Assembly: GCA_012728375.1 (NCBI GenBank)
Contig: JAAYFF010000029.1
Location: 1 to 58,134 of the forward strand
From: Bacillota bacterium
Lineage (GTDB): Bacteria > Bacillota > Dethiobacteria > DTU022 > UBA8154
Direction of reading: 5' to 3'
Length of the DNA: 58,134 nucleotides
The translations under genes were made by a program, and so were the position numbers. This document shows positions 1-58,134 of this stretch, piece by piece (the stretch's first letter is position 1; each line of letters begins with the position of its first letter). The notes below the pieces were generated by a model. That model ran no database searches and was not told the DNA's origin. It saw nothing but the letters and a program-made list of their open reading frames with translations.

Positions 1-70
1 TGAGATAAAAAATATTTTGGCCAATAGCAAAAAATAATGTTATTCCTTACATATTTCTGAAAAAGTATGA

Positions 71-112
71 AGGCCGCAAACCCTCTATTTTGCAGGGTCG
101 CGGCCTCTTTTT
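71..112 (+). terminator. Rho-independent terminator
   Basis: A 7-bp outer stem (AGGCCGC/GCGGCCT) and a 5-bp inner stem (ACCCT/AGGGT) around a short loop are followed by CTTTTTCGCTCTTTTT on the plus strand. It would end a rightward transcript entering from the left of the window. No coding sequence is visible between position 1 and the hairpin. Confidence 0.6.
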
Positions 113-148
113 CGCTCTTTTTGCTGTCAAAGTGAGGTTTCTATACAC

Positions 149-184
149 ATTATACACAATAGCACAGAAAAATAATGTAGTCAA
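149..184 (-). promoter_or_regulatory. Leftward sigma-A-type promoter
   Basis: On the minus strand TTGACT (184-179) is separated by 17 nt from TATTGT (161-156), with an overlapping TATAAT (154-149). It points out of the window to the left, through the hairpin at 71-112. Its gene is not in the window. Confidence 0.4.
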
Positions 185-232
185 GTTTTTTTGTCCAAGC
201 CACAGGAATTCCGCGTTAGTTTGACAACTTAA

Positions 233-265
233 TAAAAAACCCTTGCAGCACAATGCTTCAAGGGC
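233..265 (-). terminator. Terminator of a possible short leftward transcript
   Basis: CCCTTG and CAAGGG (240-245 and 259-264) with an inner AGCA/TGCT pair form a hairpin that, read on the minus strand, is followed by TTTTTTATTAAG. There is no leftward gene upstream; a TATAAT on the minus strand near 318 suggests an 80-nt RNA. The rest of 113-450 shows nothing else I can support. Confidence 0.45.
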
Positions 266-453
266 TTATTTATTGGATTTATGGCATAAAACGCGCATGA
301 AATGCTTTACTGCCTTATTATACCCTATCCCATCCCGGTCAAAAAGCAAGTTTAGATTCGCTCATAAGCGGCTGGTGCTGCATAATTAAACTGGAACTTT
401 ACGAAAAAGGAATTTATAATACGGGTGTCAACATCGCAAGGAGGAGAAAAAGG

Positions 454-1005
454 ATGAAGACAATTAAGATCCATAAAGAAGATGCCATACTGGTTCTCAT
501 CGATTTTCAGGAACGGCTCATGCCGGCCATGGAGAACAATGAGGAGCTTGTCGCGACCGTCATCAAACTTATTAAGGGCTGTAATATAATGGAAATACCG
601 AAACTGGTTACCCAGCAGTATACCAAAGGCCTGGGGCCGACCATCCCGGGCATTCATGAGGCTCTGGGCAAGTACCGCCCCATCGAAAAAACCAGTTTCA
701 GCGCCATGGGAGAGCCTGCTTTTGCAGAAGCCCTGGAGAAAACGGGCCGGAAGACCGTCGTCCTGGCCGGCGTGGAGTCCCATGTCTGCGTGCAGCAAAC
801 AGCTTTGGATCTATTGGAAAAGGGGTATCATGTCTTTTTGGCAGCGGATTGCGTATCATCCCGCCAAAACAGTGACAAAAAATACGCGCTGAAACGCATG
901 GCGCAAGCCGGAGCCTTCCTGACTACCTGTGAAGCCGTGCTTTTTGAACTTTGTGGCGATTCTCGCCGGCCGGGCTTCAAAGAAATTTCCGCGCTGGTGA
1001 AATAG
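454..1005 (+). CDS. Isochorismatase-family cysteine hydrolase
   Basis: A 183-residue member of the isochorismatase-like hydrolase superfamily (cytoplasmic amidase/isochorismatase fold). The catalytic triad expected of the family is visible: Asp17 in LIDFQERL, Lys79 in EKTSFSAM and Cys112 in GVESHVCVQQTA. The physiological substrate cannot be told from sequence; close relatives of the short type are usually annotated only as hydrolases. The ATG has a strong AAGGAGG ribosome binding site and a TATAAT -10 box lies at 415-420 with a weak -35. It is convergent with rtcB (7 bp apart) and stands alone in its direction. A second, more nicotinamidase-like member of the superfamily lies at 20596. Confidence 0.85.
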   Translation: MKTIKIHKEDAILVLIDFQERLMPAMENNEELVATVIKLIKGCNIMEIPKLVTQQYTKGLGPTIPGIHEALGKYRPIEKTSFSAMGEPAFAEALEKTGRKTVVLAGVESHVCVQQTALDLLEKGYHVFLAADCVSSRQNSDKKYALKRMAQAGAFLTTCEAVLFELCGDSRRPGFKEISALVK

Positions 1006-1012
1006 AGGCGGC

Positions 1013-2254
1013 TTATTTTTTCTTTTTCTTTCTTCCGGTCTTTTCGCTGCCTTTGATGACGGCTACTGTCTTGAGCCTTAACACGGGCTCCACCAAATCA
1101 GCCTGGTAATGCAGAACATCTTCGATGTTTTTATAGGCAAAACGGCTTTCATCGGCAACACCCGATTTATCAGTCATGCCCAGCACAATACCCTTTTCCT
1201 TTAAGTCCAGCACGGTCTGTTCTGTGGAGAATTCTTTTAAAGCCGCAGCCCTGCTCATGCGCCGGCCGGCTCCATGGGAACAACTGTAAAACGACTCCGG
1301 ATTGCCCTTACCTTTAACAATAAAACTGTAAGAACCCATGGCTCCCGGAATAATTCCTATTTCGCCGCTGCGGACCCGTATGGCCCCTTTGCGGTGCACC
1401 CACACATCCCTATGATAGTGATGCTCCAGGGCTGCATAATTGTGGTGTGCATGATAAGTAGGCGTGTAATTAACGCCGGATATTTTCGCACTGATTTCAT
1501 TTTTTACTATCTCTAAAATTCTTTGCCTGTTTTCTTCGGCAAAGGCAAGGGCAAAATCCATCCACAAGAGATACTCCCTCGCTTCATCCGTATCAACGGG
1601 AAGATATGCCAGATCATAGTGCTTCGGCACCGGGGGAAAAAATTTTGAGCTAAGACTGATAGCCGTTTTATTAAAGTAATCGGCAATTTTTTTGCCCAGG
1701 TTACGGCTACCGCTGTGAACCATAAGACAGATCCAGCCCTCGTCATCCTCTTGTATTTCGATAAAATGATTCCCTCCGCCCAGGGTCCCGATCTGGTAAT
1801 ACGCCCTTTCAATTTCCGGAAACAGAGCATCAGAGCTGGACGCAGAAAATAAAGACTCTTTATATTTGTCTATCGTCTTGCTGCTTTGCTTTACCCCGTG
1901 ATGCTGGAAACCGGTGGGGACGCTTCTCATAATATTGCCGACAAGGTTCCTCAGCACGTCTTCCGATAAAGACTTTCGCGGGATGTTAGTTTTCGTGAAC
2001 ACCACGCCGCAGCCGATGTCAACGCCTACGGCATTGGGGATAATGACGTTTTCAGCTGCAATAACTCCGCCGATGGGCATACCGTAGCCTTCGTGCACAT
2101 CAGGCATTAAAGCCACCCACCCATAAATAAAAGGCAGACTGGCAAGATTCATGGCCTGGGTGAGGGCTCCTTCGTCAATGTAGCTTATGTCAGGCAGCCA
2201 TACTTTAATCGGTTTTTTGCCTGAGTCTTTGTTATCTAAAATAAAAATGTACAC
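1013..2254 (-). CDS. rtcB: RNA-splicing ligase RtcB
   Basis: RtcB joins RNA 2',3'-cyclic phosphate or 3'-phosphate ends to 5'-OH ends using GTP and Mn2+; in bacteria it acts in RNA repair. The 413-residue product has normal length and the family landmarks in order: DVHEGYGMPIGG, GVDIGCG with the metal-binding Cys, GGGNHFIEI, HSGSRNLGK, and SHGAGRRMSR holding the guanylylated His. It starts with GTG directly after ATAGGAGATGA. The C-terminus is a run of lysines. It follows sbcC on the same strand with a 76-bp gap, so it may be the last gene of the sbcD-sbcC transcript. No archease gene or RtcR regulator is present in the window. Confidence 0.93.
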   Translation of the reverse strand: MYIFILDNKDSGKKPIKVWLPDISYIDEGALTQAMNLASLPFIYGWVALMPDVHEGYGMPIGGVIAAENVIIPNAVGVDIGCGVVFTKTNIPRKSLSEDVLRNLVGNIMRSVPTGFQHHGVKQSSKTIDKYKESLFSASSSDALFPEIERAYYQIGTLGGGNHFIEIQEDDEGWICLMVHSGSRNLGKKIADYFNKTAISLSSKFFPPVPKHYDLAYLPVDTDEAREYLLWMDFALAFAEENRQRILEIVKNEISAKISGVNYTPTYHAHHNYAALEHHYHRDVWVHRKGAIRVRSGEIGIIPGAMGSYSFIVKGKGNPESFYSCSHGAGRRMSRAAALKEFSTEQTVLDLKEKGIVLGMTDKSGVADESRFAYKNIEDVLHYQADLVEPVLRLKTVAVIKGSEKTGRKKKKK

Positions 2255-2330
2255 TCATCTCCTATTCCAAGGTGCTTAAAATCCTTACCATCATCCGTTT
2301 TCTGCAGGCATGCTCCGGCTTCTTAACACC

Positions 2331-5300
2331 TTATCCTTTTTCAATTCTCACCCTGCTGCCGGCCCCCGTGTAAGAGGGCGGTTCGACGATGAGGCGGCGC
2401 GCCAGACGGCTGCGCAGTTCGGGCACGTGGCTGATCAGCCCGATGACCCGTTCCCTGCTGCTCAAGCGTTCCAGGGAGTCCATCACCATATCGAGCAGCT
2501 CGCTGTCCAGGGTGCCGAATCCCTCGTCCAGGAAAAAGAACTCCAGGGGGCTCTGACCCTTTAACTGGATCTGTTCGGAAAGAGCCAAAGCCAGGGCCAG
2601 CGAAGTGAGGAAAGTCTCCCCGCCGGACAGGGAGGTGACCATCCTGTGAACGCCGCCGTTGGCATTATCCCGGATAATAAACCCTGCTTCAGTATCCAGC
2701 TCCAGAGCGTACTTGTATTTTGTCATCAGCCCGAGGGTCTCGGAGGCTTTGGCGGCAACATAGCGCAGCCTCTCTTCGGCGATAAAATCAATAAAGCTGT
2801 TCTCCTTCCCTTTTTCGGCTCTCAGCAGCTTCTGAATCTGTTCAAACAATCCCTGCTTGTGGGTCAGTTCGCGATAACTTTTCTGCAGCACAACCCATTT
2901 GTCATGCTTCTTCTTGATTGTCTCATACGTATTCCTGGCCACTTCATGCCTGGAGACACACGCTTCCTTCTCCATGGCTTTTTCCTCGAAAGCCCTGCTG
3001 ATCCTCTCCCATTCCTCTTCATCAATACTGCGAGAGCCGAGTTTTCTGGTCACCATCAGCTTTTCCGCCTGCAGCTCCCTGCTAATCTCATCATACCTGC
3101 TGATCTCTTCAGCCAATTTTTTTTGCTCATCTTCGGAAAGCATTGAGCTTTCCACTTCTGCGCTATCGGCAAAACCTTTTAATTGCAGAGCTTCTTGCAA
3201 CCGCCTTTTTTCGCTCTCCAGAGTGCCTGCATAAATATTTTTCTGATTTTCCAGCGTTGCTTTTTGCGATTGAAGCTCATGATGCTCCTTTTCCAGGCAC
3301 TTGAGCCTTTCTTCGTACTGCCTTTCCAGCTGTTGATAAGCCTCCAGCCGACGATTAATCTTCTCAATTTCCTCCTCAATATGGACATCTCCGGCCAGCG
3401 CCTTCAGCCTGCGCTCCTTTTCCTCCTGTTGCTGCAGGTAATTCTTCCTATGGGCTTCCAGCTTGATCCTTTCATTGGTCAAAGCGCCGACTTCCTCCCG
3501 CAATTGTTCAATAGAAGCCCGTTTCTTGCCGAACAACTCCTGCACCTTTTCCATTTCTTTTTGCAACTCGTTCAGTTTACGATCATTTTCCGCCAGCCGT
3601 TCCATTTCCCGGCCCGCGCTTTCAATCTGAAAACTCTCCAGAAAAAACCGGTAGCGCTCCTTTAACTCTTGGCAAGACTGCATTTCTTTTTTAAAATCGT
3701 TTTCCAAATGGGCCAGGTTTTCCCGGCTAACCTGCAATCCGGACAGCAAACCGTTTTCTTCCGCCCTAAAGCCAGATAACCGTTCATTTTGTTTCATTAG
3801 ATTGCTTTTTAGCGTTTCCAGCTTTTCTTCCCACTCGTCAACAGCTTTGAGCTTTGCCCTTAAGTCATCGTTCATCTTTTTAAGCGCACTGCCCAGGGCA
3901 GGCAAATCAAGTTTCCTTAAGCCTTCGGGCAGCTTTTGCACAACATCATCATACTCTTTTCTTTTATCCTGCAGATCCCCAGTTGCCTGTCCGAGCTGCT
4001 CTTTTATGCTTTGTAACTGCCCGGCGGTGAGGAGATAATTTTGATCCGCCTTTTTTAATGCTTTTTCTGCTGCTGCCAGCTCCTTTTCTGCTGCTGCCAG
4101 CTCCTTTTCCAGTAAAGCCGGTTCTGCCTCTTCGCCCTGCCGGGACGCGGGATGGGGATGATGCACAGAACCGCAGACAGGACAAGGCTCGCCCTCCTGC
4201 AATTTTTTCGACAGCAGGTACGCCGTATTTTTCTCCAGGGCCTTTACGGCAGCTTCCTTTTGCTCGCGGCTTCGCCTGTAAAACATTTCCGCTTTTTGCC
4301 GCTCTTCTTCCAGAGAGTTTAGCTTTGCGGCAGTTTTGTCCGACAGGTCCTGCAGTTCCCCGATTTTTTCCTGCATGGCTTCCAGCTCGCTTTTTTTCAA
4401 CTTTAACAAGCCCCAAACCATCTCAAGCTTATGGATTTCTTCCTGTTCGCTGCTCACCGCCTGTCGTCCTGCAGGTTTTTCTTCTTCATGTTCCTGCGCT
4501 TCTTTTGTTAAAACATGCAAAACCTCTTTCGTTTGCACTATCTTGCGGGAAACGGCCTGCAGCTCATCCTCCCGGGCAGCGATCTCTGCATTTAGTTTTG
4601 CTATTTTCTTCTTCAATTCACTTGCACTTTTCTCAGCAACACCAATTTTACTTTCCAATAAAACTCCTTCCTGGATTTTGCTCCGGTACTGCGGATCCGT
4701 CTTTAAGGAGTCTATTTGCCCTTTCAGGAGCTTAATCTTTTCTTCCGCGTCAGCAGCCTCTCTGCTTTCCCTGCGGATGATATTATTCTTAAGCTCGATT
4801 TTTTCCTGCACCCCCCGCTCCGCTACCGCAAGCCCGCCTATTTTAACCCCCAACTGTTTGAGCTCCCCTTTGATCTCCAGGGCATCGGAAAGTCTGGTCC
4901 GGAAAGCCACAAGCTTTGGTTTCTCTGTTTCCGCTTCTTTCTTGAGCCCACCAAACTTCCCCCTGGTTTCCTCCCGTTCTGCAGCAACAAAAGGCAACCT
5001 GGCCAGGATTTCATCCAGCCTTTTTTCTGTTTCTGCAAGCTTCTCCGCAAGTCGGCCCGTCTTGCCGACCAGTTCCGCGAGCTCAGCCGCTTTGGCGGCT
5101 TTTTCCAACCGGATTCTTTTACTGCTGATCTCTTCCTGGTGCGAGCAATGCTGCTGCTCTTTTTTCTTGATCTGCTCAAGGCTTTGCACCAGCTGCCATA
5201 CCTCTTTAGCTTCATTAAACCGTGCCTCGAGCTGCTGCAGCTCTTTTTCCGCCCGGCTTCTTTCCAAGGCCGCTGCCTTTAACGCGTTTTCCGCGTCTTC

Positions 5301-5957
5301 AAGGGCTTGATCCGAAGCATCCCCAAGCATCGACAAAGCCCCTTCCACCTTGTCAATGCGGCTTTTCAAAACGGACACCTTTTTGGAAAGCTTCTCATTA
5401 AGCCGCCTGCCATACTCCTCCAGGTAGAAAATCCTCTCCAGCATATCGCGCTTTTTGGCATTGTCCAGCATTAAAAATTCCTGGAAACTGTTTTGCGGCA
5501 GGACCACAGCCCGTGTAAAATCATCATGGCTGAGGCCCAATAATTCTTCGATGCTGCGGCTGACCTCTTTCGCCCTGTCGCAGAGAGGAATTTCACCGGC
5601 TGCGGTGATTTCAATGAGCCTGGCAATCTTTGGTTCACAGGAATTCCCCGAACCCCTCTTCCGCTGATAAGTCCGCTCCACCCTGTACGTTTTTCTGATA
5701 TTGTCCTTGAAAAGTTCAAATGTAAAAGATACCCTGGCCGTCTTCCAGCCCGTATTAATGATTCCCTGCGTGCCCCGCTCCGCTCTTTTCACCTTGCCGT
5801 ACAAAACAAAAGTAATGGCGTCCAGCACGGTTGACTTGCCGCTTCCGGTAGGGCCGAAAATTCCAAAGAGGCCTGTTTCGCCCAGGCTGTCAAAATCAAT
5901 GGTCTGTTTTTCGCGGAAGCTCTGCAGCCCCTCTATCTCAAGAAGCTTCGGCCTCAT
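2331..5957 (-). CDS. sbcC: Exonuclease SbcC, Rad50-like ATPase subunit
   Basis: Large subunit (1208 residues) of the SbcCD nuclease, which cleaves hairpins and DNA ends blocked by protein. Visible parts: Walker A GPTGSGKS at residues 35-42, long Glu/Lys-rich coiled coils on both sides of a zinc-hook CPVC near residue 593, the ABC signature LSGGE near 1110, and Walker B FFLDEGFG near 1142. I start at ATG 5957, where the sequence MRPKLLEIEGLQSF matches the usual family N-terminus; a longer frame to 6002 lies inside sbcD. It overlaps the 3' end of sbcD by 20 bp, so the two are translationally linked. SbcCD would process long palindromes such as the 70-bp one at 12778. Confidence 0.95.
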   Translation of the reverse strand: MRPKLLEIEGLQSFREKQTIDFDSLGETGLFGIFGPTGSGKSTVLDAITFVLYGKVKRAERGTQGIINTGWKTARVSFTFELFKDNIRKTYRVERTYQRKRGSGNSCEPKIARLIEITAAGEIPLCDRAKEVSRSIEELLGLSHDDFTRAVVLPQNSFQEFLMLDNAKKRDMLERIFYLEEYGRRLNEKLSKKVSVLKSRIDKVEGALSMLGDASDQALEDAENALKAAALERSRAEKELQQLEARFNEAKEVWQLVQSLEQIKKKEQQHCSHQEEISSKRIRLEKAAKAAELAELVGKTGRLAEKLAETEKRLDEILARLPFVAAEREETRGKFGGLKKEAETEKPKLVAFRTRLSDALEIKGELKQLGVKIGGLAVAERGVQEKIELKNNIIRRESREAADAEEKIKLLKGQIDSLKTDPQYRSKIQEGVLLESKIGVAEKSASELKKKIAKLNAEIAAREDELQAVSRKIVQTKEVLHVLTKEAQEHEEEKPAGRQAVSSEQEEIHKLEMVWGLLKLKKSELEAMQEKIGELQDLSDKTAAKLNSLEEERQKAEMFYRRSREQKEAAVKALEKNTAYLLSKKLQEGEPCPVCGSVHHPHPASRQGEEAEPALLEKELAAAEKELAAAEKALKKADQNYLLTAGQLQSIKEQLGQATGDLQDKRKEYDDVVQKLPEGLRKLDLPALGSALKKMNDDLRAKLKAVDEWEEKLETLKSNLMKQNERLSGFRAEENGLLSGLQVSRENLAHLENDFKKEMQSCQELKERYRFFLESFQIESAGREMERLAENDRKLNELQKEMEKVQELFGKKRASIEQLREEVGALTNERIKLEAHRKNYLQQQEEKERRLKALAGDVHIEEEIEKINRRLEAYQQLERQYEERLKCLEKEHHELQSQKATLENQKNIYAGTLESEKRRLQEALQLKGFADSAEVESSMLSEDEQKKLAEEISRYDEISRELQAEKLMVTRKLGSRSIDEEEWERISRAFEEKAMEKEACVSRHEVARNTYETIKKKHDKWVVLQKSYRELTHKQGLFEQIQKLLRAEKGKENSFIDFIAEERLRYVAAKASETLGLMTKYKYALELDTEAGFIIRDNANGGVHRMVTSLSGGETFLTSLALALALSEQIQLKGQSPLEFFFLDEGFGTLDSELLDMVMDSLERLSSRERVIGLISHVPELRSRLARRLIVEPPSYTGAGSRVRIEKG

Positions 5958-7212
5958 CCACAGCACCCCCCTCCTCCGGAACGTCCGGGTCTTCGTCTTC
6001 ATCGTTTAAAACCTCGATGAAAGCCCCCAGCAGTTCCTCGGAAATCTCCTGCCCCATCCTGTATTTGTAGTAGTCTTTAAACAAATCGTCAATTCTTTTT
6101 CCTTCCCTGCTTTCCGGGGCTGAAACCTCCGCTACCTCCCCCTTAAGCCTGGGACGGATGTTAATGATACCCGGATGCAGCGCTCTAAGGCGTTTTTGCT
6201 CTTCCGCCGTCAGAATGCGGTCGGCCACTATCTCCAAGTCGATCCAGGCATTTTTATCCCGTCCCTCTTCGCACCACCTAAGGGCTTGTCCGATGCCCTC
6301 CTCTGCAACCCATCTGCAAAGGGATTTTCCGCAATCGAGATAGACCGGGGTTATCACAGCCTTTTCTCCCGGATGAGCATCGACGAGGTACACGGCCTTG
6401 CTGTACCCGGCCTCGGAAAAGCTGTACGCCAGCGGCGAACCAGAATAATAAGCCGGAGAGGGGGCACTTTTAATCTGCTGCGGCCGGTGCAGGTGCCCCA
6501 GGGCAATAAAGTGGGCCCCGGCAGGAAGGACTGCCGGATCAACGGTCAGCGCCCCTCCCACCTGCAGCGTCCTCTCCGACTCCGACTCCTTGCCTCCCAG
6601 CATAAACAGATGCCCCACTACCAGGTTGACGGTATCTGCTCTGAACTTTTTACTCAGCGAGGCAAGAATGCTGCCGATTTTATCGGAATAGGCCCTCTGC
6701 AGCATATCTTCATCCGCGTGCTGCGACAATATCTCCTCCAGCCGCGCCTCTGAGGGGAACGGCAGCGCAATAATGACGGCATGCTCCTCACACCCCGGAA
6801 CTTTTAATTCCAGCCAGCCCGGCCCGGAATCAACCAGCCGGACACCGCTGCTGCTGCCCATGCCGAGCGTTTTGGCATCGCTGCGGGGATAGCCGAGCAA
6901 AATCACACCGCTTTTGGATGCCAGCGGACCCGCAGCACAAAGGCGCTCCGGATTATCATGGTTTCCCGCGATAACCACAACCGCCCTCTTCCCCCTGTCG
7001 CTCAGCCTGTCCACAGCGTCATAAAAAAGTTCCTCCGCAGCTGCAGAGGGGTTATAAGTATCGTAAATATCACCGGCAACAAGGACCAGATTAACGTTCT
7101 TTTCTTCCACCATCGTGCAGAGACAGTCAATGAACTCCCTCTGTTCTTCAATGCGGCTGATCTGCTCCAGAGGCTTGCCCAGATGCCAGTCGGACGTATG
7201 TAAGATGCGCAT
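5938..7212 (-). CDS. sbcD: Exonuclease SbcD, Mre11-like nuclease subunit
   Basis: Mn2+-dependent nuclease subunit of SbcCD, 424 residues. The metallophosphoesterase motifs are present in order: DWH (residues 8-10), GDIYD, GNHD and GHLHRP. The C-terminus is acidic. The ATG at 7212 has GGGAGG 6-7 nt upstream; a TTG two codons earlier is less well placed. A small frameshifted gene ends 23 bp upstream, so sbcD appears to be the second gene of the transcript. Confidence 0.95.
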   Translation of the reverse strand: MRILHTSDWHLGKPLEQISRIEEQREFIDCLCTMVEEKNVNLVLVAGDIYDTYNPSAAAEELFYDAVDRLSDRGKRAVVVIAGNHDNPERLCAAGPLASKSGVILLGYPRSDAKTLGMGSSSGVRLVDSGPGWLELKVPGCEEHAVIIALPFPSEARLEEILSQHADEDMLQRAYSDKIGSILASLSKKFRADTVNLVVGHLFMLGGKESESERTLQVGGALTVDPAVLPAGAHFIALGHLHRPQQIKSAPSPAYYSGSPLAYSFSEAGYSKAVYLVDAHPGEKAVITPVYLDCGKSLCRWVAEEGIGQALRWCEEGRDKNAWIDLEIVADRILTAEEQKRLRALHPGIINIRPRLKGEVAEVSAPESREGKRIDDLFKDYYKYRMGQEISEELLGAFIEVLNDEDEDPDVPEEGGAVDEAEAS

Positions 7213-7235
7213 AAACAACCTCCCTCCTGACGATA

Positions 7236-7395
7236 TTAAAGGCCTTTGGAACGGACATATTCCTCCACATCCACATTATATACGATCTCTTCCACGGTAA
7301 ACACCGCCCAGGGGCCTTTGTCCCCGTGTTTTCAGATCAACGTGATCCTCCGGCCTGATATCGTTTTCAAAGCGCTGGTTGTTGGAAACGGGCAT
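7236..7395 (-). pseudogene. Small gene with a one-base frameshift upstream of sbcD
   Basis: Reading leftward from ATG 7395 (AAGGAAA upstream) gives MPVSNNQRFENDIRPEDHVD followed by LK; then an AAAA run near 7331 shifts the frame. Dropping one A continues as HGDKGPWAVFTVEEIVYNVD and VEEYVRSKGL to the TAA at 7236. The joined product would be 52 residues, acidic and soluble. Both halves look like real protein and the stop sits just before the sbcD ribosome binding site, as expected of an operon gene. I do not recognise the family. The break is either a homopolymer sequencing error or a true inactivation. Confidence 0.55.
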
Positions 7396-7484
7396 GTTTG
7401 TTTGCAATTTCCTTGTTGTGTCCCGAAATTAAACGAAACTAAACCAAATTAAAAGGCACCCTGTTAAATTTTTCTATTTTATGG

Positions 7485-7513
7485 TATACTAATAGTAATA
7501 ACTTCTTTGGAGG
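7485..7513 (+). promoter_or_regulatory. -10 box and ribosome binding site of the AbiEii-type operon
   Basis: TATACT at 7485-7490 is a good -10; the matching -35 position (TGTTAA, 7462-7467) is weak. TTGGAGG at 7507-7513 is a strong ribosome binding site for the ATG at 7521. The 7396-7484 stretch is AT-rich and would also have to hold the diverging promoter of the sbcD block. Confidence 0.4.
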
Positions 7514-7520
7514 AACGACA

Positions 7521-7817
7521 ATGCTACCGGCATTTCTGCACCGGTATTTCTGGGATCATCAGACAAGTCAGATAAATGAAGAAACGCACAGTTTTTTCAT
7601 TATTGAGCGGCTTCTGGAAATCGGTAACGATGATGCCATCCGCTGGATTTTGCGTCGTTATCCCCGGCAAAAAATTATTGAAGTGCTGAAAAACAGCCGC
7701 TCTCTTTCCAAAAAAACAATAAATTTCTGGAAAAATTACTTCCGGTTAGATAAGGAGGAGGTCAATTGTACGCAAACGTCCTCTCGAGAGAGCGAATCGA
7801 TTTACTGGCCAGACTAA
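7521..7817 (+). CDS. DUF6922-like putative antitoxin partner
   Basis: A 98-residue protein rich in aromatic and basic residues; MLPAFLHRYFWD, then a stretch ending in IRWILRRYPRQKIIEVL resembles the small DUF6922-type proteins that accompany AbiEii-like nucleotidyltransferases. I infer a role as antitoxin or transcriptional partner from that resemblance and from gene order; no catalytic motif is seen. Its last 52 bp overlap the next gene, which starts inside it in another frame, implying coupled translation. The final 15 or so residues are therefore constrained by the overlap. Confidence 0.65.
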   Translation: MLPAFLHRYFWDHQTSQINEETHSFFIIERLLEIGNDDAIRWILRRYPRQKIIEVLKNSRSLSKKTINFWKNYFRLDKEEVNCTQTSSRESESIYWPD

Positions 7818-8395
7818 ACGGTTATAACATTTTACAGGGTTTATACCTGGCTGGCGGCACCGCTGCCGCATTACAGCTTGGTCACCGGAAATCAGAAGAC
7901 TTTGATTTTTTTTCACCTCATTTATCTCCGGAAAACTTGGCAAATAGTTTATCGGCACACGAACCATTTGAGATATCTTCGATTACAGCGGGGTCTTTGC
8001 ATGGTTTTATTAACAATGTAAAAATAAGTTTTCTGTTATATCCATACCCGCTTATCTTTCCTACTCAGACGTTTCTTAACATTACTTTAGCAGATATAAA
8101 AGATATTGCCTTAATGAAAATTGTCGCTATTGCTAACAGAGGTACCAAAAAAGATTTTGTCGATCTCTATTTCATATGCAAGGCTTGCATTCCGCTCGAA
8201 GAACTGCTGTTTAATTTTTTTCCCAAGAAATATTCGAGCCAAAGGTATTCGCTTTACCACATTTTTCGAAGCCTACAGTTTTTTGAAGATGCGGAGAAAT
8301 CCCCTCCTCTTGATATGTTACATAATGTTGATTGGAATGAGGTCAAAGCTTTCTTTACGCAAGAAACAGATCGCCTGGCAAAAAAAATGTTTTAG
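7766..8395 (+). CDS. AbiEii/AbiGii-type nucleotidyltransferase toxin
   Basis: A 209-residue minimal nucleotidyltransferase. LYLAGGTAAALQLGHRKSED followed by FDFFSP gives the family core: a GG-T loop, an HR-SED-D pair of acidic metal ligands and an aromatic tail, followed by the DIALMKIVAIANRGTKKDFV segment (DLYF) seen in this family. Such proteins are toxin halves of type IV toxin-antitoxin/abortive infection pairs that act by transferring nucleotides to RNA targets. It starts with TTG at 7766 behind AAGGAGGAGG. It ends one base before the convergent NUDIX gene. Confidence 0.8.
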   Translation: MYANVLSRERIDLLARLNGYNILQGLYLAGGTAAALQLGHRKSEDFDFFSPHLSPENLANSLSAHEPFEISSITAGSLHGFINNVKISFLLYPYPLIFPTQTFLNITLADIKDIALMKIVAIANRGTKKDFVDLYFICKACIPLEELLFNFFPKKYSSQRYSLYHIFRSLQFFEDAEKSPPLDMLHNVDWNEVKAFFTQETDRLAKKMF

Positions 8396-8396
8396 C

Positions 8397-8810
8397 TCAG
8401 CTTGTACTTCCTGTGGAAAATTTCATTCTTAGCTTCTCCACGACAGGTATATCGGCAGGGCTAAAATCGAATAGCCCAAGGTCCGCAACAGCTGCCCATT
8501 TTACTTCATCATGCTCCGACAAACGCATATCTCCGGAAATCCAGTCCGCAAAATATACCAACAGTTCAATAGCCCCGTGTTCATAGCAATAGACACTCCT
8601 GGCGAAAAAATCTCCCACACTGACCACAATCCCCAGCTCTTCAGCAAGCTCCCGCTTAAGACATTCCTCCGGGGATTCGCCATCCTCAACCTTTCCCCCG
8701 GGAAATTCCCACTTTCCGGCCAGCCTGTAACCTGCCGCCCGTTTGGCGATGAGCACTTTGCCATCCTTGATAATAATAGCAGCCGATACCTGTTTCAAAA
8801 TAGTGTTCAT
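8397..8810 (-). CDS. NUDIX hydrolase, MutT type
   Basis: A 137-residue NUDIX protein. The Nudix box runs from GGKVEDGESPEECLKRELAE to ELGI and fits GX5EX7REUXEEXGU. The short length, N-terminal VSAAIIIKDGKVLIAKR and WEFPGGK are typical of MutT-like 8-oxo-(d)GTP diphosphatases that clean the nucleotide pool, but other (deoxy)nucleoside triphosphates are possible. ATG 8810 has GAGGGT upstream. It is a single gene, tail-to-tail with the nucleotidyltransferase. Confidence 0.88.
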   Translation of the reverse strand: MNTILKQVSAAIIIKDGKVLIAKRAAGYRLAGKWEFPGGKVEDGESPEECLKRELAEELGIVVSVGDFFARSVYCYEHGAIELLVYFADWISGDMRLSEHDEVKWAAVADLGLFDFSPADIPVVEKLRMKFSTGSTS

Positions 8811-8837
8811 TACTACCCTCTATGAGATTAGCATTGA

Positions 8838-9443
8838 TTATTTATGATAAGCCGCTTTCCCAGCCCCGTACACGAGCAGCAACTGCACGGCCAACAAAGC
8901 CAGGCTGCCCAAGACGACCAAGATCCAGAGCCACATCCGGGTAATTTCAAACCCTAAATGTAGCATCCCTTGCAGGTTGGCCGCGGTAGAGTTGTCAACC
9001 AACGCGACAAACGCTGAGAAAGAGCATACGATCAGTAAAACAACTGTTGCCAAAACAGCCGCCTTCTTAAGGGCCCCGCGCAATTCCTGCCCGTCCAGCC
9101 CGTTAATTTTCGCTTTTCTTCCCGTATATACTCCCGCCGCTGCCCCCACAAGGACGTTAAAGACGGGTACGCCCATGAAGAAGCCGAGAAGGCCAACCGA
9201 ATAGAACAGATAAAGAGCGAGCAGCGCAATTAGCGGCAAGCTGTAGAAGTTATACACCAGGCCGCGCAAAACAATCATATCAAGACACAATCCTGCCAGC
9301 AAGCCGGCGATCGCCCCCCATTTAATGCCTGCTTCGCCCAAACCCAACAAGTAACTGCCCCACCATGAAAGGCACATTGTCGCTACCGGGATGATCACCC
9401 CCAGGGTAATCCCGGCAAATATTTTGTCAAACCTTTGCACCAA
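8838..9443 (-). CDS. Hypothetical multi-pass membrane protein
   Basis: A 201-residue protein with about five or six hydrophobic segments (roughly residues 9-30, 40-58, 65-90, 93-108, 130-150 and 170-193) and one basic cytoplasmic-looking loop, GRKAKINGLDG. I recognise no family. TTG 9443 (GGAGG 7 nt upstream) or GTG 9440 could be the start. It lies 27 bp upstream of the NUDIX gene on the same strand and may be co-transcribed with it. Confidence 0.6.
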   Translation of the reverse strand: MVQRFDKIFAGITLGVIIPVATMCLSWWGSYLLGLGEAGIKWGAIAGLLAGLCLDMIVLRGLVYNFYSLPLIALLALYLFYSVGLLGFFMGVPVFNVLVGAAAGVYTGRKAKINGLDGQELRGALKKAAVLATVVLLIVCSFSAFVALVDNSTAANLQGMLHLGFEITRMWLWILVVLGSLALLAVQLLLVYGAGKAAYHK

Positions 9444-9581
9444 AAACCATCCTCCGATTCGAAAACAGAACGCTGTCCACCATTCTCTATCATTATATTA
9501 CATAGAGGATATATATTCCAGCAAAGGTAATACGTCGCAACTTGTTGTTTTATACAAACAGTAGCAAAACAAGATACAAAA

Positions 9582-9612
9582 CATAGTATATTACAAATTG
9601 ATAAGTAGGTGA
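9582..9612 (+). promoter_or_regulatory. Possible -10 element and ribosome binding site of the 9619 gene
   Basis: CATAGTATA at 9582-9590 fits the CATA-N3-TA pattern of mother-cell sporulation promoters; it could equally be an ordinary TATATT-type -10. AGGTGA at 9607-9612 is a ribosome binding site 6 nt before GTG 9619. Confidence 0.25.
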
Positions 9613-9618
9613 ATCAGT

Positions 9619-10044
9619 GTGGGTACTCGTAGAATCGGATTATTTGAATGCTGTATGCTACTGTTCAGGACTGCAAATGTACCGATCCTCCCTGACGCTG
9701 AAGCACGTGGTGTTGCTTCAGTTTTTCAGTCTCCAACCGGAGGGGGAAACGTATTAGTAGCTGCAATCGGGCTTCCTGACCCGCAGGTATTAGGCGGTGA
9801 AACTTATGTTGCATGGATTCGCAATACCCCCCTTGGCCAAACGATTCCATTTCAGTTGCTTCAAACAGGGCCTGTTATAATTGAGCCGGGAGTTTGGGTC
9901 GGCGCTTTCGTTTTTGGCCCGGGGGAAGCAGTTGCCCCGTTTGAAGATATTGTTGTAACTGCTGAAATCGCCCCGCCATTTATTCAACCTTCTTTAGAAC
10001 GGATTGCGCTTATTGGTTTATTTAATCAATGTCGTCCTCAATAA
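9619..10044 (+). CDS. Hypothetical protein, all-beta, RskA-like flavour
   Basis: A 141-residue protein with no signal peptide or membrane segment. The central part (VLVAAIGLPDP, ETYVAWIRNTPLGQTIPFQL, VGAFVFGPGEAVAPFEDIVV) is predicted mostly beta and reads like the C-terminal beta domain of anti-sigma-K (RskA) type proteins, with the YVAWI position matching their YQLWL. This is a pattern resemblance only; no HTH or anti-sigma helix is present. It stands alone between inverted neighbours and has its own terminator, so it is a monocistronic unit. Confidence 0.5.
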   Translation: MGTRRIGLFECCMLLFRTANVPILPDAEARGVASVFQSPTGGGNVLVAAIGLPDPQVLGGETYVAWIRNTPLGQTIPFQLLQTGPVIIEPGVWVGAFVFGPGEAVAPFEDIVVTAEIAPPFIQPSLERIALIGLFNQCRPQ

Positions 10045-10072
10045 ATTTGTCAAGTTTTTGGCTGTTCAAGGG

Positions 10073-10113
10073 ATTCGCCCGCTGCTAAATCCGGCAAAGG
10101 CGAATTCTTTTTC
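10073..10113 (+). terminator. Rho-independent terminator
   Basis: ATTCGCC (10073-10079) pairs with GGCGAAT (10099-10105) and is followed by TCTTTTTCTTTG. It ends the 9619 transcript. Confidence 0.6.
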
Positions 10114-10130
10114 TTTGTTTCCGGGCGGGG

Positions 10131-10592
10131 CTATTTCATTGCATCGAGCAAGCCATTCAGCTTATCAATGGAACTTCTGTCTTTCTGTAATATCTCCCCC
10201 GCTAACTCCCTAGATTTATGATCAAGATTACCCCTCAGTACTTTTTCAGCCATACTTACTCCCTTGGTTTCACCTTCCAGCGCTTTTTTAATAATTTCTT
10301 CGGTATCAGCCTTTAAACCCAAGTCCATACTGACTTTCATATCAGCCATCGTGCCCTTCATCCCGAGGTTTTCATGCGGCCGTCCGCCTAGGTCCTGAAT
10401 ATAATCAGCTAATATGTTGATATTCTGTCGATGCTGCTTTTGAATTTCTTGAAGGGTTTTCTTCACATTATGATCATCTTTTACCTTGGAGATAAAATTA
10501 TTAAAACTCTCCACTGCCATGTATTCTCCCTGCAAGAGCTGATTAAGAGAGCTTATAGTTTCTTTATTTTCTGCCACCTTATTTTCCGTCAC
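10131..10592 (-). CDS. DUF2383/ferritin-like helical protein
   Basis: A 153-residue all-helical protein. SLNQLLQGEYMAVESFNNFI followed by KQHRQNINILADYIQDLGGRP has the E...E-x-H type spacing of ferritin-like four-helix proteins and matches the DUF2383 family found in spore formers. Function is not established; family members are thought of as stress or spore-associated. It starts with GTG 10592 after AAGGAGG (10-nt spacing); the ATG a few bases upstream is in another frame and blocked. It is a single gene with no membrane segment. Confidence 0.7.
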   Translation of the reverse strand: MTENKVAENKETISSLNQLLQGEYMAVESFNNFISKVKDDHNVKKTLQEIQKQHRQNINILADYIQDLGGRPHENLGMKGTMADMKVSMDLGLKADTEEIIKKALEGETKGVSMAEKVLRGNLDHKSRELAGEILQKDRSSIDKLNGLLDAMK

Positions 10593-10675
10593 CTTGGTTT
10601 TGCCTCCTTCATGACGAATTCTTCCTTATCTTATCTTTCCACCTATCCGAAGACAAATACATTACAGTAGTGTCA

Positions 10676-10732
10676 GGTACACTTGACATCTAAGAATTAC
10701 TCTGTTATGCTGGATGTAAGGTATACTTGACA
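10676..10732 (+). promoter_or_regulatory. Promoter with repeated GGTAYACTTGACA boxes
   Basis: TTGACA (10683-10688) and TATGCT (10706-10711) are 17 nt apart. The 13-mer GGTACACTTGACA (10676-10688) recurs as GGTATACTTGACA at 10720-10732, just before the XRE gene, and the first copy is part of TGTCA-N8-TGACA. This looks like an autoregulatory operator pair for the XRE regulator. Confidence 0.55.
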
Positions 10733-10752
10733 CATTTGCAGGGGGCAATGCC

Positions 10753-10959
10753 GTGCAAAACAATGTAAGGCGGTTTCGGGAAAAGTTAGGATTGACCCAA
10801 AAAGAACTGGGAGAGCGCGTGGGAGTTTCACGCCAGGCGATCAACGCGATAGAAACAGGTAAGTATGATCCGTCGATCTGGCTAGCGTATGATCTGTCGC
10901 AATTTTTTGGTGTATCAATTGAGGAGCTGTTTCTGTTTAAAGAGGAGGATAGAAAATGA
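10753..10959 (+). CDS. XRE-family transcriptional regulator
   Basis: A 68-residue single-domain helix-turn-helix protein of the Cro/XRE type. Residues about 13-35 (LTQKELGERVGVSRQAINAI) are the HTH and ETGKYDPSIWLAYDLSQFFG the following helices. It starts with GTG 10753. It overlaps the next gene by ATGA, and its two upstream 13-bp repeats suggest self-repression. Small XRE proteins of this form commonly pair with a membrane protein in Firmicutes, as here. Confidence 0.88.
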   Translation: MQNNVRRFREKLGLTQKELGERVGVSRQAINAIETGKYDPSIWLAYDLSQFFGVSIEELFLFKEEDRK

Positions 10960-11420
10960 AGGGTCTTCTCAAAAACCCGGCAGTCAATGCGGTTTGTCTA
11001 AGCTTGTTTTCCGCGTTCTACGGCCTTATCTTTATCATTACTTCCGGCCATATTGAGTTTAAAAGCCTGTTATATTACAGCCGGACAGCAAGAATTTATC
11101 CGTTTTGGACTGCCTGGAGCAGTTTTCTTGCTTCAGGGCATCACGTTTACATCGCCTTTACCTTGATTGCGATCACTATGCTGGTTGTGTTCATGCTGCT
11201 TATGCGCCGCCGCCCCTATGATGAATACCACACTGCCAACCTCATCCAATGCCTCGTGGTAGCCGCGATACTGACACTTATCGCCATTGCCGTATTTTAC
11301 CTTATGATATTGAGCGATCCCAACGGCATTGTGGAAAAGTTTACCCTGTTCATTGTTATAAACTGGACGACAGTGGTACTTTCGGACCTGGTGTTTGTGT
11401 TCGTATGCAGATGGAGATAG
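10956..11420 (+). CDS. Hypothetical four-helix membrane protein paired with XRE regulator
   Basis: A 154-residue protein with four hydrophobic segments (about residues 10-30, 66-82, 98-119 and 127-151) and a basic RRRPYDEYHT loop after the second. It starts within the XRE stop codon (ATGA overlap), so its synthesis is coupled to the regulator. I do not recognise a named family; a role as sensor or effector of the regulator is inference from the pairing. Confidence 0.7.
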   Translation: MKGLLKNPAVNAVCLSLFSAFYGLIFIITSGHIEFKSLLYYSRTARIYPFWTAWSSFLASGHHVYIAFTLIAITMLVVFMLLMRRRPYDEYHTANLIQCLVVAAILTLIAIAVFYLMILSDPNGIVEKFTLFIVINWTTVVLSDLVFVFVCRWR

Positions 11421-11424
11421 AGCT

Positions 11425-12762
11425 ATGAAAATCCTCCTGATACAGCCTAAAATGAATAAACGGCCCATGGATACCGACCTTAAAACCAGCATGGCCCCGT
11501 CTCTGGCGCTGCTTACTTTAACGAGCCTTACACCCGGGGAACATGAAGTGAACATCTGCAATGAAAATATCGAAAAAATAGATTATAACTGCGGAGCGGA
11601 TCTGGTTGGCATTACCATAACCTTGGATGTAATGCCGAGGGCCGTAATAATTGCGGAACAATTCCGCAGGCTTGGAATTCCGGTTGTAGCGGGCGGAATA
11701 CATGTCACGTGCAGCCCTGATGAGTGCATGCAGCATTTTGACGCCATTTGTATCGGAGCTGCCGAGCGTGTCTGGGCACGTATAATAGAGGACGCAGCAC
11801 AGGGCAGGCTTCAGCGGGTCTACCATGACATGGAAAATTTTCAGGGAGATGAGATTGTATCCCCGGCTTACAACAAAATTGATAAAAGCCGGTATCTCTT
11901 CTCGAACGTCGTTACCACCAGCCGCGGTTGCCCAAACAGATGCGATTTTTGTTACAATAGCTGCCAAAACAGAATTTATGTTCAGCGTCCGATAAAGGAT
12001 GTGCTCAGAGATATTAAGTCGCTTGGAACACGGCATGTGCTATTTATTGACGACAATTTTATCGGGGTGCCGTCCTATACCCGCGAATTGCTTGGCTGCC
12101 TGCGGGGGATGAATTTAAAATGGAGCGCCGCGGTTACTACAAAAATTGCCGACTACCCCGACTTGCTGGACCTGATGGCCGAGACGGGCTGTCAAAGCCT
12201 TTTTATCGGCTTTGAATCGATCAACAACTCGTCTTTACGAGGAGTAAACAAGGCTAACCGCTTTGAAAAATATGATAGGCTTGTCACAGAAATTCACAGC
12301 CGGGGTATTATGATTAATGCCAGCATGGTATTTGGCCTGGACGGGGATGAACCGGATGTTTTTCGGCGGGCTCTCGATTGGCTGGTAAAAAATAAAATTG
12401 AGACGCTGACTTCTCATATTCTCACCCCATACCCCGGCACAAAGCTCTATCGCCGGATGAAGGAAGAAGGGCGGATAACCGACTATGATCTTTCCAAGTA
12501 CAATACATCGCATGTAGTGTATAAACCTAAGGGAATGACGGCAGAGGAACTTTACGAAGGCTACCTTTGGATATACCGAAATTTTTATTCCCTTCAAAAC
12601 ATATGGCGCCGCATGCCGGAGCATAGGGAACAGCGAAAACCATACCTTTTGTTCAACTTGTTTTATCGCAAATATGGGTGGATTACCTCGGCACTGACAC
12701 AAGTTATACCGGAAAGGGCAATCGGGCGGCTGGCGGCACGAATCTCCTACCGGGTAAAATGA
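11425..12762 (+). CDS. B12-binding-domain radical SAM protein
   Basis: A 445-residue class B-type radical SAM enzyme. The N-terminus (MKILLIQPKMNKRPMD, then ADLVGITITLDVMPRAVIIA and VVAGGIHVTCSPDE) is the cobalamin-binding-like Rossmann domain; residues around 168-175 hold CPNRCDFCY, the CX3CX2C site of the 4Fe-4S cluster that cleaves S-adenosylmethionine. Family members methylate or rearrange unactivated carbons in lipids, peptides and cofactors; the substrate here is unknown. ATG 11425 follows GGAGATAGAGCT and begins 4 bp after the membrane-protein stop; an upstream in-frame ATG lies inside that gene. It belongs to the XRE/membrane-protein operon. Confidence 0.85.
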   Translation: MKILLIQPKMNKRPMDTDLKTSMAPSLALLTLTSLTPGEHEVNICNENIEKIDYNCGADLVGITITLDVMPRAVIIAEQFRRLGIPVVAGGIHVTCSPDECMQHFDAICIGAAERVWARIIEDAAQGRLQRVYHDMENFQGDEIVSPAYNKIDKSRYLFSNVVTTSRGCPNRCDFCYNSCQNRIYVQRPIKDVLRDIKSLGTRHVLFIDDNFIGVPSYTRELLGCLRGMNLKWSAAVTTKIADYPDLLDLMAETGCQSLFIGFESINNSSLRGVNKANRFEKYDRLVTEIHSRGIMINASMVFGLDGDEPDVFRRALDWLVKNKIETLTSHILTPYPGTKLYRRMKEEGRITDYDLSKYNTSHVVYKPKGMTAEELYEGYLWIYRNFYSLQNIWRRMPEHREQRKPYLLFNLFYRKYGWITSALTQVIPERAIGRLAARISYRVK

Positions 12763-12777
12763 TAATGCTGGAAAATG

Positions 12778-12847
12778 GTGAAGCAGGGGGACGGTTCTTG
12801 TGCTTCACTGCCGGCAGTGAAGCACAAGAACCGTCCCCCTGCTTCAC
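12778..12847. repeat. Perfect 70-bp palindrome (REP-like family A)
   Basis: Two exact 35-bp arms meet at 12812/12813 with no spacer. Each arm is itself a hairpin (GTGAAGCA ... TGCTTCAC around GGGGGACGGTTCTTG). Diverged single units lie at 14302 and 16451. It abuts the truncated hicA remnant. The form resembles REP-type elements mobilised by IS200-like transposases. Confidence 0.9.
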
Positions 12848-12849
12848 AA

Positions 12850-12912
12850 CCAAACCCGGACATTAAAACAAAAACAATAAATTCCATCCTCAAACAAGCG
12901 GGGCTGAAATAA
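12850..12912 (+). pseudogene. hicA: hicA toxin remnant (last 20 codons)
   Basis: The plus-strand frame ending at TAA 12910-12912 reads PNPDIKTKTINSILKQAGLK. HicA mRNA-interferase toxins typically end in a -T-L-xSILKQAGL tail, and the position 53 bp before hicB is the normal one. The rest of hicA (about 60-70 codons in the family, including the catalytic His) is gone; the 70-bp palindrome ends 2 bp upstream of the recognisable part. AGCGGGG/CCCCGCT around the stop forms a hairpin between the two genes. Confidence 0.7.
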
Positions 12913-12965
12913 GCCCCCGCTAAAGGGTATCAAAATAAAAAATAAAAGTTAAAGGAGGTTTTATC

Positions 12966-13373
12966 GTGAAATTAATCTATCCTGCTTGCTTTTATCCTTG
13001 CGAAGAAGGCGGATATACTGTTACATTTCCCGATTTACCAGGCTGTGTAACCGAAGGCGATACGTTAACTGAAGCCGTAGATATGGCTATTGATGCTGCC
13101 GCCGGTTGGCTCTTGGATGAGGTGGAAAATAAAAGACCAATACCTAAATCCTCAGATATTAAAAGCGTTGTGGCAGATGAATATGAAGACGGCTTTGTCA
13201 GTCTGATTAGTGTCGATCTTGATGAATATGCCAGAAAACACAGTAATAAAGCTGTTAAGAAAACACTAACCATCCCTGCTTGGCTTAACACTCTTGCAGA
13301 AAAAAATAATATAAACTTTTCACAAATTCTTCAAGAAGGATTAAAGAAACACCTTGGAATTAAGCAGCCTTAA
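12966..13373 (+). CDS. hicB: HicB-family antitoxin, orphaned
   Basis: A 135-residue HicB. The N-terminal half (YPACFYPCEEGGYTVTFPDL, PGCVTEGDTLTEAVDMA) is the degenerate RNase-H-like HicB domain; the C-terminal KKTLTIPAWLNTLAEKNNIN and FSQILQEGLKKHLGI is a ribbon-helix-helix DNA-binding domain of the kind that represses the hicAB promoter. It starts with GTG after AAAGGAGG. Its toxin partner is reduced to a fragment, so the gene should act only as a DNA-binding protein or be decaying. Confidence 0.88.
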   Translation: MKLIYPACFYPCEEGGYTVTFPDLPGCVTEGDTLTEAVDMAIDAAAGWLLDEVENKRPIPKSSDIKSVVADEYEDGFVSLISVDLDEYARKHSNKAVKKTLTIPAWLNTLAEKNNINFSQILQEGLKKHLGIKQP

Positions 13374-13387
13374 CCGGCTGTTTTTTT
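13364..13387 (+). terminator. hicB terminator
   Basis: CAGCC and GGCTG (13376-13380) flank the hicB stop codon and are followed by seven T residues. The stem is short but the T run is perfect. Confidence 0.5.
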
Positions 13388-13476
13388 CACACCTCTAAAC
13401 CTGCCGTTTAGTATATAATCCCAAAATTAGAGAGATAATAAAGAAAATACATATGGCATTTCTTAAGGTGTTTTAA

Positions 13477-13644
13477 ATGTTTAAAACAAAAGATGCTATT
13501 ATAGCCGGCGTATTAGCCGGATGGATGGGATTTTTATTGCACCTTTTCCGGAGGGCCGTATTCCACACCGAATTTTTCCACAGTCACACGTCTGATACGC
13601 TGATCCTCAAGAGGCTTATCTTCAGAGTCCCTAGGCACTTCTGA
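13477..13644 (+). pseudogene. Truncated membrane-protein gene running into cyclophilin
   Basis: ATG 13477 has AAGGTG 6 nt upstream and begins MFKTKDAIIAGVLAGWMGFL, a credible membrane-protein N-terminus similar in style to those at 21661 and 57418. After about 19 codons the frame enters the 3' end of the convergent cyclophilin gene (from 13534) and the rest, to TGA 13642, is antisense of that gene. The 55-residue ORF is probably the 5' stump of a longer gene cut at the junction. Confidence 0.4.
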
Positions 13645-14250
13645 GATCCTGTCCACGACATCCATCCCTTCAAGAACAGTGCCGAAGGCGGCGTACTGGG
13701 TGTCCAGATGGGGTTGCTCAGCCACGGTAATGAAAAACTGGGAACCCGCTGAATCGAAAGGCTCGGAGCGGGCCATAGAGATTACACCCCGTTTGTGGAG
13801 AATCCCGTTGTTGTGACCGTTAGCGGCAAACTCCCCTTTAATGAAATAACCGGGTCCGCCGCGGCCTGTTCCTTCAGGGCACCCTCCCTGGATCATAAAA
13901 CCCGGGATTACGCGATGGAAGATAAGCCCGTCATAGAACCCTTCCTCTGCCAGGGAAATAAAGTTCCTCACTGTATTGGGAGCATTTACCGGATCCAATT
14001 CCACCTTAATCAGCTCGCCGCTTTCCATCTCAATTGTAGCGACCGGCTTTTGGATACCGGCAAACTGTTCTTCAAGCGATCCGCTCTCCGTACTATTTAT
14101 CTTACCGTCTCCTCCTCGAAGCAGCATAAATGCCGCGGTCAGAACCACAACGGCCAGCACTGCGATGACGACCGGATTAACCCTGAAACTGGAACTGCCG
14201 CGCTGTTTGCCGGTTGGCACCTCTTTCTTGCGCCTCTTTTTCTTACCCAT
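13534..14250 (-). CDS. Membrane-anchored cyclophilin-type peptidyl-prolyl isomerase
   Basis: A 238-residue protein: very basic N-terminus (MGKKKRRKKEVP), one membrane segment (about 26-45, VIAVLAVVVLTAAFMLL), a short linker, then a cyclophilin domain with FHRVIPGFMIQGG, GGPGYFIKGEF, ISMARS and SAGSQFFITVA. It should catalyse Xaa-Pro isomerisation outside the membrane. The ATG at 14250 is preceded by GGGAGAAGG; longer starts to 14301 run into a repeat. It is a single gene downstream of the methyltransferases. Confidence 0.9.
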   Translation of the reverse strand: MGKKKRRKKEVPTGKQRGSSSFRVNPVVIAVLAVVVLTAAFMLLRGGDGKINSTESGSLEEQFAGIQKPVATIEMESGELIKVELDPVNAPNTVRNFISLAEEGFYDGLIFHRVIPGFMIQGGCPEGTGRGGPGYFIKGEFAANGHNNGILHKRGVISMARSEPFDSAGSQFFITVAEQPHLDTQYAAFGTVLEGMDVVDRISEVPRDSEDKPLEDQRIRRVTVEKFGVEYGPPEKVQ

Positions 14251-14301
14251 CCTTCTCCCTCTCCCCATATTCAACCAGGTAGTATTTTCGATAGGAGCCA
14301 T

Positions 14302-14366
14302 GGGGACAGTTCCATCGTCTTCCCTTCGGACCTCCGCTTCGCTTCGGTGACGCTCGAACCGTCCCC
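14302..14366. repeat. Imperfect inverted repeat, family A
   Basis: GGGGACAGTTC (14302-14312) and GAACCGTCCCC (14356-14366) are near-perfect inverse copies. The 19-mer GGGGACAGTTCCATCGTCT also occurs at 16460. It sits between the methyltransferase stop and the cyclophilin start. Confidence 0.7.
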
Positions 14367-14386
14367 AAGGCTCTTGCTTCTAAAAT

Positions 14387-15514
14387 TCAAATAACAAGGG
14401 ACTGCTGCACTCCCCTTTTAAGCTCTAAATGCTCGAGAGCTGCATCTTTGTTAATAGGCAGATTTTTAACATAGTCATGCTCAAAGTAAGAAACCTTCAA
14501 AATACCATTTTCTATTTCTTCTACATTTTTAACAAAAACAAGCATTAAGTCTTTTTCCTGCCTGGTCATTACCGGGAAGCCGAAATAGTTATTGGTGTAT
14601 TTTAAAGGGCCTTTTTCTTTGGCGTATTCTTCTGTAAAAATGATGTGTTTTTTGAGCCGCTGCAAATTATAATTATTAAGATTAAATTTCTCTTTCTCTA
14701 TCATTTTCTTTACATGCACTGCAAAACTTTCGTCGATTTCGTAGCCTACGCTGTTTCTGCCGGCAGCTATCGCCGCCAGGGCAGTCGTGCCCGTGCCCAA
14801 AAACGGGTCCAGCACAGTATCTCCAAAGACCGAATACATATTAATTAATCGGAACGGCAACAAAAATGGGAAGGCAGCGCTTCTGTCCCGCAACTCTTTA
14901 TCATTCATTTCCTGCCTGATGCCCTTAAAATCCCACACATCGGAAAACCAGCTATTTCTTTCCTCCCAGAAAAAGCTGCTGCGCCTGCGGTTCAGTTTTT
15001 CTTCCGGGGAGGCAAAAATTCTTTTTTTACCTTTGCGGAAAATGAGAATGTACTCGTGTTCCAGCGTTACATAAGCGCCCGCGGGAAGCATTCCGGAACC
15101 CATGAACTTATTGGGTGCATTGGTCTGTTTGCGCCACAAAATTAGCGGCAAAACATCAAATCCCAGCTCAAAACACTTCTTTTGAATGCGTGAATGGTTG
15201 GCAAACAATTGAAAACGGTTATTTATCGTTCTAGTGGCATCGCCGATGTTAATACAGGCAAAGGCCCCGTTTTTCATGACCCGAAACAGCTCTTGCCAGA
15301 CATCATCAAGAATGCTGTGCATGGCCTCGAAAGCATTAAGATAGTCGCCTTCCTCAAGAAACTGAGCAATACGGGGATTTTGGCGGGCAAAGACCCCGTC
15401 CCACATTTCAATCATGGGATAGGGCGGCGAAGTAACAACCAGGTCAATGCTTTCGTTATCTAAATGGCTCAGCCTTCTGGCATCCTTAAAAATAAATTTA
15501 TGCCTTGTCTCCAA
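14387..15514 (-). CDS. DNA methyltransferase, beta-type order (TSPPY)
   Basis: A 375-residue site-specific DNA methyltransferase. Motif IV TSPPYP comes first (near residue 29) and motif I DPFLGTGTTALAA near residue 217, the order of beta-class enzymes; TSPPY is common in N4-cytosine and some N6-adenine enzymes. About 100 C-terminal residues after the domain (from NNYNLQRLKKHIIF) match no domain I recognise. It starts with TTG 15514 behind GGGGAGAGG and overlaps the dam-like gene by 46 bp, so the two are translated together. No endonuclease follows. Confidence 0.85.
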   Translation of the reverse strand: METRHKFIFKDARRLSHLDNESIDLVVTSPPYPMIEMWDGVFARQNPRIAQFLEEGDYLNAFEAMHSILDDVWQELFRVMKNGAFACINIGDATRTINNRFQLFANHSRIQKKCFELGFDVLPLILWRKQTNAPNKFMGSGMLPAGAYVTLEHEYILIFRKGKKRIFASPEEKLNRRRSSFFWEERNSWFSDVWDFKGIRQEMNDKELRDRSAAFPFLLPFRLINMYSVFGDTVLDPFLGTGTTALAAIAAGRNSVGYEIDESFAVHVKKMIEKEKFNLNNYNLQRLKKHIIFTEEYAKEKGPLKYTNNYFGFPVMTRQEKDLMLVFVKNVEEIENGILKVSYFEHDYVKNLPINKDAALEHLELKRGVQQSLVI

Positions 15515-16371
15515 TGTGCCGACCTCTCCCCGTTTTCATAATTCATCACCAGCACTTCATCAATTGCGCCTCTTTTGTCGGCTTTGGAATTAATGACTCT
15601 CTTCGCTTGTATTACTTCGATGTGATAATCATGATAAAGTTCTCTAATGAAATCGGTTGCCGAATTGGAAAGGAGGAACTTAACTCCTTTATTATTCAAC
15701 TTATCACATGCCTTTTTCAAGCGTATCTGCTCGTCCCGATCAAAGCCGCCTTTATCATAACCGGTGAAGCCTGCGGTAGCTGAAAGGGGGTCATACGGCG
15801 GGTCAAGATAGACAAAATCTCCCTTTTTTGCCTTTTGCAAGGCATCCTCAAAGTCCCGGCAAGTAATAGTGATATCGGCCTTATTAAAATAACCGCTGAC
15901 AGCGCGCAGAACGCTTTCATTGACAATGTTGGGATTTTTGTAATTACCGAAAGGGGTATTGAACTCTCCAGCTTTATTAACCCTGAAAAGACCGTTATAG
16001 CAGGTCTTGTTCAGGTAAATCATTCTTGAAGCCCTTTGTACCGGCGAAAGCCTGCCATATTTCTCTTTATCCCGATCTTGCCGGCGCAGCTTATAAAAAT
16101 ATTCTTTGTTATTTTGATGTTTTTTAAGGTCTTCAATTAATTCCTCCACATTATCCTTAATAACCTGGTAAATATTAATTAATTCGCTGCTAATATCATT
16201 TACCACGGCTTTCTCCGGTTGCAGTTCAAACAAAACCGCGCCGCCTCCAAGGAACGGCTCAAAATAAGTTGAAAAATCCTCCGGCACAAATTTTATGATC
16301 TGATTTAATAATTGCCGTTTTCCACCAGCCCATTTTACGACAGGAACAACGAGTATATCTTTTTGCATCAT
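15469..16371 (-). CDS. Dam/DpnM-type adenine-N6 DNA methyltransferase
   Basis: A 300-residue alpha-class adenine methyltransferase. KWAGGKRQLL (motif X, near residue 13), FEPFLGGGAV (motif I, near 38) and DPPYDPL (motif IV, near 195) are all present. The family includes Dam (GATC) and the DpnII/MboI modification enzymes. It begins at ATG 16371 after GAGGTTTA and is the first gene of a two-methyltransferase operon. Two different methylases in tandem are typical of restriction systems that need separate enzymes for the two strands or forms of the site, but no nuclease gene is adjacent. Confidence 0.9.
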   Translation of the reverse strand: MMQKDILVVPVVKWAGGKRQLLNQIIKFVPEDFSTYFEPFLGGGAVLFELQPEKAVVNDISSELINIYQVIKDNVEELIEDLKKHQNNKEYFYKLRRQDRDKEKYGRLSPVQRASRMIYLNKTCYNGLFRVNKAGEFNTPFGNYKNPNIVNESVLRAVSGYFNKADITITCRDFEDALQKAKKGDFVYLDPPYDPLSATAGFTGYDKGGFDRDEQIRLKKACDKLNNKGVKFLLSNSATDFIRELYHDYHIEVIQAKRVINSKADKRGAIDEVLVMNYENGERSAHWRQGINLFLRMPEG

Positions 16372-16428
16372 TAAACCTCATTTATGTAAACGATAGTCCC
16401 TCTGAAATTTTTGTAACTGCTCAATAAT

Positions 16429-16444
16429 CTAAGAGATAATCTGT
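16429..16444. repeat. 16-bp match to the upstream flank of the transposase at the right edge
   Basis: CTAAGAGATAATCTGT is the exact reverse complement of ACAGATTATCTCTTAG at 57981-57996, which lies 72 bp before the transposase start. It could be a solo insertion-sequence end left behind here. Confidence 0.4.
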
Positions 16445-16450
16445 TATACC

Positions 16451-16525
16451 GTGAAGCAGGGGGACAGTTCCATCGTCTATCCACTTTCTAAGGTGCGGGG
16501 ACACACCTCTTCCAGAGGAATGTGC
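16451..16525. repeat. Adjacent family A and family B palindromic repeats
   Basis: GTGAAGCAGGGGGACAG begins a single family A unit at 16451 (compare 12778). GGGGACACACCTC ... GAGGAATGTGC at 16497-16525 is an inverted, diverged copy of the family B units at 57869. Together with the 16-bp IS-like match they fill much of the 306-bp gap 16372-16677; the remainder (16530-16677) shows nothing I can name. Confidence 0.6.
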
Positions 16526-16677
16526 AGTTACAAATTTTTATTCTCTTTCCGGCACTTAAATCCTTGCAGAATGACGCATCTTTATCAAAAAGTCAGTGCT
16601 GTTTAACAGTAATTTTTTAAACACAGAGCCGTTTTATCCAAAATTTACCCTACCATGCCTCACTTTGCCTATGCCTT

Positions 16678-17151
16678 CTATTGATAATCCAAAAGATTGA
16701 CAAAGGAGATGTTAATCGTCTCACCGTCGATTTCCATCAGCGCGGCGCTAACGGGCAGGTTGAACCTTCCCGGACCCGCGCTCCCCGGGTTCAGGTAGAG
16801 CACGCCGTTTCGCCTGTATTCGGCCGGTTTGTGTGAATGGCCGCTGATAACGGCATGAATTCCGGAGGTTTTGGGATCGAGGTCAAGGCTGCCCAGATCA
16901 TGCAGCACATAAGCATAGATATTTTCAATTTTTACAACCTCGGTTAAGGGGATCTCAGCAGCCCAGTCACCCCTGTCCATGTTGCCCCGCACGGCAACAA
17001 CAGGGGCGATTCCTCTTAAACCATCCAGTACAGCAGGCTTGCCTATATCCCCGGCATGAATAATTAATTCGCATCCCTGAAAAATCCGCGGCACGCACGG
17101 GCGCAGGAGCCCGTGCGTGTCGGATATAACACCGATTTTTTTCTTGCCCAT
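16678..17151 (-). CDS. YfcE/MJ0936-type metallophosphoesterase
   Basis: A 157-residue calcineurin-like phosphodiesterase with the full metal-site set: DTHG (residues 11-14), GDIG, GNMDRGD, and GHSHKP, then the NPGS segment typical of the YfcE family. Such enzymes hydrolyse phosphodiesters in vitro; the natural substrate is unsettled. ATG 17151 follows AAAGGACGGGTG. It lies 54 bp downstream of the RsgA remnant. Confidence 0.9.
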   Translation of the reverse strand: MGKKKIGVISDTHGLLRPCVPRIFQGCELIIHAGDIGKPAVLDGLRGIAPVVAVRGNMDRGDWAAEIPLTEVVKIENIYAYVLHDLGSLDLDPKTSGIHAVISGHSHKPAEYRRNGVLYLNPGSAGPGRFNLPVSAALMEIDGETINISFVNLLDYQ

Positions 17152-17205
17152 AGATCACCCGTCCTTTTATGATAAAAAATCCTGACAATTGGCGCTTGAT
17201 ATTTA

Positions 17206-17523
17206 TTATCTTTTTCCTTTCCCCTTATAAATTTCCTTCACTAATTTTGCAATCCGCCTGCCCGCCTGCTTCTCCTTAAGGCGCAGCCTACCTTCCTTTT
17301 TAGCCTCAAGATGTCCCAGCTCTTTTTGCAGCTTCAGCCAGCTATTCCACCTTTGCCTGTCAAGGGCCCCGGAATAAAGTGCTTCTCTGACGGCACATCC
17401 CGGTTCATTGTTGTGGCTGCAGTCGTGAAATCGGCATAGTTTAATCAGCTCCTCAATATCGCCGAACATGACCTCCATGCCCGTATCCGCCTCCCAGATA
17501 TAAAAATCCCGCAGATCGACCAC
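17206..17523 (-). pseudogene. C-terminal remnant of a small-ribosomal-subunit GTPase (RsgA-like)
   Basis: The 105-residue frame matches only the C-terminal zinc domain of RsgA: FGDIEELIKLCRFHDCSHNN followed by EPGCAVREAL has the C-x4-C-x-H-x5-C zinc ligand set, then the usual helical tail. The OB fold and circularly permuted GTPase domain, about 200 residues in the family, are missing; a TAG lies in frame 12 bp upstream of the GTG, and no ribosome binding site precedes it. It is most likely a gene fragment; a stand-alone zinc protein is less likely. Confidence 0.65.
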
Positions 17524-17551
17524 CTGCGGGATTGCCTAAGGAAACACACAA

Positions 17552-17576
17552 GAAAAAACACGCTACCAGCGTGTGT
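17552..17576 (-). terminator. Terminator of the small transcription unit
   Basis: ACACGCT-GGT-AGCGTGT followed by TTTTTT on the minus strand. It closes the unit that starts from the promoter at 17811 and separates it from the RsgA remnant. Confidence 0.75.
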
Positions 17577-17775
17577 TTGCTCTTTATTTAATGACACTTT
17601 TCAGGTTGCTCGAAAGAAGTTATTGCACAGGAAACACAAACAAAACCTCCCATCAAAGATGAAAAGCCGTTGTGTAAAACCTGCGCAGCTATTTAGTTAG
17701 CCGAAAATCACCCTGGCATCTTTTACCGACATTTAAGCAACTCCTTTCGCATATAAATGGCAAAATTACTGCAAC
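17552..17775 (-). ncRNA. Candidate small RNA or small-peptide mRNA (~220 nt)
   Basis: A near-consensus promoter and a strong terminator bracket about 220 nt with no gene longer than 12 codons in the first frame. Two reading possibilities exist: ATG 17732, with AAAGGAG 10 nt upstream, encodes MSVKDARVIFG and stops; further on, ATG 17655 opens MGGFVCVSCAITSFEQPEKC plus His with no clear ribosome binding site. The GGGAGG inside the second start could pair with CU-rich RNA. It could be a regulatory RNA, a dual-function RNA or a leader with a small CxxC peptide; I recognise no Rfam-like fold. Confidence 0.45.
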
Positions 17776-17781
17776 ATGCTC

Positions 17782-17811
17782 ATTATATGCCTTACTATCG
17801 GGAGCTGTCAA
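17782..17811 (-). promoter_or_regulatory. Consensus sigma-A promoter of the small unit
   Basis: TTGACA (17811-17806), an 18-nt spacer and TATAAT (17787-17782): both boxes are perfect. It lies 29 bp beyond the mscL stop codon. Confidence 0.8.
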
Positions 17812-17840
17812 TCTCATCCGGCCTAAAAGTGACAAATAGT

Positions 17841-18236
17841 TTACTGCTTTGACTTAAGCAAATCCCGGATCTCTTCAAGGAGCACTTCTTCCCGGCTTGG
17901 CGCCGCGGGTTCAGGTGCCTTTTCCTCTTTTTTCTTCCTTGAGGAGAGAAGCTTAATAAACAGGAAAATGGAAAATGTTATAATTACAAAGTCGACAACA
18001 GACTGGGTAAAGGAACCGTATAAAACGGCAACTTCCGCAATATCGCCGCTTGCAGGGGCAATGACGTATTTTAAACCCGTAAAATCGACCCCTCCTGTAA
18101 GAACGCCCAGCACCGGCATAATTATATCGTTAACCAATGAGCTTACTATCTTGCCGAAGGCTCCGCCGATAATTACACCAACAGCTAGATCAATAACATT
18201 TCCTTTTAAGGCAAATTCTTTAAACTCCTTCAGCAT
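17841..18236 (-). CDS. mscL: Large-conductance mechanosensitive channel MscL
   Basis: A 131-residue MscL that opens on membrane tension to release solutes after hypo-osmotic shock. [20 protein letters not shown] and [20 protein letters not shown] (N-terminal helix and first membrane helix, pore residues), then a periplasmic loop, the second helix ([17 protein letters not shown]) and a charged cytoplasmic helix. I start at ATG 18236 (AAGGGGTG upstream) instead of GTG 18245. It is monocistronic. Confidence 0.95.
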
Positions 18237-18390
18237 ACAGAACACCCCTTTTCCACAATATAGCTCTTAATCTAAAACCTCTATTTTCTGTTCCTGTTGT
18301 CAAGCAAGTATACTTTATCACAAAAAAGGCTCAAAGGGTAGCCTCCTGCCCTCTCTTTTTTTTACAGCCATACCCGGCCTGTCTTACCTG

Positions 18391-18425
18391 AAAAAAAACA
18401 GCCGGCTAAGGCTAAAACCGGCCGC
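18391..18425 (-). terminator. Terminator of the TipAS gene
   Basis: On the minus strand GCCGG (18422-18418) and CCGGC (18405-18401) form a GC-rich stem followed by TG and eight T residues. Confidence 0.6.
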
Positions 18426-18450
18426 TTGTACCGCCCCTTACGGCAATTGC

Positions 18451-18876
18451 TTATTTTTTTGTTCCCGTATAGATAAGGACCGCATCCCGCAAAAATGCCG
18501 CCAGCCCAGGTTGTTTCTTATCGTAATACGCCGCAAATCTTTCATCGTCCACGTACATCCGGGCAACTCCCGCATGGGCTTCCCTGGTGTACCTGTCCCA
18601 GTAACAGCCAAGCCATCGGCGGTGCAAATCCGCCGCCCTTTGAGCCTGCTCACTGCCGGGATCTCCAGTTTTAAAAGCGGCAAGGAGCAGCTCCAAATAT
18701 TCCTTTTCAAGCCTCACGGCCTCTTCGTATTGTTCCCGCGTCATCTTTTTCAGCTTTTCATTCGATTTGTCAACAGCTTCATCACCGTATTTTTTGCGAA
18801 TTTCCTCACCATACTTTTTTTCGTTGTCATCAATTAATTTTTGTTTAAAACCCTCGAATTTTTCTTGATCGCTCAT
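18451..18876 (-). CDS. Stand-alone TipAS antibiotic-recognition domain protein
   Basis: A 141-residue all-helical protein matching the TipAS domain, the drug-binding half of TipAL/Mta-type MerR regulators: YGDEAVDKSNEKLKKMTREQ, then DLHRRWLGCYWD, a GVARMYVDDERFAAYYDKK stretch and PGLAAFLRDAV. The MerR DNA-binding domain and coiled coil are absent and the start (ATG 18876) leaves no room for them. TipAS proteins bind thiopeptides and other compounds and are thought to sequester them. The promoter carries a MerR-type operator, so a full-length regulator elsewhere probably controls it. Confidence 0.88.
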   Translation of the reverse strand: MSDQEKFEGFKQKLIDDNEKKYGEEIRKKYGDEAVDKSNEKLKKMTREQYEEAVRLEKEYLELLLAAFKTGDPGSEQAQRAADLHRRWLGCYWDRYTREAHAGVARMYVDDERFAAYYDKKQPGLAAFLRDAVLIYTGTKK

Positions 18877-18933
18877 GATTGTTCTCCCTTCAAAAAAAAT
18901 AAGAATTCCAATCTCGTCATCATATCTCGGAAA

Positions 18934-18966
18934 ACTATATACCTTGACGTAACGTTAATGTCAAGG
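18934..18966 (-). promoter_or_regulatory. MerR-type promoter/operator of the TipAS gene
   Basis: The near-palindrome CCTTGAC-N11-GTCAAGG (18942-18966, centre AACGTT) lies between TTGACA (18964-18959) and TATAGT (18939-18934), 19 nt apart on the minus strand. A 19-20-nt spacer filled by a palindrome is the mark of MerR-activated promoters. TATATA at 17-nt spacing is an alternative -10. Confidence 0.65.
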
Positions 18967-19077
18967 GCTTGCTTAATTTTTTTTTCAAGTAAAATATGTT
19001 TTATCAAGCAAAAGGAACCAGCCTCCTGTTTTCGTCGTCAAAGTGTATAAATAAACAGAAAGAAAGGACGGTTGAAG

Positions 19078-20367
19078 ATGAAGGGAGCAAGAAAACGTCG
19101 CCTGGTGACAGTAATAATGTTGTTACTTATGATTTTAACTCTTCCTGCTGCAGGATGCCGCCAGGAGACGGCAAGCGGTGAAGAAAATATAACGGTGCCT
19201 GAACAGGAAGCCGGGGTGCCCGGTTCTTTTGATCCCGCACTTTCCGGTGCAGTCAACAAATTAGGAATGAAACTGTTTACCGGGCTCCTGGAAGAAGATA
19301 AGGAGATCTTTATCTCGCCTGCCAGCATTGCCCTGGCCCTGGCCATGACCTACAACGGGGCGCGGGGAGAAACCCGGGATGCGATGGCAGATGTCCTGGG
19401 TATCGAAGGGGTTGACCTGGAAAAATTTAATGAGCATAACCAGGCTCTGCTCCATCTGCTCCGGCATGCAGATCCTTCTGTCAAGCTCCACATTGCCAAC
19501 TCCCTCTGGATGCGCGAAGGGTTGCAATTTGATCCTGCCTTTGTTGAACGCAACGAAGCATTTTACAATGCCGCCATCAGTGAATTGGACTTTAATTCTC
19601 CCAAAGCCGCGGGGACAATAAACGATTGGGTAAGCGGGCAGACCGCCGGGATGATCGAAGATCTCATCGAGCCGCCGATCAATCCTCTGACTATACTTTT
19701 CCTGATCAACGCCATCTATTTCCAGGGGGAGTGGAGCGAAGCCTTCGATACGGAAAAAACCCGTGAAGACACTTTTAACCTCCCCGGAGGCGAAACAACA
19801 AAAGTACCCTTTATGTCCCGTTCAGGAGAAATGGCTTATTACGAAGAAGATTCTTTTCAGGCTGTCCGCCTTCCATACGGGGAAAAAGAAAATTTGGCCA
19901 TGTATGTCTTCCTCCCGGCTAAAAACTCCAATCTGCAGGAATTCTCCGGTATTTTTGCCGAAAAAAGCTGGAATGAATGGCGCGAAAGCTTCCATACGGC
20001 GGAGGGACAGCTCTTTCTTCCCAGGTTCTCCCTGGAATATGAAAAGTCTTTAAACGATGTCTTAGCAGCTCTGGGCATGGAGATCGCCTTTGATCCGGAA
20101 AGGGCAGATTTTTTGGATATGGTTTCCTGGGAAAAAGAACCAAATCTTTATATAAGTGAAATAAAGCATAAAGCTGTTATTGAGGTTGACGAAAAAGGAA
20201 CCGAAGCAGCAGCGGCCACATCAGTGGAAATGAGACTTACAAGCGCGCCCGCTTTCAGTTTTAACATGAAAGCAGACCGGCCCTTCTTTTTCCTCATCCA
20301 CGACCGGGAAACGGATGTTGTCCTTTTCATGGGCACAGTAATTGATCCCGGCCAGCAGGCCGGTTAA
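19078..20367 (+). CDS. Serpin, predicted lipoprotein
   Basis: A 429-residue serine protease inhibitor. A basic N-terminus and hydrophobic stretch end in LPAAGC (Cys27), a probable lipobox, so it should be tethered outside the cell. The serpin core follows, with NAIYFQGEWSEAF, FLPRFSLEY and a reactive loop whose hinge EKGTEAAAATSV carries the small residues of inhibitory serpins; the scissile bond falls near Arg-Leu-Thr-Ser after it. Target protease unknown. ATG 19078 with AAAGGA is preferred to TTG 19072. It diverges from the TipAS gene and has its own terminator. Confidence 0.9.
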   Translation: MKGARKRRLVTVIMLLLMILTLPAAGCRQETASGEENITVPEQEAGVPGSFDPALSGAVNKLGMKLFTGLLEEDKEIFISPASIALALAMTYNGARGETRDAMADVLGIEGVDLEKFNEHNQALLHLLRHADPSVKLHIANSLWMREGLQFDPAFVERNEAFYNAAISELDFNSPKAAGTINDWVSGQTAGMIEDLIEPPINPLTILFLINAIYFQGEWSEAFDTEKTREDTFNLPGGETTKVPFMSRSGEMAYYEEDSFQAVRLPYGEKENLAMYVFLPAKNSNLQEFSGIFAEKSWNEWRESFHTAEGQLFLPRFSLEYEKSLNDVLAALGMEIAFDPERADFLDMVSWEKEPNLYISEIKHKAVIEVDEKGTEAAAATSVEMRLTSAPAFSFNMKADRPFFFLIHDRETDVVLFMGTVIDPGQQAG

Positions 20368-20405
20368 GGGAAACGAATGCCGCTAGTTTACTTTTGAAAT
20401 ATTAA

Positions 20406-20433
20406 AACCCGCTCTTTTCCAGGCGGGTTTTTA
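20406..20433 (+). terminator. Serpin terminator
   Basis: CCCGC (20408-20412) and GCGGG (20423-20427) followed by TTTTTATT. Confidence 0.7.
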
Positions 20434-20438
20434 TTGTG

Positions 20439-20470
20439 CACCGCCGATCATAGTCGGCAAACCGGCGGTG
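20439..20470. repeat. Inverted repeat CACCGCCG/CGGCGGTG
   Basis: Eight-base arms at 20439-20446 and 20463-20470 enclose a smaller hairpin GCCGA/TCGGC. There is no T run after it. It lies between the serpin terminator and the next gene; function unknown. Confidence 0.5.
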
Positions 20471-20595
20471 CCGCCAAGTTTTCCTTAGTTTTGCTTGTAA
20501 GGGAAACATACTTGGCAATGGGCCTTAAATGTGAGACAATATAAGTAAAAAGCCGGGGATAAATATATTACAATCAAAGGAGGTCGGACTTCACT

Positions 20596-21111
20596 ATGGC
20601 CAAGGCCCTTTTAATTATTGATATGCTCCGGGATTTTTTGGAAAAAGATGGTGCCCTTTTTATCGGGAACCCGGAGGAAGTAATAAACAACGTCTCCGCC
20701 AGATTGCAGCAGTGGCGTTCGCAAGGGAATCCGGTAATTTATATCATGGACAGACATTTGCCAAACGACGCGGAGTTTAAAATGTTTCCTCCCCACTGCC
20801 TGGCCGGTGAACGGGGCGGCGAGGTTATAGACGCCCTTGCGCCAAAGGAGGGAGATTTTCTGATCTTTAAGCGGCGCTACAGCGCTTTTTTCGGCACTGA
20901 TCTTGACTTAACGCTCAGGGAGCTGGGAGTAACAGAGATTGAACTGGCCGGCGTTTGCACCCAGATTTGTGTCCTTTACACCGCGGCTGATGCCCGCATG
21001 AGGCAGTATGACGTAACGGTTAGGAAAAACTGCGTGTCTTCTTTTGACGAAAAAGCCCATGAATTTGCTTTAAAAGAAATGAAAGAAACCCTTGGCGTAA
21101 AAGTTATTTAG
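20596..21111 (+). CDS. Isochorismatase-family hydrolase, nicotinamidase-like
   Basis: A 171-residue cysteine hydrolase. The triad is Asp9 (LIIDMLRDF), the Lys of FKRRYSAFFGTDL and the Cys of GVCTQICVLYTAAD; the VCT-x2-C arrangement and MDRHLPND segment are those of the nicotinamidase/pyrazinamidase branch, so deamidation of nicotinamide in NAD salvage is a fair guess. Metal-ligand His residues of true PncA are not all evident. The ATG is preceded by AAAGGAGGTCGG. It overlaps the next convergent gene by 8 bp. Confidence 0.82.
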   Translation: MAKALLIIDMLRDFLEKDGALFIGNPEEVINNVSARLQQWRSQGNPVIYIMDRHLPNDAEFKMFPPHCLAGERGGEVIDALAPKEGDFLIFKRRYSAFFGTDLDLTLRELGVTEIELAGVCTQICVLYTAADARMRQYDVTVRKNCVSSFDEKAHEFALKEMKETLGVKVI

Positions 21112-21661
21112 GGGGCTCATCTTGTTCCCCTTGAAACTGTCCTTGTTCTTGTTCCAGTGAATAAGAAAATAAAGGCAGTTTCTCCTTGCGGTTTTGTTTT
21201 CCGGTATCCGGGAACATGGAATCATCGCCGAGCCTGGAAGCGATTACACCGCATAAACTGCCGAAGATTAAATGATCGATCAAACCCAGCAAAGAGGTCA
21301 GCGGCTTTCTGGGTCTTTCCACTACCCCGGCTCTGGGCGTCAGCCCGAATAAAGTAAGCCATAATAATAAACCAATACCCATCCCCTTTACAGCAGCTTT
21401 ATCCCGTCCCGTCATTGACAGCAAGTAAACGGCAAATGTCCCTCCAACACCGGTTAAAATTCCGTTGGCAATCGCGCCGATGACCCTTCCTTCCATTGTA
21501 TCGGCTTTTTTTTTGTCAACAAACAGGTTGGCAGCCAACTGGCCGTATTTTGCCTCAGTTAAACCTGCCCGGTATTCACATGCATTTAATAACCGTCCGG
21601 GTATGGAACTGATAACCCCGGTTACTATCCCAAGAAAAATGCGATCTTTAATTTTACCCAT
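21104..21661 (-). CDS. Hypothetical membrane protein
   Basis: A 185-residue protein with about three hydrophobic segments (roughly 8-25, 62-83 and 92-108), a fourth weaker one near 123-142, and a hydrophilic Gln/Glu-rich tail. The N-terminus MGKIKDRIFLGIVTGVISSI resembles those of the stump at 13477 and the protein at 57418, which suggests one small paralogous family. No named family recognised. GGTGATGAT precedes the ATG. Confidence 0.6.
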   Translation of the reverse strand: MGKIKDRIFLGIVTGVISSIPGRLLNACEYRAGLTEAKYGQLAANLFVDKKKADTMEGRVIGAIANGILTGVGGTFAVYLLSMTGRDKAAVKGMGIGLLLWLTLFGLTPRAGVVERPRKPLTSLLGLIDHLIFGSLCGVIASRLGDDSMFPDTGKQNRKEKLPLFSYSLEQEQGQFQGEQDEPPK

Positions 21662-21744
21662 ATCATCACCAGATCAAATTTTTCTTAGTTTCTCCTAAAG
21701 CCATTTTTATAACCGGAAAAATTTGTGCAAACGAAAATTGGTTA

Positions 21745-22626
21745 TCAGCCGTCCGCTTTCGTGGTCTTTTTAGCCAAAAATGCTTCCTGGCCCGCTTTTG
21801 CCCCCCTGTACATCATATAATTAAGGATAAGATTATAAGCGTCTCTGTTCTTTAAAGAGAATTCCCCAATATAATTATACACTCCCGGATAGAGGCTCAT
21901 TACCTCCGGATGTTTGGCTAAAAAAGCATATAACCAGTAAGCTACTTTCTTTTGCCGATCACAAAACTGATCAAAATTCAGATGGTGGACGTGGTGTGCT
22001 ACAGCTCCGGGATTGTAACAAAGCCGAAGCCCCGATTGCCAGAGCCTGTAACCAAGTTCTATATCTTCATAGGCAGCGTCTGTAAAATCCTCGTCAAATC
22101 CCCCCGCCTCCAGCACTTTTTTCAAAGGCGCGGAAAGGTTGCCGGTAATAAAATAAGCAAAGTGAAGATTCCAGGGGGTTCTTATTTTCCCATAGGGAAA
22201 ATAATATATATTTACCAGGTTTCTGACTTCAGGCGCGAGGGGAATTTCCGAAGACCACTCAATACGCCCTAAAATAGCGCATTCGCCAAATTCTTGCCTG
22301 CCTCTCCTGTGCTGAAATAATAGGTCCGGCGCGGCAAGGCAATCGTCATTTAAAAATAATACCGTTTCACCTTTGGCCTTTTTTAAGCCTGCATTCCGGG
22401 CTGCAGCAGGACCCTTGTGCTTTTGCCGGATGAAGCGGCAGGGAAAAGAAAACCCTGTGCTTTCTAAATATTCCCCAGTCCCGTCTTTTGAGCCGTCATC
22501 GATGACGATTACCTCAAACGGCCCGCCTTCACCTGTTTGTTTTTCCAGAGACCCCAATACCCGCTTTAAAACAGGCAAACGGTTACAGGTGGGAATTATT
22601 ACGCTGATCAACTCCTGATGAGCCAC
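21745..22626 (-). CDS. Family 2 glycosyltransferase
   Basis: A 293-residue GT-A fold glycosyltransferase. VSVIIPTCNR-type start (ISVIIPTCNRLPVLKRVL), VIVIDDGSKDG, the acidic FLNDDC in the DxD position, and ED-ELGYRLW near residue 190 place it in GT2. Its sugar donor cannot be read from sequence. It is the last gene of a leftward operon with a nucleotide-sugar dehydrogenase and an epimerase, so it probably transfers a uronic-acid-type or derived sugar to a surface glycan. Confidence 0.9.
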   Translation of the reverse strand: MAHQELISVIIPTCNRLPVLKRVLGSLEKQTGEGGPFEVIVIDDGSKDGTGEYLESTGFSFPCRFIRQKHKGPAAARNAGLKKAKGETVLFLNDDCLAAPDLLFQHRRGRQEFGECAILGRIEWSSEIPLAPEVRNLVNIYYFPYGKIRTPWNLHFAYFITGNLSAPLKKVLEAGGFDEDFTDAAYEDIELGYRLWQSGLRLCYNPGAVAHHVHHLNFDQFCDRQKKVAYWLYAFLAKHPEVMSLYPGVYNYIGEFSLKNRDAYNLILNYMMYRGAKAGQEAFLAKKTTKADG

Positions 22627-22655
22627 CTTTTAGCCTCCTGTGCTAAAATTGTCAT

Positions 22656-23633
22656 TTATCCGTTTCCGCTGCCACCAATTTTCTGCCGGTACCAATTAAT
22701 TGTTCTTTGCAATCCGTCTTCCAGGGATACTCGGGGATGGTAGCCCAGTATTTGTTCTGCTGCCGAAAGGTCGGGAACCCTCCTTGGAATATCTTCATAA
22801 TTTGGCCCGTAAAATTCGCTATGGGGTAAAAAGATTATTTCCCCCTTAATTTCCGAAACCTGAAGAATAACATGCGCCAGCTCCAGGATGGAAATTTCCC
22901 GCCGGCTCCCCAAATTTAAAATTTTTCCTTCCGCTTCCGGCCGGCTGCCCGCCTCAACAGTCCCCCTTACAATATCTTCGATATAGGTAAAACAACGGCT
23001 CTGGCTGCCGTCACCGTGTACTGTTAAAGGTTCGTTGCTGAGGAGTTGTTTAATAAAACGGGCAACAACACCGCCATAGGCAGAATTGTCTGCTTTGGGA
23101 CCGTAGACGTTAAAATAACGCACAATTACCAGGGGGAGGCCCTGCCGGGCATAATGGAGGCAGAGGTGTTCGGCCGCGCTTTTGGAAACAGCATAGCACC
23201 AGCGGCCGGCTGCCCCGTACACTTGGTCCGCTTCTTCCTTAAAAGGAACTTCCCGGCTTTTCCCGTAGACTTCCGAAGTGGAGGCAAAAAGTACTTTTTT
23301 CTTCAGCTGCCAGGCCATTTTCAGCAGACTTAGGGTCTGGCACGTATTCACTTCAATAGTTTTAACCGGGTCTTCAGCATACTGCTTAACCCCCACGACT
23401 GCTGCCATGTGATAGACAATATCCACTTTTTGCATCTTTTCAAATAAAAGCGATTCGTCAGCTAAAGAGCCGACAGTAAAAAAAAATGACGGATTGGTAA
23501 GCAGATGTTCAATGTTTTCCAGCTTCCCTTTGCTTAAGTCATCTATTCCCCATACTTTGTTCCCTCCGTCCAGTAGCCGGGAACATAAATGAGAACCCAC
23601 AAAACCGGCAGCCCCGGTTACAAGACAATTCAT
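22656..23633 (-). CDS. NAD-dependent nucleotide-sugar epimerase/dehydratase
   Basis: A 325-residue extended short-chain dehydrogenase. TGAAGFVGSHLCSRLL is the NAD-binding loop, FASTSEVYG carries the catalytic Ser/Thr and YAVSKSAAEHL the YxxxK pair. The family covers UDP-glucose 4-epimerases, UDP-glucuronate decarboxylases and relatives. Its ATG overlaps the stop of the dehydrogenase by 4 bp (ATGA), so it probably uses that enzyme's product, favouring a UDP-uronate epimerase or decarboxylase. Confidence 0.88.
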   Translation of the reverse strand: MNCLVTGAAGFVGSHLCSRLLDGGNKVWGIDDLSKGKLENIEHLLTNPSFFFTVGSLADESLLFEKMQKVDIVYHMAAVVGVKQYAEDPVKTIEVNTCQTLSLLKMAWQLKKKVLFASTSEVYGKSREVPFKEEADQVYGAAGRWCYAVSKSAAEHLCLHYARQGLPLVIVRYFNVYGPKADNSAYGGVVARFIKQLLSNEPLTVHGDGSQSRCFTYIEDIVRGTVEAGSRPEAEGKILNLGSRREISILELAHVILQVSEIKGEIIFLPHSEFYGPNYEDIPRRVPDLSAAEQILGYHPRVSLEDGLQRTINWYRQKIGGSGNG

Positions 23634-24940
23634 ATACCCACCCCCAGGTACATAATGTTGGCAGCCTTCATCTCACGCGGATCAAAAAGATTCCTCCCGT
23701 CAACAATTAACGGATGCACCAGGGAGTCCCTGATACGCGCCAGATCCAGCTCCCGGTATTCGGGCCAGGCCGTTAAAATTAGGAGGGCATCTTTTCCCTC
23801 CGCCGCCTCATAGGGAGTCTGCACCCATTTGACCCCCGGAAAATCGGCTTCGCTAAATCCCGCTTCCCGGAAGCTTTTGACCCAGGGATCGTGAACAGTC
23901 AGCATCGCTCCCAGGGAAAGCAAATATCTCACAATGGGCAGGCTGTGAGAATCCCTAACATCGTCGGTTTCCGCTTTAAAGGCCATCCCCAAAACGCCGA
24001 TATGCTTTCCGGCCAGGGTGCCCAGCTGTTCTTTAAGTTTGTGCACAACTTCTTTGCGCTTTTCTTCATTAACTTCCAAAACAGATTCCAACAATTTTGC
24101 TTGTTTTCCCTTTTTGTGAAATTGCGCAATTAAAGATTTTAAATCTTTTTCCAGGCAGGGTCCGCTGAAGCCGACCCCTGCTTCAAGAAAATAGGGATTA
24201 ATCCTTGGATCCAGGCCAATCCCCCTGCTCACAACCCGGATATCCCCGCCAACTTTTTCGCACAGGACGGCTATTTCATTAATAAAGGAAATTTTGTTTG
24301 CCAGAAAAGCATTGGCCGCGTGCTTGATAAGTTCAGCATTTTCCCAGGTGGTAATGATGACGGGAACCCCGGGCGGACTGTATAAACGGGCAATTGTTTC
24401 CGCAATTTCCCCGGACTGGGCACCGACAATTATTCTCGACGGTTCCCAAAAATTTCGAACCCCTGATCCCTCCTGAAGGAATTCGGGATTGGAGACTATT
24501 ACAGCTTTATCCTGAAGGCCTTTTTCCTCGAGATATTTGGCCACTTTTCTATTTGTGCCCAGAGGCACTGTACTTTTAATCACAACCGTGCAAGGGCTTT
24601 TGCGGTTTCGAACAACCTCCTCCACCGAAGCAAACACCTGCGAGACATCCGCTTCGCCGTTCGGCAAAGAGGGAGTTCCCACACAGATAAAAATAAGATC
24701 GCATGACTTAAGATCATCAACACTTGAAGTAAACTTCAGCAATCCGTTCTTAAGCGTTTCTTCAACAATCTCATGCAACCCCGGTTCATAAAAAGGTAAT
24801 TTGCCTTTCAATATATCCTCTACTTTGGAAATATTTTTATCATAGCCCGTTGTTTTATAGCCAAGCTTTGCCAGGCAGGCCGCCTGAATCAGCCCAATAT
24901 GTCCCAATCCCCCGACAACACCTATTTGAGCTTTCTCCAT
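23630..24940 (-). CDS. UDP-sugar 6-dehydrogenase
   Basis: A 436-residue UDP-glucose/UDP-ManNAc dehydrogenase: oxidises the sugar C6 alcohol to a uronate with two NAD+. GVVGGLGHIGL is the NAD-binding loop; FSGPCLEKDLKSLIAQ holds the catalytic Cys; the C-terminal domain carries GMAFKAETDDVRDSHSL. I start at ATG 24940 (GGGGTG 8 nt upstream), where the Rossmann fold begins; the longer frame adds only leader. First gene of the leftward glycan operon. Confidence 0.92.
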   Translation of the reverse strand: MEKAQIGVVGGLGHIGLIQAACLAKLGYKTTGYDKNISKVEDILKGKLPFYEPGLHEIVEETLKNGLLKFTSSVDDLKSCDLIFICVGTPSLPNGEADVSQVFASVEEVVRNRKSPCTVVIKSTVPLGTNRKVAKYLEEKGLQDKAVIVSNPEFLQEGSGVRNFWEPSRIIVGAQSGEIAETIARLYSPPGVPVIITTWENAELIKHAANAFLANKISFINEIAVLCEKVGGDIRVVSRGIGLDPRINPYFLEAGVGFSGPCLEKDLKSLIAQFHKKGKQAKLLESVLEVNEEKRKEVVHKLKEQLGTLAGKHIGVLGMAFKAETDDVRDSHSLPIVRYLLSLGAMLTVHDPWVKSFREAGFSEADFPGVKWVQTPYEAAEGKDALLILTAWPEYRELDLARIRDSLVHPLIVDGRNLFDPREMKAANIMYLGVGI

Positions 24941-25063
24941 ATATTTAACACCCCAGATTAGTTGTAACTGCTGCTTCACTTAAACATTATCCTCTGAGCA
25001 GTTTACTTTTCTTCTTGCTTTAATCGCGAGAATACCATCGCTGTTCTTTTTATGATATTAATT

Positions 25064-25119
25064 CGGTAAGACATTTGTTACTTACCGGGTTTGTCACATT
25101 TGAAGATAGAAAACATAAT
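25064..25119 (+). promoter_or_regulatory. Promoter and operator of the rightward glycan operon
   Basis: TTGTCA (25091-25096), 17 nt, CATAAT (25114-25119). Immediately upstream is the inverted repeat CGGTAAG-N10-CTTACCG (25064-25070 / 25081-25087), a likely regulator site that lies between the two diverging operons and could serve both. Confidence 0.65.
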
Positions 25120-25168
25120 ATAAAATAATATCCGGTTAATAAAAAATCTTTTTGACGGGGGAATGCCG

Positions 25169-26227
25169 ATGCCGGTTGTACTGATCACAGGTTCCACAGG
25201 TCTTATTGGCTCCGAGGCGGCTGAATTCTATGCTCGCCTGGGTTTTAATGTTGTAGGAATCGATAACGATATGCGCAGGTACTTCTTTGGAAACGAAGGC
25301 TCAACTCTTGGAAACCTCCGACGCCTGGAAGCCCGGTTGGGCTCCGGATATAAGCACTATGACCTTGACATCAGAAATGGGGAAAAAGTAAACCAAGTCT
25401 TTGCCCTGTACAAAAACAATATCTCCTTAATCATTCATACCGCCGCGCAGCCGTCGCACGATTGGGCTGCAAGGGAGCCCTTCACCGACTTTGCGGTAAA
25501 CGCCAACGGTACCCTTAACCTGCTGGAAGCCATGAGGAAGCATTGCCCTGATGCGGTTTTTATCTTTACATCAACAAATAAAGTTTACGGCGACCGGCCC
25601 AATCATCTCCCCTTAATCGAACAGGAAACCCGCTTTGAGATAGATCCCTCCCACCCTTACAGTCCGGGTATTCCTGAAGATATGAGCGTGGACCAGTGTC
25701 TGCACTCCTTATTTGGGGCTTCCAAACTTGCCGCAGATATATTGGTTCAGGAATACGGCAGGTACTTTCACTTGCGAACCTGTTGTTTCCGCGGGGGAGT
25801 GCTGAGCGGCGTCCGGCAGGCGGGGGTACCGCTGCACGGTTTTATCGGCTATCTGATGAAATGTCTTCTAACAGGAGAACCTTATATAATTTATGGTTAT
25901 AAGGGAAAACAGGTGCGGGACGTAATAAGCGCCAGCGATGTAATTTCCGCGTTTCACGCCTTTTATCAAAATCCGGGATCCTGCGGCGAAGTATATAACC
26001 TGGGAGGAGGGCGCTTCTCCAATATCTCCGTCCTGGAGGCCATCGAACTGGCACAGGAGATTACCGGCAAAGAACTGCATTACTCTTACTCCGAAAAACC
26101 CCGCCTAGGGGATCACATCTGGTATATCAGCGATTTAAGCAAATTTATTTCCCACTATCCGGCATGGAAGCCCACAAAAAACGTAAGAACAATTATGCAG
26201 GAAATATATGAGGAGCATAAAGCTTAA
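25169..26227 (+). CDS. NAD-dependent epimerase, CDP-paratose 2-epimerase-like
   Basis: A 352-residue extended [23 protein letters not shown] and [19 protein letters not shown] are typical of the CDP-paratose 2-epimerase-like group. [10 protein letters not shown] supplies the Thr/Ser region, but the usual catalytic Tyr of YxxxK reads Phe in [10 protein letters not shown]; as I remember it this is shared by the subfamily, so the true reaction is uncertain. The second ATG (25169) has GGGGGA at 6-nt spacing and is preferred to 25163. First gene of the rightward glycan operon. Confidence 0.85.
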
Positions 26228-26242
26228 GAAGGCGGGAAGCCC

Positions 26243-27364
26243 ATGTTCAACCAATTCAAATTGATAAAGCAGCCCCCTGCAGGGTTTTATTTGTCCACTG
26301 AAGATTGGGCCGCTCAAACCAACCTGAAACCCAAAGAAGCGTATTACAAAATTATTGATTATGGGGACGGACCGGAGACTTTCACCAGCCCCAAGGGTTT
26401 AGAAGATTCTGTTCACTGGAGGTTCATCGAGGAACAGCAGCGCAAGCCTCCCCCGACATTTCTCGCCGTAATTCCCGGGGGAAGGGTATGGGGAGCCAAC
26501 GGGGCCGTTATAGCCCCGGATAATAAGCTGCTGTGGGATTTGTCGCTACAGTACGGCATAGCAATAGAGGACCACCCCATTTTTAAAATGAAGAGCCTGC
26601 CGCCCCTTCAGGAGCGAAAAGATACGGTTGCAGTCCTCACCTTTTGCGCCAGCCAGTACTATTACCACTGGATGTTCGATGTTTTACCCCGCCTGGAGTT
26701 GTTGCGCAGGGAAGATATAGCCTTCCGGAAAATAGTTTTGAATTATAACGGTTTCCCCCCGTTTCAAAAAGATACCCTGAGCAGTTTGGGAATATCCCAG
26801 GACCAAATCATCCCTTGCCACCGGCATTTCCACTTGAAAGCAAAAAAACTGGTGGTTCCTTCGCCTGTAGGTTATACCGGACATATGCCCAAGTGGACAA
26901 CTGCCTTCCTGCGCAAACACTTTTTGCCGCAGGAAAGGGGAAAAGGCAGGTCAGAGCGTTTGTACATCAGCCGCGCCTATGCAAAAACCCGGAGAGTACT
27001 GAATGAAGACCGGATCATAAACATACTGTCAAAATATGGCTTTAAAACGGTTCTACCGGAATTAATGACTGTTGCAGAGCAGGCGCGGCTCTTTTCGTCT
27101 GCGGAAGCAATTGTTTCAGCTCATGGGGGCGGGCTGACCAATCTGGTCTTTTGCCGGGCAGGGACAAAAGTCCTCGAATTTTTTTCTCCAAATTATGTTA
27201 ACGTTTTATATTGGGTTCTCAGCAATCATGTCAACCTTGACTATTATTATTTAATCGGCGAAGGAGAACGCCCGGCCGAATATGTGGACCCTCATCTCGT
27301 CTGGGATAATATAACCGTTAATCTTGATCAATTAACCGGCATCTTGAAAAAAATGGGCATGTAA
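26243..27364 (+). CDS. Family 61 glycosyltransferase
   Basis: A 373-residue protein with the DUF563/GT61 signature set: YYYHWMFDVLPRLELL, YISRAYAKTRRVLNE and VSAHGGGLTNLVFCRAGTKV followed by LEFF. GT61 members are best known for xylosyl or arabinosyl transfer in eukaryotes; bacterial ones occur in surface polysaccharide clusters. No signal peptide, so it is cytoplasmic. It starts 15 bp after the epimerase. Confidence 0.88.
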   Translation: MFNQFKLIKQPPAGFYLSTEDWAAQTNLKPKEAYYKIIDYGDGPETFTSPKGLEDSVHWRFIEEQQRKPPPTFLAVIPGGRVWGANGAVIAPDNKLLWDLSLQYGIAIEDHPIFKMKSLPPLQERKDTVAVLTFCASQYYYHWMFDVLPRLELLRREDIAFRKIVLNYNGFPPFQKDTLSSLGISQDQIIPCHRHFHLKAKKLVVPSPVGYTGHMPKWTTAFLRKHFLPQERGKGRSERLYISRAYAKTRRVLNEDRIINILSKYGFKTVLPELMTVAEQARLFSSAEAIVSAHGGGLTNLVFCRAGTKVLEFFSPNYVNVLYWVLSNHVNLDYYYLIGEGERPAEYVDPHLVWDNITVNLDQLTGILKKMGM

Positions 27365-27379
27365 AAGGAGAAATCTGCT

Positions 27380-28624
27380 GTGCATACTGATGTAAGTATA
27401 ATTTTAATCTCCCATAATAAATATCCTCAAAATTTGTTTACCCTGTGGTCCCTGCAAAATCAGGAATTCGACCTGCAAAAAATGGAGGTAATTCTGGTAG
27501 ATGACTGCTCCGGGGATATAACAGCCAATTTACAATACTATCCCTTCCCTTTTCCCTTTAAATATCTGTGCAGCGAGCAAAGGCTCGACCGTGCCGGGGC
27601 AAAAAATTTAGGTTTACGGGAAGCTCGGGGAAAAGTAATAATTTTTCTCGATGCAGAAATATTGGTCGGCCCCGATTTCGTTGCCAAACATTTGCGACAT
27701 TATGAAAACAGCGAGGAAAAGATTGCCGTTTCAGGCACTACAAACCATTATTGCACCTTTTCCGTCATTCACCCTAACTTTTCAAAAAGCCAGCTGGGGC
27801 ACCTTCTCTCCTTTATCCGGGAAAAACCGCTCTTGCTGAACCGCCTGGCCGGAGAGCTGGGTACCTTGCCCGGTGATCTGCAAGATTACAATAAGTTTGC
27901 TGAAGCTGTCAAAAAGAAAAAAGCCATTATCCCCCTGTTGTCAAAGGAAGATATTTATACGCAGCGTTACAAAGAGCTATCCTTTCACCTGCCGAGTTTT
28001 CCTCAAGTAATGGAGAAGTTTGACGACAGTTTGACCGGATACCATCTGGCCTGGACATTCTTTATTACCAGGAATGTTTCCGTCAGGAAAAGCCTGCTCG
28101 ACAGCGTGGGGCCGTTTAATGAAAAATTCAGGGGCTGGGGTTATGAAGACTGGGAACTGGGGTATAGGTTATATAAAAGCGGAGTAAAAATTCTTGAAGA
28201 CCGAGAAATTTTCAGCTACCATCAAGAGCATCCCTTCTCCTCCGTGGACAGGACCGGGGAGCAAATGTTCAACTTTTTAAAGTTAATAAATTTACATCCT
28301 GACATTGAGGTCTGCGCTTTAACTTTGGATCTGGCCGGGAAAAAGAGCCTGCTGGAAATTAACGATATTATAAATGATTATTACCTTTTAAATAACCGGT
28401 TCCCCAAACAATACATTCATGTCAAAGAGGCTTTTTTCAAGTTAACAAGAAAGATTCCCTTCCTGCTCGCCAACGATATTCCATTTTGCAAGCTAATGCA
28501 ATGGTCGGGCCTGGAAAAGGAACCGGGCAAAAAGAAAAAGCTTTTCGCGGAGCTGGAGTCCTTACAAAAAACAGGAAAATTTAACAGTTTTGTAAACGCT
28601 GTGGAATTGTTAACAGGCCTCTAA
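27380..28624 (+). CDS. Family 2 glycosyltransferase with galactosyltransferase-like C-terminus
   Basis: A 414-residue GT2. SIILISHNKYPQNLFTLWSL, LVDDCSGD and FLDAEILVGPDF form the GT-A core; RNVSVRKSLLDSVGPFNEKF and RGWGYEDWELGYRLYKSG are the C-terminal acceptor/catalytic segment found in chondroitin-polymerase-like and galactosyltransferase-like GT2 proteins. GTG 27380 follows AAAAGGAG. Last gene of the rightward operon, which ends near the GGGGAC/GTCCCC hairpin at 28645. Confidence 0.9.
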   Translation: MHTDVSIILISHNKYPQNLFTLWSLQNQEFDLQKMEVILVDDCSGDITANLQYYPFPFPFKYLCSEQRLDRAGAKNLGLREARGKVIIFLDAEILVGPDFVAKHLRHYENSEEKIAVSGTTNHYCTFSVIHPNFSKSQLGHLLSFIREKPLLLNRLAGELGTLPGDLQDYNKFAEAVKKKKAIIPLLSKEDIYTQRYKELSFHLPSFPQVMEKFDDSLTGYHLAWTFFITRNVSVRKSLLDSVGPFNEKFRGWGYEDWELGYRLYKSGVKILEDREIFSYHQEHPFSSVDRTGEQMFNFLKLINLHPDIEVCALTLDLAGKKSLLEINDIINDYYLLNNRFPKQYIHVKEAFFKLTRKIPFLLANDIPFCKLMQWSGLEKEPGKKKKLFAELESLQKTGKFNSFVNAVELLTGL

Positions 28625-28644
28625 TCCCTTTAAGAAAACAGCGT

Positions 28645-28667
28645 GGGGACGATTTTACGTCCCCTTT
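28645..28667. terminator. Hairpin between convergent genes
   Basis: GGGGAC-GATTTTAC-GTCCCC followed by TTT. It lies between the glycan operon and the convergent ABC operon and may end both weakly. The GGGGAC core resembles family A repeats. Confidence 0.45.
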
Positions 28668-28695
28668 GCTTTGAAACATGCATAAATGGTTTAAC

Positions 28696-29541
28696 TTACA
28701 CTGTCCAAACAAGGTTGCCTTCGATAAAGTTACGTCTCCAGCTGAATACTCCGTTTCTGCTTTTCTGCCGGACATAGTTCCTAATTTGTTCCCGCCACCC
28801 CATAACCTCCTGGTAGGGTTCCATTAACAGGGTCAATTCCTGCTCAGCTTGTTCCGGGCTAACCGTTCTTTCTGTATGCCGTTTGTAAAATTCCAAGGCA
28901 GGGGTGTACCCCCAGGCATATAACAAGTGAAAGACGTAAAAAATGTCGGCTGGGATGGGCGGCATCTCTTCATGATAAAAGATGCGCCACAGTTCTTTTT
29001 GGGCAAGATCCTTCCTCCAGCTGAAACCGTTATAAAAACATCCGTGAAAAGACGCATCAACCATTTTTCGCAGGGTTTCCGCATCGTGGATTCCCGGCGT
29101 CATGGCGGCAAACACCAGCCCAAACCGCTTGCGCCACCTTAACCGGTCCAGTTCCACCTCTTCCCAGGCCAGATTGACCGTTTCAATATTTTTAAAGCCC
29201 TGCTCAGCCGCACGTTTTTCCAGAATCGCCAGCATTTTAGGCGAGGGATCAAGAGCCACCACCCCCTTAACTTGCGAAGCCATTGGCAGAGCATAATTAC
29301 CCGGGCCGGAACCGATATCAAGCACCTCAATATCGGGGTTTAAAAAGCTGTTCCGCAAGAGAATGTTCATGATTTTTTCCTGCCTCATACGGCTGCTCCC
29401 CTCATTGGTATGCTCTGCAAAAGCCGCGGAGCGCTGATCCCACCACTTGCTGCTTGCCCGCTCCCGCCGCTGCTTGGCATACAAAGAATTGCGGCGCTCT
29501 TCATCCCACAACTTCGCCCAATAATCAGCATTTTGCCACAT
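28696..29541 (-). CDS. Class I SAM-dependent methyltransferase
   Basis: A 281-residue methyltransferase. VLDIGSGPGNYALPMA (near residue 74) is motif I and VVALDPSPKMLAIL motif II. The C-terminus is rich in aromatic residues. It is the last gene of the metal-chelate ABC operon, 61 bp after the ATPase; a SAM methyltransferase next to a FecCD-type transporter is a recurring pair in anaerobes, and I infer a role in making or altering the transported chelate, though no substrate is evident. Confidence 0.85.
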   Translation of the reverse strand: MWQNADYWAKLWDEERRNSLYAKQRRERASSKWWDQRSAAFAEHTNEGSSRMRQEKIMNILLRNSFLNPDIEVLDIGSGPGNYALPMASQVKGVVALDPSPKMLAILEKRAAEQGFKNIETVNLAWEEVELDRLRWRKRFGLVFAAMTPGIHDAETLRKMVDASFHGCFYNGFSWRKDLAQKELWRIFYHEEMPPIPADIFYVFHLLYAWGYTPALEFYKRHTERTVSPEQAEQELTLLMEPYQEVMGWREQIRNYVRQKSRNGVFSWRRNFIEGNLVWTV

Positions 29542-29602
29542 ATTCCCGCTCCTATCCGTTACGAATTATTTTTTTTGACCGTCACTATGGAAATTATGTT
29601 TA

Positions 29603-30382
29603 TCAATTAATAATTGGGATACAAGACCTGAGAGTATGGCAATCATCCGCAGCTGTCGTTATTTTGACGTCTATGCCATATGCGGACTTTAAGTTTTCTT
29701 CCGTTACGACCTCCTCAACGCTTCCCACGGAAAACTTGTTATTTTTTTGCATTAAGGCAACTTTGGTTGAACAGAGAAAAACATGATTCGGAAAATGGGA
29801 AGTCATAATGACGGCAAGACCCTTTTTTGCCAGTTCGTTAATCTGGCCGAGCACGCGTGCCTGGTTGCCGAAATCCAGATTTGAAGTGGGTTCATCCATA
29901 ATTAATATCTGCGGTTGTTGTGTCAGTGCACGGGCAATGAGCACCAACTGCCTTTCACCGCCGCTGATTTCCGTGTAAACCCGGTCCGCTAAGTGGGATA
30001 TGCCTAATGTATCCAAGGCCTGCTCCGCTATCTCTTCGTCTACTTTGGACGGAGAAGCAAACTTCCCCAGATATGCGGTTCTTCCCATTATGACAACATC
30101 CCGGACCGTGAAAGGAAAGGGCGGAGTATGGGCCTGCGGTACATAGCCAAAGGTCTGAGCCAATTTTTTTTTAGGCCAAGCGTGAACATTCTCACCGTCT
30201 ACCTTTATAACGCCCCCCAGCATTTTGATTAGCCCCAGAATGCTTTTAAAGAGAGTTGTTTTTCCCACCCCGTTAGGACCGAGCAAGCATAATATTTCTC
30301 CTGATTGAACGGTGAAACTAATGTTTTCAACAACTTTTTTTGTGCCATAGCCGCAAACAGCATCACAAACCTCCAGCCTCAT
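29603..30382 (-). CDS. FecE/BtuD-type ABC transporter ATP-binding protein
   Basis: A 259-residue ATPase for uptake of an iron-siderophore, haem or cobalamin-like chelate. Walker A GPNGVGKTT (near 35), Q-loop YVPQAH, signature ISGGERQLV, Walker B ILIMDEPTS and H-loop TSHFPNH are all intact. ATG 30382 (GAGG 6 nt upstream) overlaps the permease stop by 4 bp. The second gene downstream of the binding protein. Confidence 0.93.
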   Translation of the reverse strand: MRLEVCDAVCGYGTKKVVENISFTVQSGEILCLLGPNGVGKTTLFKSILGLIKMLGGVIKVDGENVHAWPKKKLAQTFGYVPQAHTPPFPFTVRDVVIMGRTAYLGKFASPSKVDEEIAEQALDTLGISHLADRVYTEISGGERQLVLIARALTQQPQILIMDEPTSNLDFGNQARVLGQINELAKKGLAVIMTSHFPNHVFLCSTKVALMQKNNKFSVGSVEEVVTEENLKSAYGIDVKITTAADDCHTLRSCIPIIN

Positions 30383-31422
30383 AGCCAACCTCTCTTTCCC
30401 TTAAAAAGAAGGTAAATAAAAAATGGCGCGCCAACTAAAGAAGTTAAGATACCCAGGGGGATTTCAAGGGGAAATGCAGACCGCGCCACAGTATCCACGA
30501 TAATCAGGAAGATACTGCCGAACAGTAAGGAAACAGGCAGCAATATTTTATAATTTGGGCCTGCCAGCATTCTGGCAAAATGGGGGATCACGAGCCCAAT
30601 CCAACCGATTATGCCGCAAACAGATACGGAACCTGCCGTAAGAAGCGTAGAACAGATAATGACAGCCATTCTAAGCTTTGCAGTCTCTACCCCCATGGTT
30701 TTCGCCTCTTCTTCGCCAAAGGATAAAACATTCAGCTTCCACCGGAGCAGCATCAGGGGCACCACTCCCAACAAAAAGGGGAAGAGCATCATCTTTACAT
30801 CTTTCATGCTCGCGGTGGAAAGACTTCCCATCAGCCAGAAGGTTATGGCAGGAAGCTTGCTGTAGGGATCTGCAACATATTTTATCAGCGAGACAAATGA
30901 AGAAAAAAGCGTCGAAACCACCATGCCGGTCAAGACCAAAACCAGAGTAACATTATTGCCGCGGGTAATTGCAGAGCTGATTACAACAGCAAGGGCCACT
31001 GCTCCCAGGCCGAATAAAAAAGAGTAAAGCTGTATTCCTACCGTGCCAAATGACAGCAATATTCCCAATGCTGCCCCAAACCCCGCGCCTGCGGAAGCTC
31101 CTAAAATATCGGGGGATACCATGGGATTTCTGAATAATCCCTGATAGCTGGCCCCTGATACGGAAAGGGAGGCCCCGACGAGCACTGCAGCAATTATTCT
31201 TGGGATTCTCACCTTAAAAAGCACTGTTTCTACATTCGCGGGGATTGCCAAATCCACGGCAAAAATTTTTGTGTAAAACACGCTGAAGATATCAGACAAG
31301 GAAATTGCGTACCTGCCCATGGTCAATGAACACAAACAAACAAGAACAAGGACAGGTACGAGTATCGCTGTGAGATAATACTCTGCACGGTTCTTTTGTA
31401 GGAAAACAACCGTATTACTCAT
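30379..31422 (-). CDS. FecCD/BtuC-type ABC transporter permease
   Basis: A 347-residue (from ATG 31422) polytopic protein with about nine to ten membrane helices and family motifs ALVGASLSVSGASYQGLFRN (helix 2-3) and GWIGLVIPHFARMLAGPNY near residue 255. It forms the membrane channel with the ATPase encoded downstream. ATG 31422 overlaps the binding-protein stop (ATGAGTAA); ATG 31440 with AAGGTGG close by is an alternative. Confidence 0.92.
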   Translation of the reverse strand: MSNTVVFLQKNRAEYYLTAILVPVLVLVCLCSLTMGRYAISLSDIFSVFYTKIFAVDLAIPANVETVLFKVRIPRIIAAVLVGASLSVSGASYQGLFRNPMVSPDILGASAGAGFGAALGILLSFGTVGIQLYSFLFGLGAVALAVVISSAITRGNNVTLVLVLTGMVVSTLFSSFVSLIKYVADPYSKLPAITFWLMGSLSTASMKDVKMMLFPFLLGVVPLMLLRWKLNVLSFGEEEAKTMGVETAKLRMAVIICSTLLTAGSVSVCGIIGWIGLVIPHFARMLAGPNYKILLPVSLLFGSIFLIIVDTVARSAFPLEIPLGILTSLVGAPFFIYLLFKGKRGWL

Positions 31423-32530
31423 GGAAAATCTTTTCAAAGTCATCCACCTTAAGTTCATAATTAAAGAATAACTTCATAAATTCCTTAACTTCATCCCGAA
31501 TATCAATGGGGTATAAATCGGGGTAGAGGGTATGTGCCAGCCACTTAGCTCCTATCAGCCTCATTACAGAAGGAGGGCGGTTAATCCAGTCAAAGGGTAA
31601 ATTAGGTATGGTATAAACACGATTATTATTAACAGCCGCGATATTTTCCCAAGGACTGTCTTCAGCGGTAATCATTTGATATACTTTTCTTTCTGCTCCC
31701 GATGTGTCGCTGATTAAAATAACATCAGGATTCCAGGTTATAATCTGTTCAATGGTGACTTCCATATTCCCGCCTCCGCTCTCGGCAACGTTTTTTGCAC
31801 CGATGATTTCCAGCATTTCCGCGTTAATTGATTCGCGCGAGGAGGTAGAGAGCCCTTGCTCACCGGAGCCGTAATAAACGGTGCGCTGCGTGCCGGTTTC
31901 TACTCTTTCCCGCAAATCTTCAATACTTTTGATAACGTCTGTTGCGTATGCGGCCAAAAGGCTGCCACGCTCCTCCACACCCAGGATGTCGGCCAGAAAC
32001 CCATAGGAATTAGCTATCTCAAAGAAACTGCCGTCAATATTTAATACCGGAATTCCCGTTTGTTCCTGAATTTGATCGGTTAAATCCACCCATTCCTGAG
32101 TAATGGAGCCGACATTGATCATAATATCAGGCGCCAGCTTAAGTATTTCTTCCACATTTCCCGTTACATCCGCTCCGGCCCATCTTCCCAGCACAGGCAG
32201 ATTTGCATATTCCTCGGGAATAAACTCTCTGGCTGAATCGCTGAACTCGTTATTCCAGCCAATCATTTTTTCCGGAGCCAGGGTATAAAGGAAAATCGAG
32301 CCAATAGGGCCTGTAGCAAATACTTTTTCCACTTTGGCGGGAATTTCTACTTCCCGGCCTGCATGGTCCGTAACGATATGAGTTTCGAGTTCATTATTCT
32401 CCTGCTTAGAATTGCCTGGTTCGCTTGACGTTTCCCGGCTTCCGCAGCCCGCCATTAATATAATCACCAGCAACAAAACAAAGGTAGATGCAATCCAGTG
32501 TTTATTTTTTAGATAAAATTTCCGCAACAT
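31415..32530 (-). CDS. Metal-chelate substrate-binding lipoprotein
   Basis: A 371-residue FecB/BtuF-type binding protein. A hydrophobic signal ends in LMAGCGS (lipobox), then VTDHAGREVEIPAKVEKVFA and two Rossmann-like lobes joined by a long helix (SYGFLADILGVEERGSLLAA). It captures an iron, cobalamin or similar chelate outside the cell; the ligand is not deducible. GGAGGT lies 6 nt before ATG 32530. No cobalamin riboswitch or Fur-like box is evident in the upstream 418 bp. Confidence 0.92.
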   Translation of the reverse strand: MLRKFYLKNKHWIASTFVLLLVIILMAGCGSRETSSEPGNSKQENNELETHIVTDHAGREVEIPAKVEKVFATGPIGSIFLYTLAPEKMIGWNNEFSDSAREFIPEEYANLPVLGRWAGADVTGNVEEILKLAPDIMINVGSITQEWVDLTDQIQEQTGIPVLNIDGSFFEIANSYGFLADILGVEERGSLLAAYATDVIKSIEDLRERVETGTQRTVYYGSGEQGLSTSSRESINAEMLEIIGAKNVAESGGGNMEVTIEQIITWNPDVILISDTSGAERKVYQMITAEDSPWENIAAVNNNRVYTIPNLPFDWINRPPSVMRLIGAKWLAHTLYPDLYPIDIRDEVKEFMKLFFNYELKVDDFEKIFHE

Positions 32531-32547
32531 GAAATGACCTCCGGTTT

Positions 32548-32730
32548 TTATTTGTTACATAAACAGTTCTTGTAAAATGTTCCCATTAAAAAATCTACCC
32601 CGTTATATTTATCCCGGCATAACGCTGCCATAATCTCATCTTTGTCATGTGGGATGCTGGGGGCAGCCGGTTAGGGAAAAGTTGTTAGGTACAGGCATGC
32701 TTTTTTCATCAACATCAATATGAAGATCAT
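32548..32730 (-). pseudogene. Interrupted small ORF heading the metal-chelate operon
   Basis: ATG 32730 sits 5 nt after GAGGAGGAG and opens MIFILMLMKKACLYLTTFP, then TAA (32673-32671). The same frame continues for 40 codons as PAAPSIPHDKDEIMAALCRD and KYNGVDFLMGTFYKNCLCNK to TAA 32548, 17 bp before the binding-protein start. The second part looks like protein (two Cys near its end, charged helix before). It could be a small gene killed by one nonsense change, or a leader peptide plus an unrelated ORF starting at ATG 32637. Family unknown. Confidence 0.4.
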
Positions 32731-32880
32731 TTTTTCTCCTCCTCTGCCGGACTCCGGCTTTTTCTAGCTAAAAAGATATGTCTATAATTCTGTCTTTCTG
32801 TCTTAAATTCCTGCATATAATAAAAAATTTTTGCCGTAACTATCGATTCGATAATGAGGGGGTGTCATAATGATTAAGAC

Positions 32881-32919
32881 AAAAACTCCCACCCCAAGCT
32901 TTAAGCCGGGGCGGGAGTT
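32881..32919 (-). terminator. Terminator of the GerMN-domain gene
   Basis: ACTCCC-A-CCCC and GGGG-C-GGGAGT enclose a 12-nt loop; on the minus strand the hairpin is followed by TTTTTGTCTTAAT. The region 32731-32880 between this and the small ORF holds no gene; a GCCGGA/TCCGGC mini-hairpin (32748-32760) lies just before the small ORF's ribosome binding site. Confidence 0.8.
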
Positions 32920-32949
32920 CGCGGTTAGTTAATATGCCGGGATTCCTCT

Positions 32950-34188
32950 TTACTCTGTTTCAGCGATCAGATCTTCCATGCGCTCAAGGGGACTGTCAAG
33001 GAGAATATTCCCAAGGGTTTCGCCGGTTTTCCCCTCGACCATTATTTGCACGCTGTCGATGGGCTCCAAATCTGTAAGAGTATTCACGATTGAACCCAGG
33101 GTCATCAGCTCTCCCGCGCTGCCCCCGCTATGGTTATCAATAAATTCCCTCGAAAAATCCAGATAGCAGATCCTGTTCTGTATATAAATATTTAAAAGAA
33201 CAGTGCCATCGGGAATCGAAGATTTTAAACCGCTTTGCCGGGGGCCGGCTATTAACCCCTGGATAGCAGCCCTTGCCTTTCTATTGTCAACGACGAGCAT
33301 CTCCCTTTTCTCCTGGAACAGTTTGCTGGCATCCTCATCAGGAAAATAAAGGTTCAGCTCAATGGTTTCAATATTGCCGCCAACGTACTGAAAATAGCTC
33401 ACAGGGAAACTGGAATCTTCAAGTTCGAGGAGCTTTTCAAAGGCAACGACCCCGGAACCCTCTTTGATGACCCTTTCCTCATAATAATTGGAATTTGTAT
33501 CCTCGTATCTTACCGTATACTCTTTCTTGCCGTCAGAGGCAACCTCTACCCTTTTAATGAGGGTATTGAGCAGGGTTTCCTTTCCGTTTTTTTCGACCAC
33601 TTTTTGCGACCAGGATGTTCCGGCAACGAGCGGCGTTTTGATGAGGATAAGGCTGTCATACTTTGAATCAAGCATCGCTTCTTCAACTTTTTCCTGCTTC
33701 AGATTATTATCTTCCAGGATATAATGCAGGCTGATGGTCCTGTCTTTCGTGCTTTCCCCTCCGGAAGGGTCGTAAACTTCACCGCTGATGGAATAAATCC
33801 GTTTTTGCCGCTCATCGGTTATTTTATCGAGCTTCATCTGGTGCCCGTATTCGGCAAATCCGTGGTATAGCCAGGTGTAACCCTCCTGATCCGGTAAAAG
33901 GCCGGAGAGCAGTTCCTTTTCATACTTGACATCATTAATCCCTGCAACAGAGGTATATGCGTTCCAGTCCACCTCCTTGCCTAAAAGCTCCGCCACGGCG
34001 CGGATTGGAACATACGTAGTCCCGTTGTAAAGAAAGTTGTCAGTGTCGACAGGTGTGGAGTTTACCTCAAGCTTGACCAGATTTCTGTAAACTTTAATCA
34101 ACTCGCCGGTATCTGCTCCAAAGGCCAGGCTGGAGGCAAGTACAATTACCAGAGCCAGCGCCAGACAACAGACGGCTATTTTTTTCAC
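32950..34188 (-). CDS. Secreted GerMN-domain protein with copper-amine-oxidase-like N-domain
   Basis: A 412-residue exported protein. The signal peptide (MKKIAVCCLALALVIVLASS, cut after SLAFG) is followed by a short CuAO_N1-like stalk domain (LYNGTTYVPIRAVAELLGKE), a middle region of unknown fold and a C-terminal GerMN domain (LNLYFPDEDA, AAIQGLIAGPRQSGLKSSIP, GTVLLNIYIQNRICYLDFS). GerMN proteins act in spore germination and sporulation or in cell-wall processes. GTG 34188 (GGGAG at 8 nt) gives a better signal peptide than 34197. It has its own terminator. Confidence 0.87.
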   Translation of the reverse strand: MKKIAVCCLALALVIVLASSLAFGADTGELIKVYRNLVKLEVNSTPVDTDNFLYNGTTYVPIRAVAELLGKEVDWNAYTSVAGINDVKYEKELLSGLLPDQEGYTWLYHGFAEYGHQMKLDKITDERQKRIYSISGEVYDPSGGESTKDRTISLHYILEDNNLKQEKVEEAMLDSKYDSLILIKTPLVAGTSWSQKVVEKNGKETLLNTLIKRVEVASDGKKEYTVRYEDTNSNYYEERVIKEGSGVVAFEKLLELEDSSFPVSYFQYVGGNIETIELNLYFPDEDASKLFQEKREMLVVDNRKARAAIQGLIAGPRQSGLKSSIPDGTVLLNIYIQNRICYLDFSREFIDNHSGGSAGELMTLGSIVNTLTDLEPIDSVQIMVEGKTGETLGNILLDSPLERMEDLIAETE

Positions 34189-34274
34189 AAAACTCACTCC
34201 CGCAGTATAATTTATTCGCTACTACTAGGACGCCTGTAGCAGCAAATTGTTTGCAGGAAATTATTACACGATTT

Positions 34275-34305
34275 GCAAGGGAAGACAGCTTTCCTTGCCC
34301 CCTTT
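34275..34305. repeat. Left 31-bp direct repeat flanking the type I RM operon
   Basis: GCAAGGGAAGACAGCTTTCC plus TTGCCCCCTTT is identical to 40437-40467. Here the hairpin stem is only GCAAGG/CCTTGC. It lies 87 bp from the GerMN gene and 182 bp before hsdM. Confidence 0.85.
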
Positions 34306-34311
34306 GGATGC

Positions 34312-34340
34312 TCTTAACGGTTCTTTGCGCAACGTTAAGA
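34312..34340. promoter_or_regulatory. Inverted repeat upstream of hsdM
   Basis: TCTTAACG and CGTTAAGA (8 bp each, 13-nt spacer) lie 55 bp before the hsdM -35 box. Possible operator; no regulator gene is adjacent. Confidence 0.4.
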
Positions 34341-34394
34341 AATCGCAATATTTCGGCATTTCCTGACAAAAACACATCTATTTTGCCACTTTCA

Positions 34395-34423
34395 TTGTGA
34401 ATAGCTCCCGCATCTGCTATAAT
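34395..34423 (+). promoter_or_regulatory. hsdMSR promoter
   Basis: TTGTGA (34395-34400), 17 nt, TATAAT (34418-34423). The predicted leader is about 55 nt, ending in ATAGGGG before ATG 34488. Confidence 0.6.
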
Positions 34424-34487
34424 TATCCATATATACACTATCCTGAAAAATATTCACCTTTAAATACCATGAGATAGGGGTTTGAAG

Positions 34488-36053
34488 ATGGATAACAAAA
34501 AGGAGCAGGAACGTGCGGAACTGCACCGCACTATCTGGAATATCGCCAATGAACTACGCGGAAGCGTGGACGGATGGGACTTCAAGCAGTATGTCCTCGG
34601 CATGCTTTTTTACCGCTACATATCGGAAAATATCACTGCCTATATTAATGCCGGAGAGCACGAAGCAGGAAATGTCGGGTTTGACTACGCCAAGCTTTCC
34701 GACAGCGAAGCGGAACAGGCGCGGGAGGATCTGGTTAAGACAAAAGGCTTCTTTATTCTGCCCAGCGAGCTTTTCCAGAATGTCCGCGCACGGGCCAAGG
34801 ACGACGAGAACTTAAACGAAACGCTGGAGCGCATTTTTCACAATATTGAAGCATCAGCTCAGGGCACGGACAGCGAGGACGATTTCAAGGGTCTGTTTGA
34901 CGATATCGACGTTAACAGCAATAAGCTGGGCAGCACAGTGGCAAAGCGCAATGAAAAGCTGGTCAAGCTGTTGAATGCCATCGGTGAAATGCAGCTGGGA
35001 GACTACAAAGACAATTCCATTGATGCCTTCGGCGACGCCTATGAGTACCTGATGGGCATGTACGCCTCCAATGCGGGAAAGAGCGGCGGCGAGTACTATA
35101 CACCCCAGGAGGTTTCCGAGCTGCTCACCCGCCTTACATTAGTGGGAAAAACCGAGGTTAGCAAGGTCTATGACCCTGCCTGCGGTTCCGGCTCCCTGCT
35201 GTTGAAGTTTGCCAAGATTCTCGGCAAGGAAAACGTGCGCCAGGGCTTTTTCGGACAGGAGATCAACATCACCACCTACAACCTCTGCCGTATCAATATG
35301 TTCCTGCACGATATCGATTATGACAAGTTCGATATCGCGCTTGGCGATACCCTGACGGATCCGCAGCATTGGAACGACGAACCCTTTGAAGCCATTGTCT
35401 CCAATCCGCCTTATTCCATTAAATGGAAAGGAAACAGCGATCCAATCCTGATCAATGACCCGCGCTTCTCACCAGCGGGAGTGCTGGCCCCGAAATCAAA
35501 GGCAGACCTTGCCTTTATCATGCACAGCCTTTCCTGGCTGGCAACAAACGGAACCGCGGCGATCGTCTGCTTCCCCGGCGTGATGTACCGGGGCGGTGCA
35601 GAAAAGAAAATCCGGCAGTACCTAATTGACAACAACTATATCGACTGCATTATCCAGCTGCCGGACAACCTGTTTTATGGGACAAGCATAGCCACCTGCA
35701 TTATGGTGCTGAAAAAGTCCAAAGCAGAAAACAGCACCCTGTTCATCGATGCGTCAAAGGAATTCGTCAAGGTTACAAACAATAACAAGCTGACGCAGGA
35801 AAACATTGATCATATTCTCAATGCTTATACGAGCAGAAAGGATATCAAGCACTTTTCAAAACTTGTGCCGAACAGCGAAATCGCCGCGCAGGATTATAAC
35901 CTTTCCGTCTCCACTTATGTGGAGCAGGAGGACACCAGGGAAAAAATTGACATTGTCGCGCTCAATGCCGAGATAGAAAAAATCGTGGCAAGGCAGCAGG
36001 CTTTGCGGGAAGAGATCGACAAGATCATCGCGGAAATTGAGGGGGACAAATGA
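34488..36053 (+). CDS. hsdM: Type I restriction-modification methyltransferase subunit HsdM
   Basis: A 521-residue adenine-N6 methyltransferase subunit; two copies join one HsdS to form the modification enzyme. An N-terminal helical HsdM_N domain ([20 protein letters not shown]) precedes motif [14 protein letters not shown] (near 229) and motif [10 protein letters not shown] (near 306). I start at ATG 34488 behind ATAGGGG. It overlaps hsdS by ATGA. The sequence style ([20 protein letters not shown]) is that of EcoR124-like type IC systems. Confidence 0.95.
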
Positions 36054-37279
36054 GCAGATTGGAACGGCTAATTGCTGAGCTTTGCCCGGATGGGGTGAAG
36101 TATGCAGAATTTGGAAATATGTGCAGATATATCAGAGGTATCACATATAGCAAAACTCAAGAAGCTAAGTCAGTAGATTCTAAGGCTTGGAAAGTTCTGC
36201 GCGCGAATAATATCAACCTTTTCACTAATACACTTAACTTTGAAGATGTAAAGTTGGTCTCTAGTGAGGTCAAAGTTAGAGAAGAACAAAAACTTAAGAA
36301 AGGTGATATACTTATATGTGCCGGAAGCGGAAGTAAGGAACATATTGGAAAATCAGCATATATATCAAAGGATATGGAATACACATTTGGCAGTTTTATG
36401 GCTGTTATTAGATGCACAAAAGAATTGAATAGTCGTTATCTCTTTTATATTCTCACAAGTGGGTTATTTAGTAAACATCTAGACACTACATTGAATACCT
36501 CAACAATTAACAATTTAAACGCTAAAGTCATGAGTAAGTTTCGTTTTCCCCTTCCTCCATTGCCTGTGCAGCGTGAAATTGTCCGCATACTGGACAAGTT
36601 CACGGAGCTGACAGCAGAGCTTACAGCAGAGCTTACAGCAAGAAGAAAGCAGTATGAGTATTATAGGGATTTGTTATTAACGATGGAAGATAAACCTGAG
36701 ACGAAATGGATGAAGTTAGGTGAAATTGCTGATTTTAGAAACGGAAAAGGCCACGAGAAGGCTATTGCTGAAGACGGGAAATTTATTGTTGTTAATTCAA
36801 AATTCATTTCAACAAACGGGCAAGTTGTTAAATTTACAAATCAACAAATTAGTCCACTTTACATTGAAGATATATTGATAGTAATGAGTGATTTGCCTAA
36901 TGGGAAAGCGCTAGCGAAATGCTTTCTAGTTGATGAGAACAATAGGTATACTTTGAACCAACGAATCGGAGCCTTGAGAGTTAAAAACAAAAATATTATA
37001 GACACTAAATTTTTATACTATTTTCTGAACCGTAACAGACAATTATTGAAATATGACAATGGAGTTGATCAAACGAATTTAAAGAAAAACGAGATACTTA
37101 GTGTAAACATTCCAATAATTCCATTAAAGGAACAAAAACGCATTGTCGCCATCCTCGACCGCTTTGACAACCTCTGCAACGACCTGACCAGCGGTATCCC
37201 CGCGGAAATCGAAGCGCGGCGCAAGCAGTATGAATATTACAGGGACAAGCTGTTAACCTTTAAGGAGGCAAAGGCATGA
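36050..37279 (+). CDS. hsdS: Type I specificity subunit HsdS
   Basis: A 409-residue DNA-recognition subunit with two target recognition domains (about 1-170 and 215-365) and two conserved helical regions, each ending [11 protein letters not shown] (central near 193 and C-terminal near 390). The central region holds TAEL-TAEL encoded by 12-bp tandem repeats, the element that in EcoR124I/II sets the spacer length of the bipartite target. The recognition domains are AT-richer than hsdM and hsdR, as usual for exchanged TRDs. Both overlaps with its neighbours are ATGA. Confidence 0.94.
36611..36634 (+). repeat. 12-bp tandem repeat in hsdS (TAEL codons)
   Basis: ACAGCAGAGCTT occurs twice in a row (36611-36622, 36623-36634), flanked by partial copies (GGAGCTG before, ACAGCA after). 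Each unit encodes Thr-Ala-Glu-Leu. Unit gain or loss keeps the frame. Confidence 0.85.
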
Positions 37280-40200
37280 GTACCTACAATATCGTGGCAA
37301 GCACCGACGAAGCGACGGTTGTTGCTGAATATACAGCCGAATACACTGTCCACACGGGTACATATCAGAGCGAAGCAGAGCTTGAGCGGGAATTCATCCG
37401 TCAGCTGACCCAGCAAGGGTATGAATACCTTAATATTCACGATGAAGCTGCCCTGGTTGCAAACTTGCGCAGGCAGCTGGAACTGCTCAATAACTTCACC
37501 TTTACCGACGGCGAATGGATCAGGTTTTTTGCTGAATGTATCGCCAATGCCAACGAAGGGATTGTGGAAAAGACCCGGAAAATCCAGGAGGACCACGTGC
37601 AGATTCTGCGCCGGGACGACGGCACGGCCAAAAACATCTATCTTCTTGATAAAAAGAATATCCATAACAATCGCCTGCAGGTCATCAACCAGTATGAAGA
37701 GCCGGGGGGCACGCATAAAACGCGGTATGATGTGACAATTCTTGTAAACGGATTGCCCCTCGTCCATGTGGAGCTGAAACGCCGCGGGGTAGATATCCGC
37801 GAAGCGTTCAATCAGATTAACCGCTACCAACGGGACAGCTTTTGGGCCTCGTCGGGCCTGTTCGAATATGTTCAAATTTTCGTAATTTCCAATGGTACAC
37901 AGACGAAGTATTACAGCAACACGACGCGCAGCGCGCATATTAAAGAGCAAAGCAGCAGCGGGCGCAGAAAGAGCAAGAAAACCAGCAACAGCTTTGAGTT
38001 TACGAGCTTCTGGGCGGACGCGAACAATAAAACAATCCCCGATCTTTTGGATTTCACCAGGACTTTTTTTGCCAAGCACACCCTGCTGAATGTACTGCTC
38101 AAATATTGCGTCTTCACATCCGAAGAACTGCTGCTTGTCATGCGCCCCTATCAAATCGCGGCGACGGAACGGATCTTAAACCGCATTGCCGTATCGACCA
38201 ACTACAAGCTGATGGGGACTACAGCCGCAGGGGGCTACATCTGGCACACCACCGGCTCCGGCAAAACCTTGACGAGCTTCAAAACCGCGCAACTGGCCAG
38301 CGCGCTGCCCTATGTGGACAAGGTATTGTTCGTTGTCGACCGCAAAGACCTGGACTACCAGACGATGAAGGAATACGACCGCTTTGAAAAGGGCGCGGCA
38401 AACGGCAACACCTCCACAAGGGTGCTTCAGCGCCAGTTGGAAGACAGAGACGAAAAAGGCAATCCCCATGAATATAAAATTATCGTTACAACCATTCAAA
38501 AGCTGGATAGATTTATCCGTCAAAACAAACGGCACGATATCTATAAAAAGCACGTCGTCTTAATTTTCGACGAGTGCCACCGTTCCCAGTTCGGCGAGAT
38601 GCATCAGGCCATCACAAAGAGCTTTAAGAACTACCATATCTTTGGTTTTACCGGGACGCCGATATTTGCCGCAAATGCCCCATCGGGCGGCAATCCGCTG
38701 CTTCGGACAACAGAGCAGGCTTTTGGGGAAAGGTTGCACACCTACACCATTGTAGACGCCATCAATGACGGGAACGTTTTGCCCTTCAGGATTGACTTTA
38801 TCAACACCATCAAGAAGCCCGAACACATCGACGACAAAAAGGTTTATGCCATTGACACGGAAAAAGCCCTGGCAGACCCAGAGCGAATCAGCAAAATTGT
38901 TGCCTATGTTCTGGATCATTTTGACCAGAAGACAAAGCGCAGCAATTACTATACATTTACTGCCAAATGGGAGGAAGCTGACAGGCAAAATTCCGGGAAA
39001 ATGATTGAAAAGCGCGAGACAAGGCGTGTGGCCGGTTTCAACTCCATATTTGCCGCGGCGTCAATTCCCATGGCAATGCGCTACTATGCTGAGTTCAAAA
39101 AGCAGATTGCGGAAAAGAACCTCAACCTCACCATCGCCACCATCTTCAGCTTCAGCGCAAACGAGGACGGCCCGGACGGCCTGCTGCCCGACGAAGACTT
39201 TAACATGGACAACCTTGACAAAAGCTCGCGGGATTTTCTTGAAGCAGCCATTCAGGATTATAATGCCAGGTTCAATACAAATTTCGATACGTCATCCGAG
39301 AAATTTCAGAACTACTATAAAGACCTTTCCCTTCGCATGAAGAATCGCGAGGTTGACCTGCTGATAGTGGTCAATATGTTCCTGACGGGCTTTGACGCGA
39401 CCACCCTCAACACGCTCTGGGTAGACAAAAACTTAAAACAGCACGGGTTGATTCAGGCCTTTTCCCGGACAAACCGCATTTTAAACAGCGTTAAAACCTT
39501 CGGCAATATTGTCTGCTTCCGGGACTTGAAGGAGGAGACGGACAAGGCCATTGCCCTTTTCGGCAATAAGGACGCGGGCGGCATTATCCTGCTGAAAACA
39601 TATGACCAGTACTATAACGGCTATGATGAAAAGGGGGAGCATAAGCCGGGGTACAAGGAACTGATCGCTGCTCTTACGGAGCAGTATCCCCTTGGGCAAG
39701 CCATCACCGGCGAAAAAGCGCAAAAGGATTTTATCCGGCTGTACGGCGCTATACTAAGGCTCAGAAATATTCTTACTTCCTTTGATGAATTTGAAGGCAA
39801 TGAAATTTTGTCCGAAAGGGATTTCCAGGACTATCAGAGCATCTATATCGACCTTTATCAGGAATTCAGAAAAGGCATTGACAGCGACAAAGAAACCATC
39901 AACGACGACATCGTCTTTGAGATTGAGCTTATCCGGCAAATTGAAGCAAACATTGACTACATTCTCATGCTGGTAGAAAAATACCGCCAGTCCAACTGCA
40001 AGGACAAAAGCATTCTCACAACGATAGATAAAGCCATCAATTCAAGCATTGAACTTCGCAGCAAGAAAGAGCTTATTGAGCATTTCATCGAACAGGTTAA
40101 TACCTCGACGAAGGTGGATGAAGATTGGCGTAAATTCTTGAATGAACGCAAGGAGTCGGATCTTTCAGCCATCATTGAAGAAGAAAAGCTAAAGCCCGAA

Positions 40201-40377
40201 GAAACCCGGCGTTTAATTGATAACGCTTTCCGGGACGGCCTGTTGAAAACAACGGGCACGGCCATTGATAAAATTATGCCGCCTGTGTCGCGCTTCGGCG
40301 GCGGAAACAGGGCGGCAAGAAAGCAGGGCATAATTGAAAAGCTTCTTCAACTCTTTGAGAAGTACTTTGGATTGTAA
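37276..40377 (+). CDS. hsdR: Type I restriction endonuclease/translocase HsdR
   Basis: A 1033-residue motor and nuclease subunit. The N-terminal nuclease has VHVELKRRGV (PD-(D/E)xK type, near 165); the translocase has Walker A TTGSGKT (near 325), Walker B DECHRSQFG (near 433), FGFTGTPIF and the late helicase motif QAFSRTNRIL. The C-terminal helical domain binds the methylase core. Length is normal and no break is seen, so the hsdMSR operon appears intact. A 10-bp-stem terminator follows at 40434. Confidence 0.95.
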   Translation: MSTYNIVASTDEATVVAEYTAEYTVHTGTYQSEAELEREFIRQLTQQGYEYLNIHDEAALVANLRRQLELLNNFTFTDGEWIRFFAECIANANEGIVEKTRKIQEDHVQILRRDDGTAKNIYLLDKKNIHNNRLQVINQYEEPGGTHKTRYDVTILVNGLPLVHVELKRRGVDIREAFNQINRYQRDSFWASSGLFEYVQIFVISNGTQTKYYSNTTRSAHIKEQSSSGRRKSKKTSNSFEFTSFWADANNKTIPDLLDFTRTFFAKHTLLNVLLKYCVFTSEELLLVMRPYQIAATERILNRIAVSTNYKLMGTTAAGGYIWHTTGSGKTLTSFKTAQLASALPYVDKVLFVVDRKDLDYQTMKEYDRFEKGAANGNTSTRVLQRQLEDRDEKGNPHEYKIIVTTIQKLDRFIRQNKRHDIYKKHVVLIFDECHRSQFGEMHQAITKSFKNYHIFGFTGTPIFAANAPSGGNPLLRTTEQAFGERLHTYTIVDAINDGNVLPFRIDFINTIKKPEHIDDKKVYAIDTEKALADPERISKIVAYVLDHFDQKTKRSNYYTFTAKWEEADRQNSGKMIEKRETRRVAGFNSIFAAASIPMAMRYYAEFKKQIAEKNLNLTIATIFSFSANEDGPDGLLPDEDFNMDNLDKSSRDFLEAAIQDYNARFNTNFDTSSEKFQNYYKDLSLRMKNREVDLLIVVNMFLTGFDATTLNTLWVDKNLKQHGLIQAFSRTNRILNSVKTFGNIVCFRDLKEETDKAIALFGNKDAGGIILLKTYDQYYNGYDEKGEHKPGYKELIAALTEQYPLGQAITGEKAQKDFIRLYGAILRLRNILTSFDEFEGNEILSERDFQDYQSIYIDLYQEFRKGIDSDKETINDDIVFEIELIRQIEANIDYILMLVEKYRQSNCKDKSILTTIDKAINSSIELRSKKELIEHFIEQVNTSTKVDEDWRKFLNERKESDLSAIIEEEKLKPEETRRLIDNAFRDGLLKTTGTAIDKIMPPVSRFGGGNRAARKQGIIEKLLQLFEKYFGL

Positions 40378-40433
40378 CTCTCCCGCGCTGACTCCGTTAC
40401 AATAATTTCCCTCAATTTCCCTCGAAAAATGCG

Positions 40434-40468
40434 GGGGCAAGGGAAGACAGCTTTCCTTGCCCCCTTTT
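40434..40468 (+). terminator. hsdR terminator, formed by the right direct repeat
   Basis: GGGGGCAAGG (40433-40442 region) pairs with CCTTGCCCCC and is followed by TTTT. Positions 40437-40467 are the second copy of the 31-bp direct repeat found at 34275-34305. Confidence 0.8.
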
Positions 40469-40485
40469 GCTGTTCATAATATAAT
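40457..40485 (+). promoter_or_regulatory. Promoter of the ABC exporter operon, inside the repeat
   Basis: TTGCCC (40457-40462) within the hairpin's 3' arm, 17 nt, TATAAT (40480-40485). The expected transcription start (near 40492) is only a few bases before ATG 40495, and no Shine-Dalgarno sequence is present. Confidence 0.45.
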
Positions 40486-40494
40486 TACAATATA

Positions 40495-42228
40495 ATGATA
40501 AACCTGTTGCGTTATTTAAAAAACTTTAAATTTTCCATAGGAGTCTCCCTCCTTTTAATAGCAATCCGCGCGCTGGCCGAGCTCTACCTTCCTACGCTCT
40601 CGGCAGATATGGTCAATATCGGGATTGTCAACCGCGACATTGAGTATATCCTGCATGTTGGCAGCTGGATGTTGATCATCACCGCGGCCGGTATCGCGGC
40701 TTTTATTCTGGCGGGCTATTTATCCTCCAAGGCTACCGCGGGATTTGCCCGGATCTTGCGGGAGGAAGTGTTTTCCCGGGTGGAAAGCTTTTCCCTGCAG
40801 GAATTTGACCGATTCGGAACTGCTTCTCTGATTAACAGGACGACAAATGATATCACTCAGGTTCAGAATTTTTTGGTATTTGCCCTGCGCATGATCGTCA
40901 TGGTGCCCATACTGGGCGCAGGCTGCATCGTCCTGGCCTTTTCCCGGGATGCAATACTGGCCCTGGTTTTTGTGGTGGTAACTCCCGTTATTCTTGCAGT
41001 TATTTTTTTCTTCATGCGCCAAGGCCTTCCCCTTTTCAAGATCATGCAGGAAAAGCTGGACAGGTTAAATCTTATCGTCCGGGAAGGGCTTACGGGAATA
41101 AGGGTTATCCGCGCCTTTAACAGGGACAGTTATGAAAAGCAACGCTTTGAAAGGGCAAACTTCGAATATGCCGCCACAGGCCTGCGGGTTAACCGCCTGA
41201 TGGAAGCAATGACCCCGCTGATAACGCTCATCATGAACCTGTCCATTATCGCTATTGTTTGGTTTGGGGGCATACGGATTGATCTCGGCTTCACAAACGT
41301 GGGAGATCTGATGGCCTTTATTCAGTACGCCATGCAAGTACTGTATTCTTTCATTGCCATCTCCAGAATGTTCCTAATTATTCCCCGGGCTACCGCTTCC
41401 GCAGCAAGAATTAATGAAGTCCTGAATACAAAGCCGCAGATTTTGGACGGACCGGCAGAAAAGCAGCCCCAGGATCAAAAAACCAGGGGGCACGTGGAAT
41501 TTAAGGATGTTACCTTCAGGTACCCTGAGGCGAAACGCCCCGTGCTTAGGAACATTTCTTTCCGTGCCGGGCCCGGAGAAGTAACGGCAATTATCGGCAG
41601 TACCGGTTCGGGCAAATCTACGCTCGTCCACCTGATGCTCCGCCTTTATGATGTTGACAGCGGCAGCATACTCATCGACGGCGTGGATGTGCGGGAGATG
41701 CCCCAGAAAAGCCTGCGGGAAAAAATTTCCTTTGTACCCCAAAAAACTATTCTCTTCTCCGGCACGATCCTGGATAATATTTGCTATGGCAGGGAGGATG
41801 CCGGCAGCGAAGAGGTCCTCCGGGCAGCAGAGATTGCGCAGGCAATGGAATTTATCTCGGAAATGAAAGACGGATTTTCCTCTCCGGTAGCCCAGGGAGG
41901 GAAAAATTTGTCCGGCGGCCAGAGGCAGCGCCTTGCCATCGCCAGAGCACTGCTGAAAAAAGCGGATATATATATCTTTGACGACAGCTTCTCCGCGCTG
42001 GACTACGCGACGGAAGCCAGGCTCCGGAGAGCGCTGGCGCAGGAAATGGCAGGAGCGACGTTATTTATTATCTCGCAGCGGATTAATACCGTCAAAAATG
42101 CCGACAGGATCATTGTGCTGGACAAAGGCAGGATCGCGGGTATAGGCACCCATGAGGAGCTAATGGCTTCTTGCGATATTTACCGCGAGATCGTCGTCTC
42201 GCAGCTCTCAGAGGAGGAAACAGCGTGA
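40495..42228 (+). CDS. ABC exporter half-transporter 1
   Basis: A 577-residue fused membrane/ATPase half of a heterodimeric exporter (lipid, peptide or drug type). Six membrane helices occupy about 1-320; the ATPase has IIGSTGSGKSTLV (near 367), FVPQKTILF, LSGGQRQR and YIFDDSFSALD. The residue after Walker B is Asp (IFDDSFS), not the catalytic Glu, so this is the degenerate-site partner, as common in heterodimeric exporters. No ribosome binding site precedes ATG 40495. The partner starts in its stop codon. Confidence 0.92.
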   Translation: MINLLRYLKNFKFSIGVSLLLIAIRALAELYLPTLSADMVNIGIVNRDIEYILHVGSWMLIITAAGIAAFILAGYLSSKATAGFARILREEVFSRVESFSLQEFDRFGTASLINRTTNDITQVQNFLVFALRMIVMVPILGAGCIVLAFSRDAILALVFVVVTPVILAVIFFFMRQGLPLFKIMQEKLDRLNLIVREGLTGIRVIRAFNRDSYEKQRFERANFEYAATGLRVNRLMEAMTPLITLIMNLSIIAIVWFGGIRIDLGFTNVGDLMAFIQYAMQVLYSFIAISRMFLIIPRATASAARINEVLNTKPQILDGPAEKQPQDQKTRGHVEFKDVTFRYPEAKRPVLRNISFRAGPGEVTAIIGSTGSGKSTLVHLMLRLYDVDSGSILIDGVDVREMPQKSLREKISFVPQKTILFSGTILDNICYGREDAGSEEVLRAAEIAQAMEFISEMKDGFSSPVAQGGKNLSGGQRQRLAIARALLKKADIYIFDDSFSALDYATEARLRRALAQEMAGATLFIISQRINTVKNADRIIVLDKGRIAGIGTHEELMASCDIYREIVVSQLSEEETA

Positions 42229-44093
42229 GCAAAGAAGGCAGGCAAAGCGCCATTAAAGCAATGCCCGTGCGGCTCGGCGGGCGGATAATGCTCTCCGCAC
42301 CCGGGAAAAAAGCAAAAAATTTTAAGGGAACAATCATGAGGCTGTTGCAGTATCTCAGGCCGCACAGCTTTTCCCTGCTGATTGTATTTGCTTTAGCTGT
42401 TTGCGGAACGGTCTTCAGCATACTCGGCCCCAAGATTTTGGGACGGGCAACAACGCTTTTTTTTAATGGAATGATGGATCGCTTAAGGGGAGTTCCGGAT
42501 GCCGGCATTGATTTTGAACTGGTCGGGAAGATAATGCTGCTTTTAACGGGGATTTATATTTTAAGCGAGGCATTTAACTACCTGGGCCAATTTATCATGG
42601 CCGGGGTCGTGCAAAAAATAGTCTATACCATGCGGGAAGAAGTGTATCAAAAACTTACGCGCCTGCCGCTGAAATTTTTTGATACCTACACCCATGGCGA
42701 AATCTTGAGCAGGGTTACCAACGACATGGATTTAATCGGCAGCACGCTGGGCCAAAGCCTGACGCACCTTATATCCTCCATTGTCACCGTCGCCGGCGTT
42801 ATGGCCATGATGCTGATCATCAGCCCTGCCATGACGCTGATCGCGCTTTTGACGCTTCCCCTGTGGTACCTGATCACAACAAAAATAACCAGGTACTCGC
42901 AAAAAATGTTTGTCGACCAGCAGAGAGAATTGGGCGAACTTAACAGCCATATTGAAGAAGCTTACGGAGGCCATATTATCGTCAAATCCTTCGGCAATGA
43001 AGAAAAAGTTATCCAGCGCTTTAAGGAGATAAATGAAAGGTTGTACGACGCGGGCTGGAGGGCTTTATTTATTTCCGGGATCATCATGCCGCTGATTAAC
43101 TTTGTCAACAATATGGGATATGTGCTGGTCTGCATCGTGGGAGCTGTCTTTGTCATTCAGGGCAGAATCGCTATTGGGGATATGCAGGCCTTTATCCAGT
43201 ACTCCAGGAACTTTAAGGAGCCGATAATCCAGTTCGCCAATGTTGCCAATATTATTCAAGCAACCATCGCGGCAGCGGAACGGGTTTTTGAATTGCTGGA
43301 CGAGGAGGAAGAAAAAGCCGACAGCCCTCATGCCCTTACGCTTTTTGCACCGCGGGGCGAAGTAAAATTTGAAAACGTCACCTTCGGGTACAGTGCTGAT
43401 GCTACGCTGATAAAAAATATGAATATTGCTGTCAAAGCCGGGCAGACAGTGGCCATTGTGGGGCCTACGGGTGCGGGCAAAACAACCCTTGTTAACCTAC
43501 TGATGCGTTTTTATGAAATCAGCGGCGGAAGGATTACCATTGACGGCATTGATATCCGGGAGATAAAGCGCGGAACATTAAGGGGCATTTTCGGAATGGT
43601 GCTGCAGGATACCTGGCTTTTTCAAGGGACCATCAGGGACAATATCGCTTATGGCAAGGAAGGTGCCACAGATGAGGAAATTCGCCGTGCAGCCGCAGCA
43701 GCCCGGGCTGATCACTTTATTCGCACGCTGCCCGGCGGTTATGACACCGTTCTTAACGAAGAAGCGTCCAATATCTCCCAGGGACAAAAACAGCTGCTCA
43801 CCATCGCCCGGGCTATACTCGCGGACCCGGCCATCCTGATCCTCGATGAAGCCACCAGCAACGTGGATACCCGCACGGAACTGTTGATTCAAAAAGCGAT
43901 GGCAGATTTAATGAAGGGGCGGACCAGCTTTGTCATCGCGCACAGGCTGTCCACGATCAAGGATGCTGACATGATCCTGGTTATGAATGAGGGCGAAGTG
44001 GTGGAAAAAGGCACAAACGCCGAGCTGCTGGCCTTAAACGGATTTTATGCCGCGCTTCATAAAAGCCGGTTCGCCGTGGAAGAAGCGATTTAA
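42225..44093 (+). CDS. ABC exporter half-transporter 2
   Basis: A 622-residue partner of the preceding gene: six membrane helices (about 45-350), then Walker A VGPTGAGKTT (near 428), MVLQDTWLFQGT, ISQGQKQLLT and Walker B ILILDEATSNVDTRTE with the catalytic Glu. The signature here is SQGQ, an accepted variant of SGGQ. It starts with GTG 42225, behind AGAGGAGG, overlapping the previous stop (GTGA). An N-terminal basic extension of about 35 residues precedes the first helix. Ends one base before tyrS, convergent. Confidence 0.93.
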   Translation: MSKEGRQSAIKAMPVRLGGRIMLSAPGKKAKNFKGTIMRLLQYLRPHSFSLLIVFALAVCGTVFSILGPKILGRATTLFFNGMMDRLRGVPDAGIDFELVGKIMLLLTGIYILSEAFNYLGQFIMAGVVQKIVYTMREEVYQKLTRLPLKFFDTYTHGEILSRVTNDMDLIGSTLGQSLTHLISSIVTVAGVMAMMLIISPAMTLIALLTLPLWYLITTKITRYSQKMFVDQQRELGELNSHIEEAYGGHIIVKSFGNEEKVIQRFKEINERLYDAGWRALFISGIIMPLINFVNNMGYVLVCIVGAVFVIQGRIAIGDMQAFIQYSRNFKEPIIQFANVANIIQATIAAAERVFELLDEEEEKADSPHALTLFAPRGEVKFENVTFGYSADATLIKNMNIAVKAGQTVAIVGPTGAGKTTLVNLLMRFYEISGGRITIDGIDIREIKRGTLRGIFGMVLQDTWLFQGTIRDNIAYGKEGATDEEIRRAAAAARADHFIRTLPGGYDTVLNEEASNISQGQKQLLTIARAILADPAILILDEATSNVDTRTELLIQKAMADLMKGRTSFVIAHRLSTIKDADMILVMNEGEVVEKGTNAELLALNGFYAALHKSRFAVEEAI

Positions 44094-44094
44094 T

Positions 44095-45354
44095 CTAAGT
44101 CCATTTGACCAGAAAGTAATTTTTCTTGCCCCGACGAATAATAGTATATTTGCCAAACAACCTGTCCTCTGCAGAGATGGTGCGCTGCAGATCGGTTGTT
44201 AGTTCCCCGTTAAGAGATATGGCCCGGTTTTTTAAATCTTCCCTGGCCTGCCGTTTTGAGGAGGAAGCTCCGGCTTCCACCAGCAGGTCCACAATACCCG
44301 TTTCTTTTCCCTTATCAATCGTAACTGTTGGAACATCAGCCAGACCGGCCTCAATTTCGTCCTCCTCCAGATCCCTGATTTTCCCGTAGAAAAGGGCATT
44401 GGAAATTTTTTCTACCTTTGTCATGGCCTCCCTGCCGTGAACCAGGGTGGTTACCTCTTTCGCGAGGACCCGTTGAGACTCCCTTTTACCCGGGTTATTT
44501 TTAACTTCTTCCTCCAGGTTTAAAATTTCGTCTTTCGCCAGAAAAGTAAAATATTTTATAAAGCGGATAACATCGCTGTCAGCTGTATTGATCCAAAACT
44601 GGTAAAACTGGTAGGGCGTCGTCTTTTTGGCATCCAGCCAGATAGTCCCGGCTTCCGTTTTGCCGAATTTAGTCCCGTCAGTCTTGGTGACCAGCGGAAA
44701 AGTGAGGCCATACGCTTTGCCGTTGGCAATTTTCCGTATCAGTTCAATCCCCGCGGTAATATTGCCCCACTGATCGCTCCCGCCGGCCTGCATTTCGCAG
44801 CCATAATCCTCAAACAGCCGCAGAAAATCATAAGACTGCAAGAGCATGTATGTGAACTCGGTAAAGGAAATGCCGTCCGCAAGTCTTGCTTTAACTGACT
44901 CTTTGGAGAGCATGTAGCTGACTGAAAAATGCTTGCCGATATCCCGCAAAAATTTTATTAATTCAAGGTTGCCGAGCCACTGATAGTTATTGGCCATCCT
45001 GGCCGGGTTAACCAGGCTGTCGAAGTCAAGAAAGCGCTCCAGCTGAAGGCGGATTTTGCCCGTCCATTCTTCGACCAATTCTTCCGGATTCAATCCTCTT
45101 TCTGCAGACTTGCCGCTGGGATCCCCAATCATTCCCGTGCCGCCTCCCACCAGGGCAATGGGATGGTGCCCGGCAAGCTGAAAACGGCGCAGTGCGAGAA
45201 TGGGAAGCAGGCTTCCCACGTGGAGGCTGTCCGCAGTGGGATCAAAACCAATATATAGCGTCATCGGCCCCTGGTTCAGTTTCGACCTTAGTTCCTCCTC
45301 GTCGGTTACTTGAAAGATTAACTCCCGGAATTCCAGATCCTGAATAATATCCAT
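44095..45354 (-). CDS. tyrS: Tyrosyl-tRNA synthetase
   Basis: A 419-residue class I synthetase that charges tRNA-Tyr. LYIGFDPTADSLHVGSLLP carries the HIGH-type motif, DQWGNITAG the tyrosine/tRNA pocket, and KFGKTEAGT the KMSKS-type motif (near 230); an S4 RNA-binding domain ends the protein (ASSSKRQAREDLKNRAISLN). Full length. It lies 3 bp downstream of the SASP gene with AAAGGGGAT as ribosome binding site; no T-box leader is present. Confidence 0.95.
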   Translation of the reverse strand: MDIIQDLEFRELIFQVTDEEELRSKLNQGPMTLYIGFDPTADSLHVGSLLPILALRRFQLAGHHPIALVGGGTGMIGDPSGKSAERGLNPEELVEEWTGKIRLQLERFLDFDSLVNPARMANNYQWLGNLELIKFLRDIGKHFSVSYMLSKESVKARLADGISFTEFTYMLLQSYDFLRLFEDYGCEMQAGGSDQWGNITAGIELIRKIANGKAYGLTFPLVTKTDGTKFGKTEAGTIWLDAKKTTPYQFYQFWINTADSDVIRFIKYFTFLAKDEILNLEEEVKNNPGKRESQRVLAKEVTTLVHGREAMTKVEKISNALFYGKIRDLEEDEIEAGLADVPTVTIDKGKETGIVDLLVEAGASSSKRQAREDLKNRAISLNGELTTDLQRTISAEDRLFGKYTIIRRGKKNYFLVKWT

Positions 45355-45357
45355 TTT

Positions 45358-45561
45358 TTAATCCCCTTTATTCTTTTCTAACTCGTTAAGCCTTAGTTTT
45401 CTGGAAATAATACCTCCAATTTTTCCCGTTTCTCTGGAACTTAAGCCTCCCCAGCCCTTTTCATGGATATCATCCAGCAGTCCGAGCTCCAAAGCAACTT
45501 CTTCTTTAAGCTTTTGCCTTTCAGGTCTCGGGTCCACTTTTTTCCTTTTCCTTTTGCCCAT
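45358..45561 (-). CDS. Small acid-soluble spore protein, alpha/beta (SspF-like) type
   Basis: A 67-residue basic protein: LKEEVALELGLLDDIHEKGW followed by GGLSSRETGKIGG matches the DNA-binding core of alpha/beta SASPs, especially the SspF form with GWGGL-(T/S)-R. These proteins coat spore DNA and protect it from UV. It marks the host as an endospore former. A GGGGGG tract lies 9 nt before the ATG. It is placed directly before tyrS, so the promoter upstream may be used in the forespore. Confidence 0.85.
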   Translation of the reverse strand: MGKRKRKKVDPRPERQKLKEEVALELGLLDDIHEKGWGGLSSRETGKIGGIISRKLRLNELEKNKGD

Positions 45562-45678
45562 GAATCTTTGCCCCCCGCAAAAATACCGATATTTCTAGTA
45601 TTTTTACCGGGAGAACCCGCCATTATGCAAAGGGCTATGCTGACGTCCATATGCAAAGCACCGCCGCTTTTATGCGCT

Positions 45679-46725
45679 TTAGCTTTCCAGGACGATCTTC
45701 CCTTTGTTTTCTGAGGTTGCTTTTCCCACTATTGCTGGGTTTAAGCCCTTTTGACGGAGCAGCTGTAAGGCTTCCTCCGTTTTCTCCTCCGGCACGGCCA
45801 GCAAGAGACCGCCGGATGTCTGCGGGTCGCAGAAGAGATCCAGCAGCAGAGGATCAACCTTCTTTTGCATGAGCAAATTGGGCAGCAGGTATTCCCGGTT
45901 GCTCACCGCGCCCCCTGGTACCAGGCCCTGCCCGGCCAGGTCAAGGGTGCCTTCAATGATGGGAATAGATCCCGCGAAAAAGACAATACCGCATTCGTCG
46001 CTTTCCCGGATCATCTCAAAGGCGTGGCCCAGCAGTCCAAAACCGGTTATATCCGTACAGGCCTTAATTTCGAGCTCCCGGGCAACTTCAGCAGCTTCCT
46101 TGTTCAGGGTTGTCATCCAGTGGATAGCTTCCTCCAGGACAGGGGCAGGGACCATATCAGCCTTGAGTGCAGTGGTAATAATTCCTGTTCCCAGAGGCTT
46201 GGTGAGGATGAACCGGTCACCGGGCTTGACGCCCCCTTTAGTCCAGATCTTTTCCGGAGAAACGATACCTGTTACGGAAAGGCCGTATTTCGGCTCATTG
46301 TCATTAATGGTATGGCCGCCCACAAGAAGAGCGCCCGCTTCGGCAACCTTGGCAGCCCCGCCCCTTAGAATTTCCACGAGCACATCCGTCCCCAAAAGTT
46401 TACAGGGAAAACAGACAATGTTCATTGCTGTCAGGGGTTTGCCGCCCATGGCATAAACATCGCTCAGGGCATTGGCAGCGGCTATTTGCCCGTAATAGTA
46501 AGGATCATCCACAACAGGCGGAAAGAAATCAACGGTCTGTATCAATGCCAGTTCTTTGTTAAGCCGGTACACAGCAGCGTCATCGGGTATCTCTGTGCCG
46601 ACCAGCAGGTTTTCGTCAGCCTGAACCGGCAGAAGCGGCATGATTCTGGCCAGGTCCCCCGGACCCAGTTTGGCAGCTCACCCCGCGCTGGAGGACATTT
46701 GTGTCAGCCGGACTATTTTTTCCAT
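45679..46725 (-). CDS. selD: Selenophosphate synthetase, selenoprotein form (UGA at codon 16)
   Basis: SelD makes selenophosphate from selenide and ATP. The obvious open frame starts only at 46641, but reading from ATG 46725 gives MEKIVRLTQMSSSAG, then TGA (46680-46678), then AAKLGPGDLARIMPLLPVQA, which is the normal SelD N-terminus with selenocysteine in the catalytic Cys/Sec position and the essential Lys three residues later. An 8-bp stem with a GGG loop begins 9 nt after the UGA, fitting a bacterial SECIS. The remaining motifs (TVDFFPPVVDDPYYYGQIAA, GGHTINDNEPKYG, CDPQTSGGLL) are intact; total 348 residues. Confidence 0.93.
46650..46677 (-). promoter_or_regulatory. Putative bSECIS element of selD
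   Basis: CTGGGTCC-GGG-GGACCTGG folds into eight pairs (two of them G-U); the apical G-rich loop lies 18-20 nt after the UGA, within the distance known for bacterial SECIS elements. Confidence 0.6.
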
Positions 46726-46819
46726 GTAGCATTATTCTCCTTTTCCGGATTGTTGAAAAAAACTGTTTTCGCCTTTCAAAACTGAAAAAGACCCGGCGCA
46801 GTAACTTGTTTGTACAGTT

Positions 46820-46848
46820 ATCTTAGCACAGGTCCGATCTGTAGGCAA
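46820..46848 (-). promoter_or_regulatory. selD promoter
   Basis: TTGCCT (46848-46843), 17 nt, TAAGAT (46825-46820) on the minus strand. The predicted leader to ATG 46725 is about 85-90 nt; no known riboswitch fold recognised. Confidence 0.5.
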
Positions 46849-46906
46849 GGAACCGCCTTAAAAACCTACAGTAATTTTACACTAACCCTTTAAATTTTGT
46901 TTCGTT

Positions 46907-47680
46907 TTACCCCTCTTTGATTGCACTAAGTTCGTCAGCCAGCAGAGGAAGGATCTCTTCTGCTCTTCCCTGTAAAAAAATATTCGCTACGGTGGCAGTC
47001 AGAACAGTTCGCTCCGGATTGATTTCAACGATAAAAGCTCCATTTCTTTTGGCTGCTGACGGAAGGCTGGCTGCCGGCTCAACCAGCCCGGAAGTTCCGA
47101 CAATGAGCATTACTTCACACTGTTGCACCTCGAGTCGTGCCTGCATTAGGGCTGCGCCGGGGATGGGCTCGCCGAAAAGAACAACATCAGGTTTCAGAAG
47201 CCCGCCGCATGAAGGGCAATAAGGCGGTAACGCGTCAAGGGAAATATCCTCCGACGGGTACAGTTTCCGGCACTCCAGGCAGACCAGTCGGCGGGTATTG
47301 CCGTGAAACTCAATGACCACTTTGTTTCCGGCTTCTTGATGCAAGCCGTCCACATTCTGCGTGATAATGCTTGCCAGATATCCCAGCTCCTCCATCTTCG
47401 CCAGAGAAATATGGGCTGGATTGGGACGGGCTTTTTCTACTACCTTCTGCATCTCTTTCAAGAAAGCCCACGATTTAGCGGGATTCTTTAAAAAACTGTT
47501 AATTTCAGCAACCTCTTCAGGATCATATTTTTCCCAGAGCCCCCCCTTGCCGCGAAAAGGCATAATATTGCTGGCTACTGAAATGCCGGCACCGGTTAAA
47601 GCAATTGTTTTTTTCGCAGAGGCAATCCTTTTTGCCGCGTCTTTTCGGTTTTGCTCTTCCTCCTTGTTTAACCAGAACAT
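46907..47680 (-). CDS. Sir2-family NAD-dependent protein deacylase
   Basis: A 257-residue sirtuin that removes acyl groups from lysines using NAD+. GAGISVASNIMPFRGKGGLW, TQNVDGLHQEAG with the general-base region IEFHGN, four zinc Cys (CLEC ... CPSC) and VGTSGLVEPAASLP are in place. GGAGG lies 13 nt before the ATG, a rather long spacing. It is next to rsfS on the same strand and may be co-transcribed. Confidence 0.93.
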   Translation of the reverse strand: MFWLNKEEEQNRKDAAKRIASAKKTIALTGAGISVASNIMPFRGKGGLWEKYDPEEVAEINSFLKNPAKSWAFLKEMQKVVEKARPNPAHISLAKMEELGYLASIITQNVDGLHQEAGNKVVIEFHGNTRRLVCLECRKLYPSEDISLDALPPYCPSCGGLLKPDVVLFGEPIPGAALMQARLEVQQCEVMLIVGTSGLVEPAASLPSAAKRNGAFIVEINPERTVLTATVANIFLQGRAEEILPLLADELSAIKEG

Positions 47681-47708
47681 TTTAAAAGTTGTCCCTCCAT
47701 TTCAGGGA

Positions 47709-48086
47709 TTATTCTCTCTGTAAATCGGACAGCGAGGCCAGATGCTCAATGTCAATAGCCTCTGCTCCCCCCCAAAGGCGTTCCAGGTTGTAAAAAGAGC
47801 GCTCCTCGGGGAGAAAGATATGAATGACCAGCTCTCCAAAATCCAGAAGTATCCAGCTTCCTTCCTGATAACCCTCAAGGCGCAACAGGGGGTGCCTCTC
47901 GTCCGGAAGATTTTCTTTCAGATGGTCGCAAAGGGCCTGGGTCTGAATCTTGGATGTACCGCTGCAGATAAGGAAATAATCAGCAATAAGAGTAAGCTTA
48001 CCCATTTCCAGAAGTACAATTTCCCGGGCTTTTTTTTCAGTTAACAGGCGGACTGCTTCCAAGGCAAACTCTTTTGTTGATAAAAT
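47709..48086 (-). CDS. rsfS: Ribosomal silencing factor RsfS, apparent ATT start
   Basis: RsfS binds uL14 and blocks subunit joining when nutrients run low. The 125-residue product (LSTKEFALEAVRLLTEKKAR, IADYFLICSGTSKIQTQALC, GSWILLDFGELVIHIFLPEE) is complete, but no ATG, GTG or TTG stands where the family begins. GGAGG at 48099-48095 is ideally spaced (8 nt) from ATT 48086. Alternatives: TTG 48101, five codons further up with poor support, or ATG 48094 followed by a frameshift. The gene follows the LytR_C gene by 22 bp in the Firmicute order yqeK-lytR-rsfS. Confidence 0.85.
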   Translation of the reverse strand: MLSTKEFALEAVRLLTEKKAREIVLLEMGKLTLIADYFLICSGTSKIQTQALCDHLKENLPDERHPLLRLEGYQEGSWILLDFGELVIHIFLPEERSFYNLERLWGGAEAIDIEHLASLSDLQRE

Positions 48087-48108
48087 TAAGCATACCTCCA
48101 ATCTTTTG

Positions 48109-49317
48109 CTAAAAAGAAAAATCTTGACCAATGATAACAGTAACCATAACCGGATAGTCCACGAGGGGTTCCTTGATAAGCTCGGCCCCGCGAACCATTT
48201 CAGCAACCTGCTTAGCCGCGCTCATGTCGTCGATACGGGAAATAACCTGGGTATGCTGATAATCGAAACGATCGGCATTCCCTACATTTTCCATCTCAAT
48301 GCGGAAACCTTTATCGCGAAGCATATCAGCCAGCCTGGCTGCAATACCCTTGGTGCCGCATCCGTTTAAAACCTCAACGGTAATTGAATCCCGGGGAAGG
48401 ATAAAATCTTCTCCAAGGTTTTCCATAATAACGGCTACTTGCCCGTAGTCCGGCTCAAAAAACGGCTCTCCGTTTATCTCCCGCAAAACTCCGGGCAGCT
48501 GGACTACAAAAGTACCGGGATCAAAAAGCGGTTCCAGCAGGGGATAAAAATTTTGTAGTTCCTTCCAGGAAAGGTCGGTATCCAGATAGGGGGATATTTT
48601 TCTCAGCAGGCGGGGGGTTGACCAAATACCCCCTTTTTCAGCAGCAAACTCAACCAGACCTTGCAGGGACTTTGTTCTGCGCAAAGCCCTCTTAAGGGGT
48701 TCCTCTTCGCCTTCGCCATGTAAAAAATAGTCCAAGTAGTCTTCCCCGTTTAGAACGTATCCTTTATATGAAATACCTCCTCTGTCATCGATTAAAATCG
48801 GTATCCCTTTGTACTCAATTTCCAAAAAATGGTGAATGGGAACACCCAGAAAGGAAGAGAGCTGATTTACAAGCAACTCTGCCCCGCCATCCTGGTAAAA
48901 ATTTGTAGGTGTATAATAAGAAGTCAAATTATTTTCTTCCGGAGCTTCATTTCCGGATACAGCCTCCGTTTCCTTTCCGTCAGAGCGGCGAAGAAGCAGA
49001 TTACCGGGGATAAAAATAGCGTTAAACGAATCGGAAGATGGATCTATATTTAAGAAAAAAAGTTCCTCGATGAGCTTTTCATCATCTATTTCTGCCAAGC
49101 CGTAAAGAAGATAGTTTGTCCCCTCATCTTGCGGATTTGTGCGCAAAGCCTTTGCCCAGGGTTCTTTATTTTGTAGGGCCTGAAAAGAGCCGAGAAAGCG
49201 CACCCCCACGAATAGAACGGCGAGAAAAAGGACAAATATAATCAGGAAAACAGCTCGATTCTTGCGTCTAATTGCTTTCCCGGATTTATGCCGGCCCCTT
49301 AAAGTAAATAATTTCAT
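48109..49317 (-). CDS. LCP/LytR_C-domain membrane protein
   Basis: A 402-residue protein with a basic N-terminus, one membrane helix (about 22-43) and an extracellular part. The middle (NYLLYGLAEIDDEK ... GGAELLVNQLSSFLGVPIHH and FLEIEYKGIPILIDDRGGIS) follows the LytR-CpsA-Psr fold that moves glycans onto peptidoglycan, though the usual Arg-rich active site is poorly kept. The C-terminus (ITVEVLNGCGTKGIAARLAD) is a LytR_C domain. It overlaps yqeK by ATGA. Confidence 0.85.
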   Translation of the reverse strand: MKLFTLRGRHKSGKAIRRKNRAVFLIIFVLFLAVLFVGVRFLGSFQALQNKEPWAKALRTNPQDEGTNYLLYGLAEIDDEKLIEELFFLNIDPSSDSFNAIFIPGNLLLRRSDGKETEAVSGNEAPEENNLTSYYTPTNFYQDGGAELLVNQLSSFLGVPIHHFLEIEYKGIPILIDDRGGISYKGYVLNGEDYLDYFLHGEGEEEPLKRALRRTKSLQGLVEFAAEKGGIWSTPRLLRKISPYLDTDLSWKELQNFYPLLEPLFDPGTFVVQLPGVLREINGEPFFEPDYGQVAVIMENLGEDFILPRDSITVEVLNGCGTKGIAARLADMLRDKGFRIEMENVGNADRFDYQHTQVISRIDDMSAAKQVAEMVRGAELIKEPLVDYPVMVTVIIGQDFSF

Positions 49318-49904
49318 TTTACGCTACAACTCCCGCTCTTTTTTCTCAACAAAGATATCAGCCAGTTACGAAATAAAATAGAACTGGGATGAAGAATACC
49401 ATGCCTCTCCATCACATAGCGGATAGTGGAATCGACCGCCCCGAGCAAAGCTTTATGCAGATCGCGAAAAGACAGTTCACGGATTTCAACCACTCCGGGA
49501 AAGCTCCTCCCCGGTTCAATAAAATCTGCCAGATAAATAATACAGGAAAGGAGGGGCATGCCCGCGGAACCTGTAGTATGAGTTTTAACAGCATTTAGTA
49601 TTTCCAGGTCATAAATTCCCAATTCGTGTTCCAAAAGCCATGAACCGACAGGGGCATGGAGCAATGCCGGCTCCTGCAAGGAAAACTCGTCAACAATATT
49701 ATTCTCAACAGCGACCTGCATTAAATCATGGGTTGGGTATATTTTCCCATAATCATGCAACAAGGCTGCAAGAGCTGCTTTTTCTTCATCTGCTCCATAA
49801 GCGGCTGACAGGCGTCGTGCCATATCTTCAACACCCTTGGAATGAGACAGCAGCTTTCCGGTAAACTCTTTTTCTATTTTTTCCTTAATTTCGTAGATGT
49901 CCAT
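49314..49904 (-). CDS. yqeK: HD-domain hydrolase YqeK
   Basis: A 196-residue HD-domain protein. Relatives hydrolyse diadenosine tetraphosphate to two ADP in Firmicutes. Metal ligands: SHSKGVEDMA (H), LLHDYGK (HD), HAPVGSWLL (H), KTHTTG and the late D of LADFIEPGR. The AGGA before ATG 49904 is unusually close (2 nt). Separated from nadD by the RRM gene, which is an insertion into the usual nadD-yqeK order. Confidence 0.9.
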   Translation of the reverse strand: MDIYEIKEKIEKEFTGKLLSHSKGVEDMARRLSAAYGADEEKAALAALLHDYGKIYPTHDLMQVAVENNIVDEFSLQEPALLHAPVGSWLLEHELGIYDLEILNAVKTHTTGSAGMPLLSCIIYLADFIEPGRSFPGVVEIRELSFRDLHKALLGAVDSTIRYVMERHGILHPSSILFRNWLISLLRKKSGSCSVK

Positions 49905-49952
49905 TTCCTATTTTAATTTGACAAAAAAGAAAACATTCCTTCAAGTTTTAAT

Positions 49953-49981
49953 AAAAAAAGGCAACCGTAGTTGCCTTTTTT
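49953..49981 (-). terminator. RRM gene terminator (bidirectional)
   Basis: GGCAAC-CGTA-GTTGCC with seven A residues on one side and six T residues on the other: it can end transcripts in either direction. Confidence 0.85.
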
Positions 49982-49984
49982 GGT

Positions 49985-50233
49985 TTATTCTCGCGGTTTT
50001 GCTTCATTTACGACCAGTCTGCGCCCATCAACCTCTGCACCATTCATCTTTTCAATCATTGTTTCAAAATCTTCATCATTTACCTCAACAAATCCATACC
50101 CTCTGGAACGGCCGGTTGCCCTTTCTGTAATGATACGGCAACCAACTACTTCTCCGTATTGGGCAAACGTGTTTCTCAACTCTTCTTCCGTGGTTCCCCA
50201 GGAGATATTTCCTACGTAAAGGGTCTTAACCAA
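49985..50233 (-). CDS. RRM-type RNA-binding protein
   Basis: An 82-residue single RNA-recognition-motif protein. RNP2 is KTLYVGNISW and RNP1 is SRGYGFVEV, with aromatic residues kept for stacking on RNA; the C-terminus is short. Such proteins are known in cyanobacteria (Rbp, cold-inducible) and some other bacteria. TTG 50233, six nt after GAGGTG, gives the canonical MVKTLYVGN start; the frame could extend to 50257 without a better site. It has its own promoter, a ~250-nt leader and a terminator. Confidence 0.9.
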   Translation of the reverse strand: MVKTLYVGNISWGTTEEELRNTFAQYGEVVGCRIITERATGRSRGYGFVEVNDEDFETMIEKMNGAEVDGRRLVVNEAKPRE

Positions 50234-50250
50234 AATTGTCACCTCGCTTC

Positions 50251-50331
50251 CCGGCATTTCGGATTGTTCTGCGCATATTATGTGGTGTAGAAAGATAGTT
50301 TATGCGAAATCTCACCCCCTGAAAATGCCGG
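50251..50331 (-). promoter_or_regulatory. Inverted repeat in the RRM gene leader
   Basis: On the transcript CCGGCATTT (50331-50323) can pair with AAATGCCGG (50259-50251), closing about 63 nt; the 3' arm ends 8 nt before the GAGGTG ribosome binding site. It could control translation. GATAGATAGATA lies further up in the leader. Confidence 0.45.
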
Positions 50332-50492
50332 CGGGTAACATGGAGAAGGGACTGCAAATCTTCATGAAATACCACATCGGCCCTTAAAACCCTCACAAAC
50401 AAAAAACATGGGCATCGACATTTATCTATCTATCCCACAACAAAAGCACACTAAAGACGCTCTTCACCTTTATTACCAAAACCCTTTACTTC

Positions 50493-50521
50493 ATCATATC
50501 ATTTAGGTTTGGTGAAGTCAA
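50493..50521 (-). promoter_or_regulatory. RRM gene promoter
   Basis: TTGACT (50521-50516), 17 nt, TATGAT (50498-50493) on the minus strand, just after the nadD stop. It predicts a start near 50486. Confidence 0.65.
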
Positions 50522-50538
50522 GCGCCGCATTTTTTCTG

Positions 50539-51177
50539 TTACTTCACATAGAGCCTGTTTTTATAGATATACTGTTCGACGGTTTCAGGAGTTAAATAAC
50601 GGATTGTTTTGCCTTCGGCAACCCTTCTGCGCAAAAATGTTGAAGATATGGCCATGGCAGGTATTTCCAATAAATGAATACGCTTTATGATTTCAGGAAA
50701 GGTATTGCCCATAATTGCCTTCAATTTGCTAAAGGAATAACCCGGCCGGGAGGCAGCAATAAATTCGCAAGATTTGAGCAGAATTTCATAATCTTTCCAG
50801 GTTGTAATATCCAAAATTGCATCGGCCCCGGTGATAAAGTACAGCGTTAATTTTGAGTCGTAAAGCTTCATAAAGTGCCGGACTGTATCAATGGTGTATG
50901 TAGTATCCTTACTGTCTATCTCCATGCGGGAAACGGTAAAATAAGGATTATCCACCACAGCCAGCAGAGTCATCAAATAACGATGTTCCGCATCTGTAAT
51001 CTGGCTTTTGTCTTTATGCGGAGGATTCCCCGTAGGCATGAAAATAACATAATCCAGTTTAAATTGCTGTCGGGCTTCCTCCGCGGTAACCAGATGCCCA
51101 ATATGTATTGGATCAAAAGTACCGCCCATAATACCAATAGTCAGCTTACCGTCATTTTTGGGAAGTAGAAAACTCAT
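50539..51177 (-). CDS. nadD: Nicotinate-nucleotide adenylyltransferase
   Basis: A 212-residue NadD that makes deamido-NAD from nicotinate mononucleotide and ATP. GIMGGTFDPIHIGHLVTAEE contains the nucleotidyltransferase HxGH motif, MPTGNPPHK the phosphate contacts, and ISSTFLRRRVAEGK the C-terminal ISSTxIR motif. ATG 51177 has AAGGAT 7 nt upstream and is preferred to TTG 51207. Last gene of the rplU operon, 33 bp after obg. Confidence 0.94.
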   Translation of the reverse strand: MSFLLPKNDGKLTIGIMGGTFDPIHIGHLVTAEEARQQFKLDYVIFMPTGNPPHKDKSQITDAEHRYLMTLLAVVDNPYFTVSRMEIDSKDTTYTIDTVRHFMKLYDSKLTLYFITGADAILDITTWKDYEILLKSCEFIAASRPGYSFSKLKAIMGNTFPEIIKRIHLLEIPAMAISSTFLRRRVAEGKTIRYLTPETVEQYIYKNRLYVK

Positions 51178-51210
51178 GGTTTTATCCTTAATTAAAAATT
51201 TCTTCAATCA

Positions 51211-52488
<1,278 letters not shown>

Positions 52489-52528
52489 TCACTCTGTTTC
52501 AAAAAAAATCCCGGGTTCCCCCCGGGTG

Positions 52529-52816
52529 TTAAGCCAATGGATAAACACTGACTTGTTTTCTTGTTTTTCCCAAACGTTCAAAAGTAACAGTACCCGCAGC
52601 AAGGGCATAGAGCGTATCATCTTTACCCCTGCCCACATTAAGTCCAGGGTGTATTCTGGTGCCCCGCTGACGGACAATAATGCTTCCCGGGGTAACAATT
52701 TGTCCTCCGAACGTTTTTACACCCAGCCTTTTGGGATTGCTGTCGCGACCGTTCCTTGAACTGCCGACACCTTTTTTATGGGCAAATAATTGCAAATCAA
52801 GTTTACGCATTTCCAT
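52529..52816 (-). CDS. rpmA: 50S ribosomal protein L27 (bL27)
   Basis: A 95-residue L27. The N-terminal [14 protein letters not shown] is the Firmicute extension cleaved by Prp (after the Phe of LQLF) so that the new Ala-His-Lys-Lys terminus reaches the peptidyl transferase centre. ATG 52816 or ATG 52810 could start it. The protease gene lies directly upstream. Confidence 0.96.
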
Positions 52817-52868
52817 GAGGCCTTCCCTTTAAGGCCCGCACCTCCCTTCATCTTTTATTAAACTGCCT

Positions 52869-53207
52869 TTACCTATCGTTTTTACTCGCTGTAATTGAAA
52901 TATACCCGGGGTAAGATCTGGCTATTTCTTTTAAACCCACAAGCATTGTTTCAAAAAGAAGGAAAAAACCGTCTTTTTTTCCGGGATCGAGCTTCGCAGG
53001 CCGGCATACGCAAAAATAACCTTTTTTAACCTTTAACGGAGGATAAACATCCAGCAGATCCTCCATGGCATAAACAATCGACTGGGCGAGCGCCGAAACC
53101 GCTGCACAAATAATATCGGACCCCCGCGGCGCAAAAAGCGCATGACCCCTTATTTCTACCAGGACAGGATTATTATTGACGTCCCGTTTAATTTTTACCC
53201 TGATCAT
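52869..53207 (-). CDS. prp: Ribosomal-processing cysteine protease Prp
   Basis: A 112-residue Prp that trims the L27 extension. The dyad is visible: His22 in RGHALFA and Cys34 in DIICAAVSALAQS. It is encoded between rplU and rpmA, 2 bp after rplU, as in other Firmicutes. The C-terminal half shows no further motif. Confidence 0.92.
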   Translation of the reverse strand: MIRVKIKRDVNNNPVLVEIRGHALFAPRGSDIICAAVSALAQSIVYAMEDLLDVYPPLKVKKGYFCVCRPAKLDPGKKDGFFLLFETMLVGLKEIARSYPGYISITASKNDR

Positions 53208-53209
53208 TA

Positions 53210-53527
53210 CTAATTTGCGGATTGAATTTTATCAATTTTAACGAGGGTAAAAGGCTGCCGATGCCCCTGTTTCCTGCGGTAATTCTTTTTGGGCTTATAT
53301 TTAAAAACTATTATTTTCTTCCCTTTCCCGTGTGAAAGGACCTTGCCGGAAATTCGGGCTCCTTCCAGGTAGGGAGCGCCTATACTTACATTGTCCCCGT
53401 CCTGGATAAGAAGCACCTTATCAAAGACTACTTCGGAACCTGCCTCCACAGGCAGCTTTTCTACCTGACAGGTCTCGCCTTCGGAAACTTTGTACTGTTT
53501 CCCGCCGCTTTCAAAAATCGCGTACAT
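53210..53527 (-). CDS. rplU: 50S ribosomal protein L21 (bL21)
   Basis: A 105-residue L21: [20 protein letters not shown] at the start and [20 protein letters not shown] near the end are diagnostic. ATG 53527 begins the conserved protein (AAGGAGCG upstream); the longer open frame to 53593 is leader. First gene of the rplU-prp-rpmA-obg-nadD operon. Confidence 0.96.
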
Positions 53528-53640
53528 ATTTTTTCTTCGCTCCTTTTCCTTAGACTCGCCAGACAAGGGTACCTTCAGCATGATATTATACATCTAAATC
53601 TAAAGGATTTGCCAAGACCCTGACTGCGCGGTTAAAGGCA
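53528..53640 (-). promoter_or_regulatory. rplU leader region
   Basis: About 110 nt of untranslated leader between the promoter and rplU. In Firmicutes this position holds the L21 leader, a cis-acting autoregulatory RNA; GGTACCCTTGTCTGGCGAGT lies within it, but I did not verify a fold. Confidence 0.4.
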
Positions 53641-53647
53641 CTTAACA

Positions 53648-53676
53648 ATTTTAGCATAGGCGAATATTGTTGTCAA
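53648..53676 (-). promoter_or_regulatory. rplU operon promoter
   Basis: TTGACA (53676-53671), 17 nt, TAAAAT (53653-53648) on the minus strand. Confidence 0.8.
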
Positions 53677-53711
53677 CGAGAACGGTATTTCTACAATATT
53701 CTAAATCGTCT

Positions 53712-54896
53712 TTATATACTTATTATTTCTTCAGGGTAGAGGGTAATCTTTTCCAAATTGCTGCCATTAAAAAAGACCGTATTTTCAACTCCCGCAATGG
53801 CGGTGTCTTTAAACAGGATTTTGGGCTCCAGAGCGAAGACCATCCCTTCGGCCAGGGGATAATGCTGTTTCGCGGTGAGAACGGGCAGCTCGTCCAGTTC
53901 CAGCCCCACTCCGTGGCCAACGAAGCGGGCCTTCTCGCTGCCGTAACCCATGAAATTCTCCTCGTATCCCATCTCTTTCGCCATCTTAAAGGCTAAATCA
54001 GCCAACTGCGAACAGGGAGTGCCCGGTTTGGCTGCCTTAATAACTTCTTCATGGATCAGCAGGGCATCCTCGTGAGCCTTAAGGAGGGTCCGGGAAGGCG
54101 TCCCCAAGCAGAAGACGCGCGTGCAGTCAATGCAATAACCGTTATAGACAATAACATAATCCACGAGGACGATATCGCCTTTTTGAATTTCTTTCCAACC
54201 CGGTCCCTGGGGAAAAGCGGGAGAAAGCCCCGGGCCTCCTGTCGGTCCGTCAAAAAATGTAGAAAAGGTGATGTTAGCTCCTGACATTAAATGGCCGTAA
54301 AAGGCCTCCTGGTTGTACTGGCGCATGCGTACGGCACCCTGATGTCCCAGGGTCCGTACCAGGTGCTCCAGGTCTGCCGCAAATTCGATCTCTCTTTTTC
54401 CGGCTTTTAAAAATTGTGGAACGGACCGGAGCATTTTATGGCTTATCTCTGCCCCTTTTTTCATTATCTCGATCTCGTAAGGGCTTTTAAACATGCGCAG
54501 TTCTCTGATTTGCGGGGAAATATCCACCAGCTCCGACCCTGCAAAGGCTTCCCGGTAGCGAAAATAAAGGGCAGTCGGCAGGACATCCAGTTCCATTCCC
54601 AGTTTTTTCGCGGCCCCTGCAATTTCATGCACCATGGCGGGGAGCTGCCGAAAGCTTTGCTGGTACTCCACGCGGCTTAGTGGTGTTTCCCTTTTGGCCC
54701 TTTCCAGGCTTTTGCTGACCAGGTAGCAGGCCTCTCCTTCCGCGGGGACGACCAAATGCCCCTTCTGGCAACTGCCGGTAAAATAAAAAAGGTCCACGTT
54801 TTGGGTAATAAGGGCAACGTCAATCTCCTTCTCCTTTAATTTTCCCTGCAGTTTCCTGATCCTGTCGTCAATTTCTTTTTTCGGTGTGGTCTCCAT
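53712..54896 (-). CDS. M24-family metallopeptidase (Xaa-Pro peptidase-like)
   Basis: A 394-residue pita-bread-fold peptidase with a creatinase-type N-domain. The five metal ligands can be placed: two Asp in LVDYVIVYNGYCIDCTRVFC, His in FVGHGVGLELDELP, Glu in ALEPKILF and Glu in GVENTVF. Family members cleave Xaa-Pro peptides; exact specificity is unknown. Strong GGAGGT before ATG 54896. Last of three leftward genes with an MFS exporter and a membrane HExxH protein. Confidence 0.92.
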   Translation of the reverse strand: METTPKKEIDDRIRKLQGKLKEKEIDVALITQNVDLFYFTGSCQKGHLVVPAEGEACYLVSKSLERAKRETPLSRVEYQQSFRQLPAMVHEIAGAAKKLGMELDVLPTALYFRYREAFAGSELVDISPQIRELRMFKSPYEIEIMKKGAEISHKMLRSVPQFLKAGKREIEFAADLEHLVRTLGHQGAVRMRQYNQEAFYGHLMSGANITFSTFFDGPTGGPGLSPAFPQGPGWKEIQKGDIVLVDYVIVYNGYCIDCTRVFCLGTPSRTLLKAHEDALLIHEEVIKAAKPGTPCSQLADLAFKMAKEMGYEENFMGYGSEKARFVGHGVGLELDELPVLTAKQHYPLAEGMVFALEPKILFKDTAIAGVENTVFFNGSNLEKITLYPEEIISI

Positions 54897-54912
54897 AGCT
54901 CTCGACCTCCTG

Positions 54913-55446
54913 TTATGGTTCTCCTTTAACCCTGAAAATGGGTTGAAATAATAGATGTTTCGTCTTAATCCCGTAAAGGGGAAATAACTTGTGAATAATC
55001 AGTTCCCTGTTAATTAACAACACTGCAAAAAAGATCGACTGTATCAGGTAACGGTTAATTCCCAAGCCATGGGCTATACCCCCTATGTCCCCGCCAAAGA
55101 AAAAAGGGATTATGGAAAGGTTAAAAGGATCAAACAGCATAAAAACAAAAATTACCCAGTAACAGAGACGATTAAAAAAACGGTTTGGAATCCACACAAG
55201 AACCTTTCTCAATATAAAGAAAACATAACCGATTGTAAGCGTCAGCACATTGCTAATGCCCGCGACATAGACCCAAACAATGCCTTCCCGCTCTGCGACA
55301 GGGGTCTTGTAAATAACCTCAAAACCATAAAAGTGCACCCTGAATGCTGCATATTCATCCAGGAGATAAGCAACAGCAGCATGGGCACCTTCATGAATAA
55401 CGGCAAAAAGGATTATCGCTGTAAGAAGAGGAAGGTACTTCTTCAT
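54913..55446 (-). CDS. Membrane protein with HExxH motif (M50-like)
   Basis: A 177-residue polytopic protein. The first helix carries FAVIHEGAHAAVAYLL, an HExxH zinc-protease motif inside the membrane as in site-2 protease-like (M50) enzymes; a later helix has LFDPFNL, where M50 proteins place an Asp ligand (here D after F). About five helices. Start uncertain: ATG 55446 fits the helix start; GTG 55506 would overlap the MFS gene. Proteolytic role is inference. Confidence 0.65.
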   Translation of the reverse strand: MKKYLPLLTAIILFAVIHEGAHAAVAYLLDEYAAFRVHFYGFEVIYKTPVAEREGIVWVYVAGISNVLTLTIGYVFFILRKVLVWIPNRFFNRLCYWVIFVFMLFDPFNLSIIPFFFGGDIGGIAHGLGINRYLIQSIFFAVLLINRELIIHKLFPLYGIKTKHLLFQPIFRVKGEP

Positions 55447-55489
55447 TTTAGTAAACTGGCCCTCTCTTTCTTTTCTTCTTGAAACCAAC

Positions 55490-56707
55490 TCATTTAATGC
55501 CGGCACGCTTACTGCTCACTTCGTACAAAACCCCGGTACCTACCAGAAAAGCCCCTGTCACCAATAAAATCGAACCAATAGGTACAATATCAGCCAGAGG
55601 GCCGAAAAACAATATGGCAATGGGCATGGCAATTCCTGTTACTATTTGCACCAGGGAAAACACACGCCCCATCATTGCTTCCTCCACATTTTCCTGGATC
55701 AATACCGTTTGCGCAGTGGCGATAAACGGTAGGAAAATGCCCGAAACGCCCATAATAATCAAATACAACGTAAAATTACCGGCAATGCCGAGGAGGCCAA
55801 AAGTTATGCCGAATGCCACCAGGCAAATGGCCACGGTGCGAATTTTATCTTTAAATTCCCCGCGCAGGGAGACAAAAACCCCGCCGATCAAAGAACCGAT
55901 CGTCCATACCATTTCATTGGCGGTCAGCCGCCAAACATCACCGCCAAAGCTGCGTTCCACAAACAGTGGCGTCAATTCCGACGCTGGTGTGATGAGGAAG
56001 AAGGATACACCAAAAAAAATTAAAATCTGCCTCAATAGCTTGTGATTAAGGGCATAGGCTATACCCTGGCGCAGTTCGGCGTAAACAGAAGCAGTTTCCT
56101 CAGACCGGGCAACCTTCTCAACATGAATAAAGCTGAGAACGGCAATTGCTGCCAGGGCGGTGATCACATCCACCAGAAAGACCCAGGAAATGCCCAAGGA
56201 CCCGAGCACAATTCCGCCCATTGCTGGAGAAAGGAGCATCAGCACGGAATTCAGGGTTTGATTGATACCTTGCACTCTGGTTAGATTTTCCAGGGGAACA
56301 ATCTGCGGATAGAGGGCATTGACAGCAGGCATTTGAATCCCTGTGCCCAGTGAGCGGATAAGTGAAAGGGCCAAAAGAAGCTCCATTTTTTGATAACCAG
56401 TCCAAAAGGCAATCCCTAGAACCATGGTGGCCAGGGCGATAAAGCCGTCCGCCAGCATAATGAGATATTTACGGTTATAGCGATCCGCCCAGACACCCGC
56501 CCAAAGGGAGATGATTACCTGTGGCAATAAGGAGAAGACGGTAGAAAGCATGACCCATTTACCGGATGAAGTTTGCAGCGTGATATACCAGATAATAGAA
56601 AAGCTTACGGCAGAAGAACCAAAAAGGGATATATTCTGGCTGATTAACAATAAAGCTATCTTTTTCTTCCACAAAGAATTGCCGCCTGGTGACAGGTTTT
56701 TCTCCAT
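55490..56707 (-). CDS. MFS-family exporter
   Basis: A 405-residue major facilitator protein with about twelve helices. ISLWAGVWADRYNRKYLIML is the motif A loop between helices 2 and 3. The type is the MFS_3/EntS-like group of drug or siderophore exporters. AAGGATG precedes ATG 56707. First gene of a three-gene leftward set with the HExxH protein and the M24 peptidase. Confidence 0.9.
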   Translation of the reverse strand: MEKNLSPGGNSLWKKKIALLLISQNISLFGSSAVSFSIIWYITLQTSSGKWVMLSTVFSLLPQVIISLWAGVWADRYNRKYLIMLADGFIALATMVLGIAFWTGYQKMELLLALSLIRSLGTGIQMPAVNALYPQIVPLENLTRVQGINQTLNSVLMLLSPAMGGIVLGSLGISWVFLVDVITALAAIAVLSFIHVEKVARSEETASVYAELRQGIAYALNHKLLRQILIFFGVSFFLITPASELTPLFVERSFGGDVWRLTANEMVWTIGSLIGGVFVSLRGEFKDKIRTVAICLVAFGITFGLLGIAGNFTLYLIIMGVSGIFLPFIATAQTVLIQENVEEAMMGRVFSLVQIVTGIAMPIAILFFGPLADIVPIGSILLVTGAFLVGTGVLYEVSSKRAGIK

Positions 56708-56746
56708 AGTACATCCTTTTTTAGATTTGCTGTGAAAAAAACATGT

Positions 56747-56775
56747 AAAAAAAGACGATAAGGATTACTATCGTC
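56747..56775 (-). terminator. Terminator of the YlbF gene
   Basis: GACGATA and TATCGTC pair across 8 nt and are followed by seven T residues on the minus strand. A second strong stem, GGGAAGGGCGG/CCGCCCTTCCC, lies at 56797-56825 without a T run. Confidence 0.75.
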
Positions 56776-56853
56776 CCTTGGAAACTAAGCCTTTCCGGGA
56801 AGGGCGGTTCTTTCCGCCCTTCCCGCTGAGCTAACATTATTTGTCACTTCATG

Positions 56854-57189
56854 TTAATCTTCTTTTCCCTCAATACCCGCAGAGATAGCTTCATTTACTT
56901 GTTTCATAACAGCATAGAAATCCTCCGTAGCCTTCCTATATGCTAAAAGATTAAGATTTGACTCCAGGTTTTTTCGCTTGTTCTGATAATCGGCAATCTG
57001 CTCCTCTGTCGGCTGAACGCCGGTTTGCTGTAAAAACTGAATGGTGTGCTGGGCTTCCTTAAATGACTGAAGGAGCTGCAGGGCATCGCTGTCTTCGTTA
57101 ACCTTTTTAGTAACCTCTTGAAGCCTCTGATACTCTTCGGTGTTGTAGAGTTCGCGACCCAGTTCTTTTGCTTTTTCTAAGATATTCAA
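56854..57189 (-). CDS. YlbF/YmcA-family protein
   Basis: A 111-residue helical protein of the Com_YlbF family: ILEKAKELGRELYNTEEYQR, then VNEDSDALQLLQSFKEAQ and a long charged helix. In Bacillus such proteins form the RicAFT complex that modulates RNase Y, biofilm formation and sporulation. TTG 57189, 5 nt after AGGAGGAG, is the best start; an in-frame start at 57213 has no such site. Monocistronic with its own terminator. Confidence 0.85.
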   Translation of the reverse strand: MNILEKAKELGRELYNTEEYQRLQEVTKKVNEDSDALQLLQSFKEAQHTIQFLQQTGVQPTEEQIADYQNKRKNLESNLNLLAYRKATEDFYAVMKQVNEAISAGIEGKED

Positions 57190-57417
57190 TATTCTCCTCC
57201 TAGCGGGAAGCATTTACAAGTTCCCTTAAAGTATATTAACCCTTCTCGACAAGGCACCCTTTTTCCTTCCTAAGAAAGAAAAAATATAAAGGAAATTATT
57301 CGTATAATATTTTGGCTGAGGCAAATGATAATTAAAAAGCAACTGCGAAAGAGCTTAATGTATAAGTAAATTACAATAAAATTGTCGGTAAACAGACAAG
57401 TCAAGGGAGACTATTTG

Positions 57418-57867
57418 ATGGATAGATTTTTTCGAGGGCTTATTGCTGGTATAACCGGTGGGATAGCCATGAACCTTTGGACATTAATTGCGGTTTATCT
57501 GCTGCATTGGTCGATCTTACGCTTTATCGATTGGGCAGCCGTTTTACTTTATGGCCGTCTGTCCGGCAGCTTCGCCGAAACATCATTTGCCTTGTTAATG
57601 CATATTTTGTGGACTGGAACATTGGGCATTATCTTTGCCTACCTGATTCCCTTGACAACTTCAAGAGGTTATCTGCTCAAAGGGGCTGTTTTTGGAATTA
57701 TATCAGGTTTTATCTTTTATGCCATGCCGACTTTGCTGCAGACGCCTATTCTTTCCGAGCATAATTTACTGTCAACTTTCTCCAATCATATCGGAGGTTT
57801 ATTCTGGGGATTAACAACAGCACAAATGCTGCGCTTTTTGGAAACAAGAACCCTTCAACGGTCTTAG
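57418..57867 (+). CDS. Hypothetical membrane protein
   Basis: A 149-residue protein with four hydrophobic segments (about 7-27, 58-78, 86-106 and 122-140). GLIAGITGGIAMNLWTLIAV at the N-terminus recalls the G-x3-G pattern of the 13477 stump and the 21661 protein. No named family. ATG 57418 with GGGAG at 8 nt; the open frame to 57382 is not supported by a ribosome binding site. Confidence 0.65.
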   Translation: MDRFFRGLIAGITGGIAMNLWTLIAVYLLHWSILRFIDWAAVLLYGRLSGSFAETSFALLMHILWTGTLGIIFAYLIPLTTSRGYLLKGAVFGIISGFIFYAMPTLLQTPILSEHNLLSTFSNHIGGLFWGLTTAQMLRFLETRTLQRS

Positions 57868-57980
57868 GGACATTCCTCCGAAGGAGGTGTGTCCCTTTAC
57901 ATTAGTGTAAATGACATTCCTCCGAAGGAGGTGTGTCCCTTTACATTATGACTTAAGGACATTCCTCTGTAAGAGGTGTG
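57866..57980. repeat. Three family B palindromic repeats
   Basis: GGGACATTCCTCCGAAGGAG plus GTGTGTCCC folds as GGGACA/TGTCCC and CCTCC/GGAGG. A 36-bp core is identical at 57869-57904 and 57913-57948; a third, diverged copy begins at 57959. They lie right after the membrane-protein gene and before the transposase. Confidence 0.85.
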
Positions 57981-58068
57981 ACAGATTATCTCTTAGCTTT
58001 TTAGCCCCCCAAAGAACTTGGAGAAAACACGTTTAATATGTTAACATTTTATTGGGGGGTAGGTTTTA
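57981..58068 (+). mobile_element. Left flank of an insertion sequence
   Basis: ACAGATTATCTCTTAG (shared, inverted, with 16429-16444) is followed by CCCCCC (58005-58010) and GGGGGG (58053-58058) tracts that can pair, then GGTTTTA before the transposase ATG. The exact IS terminus cannot be fixed without the right end. Confidence 0.4.
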
Positions 58069-58134
58069 ATGAAAAACAACAAACAGTATAGTGATGAATT
58101 CAAAGAGCTGATTATTAAGGAGTGTCAAGAAACA
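58069..58134 (+). CDS. Transposase N-terminus, IS3 OrfA-like (partial)
   Basis: The last 66 bases encode 22 residues beginning MKNNKQYSDEFKELIIKECQ. The (K/R)QYSDEFK-x-x-(I/V)-x-K opening is typical of IS3-type OrfA helix-turn-helix proteins. The gene is cut by the window end, not broken. Confidence 0.75.
   Translation, partial: MKNNKQYSDEFKELIIKECQET

Follow-up and report, generated by a model that had tools for sequence, protein, structure and literature searches.

We identified an interrupted selD gene in the 58,134-nucleotide stretch of DNA analysed here (the window). In this Dethiobacter-like bacterium the gene almost certainly encodes a selenocysteine (Sec)-containing selenophosphate synthetase, with the UGA at 46680-46678 read as selenocysteine. 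The evidence supports its being an ordinary member of the long-known class of Sec-containing SelD proteins that has been shortened by simple gene calling. SelD is established as one of the bacterial selenoprotein families (PMC1794560, PMC4561486). FdhA and SelD are the most widespread bacterial selenoproteins, and SelD selenoproteins have been named in several Clostridia (PMC1794560), while the Sec/Cys position and the bSECIS of SPS genes have been treated in detail (PMC4561486).

The selD frame and its catalytic position

The features of the gene, all on the minus strand, are as follows:
45679 to 46725, minus strand: selD, selenide, water dikinase (selenophosphate synthetase), 348 aa when TGA is translated as U, which gives Sec at residue 16
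46678 to 46680, minus strand: in-frame TGA at codon (residue) 16, the catalytic position, almost certainly read as selenocysteine (conservation and alignment to PDB 2YYE)
46737 to 46741, minus strand: probable ribosome-binding site AGGAG, 11 nt 5' of ATG 46725 (sequence inspection)
46650 to 46668, minus strand: putative bSECIS hairpin, with 5' arm 46668-46661, loop GGG 46660-46658 and 3' arm 46657-46650

Plain ORF calling starts the gene at ATG 46641 and yields a product of 320 aa ending at 45679. The first-pass annotation had placed the conserved SelD N-terminus in frame upstream of this start with the TGA as the sole break, and this was borne out. With TGA translated as U, the frame runs from ATG 46725 to a TAA at 45679 and is interrupted only at 46680-46678; from the upstream TAA as far as the TGA region, ATG 46725 is the only usual start codon in this frame. 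The restored N-terminus reads MEKIVRLTQMSSSAG-U-AAKLGPGDLAR..., with the TGA in the context SSAG-U-AAKLGPGDL. The product gives a full-length match to the SelD family TIGR00476 from residue 6 (373.5 bits against a curated cut-off of 125), contains AIRS and AIRS_C domains in a domain search, and aligns with PDB 2YYE from residue 4 (E 2.1e-75). In this alignment residue 16, encoded by the TGA, pairs with the active-site Cys of 2YYE (SAG-U16-AAK19 against SSGCAAK), exactly the catalytic Cys/Sec position to which the TGA had been assigned from the sequence, and Lys19 corresponds to the conserved Lys that follows this position. E. coli SelD presumably has GCK after the catalytic position, where the window SelD has AAK after Sec.

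We also found a second ATG just 5' of the selD start (46732; 46723-46732), which lies 4 nt 3' of GGAG and is one base off the selD frame. In a close relative (L018) the counterpart of this ATG is in frame with selD. A small indel may have shifted the selD start to ATG 46725, or the difference may be an assembly slip.

The SelD encoded by a Dethiobacter alkaliphilus MAG (L047, JAENYV010000009.1) is 85% identical to that of the window, with the TGA at the same codon, and this identity points to a host that is a Dethiobacter relative (Bacillota). In both, selD is flanked by a Sir2 gene upstream and tyrS downstream. However, in the MAG the Sir2 gene and selD are separated by a gene (2078-2995) classed by eye as ThiF/MoeB/HesA-like, and the MAG's ATG just upstream is in frame with selD, whereas the corresponding ATG of the window is out of frame. 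A similar gene, also named by eye, lies immediately 5' of selD in another locus (L049, 2129-2989). The upstream side of the window selD (46732-46906) is a short intergenic stretch without it.

Conservation of the TGA and the decoding machinery

The TGA at the position of codon 16 was present in 58 of 58 related selD loci, representing 49 distinct sequences, which were drawn from two overlapping collections; they were found by protein similarity and are of common ancestry, and so are not mutually independent. Among their sources are Dethiobacter, Syntrophomonadaceae, Actinomycetota, Desulfobacula and a spirochaete. Of the 60 genomes searched, which comprise the source genome and relatives, 58 yielded matches. 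Some of these matches are no more than distant paralogues, and the SelD-like matches that span the N-terminus have exactly one TGA each. The plasmid collection contained only SelD relatives of less than 60% identity. Two genomes, G018 (C213, C31) and G037 (C227, C159), each carry two divergent selD copies, every one of which has one in-frame TGA.

Under a loose filter, the window has 11 places where a long open frame comes after a TGA, and by eye none of the other TGA-bridged frames of the window contains a known selenoprotein motif. The selD TGA stands above chance because it is common to all 58 related loci, and not by virtue of a long open frame alone.

The earlier reading had also held that the host must decode UGA as selenocysteine, with SelA, SelB and SelC encoded elsewhere. 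All three genes were found on one contig of the source genome, a draft of 88 contigs (2.38 Mb, 96% complete), and this rules out the lack of selB and selC that had been named as grounds for rejecting the reading. On contig C72 (64806-68907), tRNA-Sec, selA and selB occur in that order on the minus strand. The tRNA-Sec (selC, 68907-68816) has the anticodon UCA and scored 72.9 bits against a cut-off of 47; selA and selB scored 600 and 389 bits, respectively. The SelB protein has EF-Tu-like domains together with the winged-helix domains SelB-wing_2 and wing_3, which belong to the C-terminal part of SelB that binds SECIS RNA. A lower-scoring tRNA-Sec match on contig C10 proved to be an ordinary tRNA-Ser.

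These observations bear directly on the other ways in which the TGA could be explained. If it were a true stop, the gene would produce a 320-aa SelD from ATG 46641 without the catalytic N-terminus, or would be a pseudogene. The 320-aa product is indeed what plain ORF calling yields, but the codons upstream of the TGA are conserved in frame with it in all 58 loci, the frame 3' of the TGA continues unbroken, and the genome encodes the decoding machinery. This reading is strongly disfavoured by the conservation already, and we regard it as extremely unlikely. A sequencing or assembly error that turned a Cys codon (TGC or TGT) into TGA might be suspected in a draft genome, and a non-stop codon at 46678-46680 had been named as the observation that would overturn the selenoprotein reading. 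The same TGA, however, recurs in genomes from many groups that were assembled independently. Since it is identical in every related selD locus examined, an error of this kind is vanishingly improbable.

The UGA might also be translated in another way, either through genome-wide reassignment or through near-cognate read-through that inserts Trp or Cys in place of Sec. Other modes of UGA read-through are known in general, which lends this proposal some plausibility. Nevertheless, of the window's 33 long non-overlapping ORFs, 11 end in UGA, and genome-wide reassignment is therefore very unlikely. In addition, the codon falls at the catalytic chalcogen position in a genome that has selA, selB and selC, and we give this proposal as a whole hardly any credence. 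Decoding of the selD UGA as selenocysteine is the reading we adopt below.

The putative bSECIS hairpin

The stretch that follows the UGA can form the hairpin CUGGGUCC-GGG-GGACCUGG (46668-46650), which begins 9 nt 3' of the UGA, with the loop at 17 nt. The loop of a bSECIS lies about 16-37 nt from the UGA. Over the 49 sequences, 81% of the helix cells are paired, against 78% in shuffled sequences, and none of 500 shuffles reached 81%; versions of the helix slid along the sequence gave only 21-67%. The pairing and covariation score is above nearly all shuffles and above all slid controls. One pair of the helix covaries, being UA in 23 sequences and GC in nine, and is the only pair with changes on both sides; it links a silent third position in a Gly codon to the second position in an Asp/Ala codon.

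Folding energy was less telling. The energy of 46640-46680 is not significant against dinucleotide shuffles (z -0.6), 16% of synonymous recodings reach a fold as good as that of the selD hairpin sequence, and the synonymous recoding test gave mixed results between relatives. A search of the window with Rfam gathering thresholds found no family at the selD hairpin. The sole Rfam match in the window is the ribosomal protein L21 leader RF00559 at 53542-53643. The proposal of a bSECIS-like stem-loop 9 nt downstream of the TGA thus stands as regards its position, its conserved helix and its one covarying pair, but not as regards its folding energy. Overall, there is moderate support for a bSECIS at this hairpin, and only moderate because the sequences are related and a single pair changes on both sides.

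In several relatives, which have GGGCC...GGACC, the favoured helix is displaced by a few nucleotides. Two overlapping, mutually exclusive helices are possible after the UGA, with loops about 3 nt apart, and the favoured one differs among relatives. It is conceivable that such a pair forms a switch tying Sec insertion to selenium supply, although we consider this very unlikely.

Predicted selenophosphate supply and use

The window SelD resembles the Sec-containing bacterial SelD proteins of TIGR00476 in its full-length match, the UGA at the catalytic position, the putative hairpin just 3' of it and the genomic selA, selB and selC, and there is no essential difference between them. Cys-type SelD proteins, such as that of E. 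coli, belong to the same enzyme family and are expected to catalyse the same reaction, but they have Cys at the site of the window's Sec and need no SECIS.

Judging by the known biology of these families, SelB would bind the mRNA stem-loop just 3' of the UGA and bring Sec-tRNA-Sec to the ribosome, which would read the UGA of selD as selenocysteine. The resulting Sec16 would occupy the place of the catalytic Cys of other SelD proteins, and the enzyme would make selenophosphate out of selenide and ATP. SelA would use this selenophosphate to make Sec-tRNA, and SelD would therefore feed its own synthesis. Two further uses would draw on the same selenophosphate: the formation of selenouridine in tRNA, marked by SelU, and the selenium-molybdenum hydroxylase pathway, marked by YqeB.

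A second selenoprotein gene of the genome encodes formate dehydrogenase alpha (L078, G000:C48:5200-7194). It has one TGA, in CART-U-HAPT, at the site where Sec is known in this enzyme, and this TGA is followed by a strong hairpin (-19.8 kcal/mol). The search for GrdA gave no match in the genome, but its control gave none either, and the result therefore does not count as evidence of absence. Family searches identified both selU and yqeB, and selenocysteine, selenouridine in tRNA and the selenium-molybdenum hydroxylase pathway should therefore all be supplied by SelD.

The selD of the window leaves existing knowledge of selenoproteins unchanged. The corrected gene model nonetheless restores a catalytic residue that is otherwise deleted by the gene call, and the genome of this Dethiobacter relative contains marker genes for each of the three known selenophosphate uses.
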